Source of the DNA: a virus
Direction: 5' to 3' (one strand)
DNA length: 27,744 bases
Virus record (IMG/VR): IMGVR_UViG_3300027668_000080
Coordinates: 1-27,744 of that record
Part shown: piece after piece, positions 1 through 27,744 of the stretch
Layout: each line of letters starts with the position of its first letter
How positions within the stretch are numbered: the first letter of the stretch is position 1
Made by a program: the position numbers and the translations under genes
Notes under the pieces: generated by a model
Told to the model about the DNA's origin: nothing
The model's input: the letters and a program-made list of their open reading frames with translations, nothing else
Database searches by the model: none

Positions 1-1
1 T

Positions 2-2098
2 CACATAGATGATGCTAACAGTGCATACGAAGAAGTTGATGGCGACGTAAAGAAAGCAACAGAATACTACTTAGGTAAGCCATTCGGAAACGAAGTTAAT
101 GGTAAGTCATCAGTAGTCGACAGATCAGTAGCAGCATCAATAGATGGCGCACTACCCCAGTTGCTCAAGATATTCACACAAAGCGTAGACGTTGTAGAGT
201 TCACACCACAGAATGATGGAGACGCTACGGTCGCAGAGAATGTCACACAGTACGTCAACCATATATTCAACAAGGACAACTCAGGTGCTATCATCATGCA
301 CGATTGGTTCTGGGATGCACTCGTTAACAAGGTAGGGATAGTAAAAGCCTACTGGGACGTTAAACAAAATGCTAACGAAGAAGAATACTTTGGTATCACA
401 CAAGATGAGCTAGGCATGCTCATGCAAGAAGACTCTGTAGAGATAGTAGAACAAGAAGAGATACCAGGTGAACTAGTAGAGGTAGGCAAAGATCCTAACA
501 CAGGTCAGCCAATCACTGAGCCATCACCAATGTCTTACAACGTTAAGCTTAAGAAGACAGCAGACGCATCACGAGTTAAGATAGAGAACGTTAGTACTGC
601 TGAGTTCATGATAGACAGACACGCTGATAACATAGACGATGCAAGGTTCGTTGCACAACGTAAGATGTTAACAAGGTCAGACCTAGTGGCAATGGGCTAT
701 GATAAAGATATAGTAGATGGACTTAATGCAGATGATGATATTAATCCTATTAACGGTACTACATTCAACACAGTCACAGATGTAAACAACACTGATCCAT
801 CACAAGATCTAATAGCATACTATGAGTGCTACCTCGATATCGGTGAGTCAGATGGTATGGCTAAGAAACACAGGGTATGTTACGCAAGCAAGACTATCCT
901 TTCAGATGAAGAGATAGACTACTGTCCTTTCTACAGTCTATGTCCTTTCCCAATCCCTCACACATTCTATGGTCAGTCTATGGCAGACAGGACTATGGAG
1001 CTACAGTTTATCAAGTCAACGATAACACGTCAGATGTTGGACAATCTATATTTAACTAACAACAGTAGAGTAGGAGTTGTAGAAGGTCAATGTAATTTAG
1101 ATGATGTATTAAATAGCACAGCTGGTGGCATTATCAGGATGAAGAATCCAAACGCAATAGTCCCACTGCAAGTCCAGTCATCTGCTGCACAATCATTCCC
1201 AATGCTAGAGTATTTAGATAACGAACAAGCTAAGGCTACTGGTGTATCAGACATGTCACAAGGGTTAGACCCTAATGTGTTACAGAATGTATCTGCTACT
1301 GCTGTTGCTGCAATGACTCAACAATCACAAGGCAAGCTAGAACTGATTGCTCGTATCTTTGCTGATACTGGTGTTAAGAATCTTATGCGTGGTATCTTGC
1401 ATCTAGTATGTAAGTATCAAGATGAACCTCGTGCTATGGCTATCAATGGTAAGCCTATGCAGATAGACCCAAGAGAATGGGATAACTTATACAACGTTAA
1501 CATTAATGTAGGGTTAGGTAACGGAACAGGTAACGAGAAGGTAGCAATGCTCCAGATGATTATGGGTAAGCAAGAGATGGTACTACAACAGTATGGTCTA
1601 GCTAATCCTTTGGTTGATCTAAAGCAATACAGACAGACGTTAGCTAAATTTATAAATGCGTCGGGCTATCGTGATGACAGTCAATTCATTAAAGAGATAG
1701 ATGATGAGACTATGGCTAAGGTAATGGAAGCAGATGCTAAAGCAGACAAGACACCTAGTGACGTGAAAGCAGCACAGGCAATAGCTAAAGCTGAGACAGA
1801 TAAAGCACAGATGAAGCAGCAAACAGATCAAGCAGCACAACAGTTAAAGTTGCAAGAACTGCAAATGAAGATGCAAATGGAACAACAACAGTTAGAACTA
1901 GATAAGCAACAACAAGAAATAGATAGCGCCAAAGAGTTACTTAAGATACAACAAGAGCGTGCTCGACTCGAAGCAGACATTCAACTTAGGGAAATAGACT
2001 TGAAGATTAAACAAGAAGCTCAGGAAGACAGTGCTAACAGTGCTGATATGAAAGATATGGTTAACGCTATTGATAAGATTGCGAAAATCAATGGGTGA
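2..2098 (+). CDS. Portal protein (5' end outside window)
   Basis: The reading frame is open from base 2, so the start codon lies upstream; 698 residues are visible. The portal forms the dodecameric ring at the capsid vertex through which DNA is packaged and ejected. The N-terminal part (for example the stretch with SVVDRSV, LLKIFTQSVDVVEFTP and the acidic HDWFWDALV segment) matches what I know of podovirus portals in the P22-like and SU10-like groups. The last ~120 residues are very rich in Gln, Lys and Glu and predict a long coiled coil, comparable to the helical barrel of some portals. It sits directly upstream of a giant virion protein, and the two genes overlap by 8 bases (ATGGGTGA), which implies translational coupling. 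The upstream gene, normally terminase, is not in the window. The family call is from recognition of motifs, not from a search. Confidence 0.85.
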   Translation, partial: HIDDANSAYEEVDGDVKKATEYYLGKPFGNEVNGKSSVVDRSVAASIDGALPQLLKIFTQSVDVVEFTPQNDGDATVAENVTQYVNHIFNKDNSGAIIMHDWFWDALVNKVGIVKAYWDVKQNANEEEYFGITQDELGMLMQEDSVEIVEQEEIPGELVEVGKDPNTGQPITEPSPMSYNVKLKKTADASRVKIENVSTAEFMIDRHADNIDDARFVAQRKMLTRSDLVAMGYDKDIVDGLNADDDINPINGTTFNTVTDVNNTDPSQDLIAYYECYLDIGESDGMAKKHRVCYASKTILSDEEIDYCPFYSLCPFPIPHTFYGQSMADRTMELQFIKSTITRQMLDNLYLTNNSRVGVVEGQCNLDDVLNSTAGGIIRMKNPNAIVPLQVQSSAAQSFPMLEYLDNEQAKATGVSDMSQGLDPNVLQNVSATAVAAMTQQSQGKLELIARIFADTGVKNLMRGILHLVCKYQDEPRAMAINGKPMQIDPREWDNLYNVNINVGLGNGTGNEKVAMLQMIMGKQEMVLQQYGLANPLVDLKQYRQTLAKFINASGYRDDSQFIKEIDDETMAKVMEADAKADKTPSDVKAAQAIAKAETDKAQMKQQTDQAAQQLKLQELQMKMQMEQQQLELDKQQQEIDSAKELLKIQQERARLEADIQLREIDLKIKQEAQEDSANSADMKDMVNAIDKIAKING

Positions 2099-5000
2099 TT
2101 TCTTTGATGATATAAGTAGGAAAGCTCAAGCTAGACGTAACCTAACATTCGAAAAGCAGAAGACTTTACTTAACAGTGGTATCCTCACACCATCTATGAC
2201 TAACGGGTCATTGGATGGTAACCTCACAGATGAACAGATCATTGAGAAGAATGAGCTAATTGAAGCTGAAGAGCAACAAGCTTATAACGATGCTATTGCT
2301 TTACCGGTGGGTATGGGTGAAGGTGCGTTAGGTATATTAGGTGACTTAGAGATACTAGGACAAGGTATCGGTGGTGCATACAATGCAGAAAGAGGTCAGA
2401 AGTGGGATGGCTTTGTAGATGCAATGGGCAAGAGACAAGAGGAAGGCACATCATTCTGGTCAACATTAGATAATCAAAAGAGAACTGATGGTTGGTTAGA
2501 AGGCACAGAGTTAGGTGATAGATTAAAAGATGGCTCAGGTGGTAGATTAGTAGGTGAGATACTAGCTCCTATTCCAGTACCTAAAGGTATTATGCAAGCG
2601 GGTAAGATTGGCGCTAAGATAGCATCACATCCAATGACAAGATATGCAGCAGAGACAGCTAAGACTGAAGTCTTTAACGCTGTTAACAATGTAGGCACAA
2701 CAGGTCCTCTAAACAGAGGGATGAGTATGTTCACTCCACCTAAACAAAACATGGTGATTGGTGAAGGCTCAACTAAGTTTGACATGCCATCATATAAAGA
2801 ATTCAAGAAACAGATTGATGTAGATGCAGTTATGGCTAACAGGAAGAAGACTGGTAAGTTTGCTCCTACACCTGACGAACAAAGACTATGGGAAGAAACC
2901 TCTAAGAGAGGTAACCCTACGTTTATAGATGCTGATGGTATTATCAAACAAGAGATACCAACAGGACCTATGAATCTTAAAGCACCTTTATTAAAAGGAC
3001 AGCCACAGTTTGCGTTAAGAAACTTAGCAATGAATAGCTATAAAAGCACTAGAGGAACAGGCGCTGGTAAAGGTTTAGACACACAAACTAGACTAGCTAA
3101 AATGACAGATGAGCAAGTTAATAGAACGGGTGCTAATGCTTTCGTTAATGGTAATGATGTAACACTAAACCCTAACTTAAGTAAAGCAGACTTTAATGAG
3201 TCATTAGCTCATGAAGCACAGCATATGATACAGGATGCAGAGAACTTTAAGGGTGCTAACTGGTCAACAGGATCTAGTCCAGAACTATTCACAGGCAAAC
3301 AGTTTGACAATATATTAGAAAGAGCAGAAGAAGCTGAAGATGTATTCTCTAAGGAGTTTGCTAAGTTAGTTAAAGCTGGTAAAGCAACAGACGATGAATA
3401 CTTTGATGTTATGCAAGAGGTGACACCTAATCTATTTAGTGCGCAAGTTAGAAAGGATGCACTACTTGGAATGAGAGATTATGATAACCTTAAGTTTGGT
3501 GAAAAGTCTAAAGGTCATTTCTTTAACAATGGAGACAAGCCTTACTTTGCTGATGCTGGAGAACTCACACCTAGAGTAACTGGTGCAAGAGCGCATCTAA
3601 ACAAACAAGGTATAGCAGACAATCACATCCTTAATGCTATGGATGAAGACTTTAAAGGCTTTGGCTTTACTACGAAAGATATGTATCCACCTGAAGTCTT
3701 AGAAAGATTTAAGAATGGTAGGTTAAGAGATCAAGCTGTTATGGATGGGCTTAACAAAACAGAATACGGACAGATGTTAGACGGTGAGCTAACTAAGTTC
3801 TCTGCTAGTAGTTTTAAACAGGCAATGAAAGATGCTATTAAGAAAAGGAAGATTCCTTCAGTATTAAAGGACGGTAAGTTTAAAGTTAATGATATGAAAG
3901 GAACTATGGGTCATGGCTATGAAGTTAACTTTTCTATGGATGGTAGCGATTGGTCATTTGGTATTCCTAGCACACCAAGAAACCCTGAAGGCGCAGTAAA
4001 AAACATACTACACAATGTAGGTAAGTTCTTTACAAAAGGATCTGACTGGTATTTAGATAAAGACTTAGCAGATATTATTGTTAAACCAGGAGATGATGTT
4101 AGTCGTAAACTATTATCTGATGCAAAAGCAAGCAAAAGAACTAGCTACAGTATGCCTATGCCTAAAAGTAATACTGCTGACTATGGTATCAATACTAAAC
4201 AACCTAATCCTAATGTAAGGATAGGCGCTGACAGAAACCTAAGAGAACCTAATATACTTAGTGATAAAGACCTTATTAATCCTAAAGATAGACCAGCTAA
4301 TTTAAACCAAGCAGATAAAGACTCCTTTTACAATACACTTGATGAAGGCTCAACTAACTGGAATAATAAACAATCACCAGCAGAAAAAGGCTATGGCTTA
4401 GAAAACACAATAAAAGATTATGCAAACGACTACAGAGCAACAGATGGCACTGGTAAAGTAACAAGGCTTGTTGGTAACAAACAAAAGAAACTAGGTTATC
4501 GTGGTGACCCTTTACTTGATAGTGATTGGTTTGATCAGTTTACTTTGACACAGACACCAACTAAAGATGCTGTTAAGTATGGTGCGAATGGTGATCAACT
4601 TGTATCTCCAATGAATAATGTATTAGATGCTAACGGTGGTGTTACTAAACAACCAAGCACCGGATTAAACTCTAAAGCTATCTCTAACATGAACCCTATG
4701 GAAGCTGCTAGACCTAAAGGTATGAGAGGTTTTGCTGAGCTTAAAGAAGAGCTAAGAGCCTTACATAAAGAAGCAAAGGGTGATCCAGTAATGCAACAAC
4801 AAATAAGAGACAGGATTGTTCAGGTTGATAAAGAGATGCGTATGTTTGATTCAGACTCAGCAAGGTCTAAAAGGTCTATGTTTGATGAAGGTGATGATAA
4901 ATTAGCTACTGAATTAGAAGATGCTTATACTCCAGACAAATCTGGCACTACCAATATTGACCAAAACATTAGAACAGCTGACTTAGATGACACTCACTTC

Positions 5001-6605
5001 ACTGGTAAGTATGGTGTTAATGACAACCCTAAAAACATTTCTGATATTAATATTCAAGGTGGTAAAGCTAAAGCAGATTTAATAGATAATCCTCCTGTAA
5101 TGAGTTCTCCAAACAAAGTTCTTAATGATAAGTATAACAATACTATTAACTCTATCAACAGTGCGTTAAAGAACAGAAGATTAACACCTGATGAGAACAT
5201 TAATTCTATTATGAGAGTTGTATCAGACTTACAAGCACAATCTGTTCCTAAACTACAAAAGACAAGAGAACCATTCTTGCGAGCTAGGGAAGAGATGCTT
5301 AACTATGCTTATGATGCAATGGAATCAATACAAAAAGCTTCATACACAGGTGATAGTAAGAGTGTTTTAAATAAAGTACCTACAAGAAACTTAGATACTA
5401 TTCCGGCTGATGTTAAGAGCGTAACCTTACCTAAAACTAAGACTAGGTTTGATACACAACAAGACTACGAGTTTGATGAGCTTGCACGTTCATGGGAAAG
5501 AGACCCAATGAATATCAAGACAAGAGAAAGGTATCTTCCTAACGGTAAAAGAGAAGACAAAGCTAGAGATCTCGGCTGGTCAAAAAAAAAAGATAACTTC
5601 TTCGAGGAGCTAGAGCAGCCTAGAACATCTTATTCTATGCCTAGTAATGGCAATGTATTACACCCAGATAATGTAGACCCAGTAGCTTTAGCAGATGCTT
5701 ATGCAAAAAGGTCTGAAATAAGAAGAAGAACAAGAGATATATTAGGAAAAACATCTGCTAAAAATTTACTTAAAGATGATTATATAGCTGCTGGAACATT
5801 AGACGAGCTAAACGATATTGGAAAAGAAATTAATTACGCAAGTGGAAAAACGTCTCCAAAACCAACAAAATCTCCTGAAGTGCAAAAATTACATGATGAA
5901 TTACAAGAAATTAAAGCACAAATAAAAGAAGAGCTTGGGTTAGATAAAATTGATGATATTAACGCAACAAACTTAAAGTCATCTAAATTACATGCAGATT
6001 TAAGAGCAAAAGAGTTAGAGGTAGAAAGAGCCTCTGGAAAAAGACCTCCAAGAACAAGAAATGTAGTAGATAAAGAATGGTATAAATTTGTTCCCAAAGA
6101 TGACCAAAAGAAATTTGAAGCTTTATTAGATGAAAGAAATAGGCATAACAATATAGCTGAAAAACACTTTGGAAAGACAGTTAGGGGTTCAAAAGGAGTT
6201 ACTGCTGATGAATTTAGAGAGTTAGGGCTTTACGATATAATGATTAAAAATAGAGAGGATAGGGTTGCTTGGAAAAAGAAATATGACCCTGACTTCAAAG
6301 GAAAAATTAATGCTCTTGTAAATAAAAGACACGCAGCTAAATTAAAAGCTATTCCTAAATACCAAACACCTGAAGATGTTTTAAAAATAGAACAATTTTA
6401 CCAAGATGCGCAAAGGCTAACCTTGGAAACTGGAATAAAACATGAGGTAGATCACATTTATCCAATACAAGGTAAGAATTACAGGGGTAAGCACGCACCT
6501 GAAAACTTACAAATAGTTCCTAAATCTTGGAACGCAACAAAAAGCAACAGAGTTCCAGTTAATTTAAGAGAGCTATTTTATCAGGAGGGATTATTAAATG
6601 ATTAA
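2091..6605 (+). CDS. Giant polyvalent-type virion protein with HExxH motif and C-terminal HNH nuclease
   Basis: A 1504-residue protein. I chose ATG 2091 over the in-frame TTG at 2070 because it overlaps the portal stop. The N-terminal ~200 residues are Gly-rich and partly amphipathic. Residues ~369-390 contain LAHEAQHMIQDAENF, an HExxH metallopeptidase-like motif in the setting typical of phage large polyvalent proteins. A short motif RTSYSMP occurs twice (about residues 683 and 1178) and seems to separate modules. The C-terminal ~330 residues are Lys-rich and end in an HNH domain: HEVDHIYPIQG near residue 1451, then PENLQIVPKSWN and TKSN. No CxxC zinc pairs are seen in it. Proteins of this kind are thought to be packaged and delivered with phage DNA; a role in ejection or host takeover is inference. 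The final ~1 kb is more AT-rich and monotonous in codon choice than the rest, which hints at later acquisition of the nuclease module. Confidence 0.75.
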   Translation: MGDFFDDISRKAQARRNLTFEKQKTLLNSGILTPSMTNGSLDGNLTDEQIIEKNELIEAEEQQAYNDAIALPVGMGEGALGILGDLEILGQGIGGAYNAERGQKWDGFVDAMGKRQEEGTSFWSTLDNQKRTDGWLEGTELGDRLKDGSGGRLVGEILAPIPVPKGIMQAGKIGAKIASHPMTRYAAETAKTEVFNAVNNVGTTGPLNRGMSMFTPPKQNMVIGEGSTKFDMPSYKEFKKQIDVDAVMANRKKTGKFAPTPDEQRLWEETSKRGNPTFIDADGIIKQEIPTGPMNLKAPLLKGQPQFALRNLAMNSYKSTRGTGAGKGLDTQTRLAKMTDEQVNRTGANAFVNGNDVTLNPNLSKADFNESLAHEAQHMIQDAENFKGANWSTGSSPELFTGKQFDNILERAEEAEDVFSKEFAKLVKAGKATDDEYFDVMQEVTPNLFSAQVRKDALLGMRDYDNLKFGEKSKGHFFNNGDKPYFADAGELTPRVTGARAHLNKQGIADNHILNAMDEDFKGFGFTTKDMYPPEVLERFKNGRLRDQAVMDGLNKTEYGQMLDGELTKFSASSFKQAMKDAIKKRKIPSVLKDGKFKVNDMKGTMGHGYEVNFSMDGSDWSFGIPSTPRNPEGAVKNILHNVGKFFTKGSDWYLDKDLADIIVKPGDDVSRKLLSDAKASKRTSYSMPMPKSNTADYGINTKQPNPNVRIGADRNLREPNILSDKDLINPKDRPANLNQADKDSFYNTLDEGSTNWNNKQSPAEKGYGLENTIKDYANDYRATDGTGKVTRLVGNKQKKLGYRGDPLLDSDWFDQFTLTQTPTKDAVKYGANGDQLVSPMNNVLDANGGVTKQPSTGLNSKAISNMNPMEAARPKGMRGFAELKEELRALHKEAKGDPVMQQQIRDRIVQVDKEMRMFDSDSARSKRSMFDEGDDKLATELEDAYTPDKSGTTNIDQNIRTADLDDTHFTGKYGVNDNPKNISDINIQGGKAKADLIDNPPVMSSPNKVLNDKYNNTINSINSALKNRRLTPDENINSIMRVVSDLQAQSVPKLQKTREPFLRAREEMLNYAYDAMESIQKASYTGDSKSVLNKVPTRNLDTIPADVKSVTLPKTKTRFDTQQDYEFDELARSWERDPMNIKTRERYLPNGKREDKARDLGWSKKKDNFFEELEQPRTSYSMPSNGNVLHPDNVDPVALADAYAKRSEIRRRTRDILGKTSAKNLLKDDYIAAGTLDELNDIGKEINYASGKTSPKPTKSPEVQKLHDELQEIKAQIKEELGLDKIDDINATNLKSSKLHADLRAKELEVERASGKRPPRTRNVVDKEWYKFVPKDDQKKFEALLDERNRHNNIAEKHFGKTVRGSKGVTADEFRELGLYDIMIKNREDRVAWKKKYDPDFKGKINALVNKRHAAKLKAIPKYQTPEDVLKIEQFYQDAQRLTLETGIKHEVDHIYPIQGKNYRGKHAPENLQIVPKSWNATKSNRVPVNLRELFYQEGLLND
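5582..5591 (+). other. A10 homopolymer inside the giant gene (possible slippage site)
   Basis: Ten consecutive A bases encode the end of a Ser codon and three Lys codons (K1165-K1167 of the giant protein). Slipping to the -1 frame would read Lys-Arg then TAA almost at once. Slipping the other way reaches TAG after about nine codons. Either event would release a ~1.17 kDa x100 (about 1170-residue) form lacking the HNH domain. Function is speculative. Confidence 0.3.
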
Positions 6606-6828
6606 CTCAAACGCAATACAAGTAATACTGGATGACTCGTCATTCCAAGAAGCAATAACAGAACTAATTAAACTAAACACAGACATCATCTTAAACAGCG
6701 ATGTTACAGAGAAAGAAATAAGGGAAATATGCTACATGAAAGTAAAGGTAGTAAATGAATTGGTAGGACACTTGGAATCATTAGCAAGTGACTCTAAAAT
6801 TAAACACAACAACACACGGGACAGATAA
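6598..6828 (+). CDS. Small protein of unknown function
   Basis: A 76-residue protein that I do not recognise. The start ATG overlaps the stop of the giant gene (ATGATTAA) and is preceded by a strong ribosome binding site (AGGAGG-like, around 6585-6592), which supports it as a real gene. The sequence is mostly helical in character, acidic in the middle and ends in a basic, Asn-rich tail. No membrane segment, cysteines or catalytic motif can be seen. Its place between two virion proteins makes a structural or chaperone-like role possible, but this is inference only. Confidence 0.7.
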   Translation: MINSNAIQVILDDSSFQEAITELIKLNTDIILNSDVTEKEIREICYMKVKVVNELVGHLESLASDSKIKHNNTRDR

Positions 6829-6829
6829 T

Positions 6830-7450
6830 ATGGGACTTCTAGACTACTTTAACCAAGGCTTAGACACACTTAAAAGTCAACCAAAGATGTATGATCCTCA
6901 TGCAAATGCACAAGCATTAATGGGTGGTACTCCAATGGGACAACCACAAGGACTGTTAAATAATGTCTATGGTGAAGGAACTGACACGTTTAATACTACA
7001 GTAGAGCCTACTGCACCATATACTCCACCACCAGACCCAATAGAACAAATGAATCCGGGTATTATGACACCAACATACCAACAACCTATCGGACCAAATT
7101 ATGGAGGTAATCTTCCTAATGGTTCTGCACCACAACAGGGCATAGTAGGTGATGGCACAGGCGTTAATTTTAATCAAACATCTACTAATGGATATGAAAG
7201 ACCAGAAACAGAATATTACCAACCAATAAACACAAATATAGGTCCAGACTACGGTGTTGTTTCACAGCCACCAGCATATGACACACCAACAGATGAAACT
7301 GATTACGCTGCAACAACTACACCTTACAATGCACCTCCTAGTCTTATAGGTGAAGCATTTGATCCTAGTTTAACAGAAGAAGAGAAATTACTAAGAGAAG
7401 CAGCTAAAAATAAAATACCTTGGTATTTAGGTGGTAATGCGGGAAAGTAG
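6830..7450 (+). CDS. Pro/Asn/Gly-rich virion protein, 0-frame product of a frameshifted gene
   Basis: A 206-residue protein starting at ATG 6830 (MGLLDYFNQGLDTL); the in-frame GTG at 6788 is less likely because it lies inside the previous gene. After a short helical N-terminus (residues 1-25) it is low-complexity and probably disordered, rich in Pro, Asn, Gly, Thr and Tyr, with repeated PTY/PPPD/PYN patterns. It ends at TAG 7448, immediately after the heptamer GGGAAAG, so a -1 slip would extend it into the lysozyme domain encoded at 7447-7905. The position between portal and scaffold genes fits a minor virion component. I infer that the short form and the lysozyme fusion are both made and that this region tethers the enzyme in the particle; no homology was recognised for it. 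Confidence 0.75.
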   Translation: MGLLDYFNQGLDTLKSQPKMYDPHANAQALMGGTPMGQPQGLLNNVYGEGTDTFNTTVEPTAPYTPPPDPIEQMNPGIMTPTYQQPIGPNYGGNLPNGSAPQQGIVGDGTGVNFNQTSTNGYERPETEYYQPINTNIGPDYGVVSQPPAYDTPTDETDYAATTTPYNAPPSLIGEAFDPSLTEEEKLLREAAKNKIPWYLGGNAGK

Positions 7451-7489
7451 AACAGCCTGAATCACTTAACTCTAACGAGTATTTAGGCT
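7441..7489 (+). promoter_or_regulatory. -1 programmed ribosomal frameshift signal (GGGAAAG plus hairpin)
   Basis: The heptamer G_GGA_AAG at 7441-7447 is phased exactly as X_XXY_YYZ in the upstream frame and is directly followed by the 0-frame TAG. Six nucleotides later a hairpin starts: 7454-7462 (AGCCTGAAT) pairs with 7481-7489 (ATTTAGGCT), nine pairs with one G-U. Three more pairs are possible inside (7464-7466 with 7478-7480). GGGAAAG is the slippery sequence known for the G/GT tail gene of phage lambda. A -1 shift continues as GTA GAA CAG into the lysozyme frame. Confidence 0.8.
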
Positions 7490-7905
7490 TTATACAGGAC
7501 AAAGAAGGATTTAGAGGGCAAGCATACAAACCTATCGATAGTGAGGAGCATTACACTATTGGTTACGGTAACTATGGTCAAGATGTGCAACCAGGTGATA
7601 CAATCACTAAAGAACAAGCAAATGTTCAGCTACAAAACAATATAGATGAAAGATTAGTACAGATTAGACAAGCAATACCTGAATTTGATAACTTACCATT
7701 AGAAACAAGACAACATTTGTTAGGATCTTGGTTTAGAGGAAGTTTATCAGGAAGTCCTAAGACAATTAGTCTTATTAATGAGGGAAGATTTGATGAAGCA
7801 AGTCAAGAATTCTTAAATAATGATGAGTATAGAACAACCTCACTTGGAGGTGTAAAAACTAGAATGAATGACACAGCAAATGCAATGAGAGGATTAATTA
7901 CGTAA
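7447..7905 (+). CDS. T4-type (GH24-like) lysozyme domain, expressed by -1 frameshift from 6830
   Basis: The 152-residue open frame has no ATG, GTG or TTG between the upstream in-frame stop (TAA at 7435) and GTG 7585, which lies after the catalytic region. It is therefore best read as the 3' half of a 358-residue fusion with the gene at 6830. The domain resembles phage T4 lysozyme: KEGF supplies the catalytic Glu (fusion residue ~226), Asp follows 11 residues later and Thr of YTIGYG six after that, the same Asp-Thr spacing as in T4 with a two-residue insertion. The C-terminal half has the WFRGSLSGSPKT and LINEGRFDEA pattern of the family. It would cleave the peptidoglycan sugar backbone. Being fused to a probable virion protein, I infer a particle-bound lysozyme acting at DNA entry, although a lysis role cannot be excluded. 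A sequencing error at 7441-7448 is the main alternative. Confidence 0.8.
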   Translation, partial: VEQPESLNSNEYLGFIQDKEGFRGQAYKPIDSEEHYTIGYGNYGQDVQPGDTITKEQANVQLQNNIDERLVQIRQAIPEFDNLPLETRQHLLGSWFRGSLSGSPKTISLINEGRFDEASQEFLNNDEYRTTSLGGVKTRMNDTANAMRGLIT

Positions 7906-8083
7906 AAATAGACAGCCCCATTTTATAGGGGTTCCAGAGGTAGCAAATTGTTGTGAGAAGCCCTACAAGCCATTTAAATTATTTTTGATGGGGTAGCCTA
8001 CCTAAAAACCAAATAGAACAAAAATGGGCAATTTAGCCTATATATGCGCTAGCATACTCTAGTGAAAAAAAGGAAGAAAAAAG
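7906..8083 (+). promoter_or_regulatory. Intergenic region before the scaffold gene, possible weak promoter
   Basis: This 178-base gap holds a short hairpin (CCCC 7916-7919 with GGGG 7928-7931, no T-run after it, so a poor terminator). It also holds a weak sigma70-like pair, TTGTGA 7951-7956 and TTAAAT 7974-7979 with a 17-base spacer. A TATATAT stretch occurs near 8040, and a purine-rich ribosome binding site (AGGAAGAAAAAAG) precedes the next ATG. A separate start of transcription for the capsid genes is plausible but not proven. Confidence 0.25.
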
Positions 8084-9088
8084 ATGGAAAATGAGCAAAT
8101 CAATGACACTTCAAATGAAGTAGTTGAAACTCCGAAAGATGCAGAAGCGGTGTTTACTGAACTATTAGAAGCTGAAGAGTCTAACGACAAACCAGAGGTA
8201 ACTAACAATGAACAGGAAGACACTCAGGAAGATGCTGAGGAAATTGAGGAAGAAACAGAATCCAACGAAGTAGATGAAGAGTCTGATGAGGACGAAACTG
8301 ATTCTATTGACGAGGATGAAGAGGAAGACTCAGATGAGGTAGAAACTTTTAAAGTTAAAGCTAATGGCGAAGAACGTGAGTTAACGTTTAACGAGTTAGT
8401 GGAAGGCTACCAAAAAGGTTCTAACTACACTAAAAAATCGCAAGAGCTAGCAGCACAGAAACAAGCAGTACAAGCTGAAGCTGGAGCAATCCAAGAAGCA
8501 ATGCAACTTAGAGAGGAATACTCCCATCGACTAAGTCAAGTCCAACAATTATTACAGAATCAAGGTGATGATGGTGTGGATATGGCTGACCTTAAAGAAA
8601 ACGATCCAATCGCGTGGAGCATAAAGACCGCGGAAAAAACAGAACAAAACAAAAAGTTGCAATTACTTGCAGCCGAGCAAGATAAATTAGCTTACGCACA
8701 GAGACATCAAGTTTCACAGCATCAAGCTAAAGTTGTCGCTCATGAAGCAGAGCTTCTAGTTTCTGAAATGAAGGAATTTTCTGATCCAAAGAAAAGCGAG
8801 CAAGTCAAAAAAGACATTCGTAGCTATGGAAAAGCAATAGGATTTACAGATCAAGAATTAGCACAAGTATATGACCACAGGCACGTTATGGTACTGCATA
8901 AAGCAGCTCAATGGGATAAGCTACAAAAAGCTAACCCAAGCGTTAATAAGAGATTAGTTAATGCGCCAAAAATGGCCAAGAAAGGCAACAAAGTTGCTAA
9001 AATTTCAACTGTAAACAAACAGAAAAACAGACTCAAAGAGTCAGGCACTATTGCTGATGCTACTGAGTTATTCAAAAACTTTATTTAA
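8084..9088 (+). CDS. Scaffolding (capsid assembly) protein
   Basis: A 334-residue protein directly upstream of the major capsid gene, the usual place for a scaffold. Residues ~10-90 are extremely acidic, with long Glu/Asp runs. The stretch at about 90-125 (FKVKANGEERELTFNELVEGYQKGSNYTKKSQELA) is the conserved block seen in many phage scaffolds. After it come long Gln/Glu/Ala-rich helices that predict coiled coil. The C-terminus is Lys-rich, which fits a basic tail that binds the capsid protein. Scaffolds guide procapsid assembly and leave or are degraded before maturation. Start ATG 8084 has a purine-rich ribosome binding site. The call rests on position, composition and the block named above. 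Confidence 0.82.
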   Translation: MENEQINDTSNEVVETPKDAEAVFTELLEAEESNDKPEVTNNEQEDTQEDAEEIEEETESNEVDEESDEDETDSIDEDEEEDSDEVETFKVKANGEERELTFNELVEGYQKGSNYTKKSQELAAQKQAVQAEAGAIQEAMQLREEYSHRLSQVQQLLQNQGDDGVDMADLKENDPIAWSIKTAEKTEQNKKLQLLAAEQDKLAYAQRHQVSQHQAKVVAHEAELLVSEMKEFSDPKKSEQVKKDIRSYGKAIGFTDQELAQVYDHRHVMVLHKAAQWDKLQKANPSVNKRLVNAPKMAKKGNKVAKISTVNKQKNRLKESGTIADATELFKNFI

Positions 9089-9103
9089 AAGGAAACATAC
9101 AAA

Positions 9104-9994
9104 ATGGCAGCAAACACATATAAAACCTACGATACCGTTGGTATCAGAGAGGATTTACAGGATGCAATCTACTCGATTTCTCCTACAACTACTCCGTTTA
9201 TTTCAACAGTGGGTAGAAGTAAAGCAAAAAATACATACCACGAATGGCAAACAGATTCACTTTCTGACGTGGATCTTACTAATGCTAAAATTGAGGGAGC
9301 TGATGCAGAGGCAGCAGTTTTAACTCCTACAACTCGTGTTGGTAACTATACACAGATTTCTGACAAGGTAATTAGCGTTTCCACAACAGATAATGTGGTA
9401 GACAAAGCTGGTCGTTCTACAGAAACAGCATACCAACTAGCTAAAGCATCATCAGAGCTAAAACGAGACATGGAAGCAATTGTCCTGTCAGATCAAGCAC
9501 AAAATGCTGGTAGCAATTCTACACCTCGTAAACTAGGTGGATTACAATCTTGGATTACAACTAACGTTGTAGACACAGCTGGTGCAGCTCCTACAGAAGA
9601 TAACCTAAACGAAGCAATGCTAAAAGCATACACTGCTGGTGGTGAGCCAACAATGTTTTTAGTATCTCCGGCAACTAAACAGGCTGTTAGCAAATTTGCT
9701 GGGATTGCAGAACAACGATTTATGGCACCTGGTAACAAGCCAACAACTATCGTTGGAACAGCAGACGTTTACATGTCAGACTTTGGCACACTAAACGTAG
9801 TTCCAGATAGATTCTGTCCAGATGAAGTATCATTTATTGTTGATTCATCTATGGCTAACATAGCTTATTTACGTCCGTTTAAACAGACTAAGTTAGCAAA
9901 AACTGGTGATTCAGAAAAAACAATGATGAATGTCGAATGGACTTTGGTTTGTAAAAACCAAGAAGCCCATGCTATGATGACTGATTTAACTTAA
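9104..9994 (+). CDS. Major capsid protein (SU10 / DUF5309 type)
   Basis: A 296-residue protein with an N-terminus typical of the DUF5309/SU10 major capsid family: REDLQDAIYSISPTTTPF followed by VGRSKAKNTYHEWQTDSL. The rest alternates beta-rich segments with helices (for example AYQLAKASSELKRDMEAIVL), consistent with the HK97 fold, and the length agrees with this family. It forms the icosahedral shell. It follows the scaffold by 15 bases with an AAAGGAAAC ribosome binding site, and is followed by a terminator-like hairpin, as often seen after highly expressed capsid genes. Codon use is somewhat more varied than in the accessory genes. Confidence 0.92.
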   Translation: MAANTYKTYDTVGIREDLQDAIYSISPTTTPFISTVGRSKAKNTYHEWQTDSLSDVDLTNAKIEGADAEAAVLTPTTRVGNYTQISDKVISVSTTDNVVDKAGRSTETAYQLAKASSELKRDMEAIVLSDQAQNAGSNSTPRKLGGLQSWITTNVVDTAGAAPTEDNLNEAMLKAYTAGGEPTMFLVSPATKQAVSKFAGIAEQRFMAPGNKPTTIVGTADVYMSDFGTLNVVPDRFCPDEVSFIVDSSMANIAYLRPFKQTKLAKTGDSEKTMMNVEWTLVCKNQEAHAMMTDLT

Positions 9995-10010
9995 TCTAAA
10001 AATTAAGTGA

Positions 10011-10039
10011 GTAATAGCCCCTTCGGGGGCATTACCTTT
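10011..10039 (+). terminator. Terminator-like hairpin after the capsid gene
   Basis: GCCCC-TTCG-GGGGC forms a stem capped by a UUCG tetraloop, extended by GTAAT/ATTAC with one bulged A, about ten pairs in all. The following T-run is short (CCTTT), so this is probably a partial terminator or RNA-stabilising hairpin that would lower expression downstream of the capsid gene while allowing readthrough. Confidence 0.65.
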
Positions 10040-10049
10040 AAGGGAAAAT

Positions 10050-10367
10050 ATGAAATCATTTACAGATAAAGATATAAACAAAACCACATCGGTGGGATTG
10101 AATGCAAAAGATGAAATTGTTATTGAACAATCACAAGACGTAAGCGATCTTGTAGAACAGAACAAAAAAGAATACAACAATGCGGAGAGCAAATGGTCAG
10201 ACAAATTATTTGGCAATAAAGTTGCCAGTATACCATTCGCAGCAGTCGATTTATTGAATAAACAAGGAGTCATGAAGGGATTTGAGGTACGAGACCAAAA
10301 GCGTTTCTTTGCTTGGTTAAACGACCCTGAAAACCTATACTTTCGCACAAAACCGGGACACTTATAA
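10050..10367 (+). CDS. Small capsid-module protein of unknown function
   Basis: A 105-residue protein between the capsid and adaptor genes, with an AAGGGAAA ribosome binding site. It is charged and soluble. The C-terminal half (WSDKLFGNKVASIPFAAVDLLN, then RFFAWLNDPENLYFRTKPGHL) looks like a folded domain, and the end is reminiscent of short conserved proteins found at this place in related podoviruses. I cannot assign a function. The next gene begins immediately after its stop codon, which suggests co-translation with the adaptor. Confidence 0.75.
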   Translation: MKSFTDKDINKTTSVGLNAKDEIVIEQSQDVSDLVEQNKKEYNNAESKWSDKLFGNKVASIPFAAVDLLNKQGVMKGFEVRDQKRFFAWLNDPENLYFRTKPGHL

Positions 10368-10982
10368 ATGCCAGCTTTTACAAGTTATACGAACTTAAAA
10401 CAAAATATTGCAGACTATCTAGCCCGTCAAGATTTGACGACTCAGATACCTATGTTTATTAGTCTTGCTGAAAAAAGATTAAATCGTGATCTACGACTTA
10501 GACAGACTTTGCAACAAAGCACATATTCTATGGATAGTGGCTTTGAGATTCCAACACCGGCAGATTTTTTGGAAATGCAAGATTTACATTTGGTTGCCAA
10601 CCCTATCATTCCACTCACATACCAAACAGTATCACAATTCTATAGAAGAAATGGCAATAGCCAGCAAGGCTATCCAGTTAATTACACACTAGTTGCGGAT
10701 AACTTTGTACTAGCTCCACAGCCAACAGGCGCAACAACTGCAAATATGACTTACTATAAGATACCAAAAGTGCTATCAGACACTAATCCTTCTAACGAAT
10801 ACTTAGATGTATGCCCAGATTTACTGTTATATGCAAGTCTTGCAGAGAGCGCTCCTTACTTGCTTGATGATGCTAGACTAGCTACATGGCAAGCAATGTA
10901 TGCAGAAGGACTCGCATCAGTTACTAAATCAGACGAACAGTCTACATTCCCGGCTCAGCCACTCTCAATTCAAATATCATAG
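10368..10982 (+). CDS. Head-to-tail adaptor protein (SU10 adaptor / gp4-like)
   Basis: A 204-residue protein with the adaptor-family N-terminus: YTNLKQNIADYLARQD, then IPMFISLAEKRLNRDLRLRQ. The middle alternates short strands (PTPADFLEMQDL, YTLVADNFVLAPQP, MTYYKIPKVL), and the C-terminus is helical (LLLYASLAESAPYLLDDARLATWQAMYAEGL). Adaptors of this type bind beneath the portal and connect it to the nozzle. The gene abuts the preceding one, with the start codon following its TAA. No oddities were seen. Confidence 0.8.
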   Translation: MPAFTSYTNLKQNIADYLARQDLTTQIPMFISLAEKRLNRDLRLRQTLQQSTYSMDSGFEIPTPADFLEMQDLHLVANPIIPLTYQTVSQFYRRNGNSQQGYPVNYTLVADNFVLAPQPTGATTANMTYYKIPKVLSDTNPSNEYLDVCPDLLLYASLAESAPYLLDDARLATWQAMYAEGLASVTKSDEQSTFPAQPLSIQIS

Positions 10983-10990
10983 GACACAAC

Positions 10991-11377
10991 ATGGATTTTA
11001 CAAATTACCTCGCAGACAGACTCGTTAAGGCAACCGTCGGAGACGTATCTTACACAGCGCCAACCGCAGTTTACTTAGGTTTATATACGGCAGACCCAAC
11101 CAAAGCTGGTTTTTCTTCTAACGAAGTAGACGCAGCATCATACAACAGACAGGTTGTTAAGTTTTCAGCTCCAAAAGATGGAGTAGCTACTAATGACTCT
11201 CAAATTGATTGGAGTACAGCAACAAGTAACTGGGGAAATGTTGGTTGGATATCAGTCATGGACGCACCTTCTGGTGGCTTTATGCTTTACTACACAGCAC
11301 TAGATAATGCTAAAGAGATACTCTCTGGTGACCAATTTAAGATTGATGTAAACAAATTACAACTAACATTAACATAG
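10991..11377 (+). CDS. Small beta-rich structural protein (tail or decoration protein)
   Basis: A 128-residue protein with a pattern I know from several phages: NYLADRLVKATVG, TAPTAVYLGLYTADPT, YNRQVVKFSAP, then a WGNVGWISVMDAPSGG-like segment and a final GDQFKIDVNKLQLTL strand. This suggests a compact all-beta domain. Members are variously annotated as tail-fibre-associated or cement proteins, so the precise role is open. It lies between the adaptor and the first fibre gene and has an AGGACA-type ribosome binding site. Confidence 0.65.
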   Translation: MDFTNYLADRLVKATVGDVSYTAPTAVYLGLYTADPTKAGFSSNEVDAASYNRQVVKFSAPKDGVATNDSQIDWSTATSNWGNVGWISVMDAPSGGFMLYYTALDNAKEILSGDQFKIDVNKLQLTLT

Positions 11378-11386
11378 GATAATAAA

Positions 11387-12703
11387 ATGGCATTAGCAAT
11401 CAAGGACCGAATATACCAAGAGACTTCGACAGAAGGGACAGGCACACTAATCTTAACAGACATTAAAGAAGGTTACCAAGGGTTTGTTGCTCTTGCTAAT
11501 GGTTCACAAACTTACTACTGTATTACTAATGATGAATCTTGGGAAGTAGGACAAGGACAGTATATAAATGATGGAACAGATACGTTGTCAAGAACGTTGT
11601 TATCTTCTTCAACTGGAGCTTTGTTAGACCTTAAAGGTAATTCAAGTGTGTTTTGTACGTACCCAGCAGAGAAGGGTGTGCTTTTAAACCTTGATGGCAA
11701 TATACAACTTCCAAATGTTAATACTAGATTTAAAAACATAACTAGCGACCAAGTTACCTCACCTGTCGTTATAACTGAAGCAGTTATTGTTGATGGTACT
11801 GCTGGAACTGAAGGTGATTTAGCCAAGCTATTAGATGTTTATACTAAAGATGAAATAAAAGACATAGAGGAAGCTCAGAATAAAGAGATTGCAGAGACAT
11901 ATCTATCTAAAGTAGATGGTGGTACTATTAAAGATTCAGTGATTATTGATGAGCCTACGCAAGATGTTGCTTACAGTTCCTTCAGTATAATGGGTAGAAT
12001 TGATGGAACTAACGGCAGAACGTTATTGAAAGATTTTCATTATTCAAAAACAGATACTGAAAAAAATGATGGAGTACAATACTTTGGTACACAGATAGGC
12101 GATAGTTCTATAATGAATCAAGGACAAATAAAGAGCTTAATTGGAAGTACATCGTTACCTATTACAGGTGGTGAAGGCTTTGAGATGCAAGGCAACTTAG
12201 ATATGGGTGACCATAGAATAATAAGTATGTCTGACCCAATTAAAAATAGTGATGCAGCAACTAAATTTTATGTAGACTTACAAAATAAAGGACAGGACAA
12301 AGTATCATTATATATTAAAGAAGCAACAAGAAGAACTGATGGCGGAATTGATGAAAACCAATTTGTAACAAACAGTGACTTCCAAGCAACAACTGATGAG
12401 TTTTACTTCTTAAATGCTTATAACGCACAACAAGTAAGGAAGAATGTTAACGACTATGAAACAAGCCGCACAGCAAAGATAACTATATACGCAGCAGAAG
12501 ATGGACAAAAAGTATACACAGGCTTTATTAAGAGCATTGTTGCAGAAGGTGGAAACGCAAAAGTAACTACAAATCCATTATTTGTAAAGGTTAATTATGC
12601 TTGGTCATTTTCATTAAAGGCTTACGCTGTAGTTATTGAAAACTTAGTTGAGAGGGACGGCACGGTAAGGGACACATTAAAACAAACAAAAGAGGTTAAA
12701 TAA
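11387..12703 (+). CDS. Tail fibre protein 1
   Basis: A 438-residue protein. The N-terminal ~110 residues (KDRIYQETSTEGTGTL through CITNDESWEVGQGQYINDGTDTLSRT and FCTYPAEKG) form a conserved domain found at the start of many phage fibres and probably attach to the tail. The middle has a YTKDEI motif and a segment DMGDHRIISMSDP..DAATKFYVD that is common in fibre shafts. The C-terminal part is beta-rich. Its stop codon shares one base with the next start (TAATG), so the two fibre genes are probably co-translated. It likely forms part of a fibre trimer together with the gene at 12703. Confidence 0.75.
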   Translation: MALAIKDRIYQETSTEGTGTLILTDIKEGYQGFVALANGSQTYYCITNDESWEVGQGQYINDGTDTLSRTLLSSSTGALLDLKGNSSVFCTYPAEKGVLLNLDGNIQLPNVNTRFKNITSDQVTSPVVITEAVIVDGTAGTEGDLAKLLDVYTKDEIKDIEEAQNKEIAETYLSKVDGGTIKDSVIIDEPTQDVAYSSFSIMGRIDGTNGRTLLKDFHYSKTDTEKNDGVQYFGTQIGDSSIMNQGQIKSLIGSTSLPITGGEGFEMQGNLDMGDHRIISMSDPIKNSDAATKFYVDLQNKGQDKVSLYIKEATRRTDGGIDENQFVTNSDFQATTDEFYFLNAYNAQQVRKNVNDYETSRTAKITIYAAEDGQKVYTGFIKSIVAEGGNAKVTTNPLFVKVNYAWSFSLKAYAVVIENLVERDGTVRDTLKQTKEVK

Positions 12704-14514
12704 TGGCAATTAAAATATACGGAAACGAAATTGTCTTTCCAGATGAATCAAAACAAACAACCGCTTTCACAGGTAAGGTTGAAGATGTCTACACTAAAGA
12801 ACAAATCGATGCTCAACAGAAAAAACAAGATGATGCTATTGTAGAAAATAATGATGAAATAGCTAGACAACAAATTGAGATAAGCAACCAACAAACAAGT
12901 ATAGATAAGAACACAGGTGACATAGACACAGAGGCTGACAGAATAACAGCCAATACTACTGAGATTGCTACAAAGGTAGATGAAGCACCAGATGACGGTG
13001 AGACTTATGGGCGTACTAATAAAACATGGACAAGTATTGGTGGCAGTGCTGGTATACCTGATGCACCTGTAGATAATGTTCTATATGGCAGAAAGAATGG
13101 TGAATGGGACCCTGTAGCTGATGCTGGTGATATATATACTAAAGCACAGACAGATGACTTGTTAGATGAAAAAGCTGATAAAGCAACAACTTACACTAAA
13201 GCAGAAGTTAATGCTTCACAGGCTACACAAGATGATGCTATAGCTAATAACACTATTGCAATAAATGCAAACACAGATGCTATTGCTGCTTTACCAGCCC
13301 CTGTAGATGCTTATACTAAATCTGAATCAGATGCCATAGATAATGCTCAAAATACTGAAATACAAGCTAATACTGACGCTATTGCAGCACTTCCTACTCC
13401 TGTAGACACATATACTAAATCTGAAATAGACACACAGCAAGGCTTACAAGACGATGCAATCACTGCTAATGAAAATAACATTACAACTAATTCATCTGAT
13501 ATCGCTAAAAACACTGCTGATATACTTACTAACAATGGAAACATTGCAACAAACTCATCTAATATAGCTAGTAACACAATTAAAACAGAGAATAACGCTC
13601 TTGCTATTGGTGAGTTATCAGAAGAGGTATCAACAAACACAACAAATATTTCAACAAATACAGGAAATATATCTACTAACACAGGAAATATATCTAGTAA
13701 CACATCAGCTATTGGTACACTATCTGGACAAGTAGGACAAAACTCAGAAAATATAGCAGAGCTACAAGATAGCATATTCTTTACTTCAGCTTATTCTGCT
13801 GACTATCCAGAAGCTCCAAATAGAGACCCTGGAGATGGAAATATGTATTTACAAAATGTAGCTTTGTTTACATATAGCTATGCAGAAGCAACACAAATCT
13901 TTGCATCTAAGACTGACGAAGCGGGAAATGTGCGCCAATTCACTGCTATTAAACCTGGTGATTCAATTGTGCTTAATGAAGTCCAATCACCCAACTACGG
14001 AAGATACGAACTTGTTAGCATTGAAGATGTAACAGGTGATTATGTTGTAATGAATGTGACCCCAATGTTAGGACAAGGCACAGTAATTACAGGTGCTAAA
14101 GTAGCTTTTCAAGCATTTCCTAAACCGGGTACTGACAATATATGGACAGAATCAGTCAATGATGTTTACTTTACTAATAACAATAATGGGTTCTATGTTA
14201 ATACATCACAGTCAAACTCAGTTAATTTAATTGGATATAATGGTACAGACTTTAATGACATATGGTTAAGAGGTGTAAATACTCCTAACACAGGCGTTGG
14301 TGCTTTAACTGATGGAAGAATCATGATGCCAGATGTTGCAAACACCTCAACAGGAGAAGCTCCTAATTTAGTTATTGATGATGACGGGCAAATAATAAAA
14401 TCTACTGTAATAGCTTATTCAAGAAAAGAGGTAGAAGGATTAGTAAATGCTAAAGATGAAATCATTGAGAAACTAACAGAAAGATTAGATGCATTAGAAA
14501 AGAGAGTTAAGTAA
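12703..14514 (+). CDS. Tail fibre protein 2 with YTK repeats and Asn/Thr heptads
   Basis: A 603-residue protein. It opens with IKIYGNEIVFPDESKQTTAF, a common fibre start. Five or so YTK(A/S/E)xxD motifs (VYTKEQIDAQQ, IYTKAQTDDLL, TYTKAEVNASQ, AYTKSESDAID, TYTKSEIDTQQ) mark a segmented shaft. Residues ~250-350 are a seven-residue Asn/Ile/Ser/Thr repeat (NISTNTG units), fitting a trimeric coiled coil. A globular beta-rich portion follows from about residue 365, and the end (~570-603) is again a heptad helix, LTERLDALEKRVK. It should be a trimeric receptor-binding or spacer fibre. The terminal coiled coil may help trimerisation. Its last base overlaps the following start (TAATG). Confidence 0.8.
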   Translation: MAIKIYGNEIVFPDESKQTTAFTGKVEDVYTKEQIDAQQKKQDDAIVENNDEIARQQIEISNQQTSIDKNTGDIDTEADRITANTTEIATKVDEAPDDGETYGRTNKTWTSIGGSAGIPDAPVDNVLYGRKNGEWDPVADAGDIYTKAQTDDLLDEKADKATTYTKAEVNASQATQDDAIANNTIAINANTDAIAALPAPVDAYTKSESDAIDNAQNTEIQANTDAIAALPTPVDTYTKSEIDTQQGLQDDAITANENNITTNSSDIAKNTADILTNNGNIATNSSNIASNTIKTENNALAIGELSEEVSTNTTNISTNTGNISTNTGNISSNTSAIGTLSGQVGQNSENIAELQDSIFFTSAYSADYPEAPNRDPGDGNMYLQNVALFTYSYAEATQIFASKTDEAGNVRQFTAIKPGDSIVLNEVQSPNYGRYELVSIEDVTGDYVVMNVTPMLGQGTVITGAKVAFQAFPKPGTDNIWTESVNDVYFTNNNNGFYVNTSQSNSVNLIGYNGTDFNDIWLRGVNTPNTGVGALTDGRIMMPDVANTSTGEAPNLVIDDDGQIIKSTVIAYSRKEVEGLVNAKDEIIEKLTERLDALEKRVK

Positions 14515-14774
14515 TGTTTGGATTTACAACCTTTGCTGGTGCACCATTTGCATCAGTAGGTGGTGGAGCAATTCTGAAGTCTGACGTAAGTATACTTGGT
14601 GAATCTATTTTTAAGGTTGATGCTAACGCAACATGGAATGGTGATGTATTTATATTGGGCGAGGGCGACATTAAGGTCGATGGTACTATAAATGGTTCAG
14701 GCTGGGTCAGACAAAATCCAAACACACCTGAGTGGGATGAGTCTAAATCACAAGATTGGAATCGAATTAACTAA
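14514..14774 (+). CDS. Small tail-module protein
   Basis: An 86-residue protein overlapping the fibre stop by one base. The N-terminus (FGFTTFAGAPFASVGGG) is hydrophobic and Gly-rich. The middle has a repeated strand pattern (SILGESIFKVDAN and FILGEGDIKVDGT), suggesting two copies of one beta unit. The C-terminus is Trp- and Asp-rich. I do not recognise a family; a tail accessory or fibre-tip role is inferred from context only. Confidence 0.65.
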   Translation: MFGFTTFAGAPFASVGGGAILKSDVSILGESIFKVDANATWNGDVFILGEGDIKVDGTINGSGWVRQNPNTPEWDESKSQDWNRIN

Positions 14775-14786
14775 AAAGGAATAATT

Positions 14787-14975
14787 ATGCATATAGTAGC
14801 AATAGTAGCACTCTTAGGAGCGGTAGGTTTAGGTTTTGAGAATGATTGGGCTGGAGTTAAAGCTTATAAATCATATAACGAATGTCGTGAAGCTAATCCA
14901 AAGTTTCAGAACACAACGACACAATGGAAATACGATCCTTGCAACGCAGTAGCATACAAACTTCAAAACAAATAA
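14787..14975 (+). CDS. Small exported or membrane-anchored protein in the tail operon
   Basis: A 62-residue protein with an AAAAGGAAT ribosome binding site. Residues 2-17 are hydrophobic (HIVAIVALLGAVGLGF), resembling an uncleaved anchor or a short signal. The rest is polar, with Cys33 and Cys52 that could form a disulfide outside the cytoplasm. Its place between fibre genes is odd for a lysis protein. Holin, superinfection-exclusion factor or virion component are all possible. No family recognised. Confidence 0.55.
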   Translation: MHIVAIVALLGAVGLGFENDWAGVKAYKSYNECREANPKFQNTTTQWKYDPCNAVAYKLQNK

Positions 14976-14985
14976 GGTATAAACA

Positions 14986-15477
14986 ATGGCAAAAGAAAAG
15001 ATAAGTCAGTGGGACTCCAATCCCGCTTCAAATACAGACGTGGGAGGTATCAATATATCTGAGAACTGTCCACCTTCAAATATTAACAATGCAATTAGAG
15101 AAGTAATGGCTCAAGTCAAGGACTTTCAAGATGGCTCATCTGGTGATAGTTTAACGCTTAATGGTTCATTACAAGGAAATGGTAACTCTACCTTTCCTAC
15201 CTCATCAACAGCCAAAACTATGCCAGCTGGCGAGAATTCAACTAAAATTGCAACAACAGCTTATGTAGATAGAGAAACTGGTGCGTTAGGAACTATAGCT
15301 ACACAAAACGCTAATGCAGTTGCTATCATTGGTGGCACTATTGGTGTAGCAACAAAAACTGGTCAAGATAACAGTATCTTCATGAAAGAGATAGGCACAA
15401 ACGCTGTTGGTAAGAAGACAATATCTTCTTTGTCACCATCTGGAGGCTCGTCTGGGGACACATGGTGGAAAGTCTAA
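14986..15477 (+). CDS. Fibre-like tail protein
   Basis: A 163-residue protein. Its N-terminus (ISQWDSNPASNTDVGGINISENCPPSNINNAIREVMAQ) is a well-known phage fibre motif, and KIATTAYVDRETGALG is a second frequent fibre block. The C-terminus ends in WWKV directly before the next start codon. It likely sits at the tail tip or carries the adhesin encoded next to it. The two genes are contiguous without a gap. Confidence 0.72.
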   Translation: MAKEKISQWDSNPASNTDVGGINISENCPPSNINNAIREVMAQVKDFQDGSSGDSLTLNGSLQGNGNSTFPTSSTAKTMPAGENSTKIATTAYVDRETGALGTIATQNANAVAIIGGTIGVATKTGQDNSIFMKEIGTNAVGKKTISSLSPSGGSSGDTWWKV

Positions 15478-16299
15478 ATGGCTGGACTATATGTAAATGA
15501 CAATGGCACTTGGAAGCTACCTAAGTCTATATGGGTTAATGATGGCACATCTACGACTGGCTCTACTGGCTGGCGTGTGTGTAAGAATGTCTATGTAAAT
15601 AGAAGCGGTGCTTGGCAAGAGATGATTAGGTCGGTAGATCTTACATCTAGCAAAACAAACTTTAATTTATGGCAATATGTAGGTAGCCCAGTAGAAGCTT
15701 TATCATTAATATTTAATATTAACGCTAATGTTGAGATTACATCTTCTGACCCTGATAAGTCTGGAAGTAGAACACCGGCATTTACTGTAGGTAACTTCCC
15801 AGCTGGTTCATCTGTTATTGTAAATAATAATGGTTTTATAGGCGGAGGTGGCGGTTATGGAGGAGGAGGCGCTACTAATAACAATACAGCTGGAGAGGCA
15901 ACTAGAGGTGGTAACGCTGGATATGGATTAATAAAAGGAAGCTCTAATAACTACGATTGTACCTTAGTCAACACAGGCACTATTGCTGGTGGTGGTGGAG
16001 GTGGAGGTGGCGGTAATGGAGCTGCTTCAACTACCAGTTTTGGTAAAGGTGGAGACGGTGGTGCTGGAGCTGGTACTTCAGGTTATTCAAAAACACAAGG
16101 TGGCCCAGGTAAGGGTGGAAGTTGTGTTGGTGGCACTTTAGGTGGTGCAGTTGTTTGTGGTAAAGCTGGTGGAGCTGGTGGTAACTTAGGCGACAACGGT
16201 GTAGCATCAGGCAAAGGTGGAGGCACAGGATCTCCAGCTATATTAAGCGCTGGGATAGACATAGCAGTTTCTGGTAATATTGATGGAGGTATAGGATAA
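15478..16299 (+). CDS. Glycine-rich tail adhesin candidate
   Basis: A 273-residue protein. Residues 1-50 contain repeated YVNDNGTWK / YVNRSGAWQ strand units. Residues ~115-255 are strikingly glycine-rich, with runs of up to nine Gly separated by short variable loops containing Asn, Ser, Thr and three Cys. This layout resembles the polyglycine type II sandwiches of T-even gp38-type adhesins, where loops between glycine runs contact the receptor. I infer a receptor-binding tip protein. The start follows the previous stop with no gap, and its last base overlaps the start of the nozzle gene. The similarity is one of architecture and could be convergent. Confidence 0.65.
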   Translation: MAGLYVNDNGTWKLPKSIWVNDGTSTTGSTGWRVCKNVYVNRSGAWQEMIRSVDLTSSKTNFNLWQYVGSPVEALSLIFNINANVEITSSDPDKSGSRTPAFTVGNFPAGSSVIVNNNGFIGGGGGYGGGGATNNNTAGEATRGGNAGYGLIKGSSNNYDCTLVNTGTIAGGGGGGGGGNGAASTTSFGKGGDGGAGAGTSGYSKTQGGPGKGGSCVGGTLGGAVVCGKAGGAGGNLGDNGVASGKGGGTGSPAILSAGIDIAVSGNIDGGIG

Positions 16300-17777
16300 T
16301 GGTAAAAAGATTAAATTTAGGTGAATGGACTCCAGATATGCCTTCAACAACAGGAGCAGAAAGTAACAGCCTAGCTGATGCAAAGAACGTGTTCCCCAAC
16401 GGACCAGGCTATAGTCCTTTTCCAACGACAGTTGTTGTATCACCTCCAGCAGACCAAGACTTAACATCTGTGTATGCTGGTAAGAAAGATGCATTAGTTC
16501 AAATATTTGCCGGTAGCGATCAAAAGCTATACATTACATACAGTGAAGGAACACCTATAACAAAAAGAACACTCGATTATTCAGGTGATGTTGTTATTGA
16601 AGATGTAAGTAGAGAATCATCGCCTTATAGCATCTCAGCAGAGTCATGGAGCTTTGAGCAGTTTGGTGGAAGGGTTCTTGCTGTAAAAAATAACAATATT
16701 ATACAAGCATGGGAGTTAGGTGTATCATCAAAGTTTGAAGATTTAACTCAAGCGCCTACAGCTAAATGTATGACAATTTGCCGAGATTTTGTTATTGCAG
16801 GAAATATTGATGCAGGCGATAAGCCTAACCTAGTACAATGGTCAGATTTAAACCGAGAAGATAACTGGACTCCGGGATCGCAATCACAAGCTGATAGTCA
16901 ATATCTTGCCGATGGTGGTGCTATATTAAATATGACTGGAGGGGAGATTGCTGTCATATTTTTAGAAAATGCAATATATCGTATGTCATATGTAGGTTCA
17001 CCTTTATTCTTCCAATTTGATAAAATATCAACTACTGGTTGTTTTGAAGGTAAGAGCTGTATTGAAGACAATGGCACATCGTATTACTTATCTAATGACG
17101 GTTTCTATAGTACCGACGGAAATACTGTACAACCAATAGGGTCAAATAAGGTAGATGAATGGTTCCTTGCAAACGCAAACTTAAAAGAATTGGTTACTAT
17201 GTCAACTACAGTGCATCCAATTTACAAATTAGTTATTTGGAACTATGAAGATAACTTTGGTAAAAGACAAAACTTAATCTATCACATAGAATCAGGTAGA
17301 TGGAGTCGTACTGAAACTGAAGCAACATCTGTAGGTAACATTGCAACAGTTGGAACTGACTTAGAAAGATTAGGTGTGTTATATCCTAACCTAGATAAAG
17401 ATGTACCAGCACCATTAGATGATAGAGTCTTTATGGGCGGTAAATATATCTTTGCTGGAACTAAAGCTAAACAAATGGTAAGCTTTACTGGCCCATGTAT
17501 TAATCCTAGATTGGAAACATTAGATATTGAAGATGGCTACCAGTCTGTTATTACTATGGTTAGACCAATAGTTGACAACGGAGAAGCTGACATTTCATTA
17601 GCTGCAAGACAAGCATTAGACGACACAATCGAATTTGGTGCTACAGCAGAGTCTTATGAGAACAGAAACAATGTAAGGTCTGGTGGTCGATACCATAGAG
17701 TAAGGTTAGAGCCTACAGGTAACTGGACAACAGCCATTGGAATGGATTTAACAATTACACCAAGTGGACAGAGATAA
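16299..17777 (+). CDS. Tail nozzle / hub protein (gp10-like)
   Basis: A 492-residue protein that starts with the N-terminal pattern of P22 gp10-like and SU10-like nozzle proteins (GEWTPDMPSTTGAESNSLADAKNVFPNGPGY). The body is beta-rich with repeats of the type FIVAGN.. / YRMSYVGSP / YYLSNDGFYSTDGNTVQPIG and YKLVIWNY, which fits a propeller-like fold. Nozzles continue the channel below the adaptor and close it until infection. It overlaps both neighbours by one base (TAATG), so it belongs to the tail translational unit. Assignment is by recognised pattern and position. Confidence 0.72.
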   Translation: MVKRLNLGEWTPDMPSTTGAESNSLADAKNVFPNGPGYSPFPTTVVVSPPADQDLTSVYAGKKDALVQIFAGSDQKLYITYSEGTPITKRTLDYSGDVVIEDVSRESSPYSISAESWSFEQFGGRVLAVKNNNIIQAWELGVSSKFEDLTQAPTAKCMTICRDFVIAGNIDAGDKPNLVQWSDLNREDNWTPGSQSQADSQYLADGGAILNMTGGEIAVIFLENAIYRMSYVGSPLFFQFDKISTTGCFEGKSCIEDNGTSYYLSNDGFYSTDGNTVQPIGSNKVDEWFLANANLKELVTMSTTVHPIYKLVIWNYEDNFGKRQNLIYHIESGRWSRTETEATSVGNIATVGTDLERLGVLYPNLDKDVPAPLDDRVFMGGKYIFAGTKAKQMVSFTGPCINPRLETLDIEDGYQSVITMVRPIVDNGEADISLAARQALDDTIEFGATAESYENRNNVRSGGRYHRVRLEPTGNWTTAIGMDLTITPSGQR

Positions 17778-18058
17778 TGTATAGAAAACTTAACAACAAC
17801 GCAACACCAAGAGAAACCGCTGAAGTCGTTAATAGAATACTAGATGGTGGTATAAACTCAACAGGCACAATTGCATTGAATAATGGAGACACTAAATTGA
17901 CAAATTTGCGAATTGGTTATGACAGTGTAATATTGTTTAGTCCAAGAACAGCTGAATTATCTGGTAGCCCTTATGTAAAAATAAAAGCTAAAGGTGAAGC
18001 AATTATTGCTTTTAGTGGTACTACTGGCGCTAAATATGATTATGTAATTTTAGGTTAA
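17777..18058 (+). CDS. Small tail-module protein
   Basis: A 93-residue protein with start overlapping the nozzle stop. An N-terminal helix (TPRETAEVVNRILDGG) is followed by beta strands (GTIALNNGDTKLTNLRIG, SVILFSPRT, KIKAKGEAIIAFSG). It looks like a small all-beta receptor-side or capping domain. Short genes of this pattern are common after the nozzle in marine podoviruses, but I know of no assigned role. Confidence 0.65.
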   Translation: MYRKLNNNATPRETAEVVNRILDGGINSTGTIALNNGDTKLTNLRIGYDSVILFSPRTAELSGSPYVKIKAKGEAIIAFSGTTGAKYDYVILG

Positions 18059-18076
18059 TTTTACAAAGGAGCAAGG

Positions 18077-18508
18077 ATGAATAGTAAGTTATTAGTAATA
18101 CCCGCACAATTTGTGCATAAGCACTGGAATTTAGCTGGTCCGTTATTACAAAAAGCTATCGATAAAGGAAATAACGAGTTCACTTTAGATGACCTTAGAG
18201 GAGCATGTAGTAGAGGCGAACAACAACTTTTACTTATTATGGTAGATGATAAGTGTGTCTGCGCTTTCACTGTAATTCAATATAATTTTCCAAGACATCG
18301 TCAGGCTTACATGAGCTACGTGGGAGGGTCTCAAACAAAAGAAGGTTGGGAGCAATTTAAGCAATGGGTAAGAGATCAAGGGTGCGATAGAATATCAGGC
18401 TCAGCAACATCAGAATCAATTTTTCGCTTATGGCGGAAATCGTTTGGATTTAAAAAGACCTACATTTCTGTAGAATATAAACTAGAAAAGGAACAAAATG
18501 ATACTTAA
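18077..18508 (+). CDS. GNAT-like N-acetyltransferase
   Basis: A 143-residue protein with a strong ribosome binding site (AAAGGAGCAAGG). It has the layout of the small acetyltransferases often found in the structural region of podoviruses: an N-terminal helix with VHKHWNLAGPLLQKAI, strands around LLLIMVDDKCVCAFTVI, YMSYVGG in place of the acetyl-CoA loop region, a helix (WEQFKQWVRDQGCDRI) and a C-terminal FRLWRKSFGFKKTYISVEYKL. Substrate unknown. Its place among ejection genes suggests modification of virion proteins or of host targets after entry; that is inference. The last 11 bases overlap the next gene. Confidence 0.72.
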   Translation: MNSKLLVIPAQFVHKHWNLAGPLLQKAIDKGNNEFTLDDLRGACSRGEQQLLLIMVDDKCVCAFTVIQYNFPRHRQAYMSYVGGSQTKEGWEQFKQWVRDQGCDRISGSATSESIFRLWRKSFGFKKTYISVEYKLEKEQNDT

Positions 18509-19403
18509 ATTAAAAGTGTGGCTACTCAAAAGGCTATTGCAAGATGTAGCAAAACAAGGTATTGAGGGTGATACTAAATTAGCGCACATTAATAAATTTG
18601 AAGATAGACTACTCAAGCAAATGGGTGGTGAGGGTAGTATAAACCCCAGCACTGGGTTGGTTCAGTATAAAGGTGGGGGCGGAGGTCAACAATCACAGAC
18701 TTCAAATGAGCTAGATCCAGCAGTGCGACCTTATGTTGTAGATGCGTTAAGTCAACAACAATCATTATACAATCAAGGTCCAGCAGAGTATTATCCGGGA
18801 CAGACTTACCTTGGAGCAAACACTAACCAACAAAATGCAATGAATCAAATGGGAGCAAATGCTAACGTTAATAGTGGCATGTTGCAGAACTCAACTGATT
18901 TAAACAACCAAATGATACAGGGTGATTATCTACAAAATAACCCAAACTTTGACCGTGTAATGCAAACCGCTGGGGATGCTGCTACAAAGCAATACAATTC
19001 GGCAATGCAAAACACTAACAGTCAGGCAAGTATGTCAGGCAGATATGGCTCAGATGCACATCAGCGTTTATCAAGCGACAACTCTTCTAATTTAGCTAAT
19101 AGTTTATCAAACACAGCCGGGCAGTACGCATATCAGAATTATGCAAATGAGCGTGGTAATCAAATTAATGCTATGAATAATGCTCAAACTATCGCTGGAA
19201 ATCAAAATGTTGGCGCACAAAATCTTGCTCAAGCTGGGCAGTACGAAGCTGGCTTTGATCAATCTGCACTTGATGCAGATATTGCAAGACATGACTATGG
19301 TCAGAACGCACAAGCTCAGTTACTGAGTAACTACACCGGGGCAGTTTTTGGAGCTCCGGGCGGCTCTCAAAGTGTAACAACATCATCAGGGGGAGGTAAA
19401 TAA
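18498..19403 (+). CDS. Internal virion / ejection protein, Gln/Asn-rich
   Basis: A 301-residue protein whose start overlaps the acetyltransferase gene. Residues 1-45 are amphipathic and Leu/Lys-rich. A Gly-rich hinge follows (QYKGGGGGQQ), then a long Gln/Asn/Ala/Ser-rich region with helical repeats up to residue ~280 and a Gly/Ser tail. This composition is typical of proteins packaged inside podovirus capsids and ejected to extend the tail through the envelope. No enzymatic motif seen. It heads a group of four such genes. Confidence 0.68.
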   Translation: MILKLKVWLLKRLLQDVAKQGIEGDTKLAHINKFEDRLLKQMGGEGSINPSTGLVQYKGGGGGQQSQTSNELDPAVRPYVVDALSQQQSLYNQGPAEYYPGQTYLGANTNQQNAMNQMGANANVNSGMLQNSTDLNNQMIQGDYLQNNPNFDRVMQTAGDAATKQYNSAMQNTNSQASMSGRYGSDAHQRLSSDNSSNLANSLSNTAGQYAYQNYANERGNQINAMNNAQTIAGNQNVGAQNLAQAGQYEAGFDQSALDADIARHDYGQNAQAQLLSNYTGAVFGAPGGSQSVTTSSGGGK

Positions 19404-19404
19404 T

Positions 19405-19917
19405 ATGGCCGAGGCAATGTTATTAGGAGCGGGGTTGGGAGCTGGAACATCAATGTTATCTGGACAAGACCCACTAAAAGGAGCTGCGATAGGCGGTGCC
19501 ATGGGTGGAGCATCTGCTGGATTTGGTAGTGCTGGAGTAGCAAGTGGAGCTGGTGCTACTAGTGGAGCTGCAACCGCAGCTGCAAATGGAAGTATGGTGC
19601 CATTAGCATCACAACAAGCTGCAAGCAGTGCTGCTTTAAGTGGTGTTGGTGGTGCTGGAACTGCAGCCGCAAACGGAAGTATGACCCCTTTAAGTAGCCA
19701 AATAGGTGGTGGCTTTCAAGATATGACAGGCTTAACAAATAGAGATATGTCAATGATGGCTATTCAACAAGGGCTTGGCGCTATGCAACCACAACAACAA
19801 CAACAGTTACAACACGCAGCTGTGGGTCAAGGTATATCAAGACCACAAATGGACTTAGCACAAGGTGGAAGTACGATGAACTCTAACCCAAGATTTAAAA
19901 GACAGGGACTATTATAA
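19405..19917 (+). CDS. Gly/Ala-rich internal virion protein
   Basis: A 170-residue protein starting one base after the previous stop, with GGGGGAGG as a ribosome binding site. It is hydrophobic and dominated by Gly, Ala, Met and Ser, with glycine-zipper-like GxxxG patterns (GAGLGAGTSML, GAAIGGAMGGASAG) that suit membrane insertion. An internal repeat, AAANGSMVPLASQ and AAANGSMTPLSSQ, is seen at about residues 58-70 and 88-100. A CAA-repeat encodes a Gln run near residue 130. A role in forming the ejection channel is inferred. Confidence 0.65.
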   Translation: MAEAMLLGAGLGAGTSMLSGQDPLKGAAIGGAMGGASAGFGSAGVASGAGATSGAATAAANGSMVPLASQQAASSAALSGVGGAGTAAANGSMTPLSSQIGGGFQDMTGLTNRDMSMMAIQQGLGAMQPQQQQQLQHAAVGQGISRPQMDLAQGGSTMNSNPRFKRQGLL

Positions 19918-21165
19918 ATGGCTAACAACGAATGGTATAACGATTTATTTGGCAGTGGCGCTAATGTATTTGGTGCTGGTGGTGATGGTAACACACAAAA
20001 AATGATAGACATGGGGCTACTTGCTCCAGATGCTAAAGATAAAGCACAAAGTCAATCGTTAATAAGAGGTTTGTTAGGGACGGCTATTGGTTACGCAGCA
20101 CAGAATAAGAATCAGGGGCATGGCTCTGCTGTACCTTATTTGGCTAAAGGATTGCAACAAGGAATGACCATGGCACAACAGCCATTTGACAGACTAGGCA
20201 AATCAGCATCTCAAAACATGCAACTTCAAAAGTATAAAGATAATAAAGAAGCTAAAGATAACTACAAAGAGTTTGGTAAAGGTTTAGGGCTTAAAGCTAA
20301 TAACGATACCAGAACATTACAATACAAAACAAAGCTTAACTCTAAATTAACAGATGAGAATGGTAATCCAACAGGACCTACCATGTTAGATAGTAACTTT
20401 AGAAATGAAGTGCAAACAAAAGAGCAAGAGTATTTTAACAAACAAAAGTATTTAGATGATGCACTAGCAAAAGGTATTATCACACCTGAACAACACGCAG
20501 CTCACGAACCAGACTCTCCAGAGTATATGGCAGTTGGCGATCGTGTGTTTAATAAGTCAACTGGTCAGTTTACTGAAGGCGGTGGCGGTCTTAATTTAAC
20601 TGTAGGTGAAAAGAAAGTAGATGAGAACTATGCAACACAATACTTTGAGTATATTAATAAATCAGCAGATGTGGATAAGCAAATAGATCAATTAGGTCTT
20701 GCTTTAAATACATTGCAAACAACTAAAGATGGCTCTATCTCTGGTAGAAGGGTTGCTGCCTTAGATGCTGCTGGAAAACTAGGTTATGTAGACCCTCAAG
20801 CACAAGCTGTATATGATCAAGTAACAGAGGTTGTTCAGCGTAACTTGAAGTTAATTCTTGGTGGACAATTTTCGGAAAAAGAGGGAGAAAGATTGATTGC
20901 TAGAGCATATAACCCAGCACTTGGACAAGAAGAAAACGCTAGAAGAGTTAAATCATTAATGACACAGATTAAATCTGCCAACGAAGCTCAAGCACAAATG
21001 GCTTCATACTTTGGAAAAGAAGGCACGTTAAAAGGATTTAATGTTAATCAAGAAGCAATAGCTGACTCTTTATATAGTTTATTCCCTGAGAATAATGTAG
21101 AAACACAAGAGGCTGAAGGAAATAATAACGACCAGTTAAACAATATCTTAAACAAGTACGAATAA
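19918..21165 (+). CDS. Internal virion / ejection protein
   Basis: A 415-residue protein beginning directly after the previous stop. The N-terminal ~100 residues contain LIRGLLGTAIGYAAQNKNQGHGSAVPYLAKGLQQGMTMA, a Gly/Ala helix seen in ejection proteins. The rest is helical and charged (GGRRVAALDAAGKLG-like, EKEGERLIARAYNP, LMTQIKSANEAQAQMASYFGKEGTL), the last part being a known conserved pattern in phage internal proteins. The C-terminus is acidic and Asn-rich. No catalytic motif. Together with its neighbours it should form the DNA-delivery apparatus. Confidence 0.68.
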   Translation: MANNEWYNDLFGSGANVFGAGGDGNTQKMIDMGLLAPDAKDKAQSQSLIRGLLGTAIGYAAQNKNQGHGSAVPYLAKGLQQGMTMAQQPFDRLGKSASQNMQLQKYKDNKEAKDNYKEFGKGLGLKANNDTRTLQYKTKLNSKLTDENGNPTGPTMLDSNFRNEVQTKEQEYFNKQKYLDDALAKGIITPEQHAAHEPDSPEYMAVGDRVFNKSTGQFTEGGGGLNLTVGEKKVDENYATQYFEYINKSADVDKQIDQLGLALNTLQTTKDGSISGRRVAALDAAGKLGYVDPQAQAVYDQVTEVVQRNLKLILGGQFSEKEGERLIARAYNPALGQEENARRVKSLMTQIKSANEAQAQMASYFGKEGTLKGFNVNQEAIADSLYSLFPENNVETQEAEGNNNDQLNNILNKYE

Positions 21166-21175
21166 AAGGAAAAAC

Positions 21176-22894
21176 ATGGCAACAGACCAACAACTAGAAA
21201 GTGCTTTGTATAAAGCTGATGCAGCTGGCAATACAGAAGATGCGAAGTTTATTGCAGATGAAATACGTAGAAGAAGAAAAGCAAATAAAGGTCCTGAAAT
21301 CAACAACTTAGCAGAAGGTGTCAGAACGTTTGCTAAGGGGGCAAGTATGGGCTTCGCGGATGAAATCGAGGCTAAGGTAAGAACTACTCAATCATTAAAT
21401 GATCAAATGGCAAGAAGTGACCAATTTAAAGATGCAAGAGTGCAACTACAACAATTACAAGCAGATAGATTCCAAGGTAAAGATGTTTCTAACGAGCAAG
21501 GGCAACAGCTAGCTCAAACAATGTCTAATGAAAACAATCAGTTAGCTCAACAACAAGAGACTAGATACAAGGGCGTGAGAGATGATTTAAGAGCCAAGAA
21601 CGCTGAGTTTGCAAGACAGAACCCTAACTCAGCCTTATTGCTAGAAATGGCTGGTGGTATTGCTACACCGTTCTTAGGTGCAGCTAAAGCAGCCACTATA
21701 GGTGGTAAGGTTGCTAGAGGATCATTACAGGGTGCAGCTTATGGATCGGCATATGGTGCCGGAAATGCAGAGGAAATGGAAGATGTTACAGGTCAAGCAG
21801 CAATACAAGGTGCAATGGGTGGTGTTCTAGGTGGCGCATTATCAGGTGCTGGTGCAATTTTAGCACCAAAGGTATCTGGGGCAGCTAAAAAGCTTATGGA
21901 AAAAAATGACCTAACCTACGGACAAATGTCTGGCAAGGGTATGGCTAACACATTTGAACAAAAGTTAGGCAGTGTTGTTAATAATGTTAAAACTGGAAGA
22001 AATAAAGCTACCGCTGGTTGGAACAGAGAGATTGCGGAGGAAGTATTAAAGCCTTTAGGTAAGACTTTGCCAGAAGGCATTAGGGATAACAACTCAGCAT
22101 CAAGATACATCACACAAACCGTTAATGAAGCATATAACGAAGCATTTGAGGGCATGAATGTAAAGCTTACATCTAAGCTTGACAAGCAACTTAAAGACTT
22201 ACTATCAAAATCAAACCTTAATAAAGCAGCAAAACAAACCTTTAGGGAAGAAATAACTCAAATAAGATCAATGCTTAAAAAGGGTGTTAATGGTAGGTTT
22301 GTAAAGGATGTAGACTCTAATATTAAGAAAAGAGTATCAGCTTTTAGAAAGTCAACCAATCTTAATGAGTCTCCTATAGAGGAGCCTTTAAGAGCAGCAA
22401 GAGAGCTATTTAAAGAGTCAGTAATAGAACAAAACCCAACACAAGGAGCTAAGTGGCTAGCAACAGATAGAGCATACGGGCAAGTGGCTTCATTCCAGAC
22501 AGCAGTAGGAAGGGGTAATAAAGCTGGGCAGTTTAGTCCTAATCAAATGTTAAACGCTGCAACAGAGGGCGTAGGGTCTGCTGGTAAAAGAATTAGTAAA
22601 GCAAATCAAGAGGGTTACTTACAAAAACTGTCTGGTGAAGCAGAAGATGTACTAGGCGACTATGTACCTGACTCAGGCACTGCTGGTAATTATATACTTA
22701 ATGCTGGTGTTGCTGGATATTTTAACATGGGTGCATTGGCAGCTTATGTAGGCGCAGAGCTTGCTTATATGCCGGGTGTGTTAAAAATAGCTAATGACTA
22801 CGTTAGGGGTAGTGGCTCAAGAGCTGGATTAAGAGAATATCTACAGAAATACGCTGGAACTGCAACAAGTGGTTTGTTGACCTTACAAGACTAA
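21176..22894 (+). CDS. Internal virion / DNA ejection protein
   Basis: A 572-residue protein with an AAAAGGAAAA ribosome binding site. The N-terminus (DQQLESALYKADAAGNTEDAKFIADEIRRRR) is a recognisable start of phage ejection proteins. A Gly/Ala-rich region at ~155-235 (GGIATPFLGAAKAATIGGKVARGSLQGAAYG) may insert in membranes. The remainder is helical, with charged stretches and a hydrophobic segment near residue 515 (GVAGYFNMGALAAYVGAELAYM). It probably contacts the inner membrane during DNA transfer. Its stop overlaps the next start by one base. Confidence 0.72.
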   Translation: MATDQQLESALYKADAAGNTEDAKFIADEIRRRRKANKGPEINNLAEGVRTFAKGASMGFADEIEAKVRTTQSLNDQMARSDQFKDARVQLQQLQADRFQGKDVSNEQGQQLAQTMSNENNQLAQQQETRYKGVRDDLRAKNAEFARQNPNSALLLEMAGGIATPFLGAAKAATIGGKVARGSLQGAAYGSAYGAGNAEEMEDVTGQAAIQGAMGGVLGGALSGAGAILAPKVSGAAKKLMEKNDLTYGQMSGKGMANTFEQKLGSVVNNVKTGRNKATAGWNREIAEEVLKPLGKTLPEGIRDNNSASRYITQTVNEAYNEAFEGMNVKLTSKLDKQLKDLLSKSNLNKAAKQTFREEITQIRSMLKKGVNGRFVKDVDSNIKKRVSAFRKSTNLNESPIEEPLRAARELFKESVIEQNPTQGAKWLATDRAYGQVASFQTAVGRGNKAGQFSPNQMLNAATEGVGSAGKRISKANQEGYLQKLSGEAEDVLGDYVPDSGTAGNYILNAGVAGYFNMGALAAYVGAELAYMPGVLKIANDYVRGSGSRAGLREYLQKYAGTATSGLLTLQD

Positions 22895-23151
22895 TGGAGC
22901 CTATTACATTAATATTTTTAGGCGGCATGGTTTCCGGTGTTATAATTGGCGACGCTTTCGATCCTATTGGAATTGATGATAACGAGCATGTCGTTAATGA
23001 ATGTACCACCAAAACTACAAAGTCTAAGATATATGACAAGGAATTAAAGATTTATATAGAGAACGAGTTTGTTGAATCCACCTGTGTAGGTAAATATGTC
23101 CCTCCAGAACGACCTATACTTAACGCAATAAAGAACAAAGTAACCCATTAA
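22894..23151 (+). CDS. Small single-pass membrane protein of unknown function
   Basis: An 85-residue protein at the end of the late operon, overlapping the previous stop by one base (TAATG). Residues 4-22 form one hydrophobic segment with glycines (ITLIFLGGMVSGVIIGDAF), followed by a polar domain with Cys37 and Cys64. The position and topology would suit a lysis or envelope-associated function, but it is not a recognisable holin or spanin. The stop codon lies in the loop of the terminator that follows. Confidence 0.6.
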   Translation: MEPITLIFLGGMVSGVIIGDAFDPIGIDDNEHVVNECTTKTTKSKIYDKELKIYIENEFVESTCVGKYVPPERPILNAIKNKVTH

Positions 23152-23167
23152 TAGTGGGTTTTTTTGT
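23142..23167 (+). terminator. Intrinsic terminator ending the late operon
   Basis: AACCCA and TGGGTT form a six-pair stem with a seven-base loop, directly followed by a run of T bases. The loop contains the stop codon of the small membrane protein gene. It separates the structural module from the non-coding region. Confidence 0.75.
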
Positions 23168-23170
23168 CTG

Positions 23171-23232
23171 TATTCCGGCAAATCCCTTGATATGAGCGGA
23201 GTTCGTTGGAATCACTATATATTATGTAGGGG
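23171..23232 (+). repeat. ~61-bp direct repeat, copy 1
   Basis: Shares tattccggcaaatcccttg, ggagttcgttgga and actatatattatg with the copy at 23631, in the same order and spacing. Only the eight bases after the first block, a few near the AT core and the last bases differ. It begins just after a terminator and ends 7 bases before the 14-bp helix of the first RNA candidate. A promoter (AT core followed by GGGG) or an RNA motif are both possible. There is no good -35 box at the normal distance. Confidence 0.8.
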
Positions 23233-23238
23233 TACTAG

Positions 23239-23626
23239 TTAATTAGTATCACTCTTGAAGTTAGGTTTACTAATAAGCGATGTGACTGTCAAAGGAAACT
23301 GTAAACGCTTAGGTGTATGGTCAAAAGCTCATACGAGCGCACTGAACGATATGTTCTTAGGTAAACATGAACCCATAAAGGTAGCCATTGGGGGAAACGG
23401 TATATACAGAGTATCCAGTCGTCCTAACGGCAGTATCAACGAATTTAGACTAGGGCTTTTGAGCAAATATAGAAAAAGAACTAAGTCACAGCAATCAAGC
23501 TCTTGCTTGAAGCTCCCTGACCACACATAGTAATCAAGATAACCTTGAAGCTCCCTGACTTCTTTCTTCTATATATGTTGCGTTATTTATATACTTGTTC
23601 AAGACTTTTGGGGTGATACTAATTAA
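23239..23626 (+). ncRNA. Candidate structured RNA 1 (~388 nt, closed by a 14-bp helix)
   Basis: The ends 23239-23252 (TTAATTAGTATCAC) and 23613-23626 (GTGATACTAATTAA) are perfectly complementary. Inside, TCTTGAA 23253-23259 pairs with TTCAAGA 23598-23604. A possible pseudoknot follows: GTTTAC 23265-23270 with GTAAAC 23301-23306, interleaved with TAAGC 23274-23278 and GCTTA 23307-23311. Further short hairpins (GCTC-ATAC-GAGC, ATGTT/AACAT) and two tandem hairpins near 23495 and 23534 are visible. Direct repeats flank the element on both sides. The only sizeable open frame here starts at a TTG without a ribosome binding site. Strand is assumed to be that of all neighbours. The RNA family is unknown to me. 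Confidence 0.55.
23491..23559 (+). repeat. Tandem hairpin repeat inside RNA candidate 1
   Basis: Two ~30-base units (23491-23521 and 23530-23559) each form TCAAG/CTTGA and end with the shared 16 bases cttgaagctccctgac. The stems are kept while the loops differ (CTCTTG versus ATAAC). A related motif, gaaagctccctg, recurs near 23871. Confidence 0.7.
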
Positions 23627-23630
23627 ACAG

Positions 23631-23692
23631 TATTCCGGCAAATCCCTTGCTACGCAAGGAGTTCGTTGGATTTACTATATATTATGAAGGGT
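23631..23692 (+). repeat. ~61-bp direct repeat, copy 2
   Basis: Second copy of the repeat at 23171, exactly 460 bases downstream. Here the variable part makes a hairpin, CCTTG-CTACG-CAAGG, enclosed by AAATCC/GGATTT. It starts four bases after RNA candidate 1 ends and leads into the next structured stretch, which begins with AAGGG. Confidence 0.8.
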
Positions 23693-24072
23693 AAGGCAAT
23701 GGTTGATTCCTCACGCCACCCAAGATCGAAACTTGGTACTAAGCATCCAGTCGGTAATATACCGCTGAGAAATCTTGAGAATAGCTACCAAGTCAATTGT
23801 TGAAATGACAATTCTGATGAGATCATAGTAGTAGGTAGGTTAGCTTTAGTATGTTCCCTGGCTGACTGTGTGAAAGCTCCCTGTAAGGCAATGGTTGATT
23901 CCTCACGCCGAACAAAGTAATTTACATTGCGCTTTATTGCAAGGCGGTAATTGGCAGTGTATAGCTTAATAACGACTAGCCTATCTACTACTGTGATTGA
24001 CATCATAGTACATTATATCAGTACACTCGATTGGGGTTCTCCAATCTTCACTATAATGTTACATTTAACTGT
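23692..24072 (+). ncRNA. Candidate structured RNA 2 with an exact 26-bp internal repeat
   Basis: No convincing gene is present. A 26-base sequence occurs identically at 23692-23717 and 23884-23909 (it contains ggcaatggttgattcc). Inverted repeats include CCAAG 23720-23724 with CTTGG 23732-23736, competing with ACTTGGTA 23731-23738 / TACCAAGT 23786-23793. Others are CGGTA-ATA-TACCG 23752-23764, AATTGT/ACAATT around 23795-23813 and GATTGG/CCAATC 24029-24046. It is bounded by repeat copy 2 and an intrinsic terminator, so it may be one transcript. Whether it is one RNA or several is unclear. Confidence 0.4.
24052..24057 (+). promoter_or_regulatory. Possible -10 box (TATAAT)
   Basis: A perfect TATAAT lies 16 bases before the terminator stem and 64 bases before the tmRNA. 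The best -35 candidate (TTGGGG at 24031) has a short 15-base spacer. A perfect TTGACA occurs at 23997-24002 but is too far away to pair with it. Start from here would place the terminator hairpin in the tmRNA leader. Confidence 0.25.
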
Positions 24073-24104
24073 GGGACACCTTAACGGGTGTCCCCCTTTT
24101 TTTT
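24073..24104 (+). terminator. Strong intrinsic terminator upstream of tmRNA
   Basis: GGGACACC (24073-24080) pairs fully with GGTGTCCC (24087-24094) around a six-base loop, and is followed by CC and eight T bases. This is a textbook rho-independent terminator. It ends only 16 bases before the mature tmRNA 5' end. Confidence 0.88.
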
Positions 24105-24120
24105 CGTCTCAACATTTTAC

Positions 24121-24467
24121 GGGGGTGACCAGGTTTCGACAGTATGTTAAGTTTGAAAGCTTGCTATCGGATGATTCTAATACATCCTAAACACATTAGA
24201 AAACTAGTAAATGCAAACGACTCAATGTTCGCACTAGCAGCCTAAGAAACTGCTAAAGACCTCGTTAGGTTATCTCGCTAACGATTAGTCTTCATAAGAG
24301 ATACAGACATATGTATATACACTCGCATATATGTTTAAATAAGGGTGTTGCTAGTATATAAAGTTTTCTTGTTCACTTATATACTTCAAGATCAAGATAA
24401 GATATGATAGCTAAATGTTGATAATAAGATATATTGGACGGCGGTTCGATTCCGCCCACCTCCACCA
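24121..24467 (+). ncRNA. ssrA: Phage-encoded one-piece tmRNA
   Basis: The RNA rescues stalled ribosomes, acting as a tRNA(Ala) and then as a short mRNA. The 5' end GGGGGTGACCAGGTTTCGAC has the tmRNA signature. The 3' end has a T arm (GGCGG-TTCGATT-CCGCC, 24440-24456), acceptor strand CACCTCC, discriminator A and an encoded CCA. GGGGGTG (24121-24127) pairs with CACCTCC, with G3 opposite U70, the alanine identity pair. The tag frame (24213-24245) reads ANDSMFALAA then TAA. The stop lies in a hairpin (TAGCAG/CTGCTA), and more hairpins such as CGTTAG/CTAACG follow in the pseudoknot region. At 347 nt the length is normal. The molecule is complete, with no missing key element. Host SmpB and alanyl-tRNA synthetase would be needed. 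Confidence 0.95.
24213..24245 (+). other. tmRNA tag-peptide reading frame
   Basis: GCA AAC GAC TCA ATG TTC GCA CTA GCA GCC TAA encodes ANDSMFALAA. The E. coli tag is ANDENYALAA, so the AND start and the ALAA end are kept while the central residues differ. The C-terminal LAA is the known ClpXP recognition signal. Confidence 0.92.
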
Positions 24468-24818
24468 ATTAGTAGGCTCTTTTGTCGGATACATCTAAGT
24501 GTGTAAGCTGGCACAATAAAGGGCTAATTTGGCTTTGCAATGCTGACATGTTTGTCGCATCGAGTTGTAAAGCACTCCGGGCTAGTATTCCCGCGTTCGT
24601 AAATGTCGCGTAGGATTAGTAGTATTCCTACTTAATATGAAGGGTGATATAAAATAAGCACCCCTTACCTAGTTAGTTACGGCTAACAATATGGTAATGC
24701 CAAGTTGTTGGATCGACAAAGTAAAACCAACCGTACGTCAACATTCGCACACGCCGAACTCAACCACCATGTATGCGCTTGGTGGCTACACCTCTACCGG
24801 CGAGAGAGCCTACTAATT
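24467..24818 (+). ncRNA. Candidate structured RNA 3 (~352 nt, closed by a perfect 14-bp helix)
   Basis: AATTAGTAGGCTCT (24467-24480) is the exact reverse complement of 24805-24818. Within it I see nested or serial stems. GCTTTGCAA 24532-24540 pairs with TTGTAAAGC 24565-24573, enclosing TGC..GCA and GACA-TGTT-TGTC. Further stems are CGGG/CCCG 24578-24593, CGCG 24592-24595 / 24607-24610, GTAGGA/TCCTAC 24610-24631, AAGGGTG/CACCCCTT 24640-24666, GTTAG/CTAAC 24672-24687 and CCACC/GGTGG 24764-24785. Neither strand has a credible gene. The first base coincides with the CCA end of the tmRNA, so both may be cut from one precursor. It lacks the conserved regions of RNase P RNA that I know, and I cannot name a family. 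Confidence 0.6.
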
Positions 24819-24837
24819 ACAACTAAAGGAAAATAAT

Positions 24838-24930
24838 ATGAAGAAACGCAATAGCAAGAGGTTGAGGGCTGAAGATCAGTACCGCAAAAACCGTCGCAAG
24901 CCTGGCAACGTTAAGGGTAAAAACACATAG
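24838..24930 (+). CDS. 30-residue basic peptide
   Basis: A short gene with an AAAGGAAAA ribosome binding site, 19 bases after RNA candidate 3. It encodes MKKRNSKRLRAED followed by QYRKNRRKPGNVKG and a short end. About 40% of residues are Lys or Arg, with few acidic residues, suggesting nucleic-acid binding. Codons such as CGC, AAG and GGC are more varied than in the next gene. The following gene begins 10 bases later behind its own strong ribosome binding site (AGGAGA), supporting a real operon start. No family recognised. Confidence 0.6.
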   Translation: MKKRNSKRLRAEDQYRKNRRKPGNVKGKNT

Positions 24931-24940
24931 GAGATATACA

Positions 24941-25453
24941 ATGATAAAGTACAAAAGCTTAGAATTATTACAAAAAGAAATAGGAGAAGAAGGCATACCA
25001 GAAGCATTAGTCTTAGAAGGCGAATCAATGATAGATGCATACAACTCAGGCAACAAAAGCATCTTAAACAGATTCTCAAGAGTAGAAACATCAGAATTAA
25101 TACTTGGAGGAGAAGAAGCCAAATTCGACTTCTCAAAAGAAATATTAGAAGACTTCCCAAAAGAATTAGACTCAAAAGTAGGAAAAATAACAATGTTCGT
25201 AGACAAATTCACAGGAGCAGTCTACACATTAGTAACACAAGGAGAAGAATCACAATTATTCTTCCACAACAACAGCAAAGTAGTAATAGAAACATTCGAA
25301 ACAAGAGCAGAAGGATCAGACGAAGTAGTATTCACAGTCAAAGCACCCTTATGGAAAACATTAGTGAAAGGCTCATGGGTTGTAGATGACGATATGAGAC
25401 CATTAACAGACAACTCAATAGCAACATCATTAACAAACTTCATGGGAGAATAA
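24941..25453 (+). CDS. Early protein of unknown function with extreme NNA/NNC codon use
   Basis: A 170-residue acidic protein with a good ribosome binding site (AGGAGATATACA before ATG). I recognise no domain. The first part is helical (LELLQKEIGEEGIPEALVLEGESMIDAYN) and the second half alternates strands (KITMFVDKFTGAVYTLVTQ, SQLFFHNNSKVVIETFETR, EVVFTVKAPLWKTLVKGSW). In the first ~140 codons nearly every third base is A or C: TTC, AAC, TAC, GAC for pyrimidine-ending codons and GAA, AAA, TTA, ATA, TCA, GTA elsewhere. Only about three codons break this, apart from ATG. Neighbours do not show it as strongly. High expression early in infection is one explanation. The pattern also creates long open frames on the other strand, which are artefacts. 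Confidence 0.78.
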   Translation: MIKYKSLELLQKEIGEEGIPEALVLEGESMIDAYNSGNKSILNRFSRVETSELILGGEEAKFDFSKEILEDFPKELDSKVGKITMFVDKFTGAVYTLVTQGEESQLFFHNNSKVVIETFETRAEGSDEVVFTVKAPLWKTLVKGSWVVDDDMRPLTDNSIATSLTNFMGE

Positions 25454-25454
25454 A

Positions 25455-25637
25455 ATGAGACAATTAAAATGGTGTAATGAATGTCATAAGAAATCAATTT
25501 TTCAACAACATGGAACTGCATGGTGTAGCACTGTGACTTTTATGGGTGGTTTGAACCAATATGGTCATTGTGCAAAAAAGGGTATTGACTCCCCCGAACT
25601 GAAAGAGTACGATTCTAAATATAAAGGAGAAAAGTAA
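25455..25637 (+). CDS. Small Cys-containing protein
   Basis: A 60-residue protein starting one base after the previous stop. Cys7 and Cys10 form a CxxC pair, with further Cys24 and Cys39 (the latter in GHCAKKG), so a small zinc-binding fold is possible. The C-terminus is Lys-rich. The stop overlaps the next start by one base (TAATG). Function unknown. Confidence 0.65.
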   Translation: MRQLKWCNECHKKSIFQQHGTAWCSTVTFMGGLNQYGHCAKKGIDSPELKEYDSKYKGEK

Positions 25638-25771
25638 TGAAATATTCACCTTGTGGATTGCCAATCCTAAATGGCAAAAAAGTAGTAAAGGAATCTTTAG
25701 TGTGGACTTGGAAAAAAACAGGTAAATACGGAAGAGAAAGAGTTAAAACAATCAGAAGAACTTACAAATAG
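25637..25771 (+). CDS. 44-residue basic small protein
   Basis: The ATG shares one base with the previous TAA, and an AAAGGAGAAA ribosome binding site lies just upstream. The product begins MKYSPCGLPILNGKKVVKES and has a Trp-rich, Lys/Arg-rich second half (VWTWKKTGKYGRERVKTIRR). The tight overlap and ribosome binding site support it. No family is recognised; nucleic-acid contact is a guess from charge. Confidence 0.6.
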   Translation: MKYSPCGLPILNGKKVVKESLVWTWKKTGKYGRERVKTIRRTYK

Positions 25772-25779
25772 GAGATGTT

Positions 25780-25974
25780 ATGAAATATCAAAGAAAATTA
25801 AGTGTAGCACATTATCAAGGTTGTAATGACAGACTAGCAAGAGCAATAGATCGTATGGCTGGGTTAGAACCTGATACATTAACTGAGCAACCAGACTATA
25901 GGTGGAGAGGTGACACTAGGGTTGTTAATTCAGCCTTAGATCGTCATTACGAAAAACATCATGGAGGTAAGTAA
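25780..25974 (+). CDS. 64-residue protein of unknown function
   Basis: Preceded by AGGAGATGTT. The sequence is basic and helical at the start (KLSVAHYQGCNDRLARAIDRMAGL), followed by a Pro/Asp/Trp stretch and a His-rich end (DRHYEKHHGGK). Its 3' end carries the GGAGG that serves as ribosome binding site for the next gene, whose ATG begins one base after this stop. Not recognised. Confidence 0.65.
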   Translation: MKYQRKLSVAHYQGCNDRLARAIDRMAGLEPDTLTEQPDYRWRGDTRVVNSALDRHYEKHHGGK

Positions 25975-25975
25975 T

Positions 25976-26215
25976 ATGTCAAACGCATTACAAACATTAA
26001 GAATGAAGCATATCTTATTGACTACAAAGGAAAAAGCAAGGTTAATAGGAGAACTTACATTAGATGATAAACGACTACTAGGTGCTTTAATGTTAGAGGA
26101 AGATATTAGCATTGAGACTGAGAACACTTCTATGGAAGAATTAGATGGTAGTCTGTCTTTTGGTAACAAGACATACGAAGATGGTATGGAAACTTTTGTT
26201 AATAATAGGGAGTAA
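25976..26215 (+). CDS. 79-residue acidic protein of unknown function
   Basis: I start it at ATG 25976, nine bases after GGAGG (25963-25967), rather than at the in-frame ATG 25961, which precedes that site and lies inside the previous gene. The protein has a basic N-terminal helix (MSNALQTLRMKHILLTTKEKARL) and an acidic remainder. No motif recognised. Part of the chain of short early genes. Confidence 0.68.
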   Translation: MSNALQTLRMKHILLTTKEKARLIGELTLDDKRLLGALMLEEDISIETENTSMEELDGSLSFGNKTYEDGMETFVNNRE

Positions 26216-26217
26216 AT

Positions 26218-26691
26218 ATGAAACATAGAAAAGCAGCAAATGCACATGGTGAGTTAGACCAAATGGCAATCCGAGCTGAGGAGTATGCTTCTTATGTAAC
26301 AAGGAAAAGAAGACCCCCCCAGGTAACACTAGAAAGAATAGCTAATATTGCTGAAAAAGCAATCAACTATAAACATACGGTTATTAATAGGCACGGAAAC
26401 GTTGTGACTGATAATCGTCCTGATAGAGAAGGTGGGAGGGAGGCTCAAAGAGCTAAATGTCTTGCTCGTGTATGGAAGGCTTATGAGTTAGTTCAAAAAC
26501 ATGAACTTATGCACCCACAAGCTCAAGGAAAGGATGAAAGCTGGAATGGAGCTAAAAGAAAAGAAGGTAGTGATAAGTGGACTCCAGATCCTGTTTCTTT
26601 TTATGGTGACGTGCTAGAAGAGGTTGTTGGTGATGAGCTACATGGCAACACCAAGAACGGTATAACTAAAATTAAATCAACGGAGGATTAA
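26218..26691 (+). CDS. 157-residue protein of unknown function
   Basis: Preceded by AGGGAGTAAAT. The protein is basic and charged throughout: ANAHGELDQMAIRAEEYASYVTRKRR, then TLERIANIAEKAINYKH, a GGREAQRAKCLARVWKAYELVQKH helix and an acidic C-terminal third with DPVSFYGDVLEEVVGDEL. The charge pattern would fit a nucleic-acid-associated role, but no known domain is visible. It is followed by GGAGG and a further short gene. Confidence 0.7.
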   Translation: MKHRKAANAHGELDQMAIRAEEYASYVTRKRRPPQVTLERIANIAEKAINYKHTVINRHGNVVTDNRPDREGGREAQRAKCLARVWKAYELVQKHELMHPQAQGKDESWNGAKRKEGSDKWTPDPVSFYGDVLEEVVGDELHGNTKNGITKIKSTED

Positions 26692-26693
26692 GG

Positions 26694-26828
26694 ATGAATA
26701 TAGAAAAGTTAACACAGAAGTTAAGTGTCCATGAAAAGACACTCAAGATACCAACTAGGCATATGACAGCAGTATTAGATATTCTGGCATATATGAAAAC
26801 ACAAACACAAAAGAGGAAAACAAAATGA
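26694..26828 (+). CDS. 44-residue small protein
   Basis: The ribosome binding site CGGAGGATTAAGG is strong. The product starts MNIEKLTQKLSVHEKTLKIP and ends in a Lys/Gln-rich tail. It overlaps the next gene by four bases (ATGA), the classic sign of coupled translation. Helical and basic, unknown function. Confidence 0.6.
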   Translation: MNIEKLTQKLSVHEKTLKIPTRHMTAVLDILAYMKTQTQKRKTK

Positions 26829-27154
26829 AAAAAACACCAATACATGCACTAACAATATCAGTAGTAGTTTTAGTATTTGCTTGGCTTATGATTGAACGAG
26901 CGCAAGCAGATAGTTTATTTGATGGACCGGGGTTATTTGATACAACGCCAACAAAGTCAGATACAACAACTATCTGGAAAGGTGATGGATCGTTAGTAAT
27001 AATACAAGGAGCTGAAAAAGCCGGATATGTAGTTAAAGGAGATGACTCAGGTTCTGAAATAGAATACTTTGTAGTTCCTAAAGATGATGGTTCAAACACT
27101 TTCATATATGATGATGGATTGACTATATGTAACTCATCAATGGGGTGTTATTGA
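26825..27154 (+). CDS. Small exported protein with signal peptide
   Basis: A 109-residue protein. Residues 2-28 are a typical signal: KK, a hydrophobic core (LTISVVVLVFAWLMI) and a likely AQA cleavage site after Ala28. The mature part is acidic and beta-rich (TTTIWKGDGSLVIIQ, GYVVKGDDSGSEIEYFVVPK) with Cys102 and Cys108 near the end that could form a disulfide in the periplasm. Being in an early operon, a role in altering the envelope, such as exclusion of other phages, is a reasonable inference but unproven. Confidence 0.7.
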   Translation: MKKTPIHALTISVVVLVFAWLMIERAQADSLFDGPGLFDTTPTKSDTTTIWKGDGSLVIIQGAEKAGYVVKGDDSGSEIEYFVVPKDDGSNTFIYDDGLTICNSSMGCY

Positions 27155-27201
27155 TGCCGTACCCTAACAACAGTTAAGTCATTAATTTTAAACAACAAAA
27201 C

Positions 27202-27241
27202 ACTACCTAAAAACACCATGTGCTTATAGGGTAGTAGGAGG
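27202..27241 (+). promoter_or_regulatory. Hairpin abutting the ribosome binding site of the next gene
   Basis: ACTACCT 27202-27208 pairs with GGGTAGT 27229-27235 (seven pairs, one U-G). It is followed at once by AGGAGG 27236-27241 and then ATG 27250. It may modulate translation initiation or mark a processing site. No long T-run follows. Confidence 0.35.
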
Positions 27242-27249
27242 AAATAAAT

Positions 27250-27468
27250 ATGTCAGATGAACGTGAAATAATCTTCGAAGAAGACAATGTTGCATCAATA
27301 CCAGACGAAGAAATACAATGGACTCACGAAGTTCTAAATGACTTTGAGATGGCAATAGATGCGTTAGGAATAGAGACAATCATGTTTCTAATGTCTAAAT
27401 ACCATGAAGATATAATAAAGGCATGGATCAAAAATGGAGTAGATATACAACATAGGAGGAAACAGTAA
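27250..27468 (+). CDS. 72-residue acidic protein of unknown function
   Basis: Strong ribosome binding site (AGGAGG, nine bases before ATG). The protein is acidic at the N-terminus (SDEREIIFEEDN, IPDEEIQ), then helical (EVLNDFEMAIDALGIETIMFLMSKYHEDIIKAWIKNG), ending in a basic HRRKQ tail. Small acidic early phage proteins sometimes inhibit host factors, but no specific match is recognised here. Confidence 0.7.
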   Translation: MSDEREIIFEEDNVASIPDEEIQWTHEVLNDFEMAIDALGIETIMFLMSKYHEDIIKAWIKNGVDIQHRRKQ

Positions 27469-27525
27469 GTGTACTACAAATATACTATCTTTCTAACGAT
27501 GGGTTTAGTAGCAAATAATCGTTAG
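27469..27525 (+). CDS. Possible 18-codon leader peptide
   Basis: GTG 27469 directly follows the previous stop and has AGGAGG nine bases upstream. The frame reads MYYKYTIFLTMGLVANNR and ends in TAG 27523-27525. The stop lies in the 3' arm of an inverted repeat (CTAACGAT 27493-27500 and ATCGTTAG 27518-27525). The AGGAGG may be coincidental, so this is tentative. Confidence 0.25.
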   Translation: MYYKYTIFLTMGLVANNR

Positions 27526-27603
27526 GAAGTAGTGTTAGTAAGCTATTCAGTAATAAATGCATAACCTATGCATACTGGGTAGTGGGTTATGGGTTATTAT
27601 ATA

Positions 27604-27609
27604 TATAAT
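27604..27609 (+). promoter_or_regulatory. Possible -10 box before the DUF1376 gene
   Basis: A perfect TATAAT lies in the AT-rich stretch before the next gene, after a tandem GGGTTAT-GGGTTAT. No good -35 element is found 16-18 bases upstream, so the promoter call is weak. The gap 27526-27643 otherwise has only short inverted repeats. Confidence 0.25.
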
Positions 27610-27643
27610 ATACCTTTTTAGTTAACGTTATAAAGGAGTAATA

Positions 27644-27744
27644 ATGAGATATTACAAACACAATATTGGTGATTTTTTAGCCGATACATATTATCTTTCT
27701 AATGAAAGATTAGCAGTATATACAAAGCTTGTATGGGAGTATTA
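27644..27744 (+). CDS. DUF1376-type replication-associated protein (3' end outside window)
   Basis: Only the first 33 residues are visible. The start MRYYKHNIGDFLADTYYLSNERLAVYTKLVWEYY follows the N-terminal pattern of DUF1376 proteins (YYKHxIGDxxxxTxxLxxxExxxYxxLxxxYY). These are common in phage and prophage replication modules, near helicase loaders, and are predicted to bind DNA. The ribosome binding site AAAGGAGT is strong. It indicates that the replication region begins at the right edge of the window. Confidence 0.75.
   Translation, partial: MRYYKHNIGDFLADTYYLSNERLAVYTKLVWEY

What the first reader, a model, noticed from the sequence alone, without database searches (positions are those of the whole stretch)
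24467..24818. ~350-nt highly structured RNA candidate starting at the tmRNA 3' end
A perfect 14-bp terminal helix encloses 352 bases, and at least seven local stems can be drawn, some with G-U or bulge variation. No gene fits. Large ornate phage RNAs such as GOLLD and ROOL also tend to lie next to tRNA genes, so this may be a new member of that style of RNA, though it is shorter than those.
Basis: partly seen in the sequence, partly recalled or inferred. Interest (0 to 1): 0.85.

Follow-up and report, generated by a model that had tools for sequence, protein, structure and literature searches.

The report
Sealed RNA spacer beside phage tmRNA
A phage carries, directly after its ribosome-rescue RNA (tmRNA) gene, a 352-base non-coding stretch sealed by a genuine 22-base-pair RNA helix; the helix is probably a processing or protective stem, while the inside folds no better than random sequence, so a new giant 'ornate' RNA is not shown.

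Summary
The helix is real. Bases 24467-24480 pair perfectly with 24805-24818, and pairing extends to 22 of 22 (19 Watson-Crick, 3 G-U). It starts on the last A of the tmRNA's CCA end. None of 200 shuffled windows holds so strong a long-range helix; the window holds three, all in one 1.6-kb mostly non-coding cluster. The rest of the claim is weaker: without the helix, the interior folds no better than shuffled sequence (z -0.4). Rfam, INPHARED, about 115 related viral loci and the DNA after 57 other tmRNA predictions gave no homologue, so covariation could not be tested. It is not GOLLD or ROOL by cmscan.

Best reading (about 0.42): the helix is an RNA-level processing or insulating stem, of RNase III type, separating tmRNA from the mRNA of a small basic protein. 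A discrete ncRNA remains possible.

Relatives show a region rich in RNA processing: ten type II hammerhead ribozymes in six genomes (one here, 23724-23824), sealed domains abutting hammerheads, and CDS-less 75-78-nt tmRNAs (a form known from phage DS6A) in five relatives plus one uninspected model hit. These neighbours are more interesting than the reported element.

The parts
24467..24488 (+). 5' strand of the 22-bp sealing helix (perfect 14-bp core 24467-24480); its first base is the A of the tmRNA CCA end
24797..24818 (+). 3' strand of the 22-bp sealing helix (perfect core 24805-24818)
24489..24796 (+). interior of the sealed element; not more stable than shuffled sequence; hairpins with high pairing probability at 24532-24573, 24642-24663, 24683-24711 and 24764-24785
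24121..24467 (+). complete phage tmRNA, tag ANDSMFALAA
24838..24930 (+). small basic ORF (30 aa) just downstream, preceded by AAAGGA; first cistron of the downstream mRNA (inferred)
23724..23824 (+). type II hammerhead ribozyme candidate (GAUC-GAAA ... GUC ... CUGAUGA-GAUC)
   Evidence: a relative (L005) aligns full length to Rfam Hammerhead_II, 24.7 bits, below gathering. The window site itself is not called by Rfam; activity untested
23821..23998 (+). second sealed domain (23-pair closing helix, 19 Watson-Crick + 4 G-U), starting on the hammerhead's last 4 bases
23225..23640 (+). third sealed domain (38-nt imperfect closing helix: 27 Watson-Crick, 7 G-U, 4 mismatches) enclosing a possible 91-aa ORF
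24073..24094 (+). intrinsic terminator between the upstream cluster and tmRNA
24625..24645 (+). degenerate third copy (17/21) of the tail of a 62-nt repeat found at 23170-23231 and 23630-23691; possible promoter-like element inside the interior

Best explanation
The element is the 3' trailer, or intercistronic spacer, of the phage tmRNA transcript. Its 22-bp helix is selected at the RNA level as a processing or insulating stem: double-stranded-RNA cleavage (RNase III type) of the stem would release pre-tmRNA with a short trimmable tail, cut out a roughly 300-nt spacer RNA, and give the mRNA of the small basic ORF (24838) a defined 5' end. Shown: the helix, its position, its excess over chance, its G-U-only deviations, sibling sealed domains next to hammerheads. 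Inferred: co-transcription, cleavage, the enzyme and the benefit.
For: The helix has 22 uninterrupted pairs and is beyond 200 whole-window shuffles. It abuts the tmRNA CCA end with no spacer, and the ORF begins 20 nt after it. The interior is shuffle-like, as expected of a spacer. Elsewhere in this phage group RNA-processing elements sit just before genes: five of ten hammerheads have an RBS+ATG within 20 nt, and four CDS-less tmRNAs run straight into an RBS+ATG. RNase III cutting of T7 and rRNA precursors is the precedent (PMC4858673).
Against: No transcript or cleavage data. The host, and so its RNase III, is unknown. No second sequence in which to see the helix maintained. The spacer is long for a mere processing site. 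A terminator at 24073-24094 and no obvious promoter before tmRNA leave the transcription unit undefined.
Confidence: 0.42

Rival explanations
1. A discrete, stable non-coding RNA of about 350 nt whose ends are held by the 22-bp helix: a lineage-specific structured RNA that acts on its own, for example as a scaffold or decoy.
For: Clear ends and a strong closing helix. GC 44% against 38% for the window. L022 has an analogous 369-nt sealed RNA with tRNA-like arms and z -5.8.
Against: Interior z -0.4. No homologue and no Rfam match. Sequence similarity to the L022 RNA was not found.
Confidence: 0.3
2. The interior carries a phage promoter-like module (degenerate copy of the 62-nt repeat at about 24585-24645), and its 3' half is the leader of the downstream operon; the helix is a by-product or regulates the leader.
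For: The 21-nt tail of the repeat matches 17/21 at 24625, the third-best site in the window after the two repeat copies; the next is 15/21. The repeats sit after a terminator and before new RNA units.
Against: The similarity is weak: the local alignment score of 14 is equalled by one unrelated site. That the repeats are promoters is itself untested.
Confidence: 0.12
3. A DNA-level element: a small inserted sequence (MITE-like) with 22-bp terminal inverted repeats.
For: Inverted repeats flank 308 bp; relative L022 has tRNA-Tyr rather than this element between its tmRNA-like RNA and the next ORF.
Against: Single copy in the genome. I see no target-site duplication. Deviations from Watson-Crick are G-U only, here and in the 23821-23998 domain. 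The sealed domain in L022 has an unrelated helix sequence.
Confidence: 0.08
4. Chance inverted repeat beside tmRNA.
For: The interior is shuffle-like.
Against: 0 of 200 shuffled windows reach a helix score of 47; the window has three at or above 47, clustered in 1.6 kb.
Confidence: 0.03

Closest known systems
RNase III processing stems (T7 early mRNA sites; pre-rRNA stalks)
   Same: Long near-perfect helix in a transcript that carries a stable RNA and an mRNA; a stem that could be cut to free both.
   Different: Cleavage not shown; here the helix begins directly on the tmRNA CCA end and seals about 308 nt of weakly structured sequence.
GOLLD and ROOL ornate RNAs
   Same: Phage non-coding RNA region next to a tRNA-like gene; closed outer helix.
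   Different: No covariance-model match, 352 nt against many GOLLD members over 800 nt, no conserved interior demonstrated, no tRNA island.
Type II hammerhead ribozymes (RF02276), neighbouring element only
   Same: Core motifs and stems I, II and III; intergenic position in phage.
   Different: Not inside the reported element; two hammerheads (window, L022) are followed immediately by long sealed domains.
TLD-only tmRNA of mycobacteriophage DS6A, related loci only
   Same: CDS-less tmRNA in a phage; the relatives' 75-78-nt RNAs have the tRNA-like domain and a short P2 hairpin only.
   Different: Found in relatives, not in the window, which keeps a complete tmRNA with tag.

Membership tests
GOLLD / ROOL ornate RNAs | Match to the family covariance model | tested here: not met
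   cmscan of the window at gathering and of 23100-25000 at E<=5 gives only tmRNA models plus one weak U6 hit; L034 copy at E<=10 likewise no GOLLD/ROOL
GOLLD / ROOL ornate RNAs | Extensive covarying secondary structure | not testable with these tools
   No diverged homologue found; single-sequence interior z -0.4
GOLLD / ROOL ornate RNAs | Location near phage tRNA islands | tested here: inconclusive
   Adjacent to a tmRNA, but no tRNA gene in the window
RNase III processing stem | Long near-perfect double helix (about two helical turns) in the transcript | tested here: met
   22 uninterrupted pairs; the two-turn length requirement is from general knowledge
RNase III processing stem | Cleaved by RNase III in vivo or in vitro | not testable with these tools
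   No transcript or enzyme data
tmRNA group I intron form / tRNA with intron | Interrupted T-loop, or tRNA halves flanking an insert | tested here: not met
   tmRNA is continuous with an intact T-loop; ARAGORN with introns finds no split tRNA in the window
Retron msr-msd RNA | Adjacent reverse transcriptase gene | tested here: inconclusive
   No reverse transcriptase among the neighbouring proteins scanned with PHROGs and Pfam; not every ORF was scanned
Type II hammerhead (neighbour at 23724-23824) | GAAA, cleavage triplet, CUGANGA and three stems with stem II open | tested here: met
   Descriptor match; 0 hits in control loci and shuffles
Type II hammerhead (neighbour at 23724-23824) | Match to Rfam Hammerhead_II at gathering score | tested here: not met
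   Not reported for the window; one relative scores 24.7 bits against gathering 37

The most novel reading that the evidence does not exclude
These phages carry a new class of fast-evolving sealed RNA domains (three in the window, one with a tRNA-like closure in L022), most of them placed directly at the 3' edge of a ribozyme or tmRNA and released by RNA processing as discrete functional RNAs; the 352-nt element is one of them.
Probability: 0.2. Interest if true: 0.8.

Novelty: new variant of a known kind. Interest (0 to 1): 0.45.

Why it matters
If the stem is a processing signal, it shows how a phage combines a tmRNA, hammerhead ribozymes and long sealing helices to cut up its transcripts. 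It also bounds the 'ornate RNA' claim: a strong whole-element folding z-score can come from one terminal helix. The neighbouring CDS-less tmRNAs in relatives make phage interference with ribosome rescue testable, since a similar molecule strongly inhibits tmRNA (PMC4131195, PMC11915505).

Tried and rejected
No homologue: blastn against INPHARED phages with the 901-nt region and with the element alone; sensitive blastn and nhmmer against the related loci fetched from IMG/VR and four later ones; nhmmer against the DNA downstream of 57 other phage tmRNA predictions; tmRNA-tag pattern scans of viral contigs (only the same phage) and of genome contigs (none). Near-identical contigs L032 and L034 have no variation inside the element, so no covariation test was possible. 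The 16-base repeat pattern scan gave two contigs of the same phage and five others with no detectable similarity to the region, taken as chance. Rejected: group I intron, split tRNA, GOLLD/ROOL, coding gene; retron judged unlikely. Homology with the L022 sealed RNA was looked for and not found.

Full report
OBSERVATION. The window is an IMG/VR virus contig with tailed-phage structural genes (portal, scaffold, capsid, ejection). ARAGORN and Rfam agree on one complete tmRNA at 24121-24467, tag ANDSMFALAA. The reported 14-bp helix is exact and extends to 22 uninterrupted pairs, 19 Watson-Crick and 3 G-U. Its first base is the last A of the tmRNA CCA.

SIGNIFICANCE. I scored every gapless long-range helix (span 100-600 nt) in the window. 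The three best (50.5, 48.5, 47.0) all lie in 23225-24818; the fourth, in coding sequence, scores 35.5. In 200 dinucleotide shuffles of the whole window the best single score was 45.5. All deviations from Watson-Crick pairing in the two cleanest helices (3 here, 4 in 23821-23998) are G-U, with no mismatch, which favours selection on RNA over a DNA repeat; the scoring itself favours G-U over mismatches, so this is supportive, not decisive. The third helix (23225-23640) has 4 mismatches.

INTERIOR. The whole element folds at -113.3 kcal/mol, z -4.4 to -4.5. Without the helix, 24489-24796 has z -0.42, and the opposite-strand interior z -1.9. The 'seven local stems' are therefore what a sequence of this composition gives. 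Four hairpins have high pairing probability, but without homologues nothing says they matter.

HOMOLOGUES. None beyond near-identical contigs L032 and L034. Searches of INPHARED, of related viral loci, and of the DNA after 57 other phage tmRNA predictions were negative. In that last set the best adjacent sealing helix had 10 Watson-Crick pairs, against 19 here; many of the 57 have predicted 3' ends that are not CCA and may be mispredicted, so the control is approximate. A 16-base pattern search gave L034 and L032 plus five contigs without detectable similarity to the region, taken as chance hits.

CONTEXT. The stretch upstream of tmRNA, between terminators at 23142-23160 and 24073-24094, contains a type II hammerhead ribozyme candidate (23724-23824) and two other sealed domains, one of which encloses a possible 91-aa ORF. 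The descriptor finds ten distinct type II hammerheads in six related genomes (window; L005 x2; L007; L022 x2; L247 x2; L248 x2), none in 0.67 Mb of control loci and none in shuffled sequence. Rfam gives full-length sub-threshold support for one of them (L005, 24.7 bits). Five of the ten have an RBS+ATG within 20 nt downstream (both in L005, both in L248, one in L247). The window hammerhead and one L022 hammerhead are followed at once by a long sealed domain (L022 7416-7784 starts one base after the hammerhead). The L022 domain has tRNA-like acceptor, D and T arms around a 264-nt insert, z -5.8, and is absent at the same junction in L005.

CDS-LESS tmRNAs. L022, L247, L248 and L249 carry 75-78-nt tmRNA-like RNAs that match Rfam tmRNA above gathering, and L250 has one recognised by eye. 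In these five, acceptor, P2 and T stems are fully paired with changes on both sides, the G3-U70 pair is kept, and a 12-nt loop AAnATTnAnTTA is conserved. A covariance model built from the five finds one further match, L072 18758-18835 (93.6 bits), which I did not inspect. In L247, L248, L249 and L250 an RBS+ATG follows directly; in L022 tRNA-Tyr comes first. TLD-only tmRNA is known from mycobacteriophage DS6A, and such molecules inhibit tmRNA (PMC4131195, PMC11915505). The window keeps a full tmRNA.

MECHANISM. The simplest account is that the sealing helix is a processing or insulating stem between tmRNA and the downstream mRNA, as in RNase III processing of T7 and rRNA precursors (PMC4858673). 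Shown: helix, position, excess over chance, neighbourhood. Inferred: co-transcription, cleavage, benefit. A discrete ncRNA is the main rival. The DNA-element and promoter-leader readings are less likely; chance is excluded in practice.

VERDICT. Observation partly confirmed, interpretation partly supported. A real, probably RNA-level sealed spacer; not shown to be an ornate RNA.

Noticed in passing
L022:8241-8318, L248:2898-2975, L247:7885-7962, L249:106-180, L250:5884-5961; further model hit L072:18758-18835 (-): CDS-less (tRNA-like-domain-only) tmRNAs of 75-78 nt in five phage relatives, with fully paired stems, kept G3-U70 and a conserved 12-nt loop; a sixth match in L072 by covariance model was not inspected. 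Like the DS6A form, possible inhibitors of host trans-translation.
   Followed up: partly
window 23724-23824; L005 11271-11322, 11508-11559; L007 17720-17775; L022 7185-7261, 7348-7415; L247 1066-1115, 2838-2887; L248 1692-1746, 2070-2119: Ten distinct type II hammerhead ribozymes in six related phage genomes, half of them within 20 nt of an RBS+ATG; none in control loci or shuffles.
   Followed up: partly
L022:7416-7784: 369-nt sealed RNA with tRNA-like acceptor, D and T arms around a 264-nt insert, one base after a hammerhead, z -5.8; absent at the same junction in L005.
   Followed up: partly
window 23170-23231, 23630-23691; L034 three copies: A 62-nt repeat (hairpin plus TATATATTATGNAGGG tail) that may be a phage promoter module; L034 carries an extra copy about 90 nt from the first.
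   Followed up: partly
window 23691-23717, 23883-23909; 23506-23521, 23544-23559: Exact 27-nt and 16-nt direct repeats (GTAAGGCAATGGTTGATTCCTCACGCC; CTTGAAGCTCCCTGAC) inside the cluster upstream of tmRNA.
   Followed up: no
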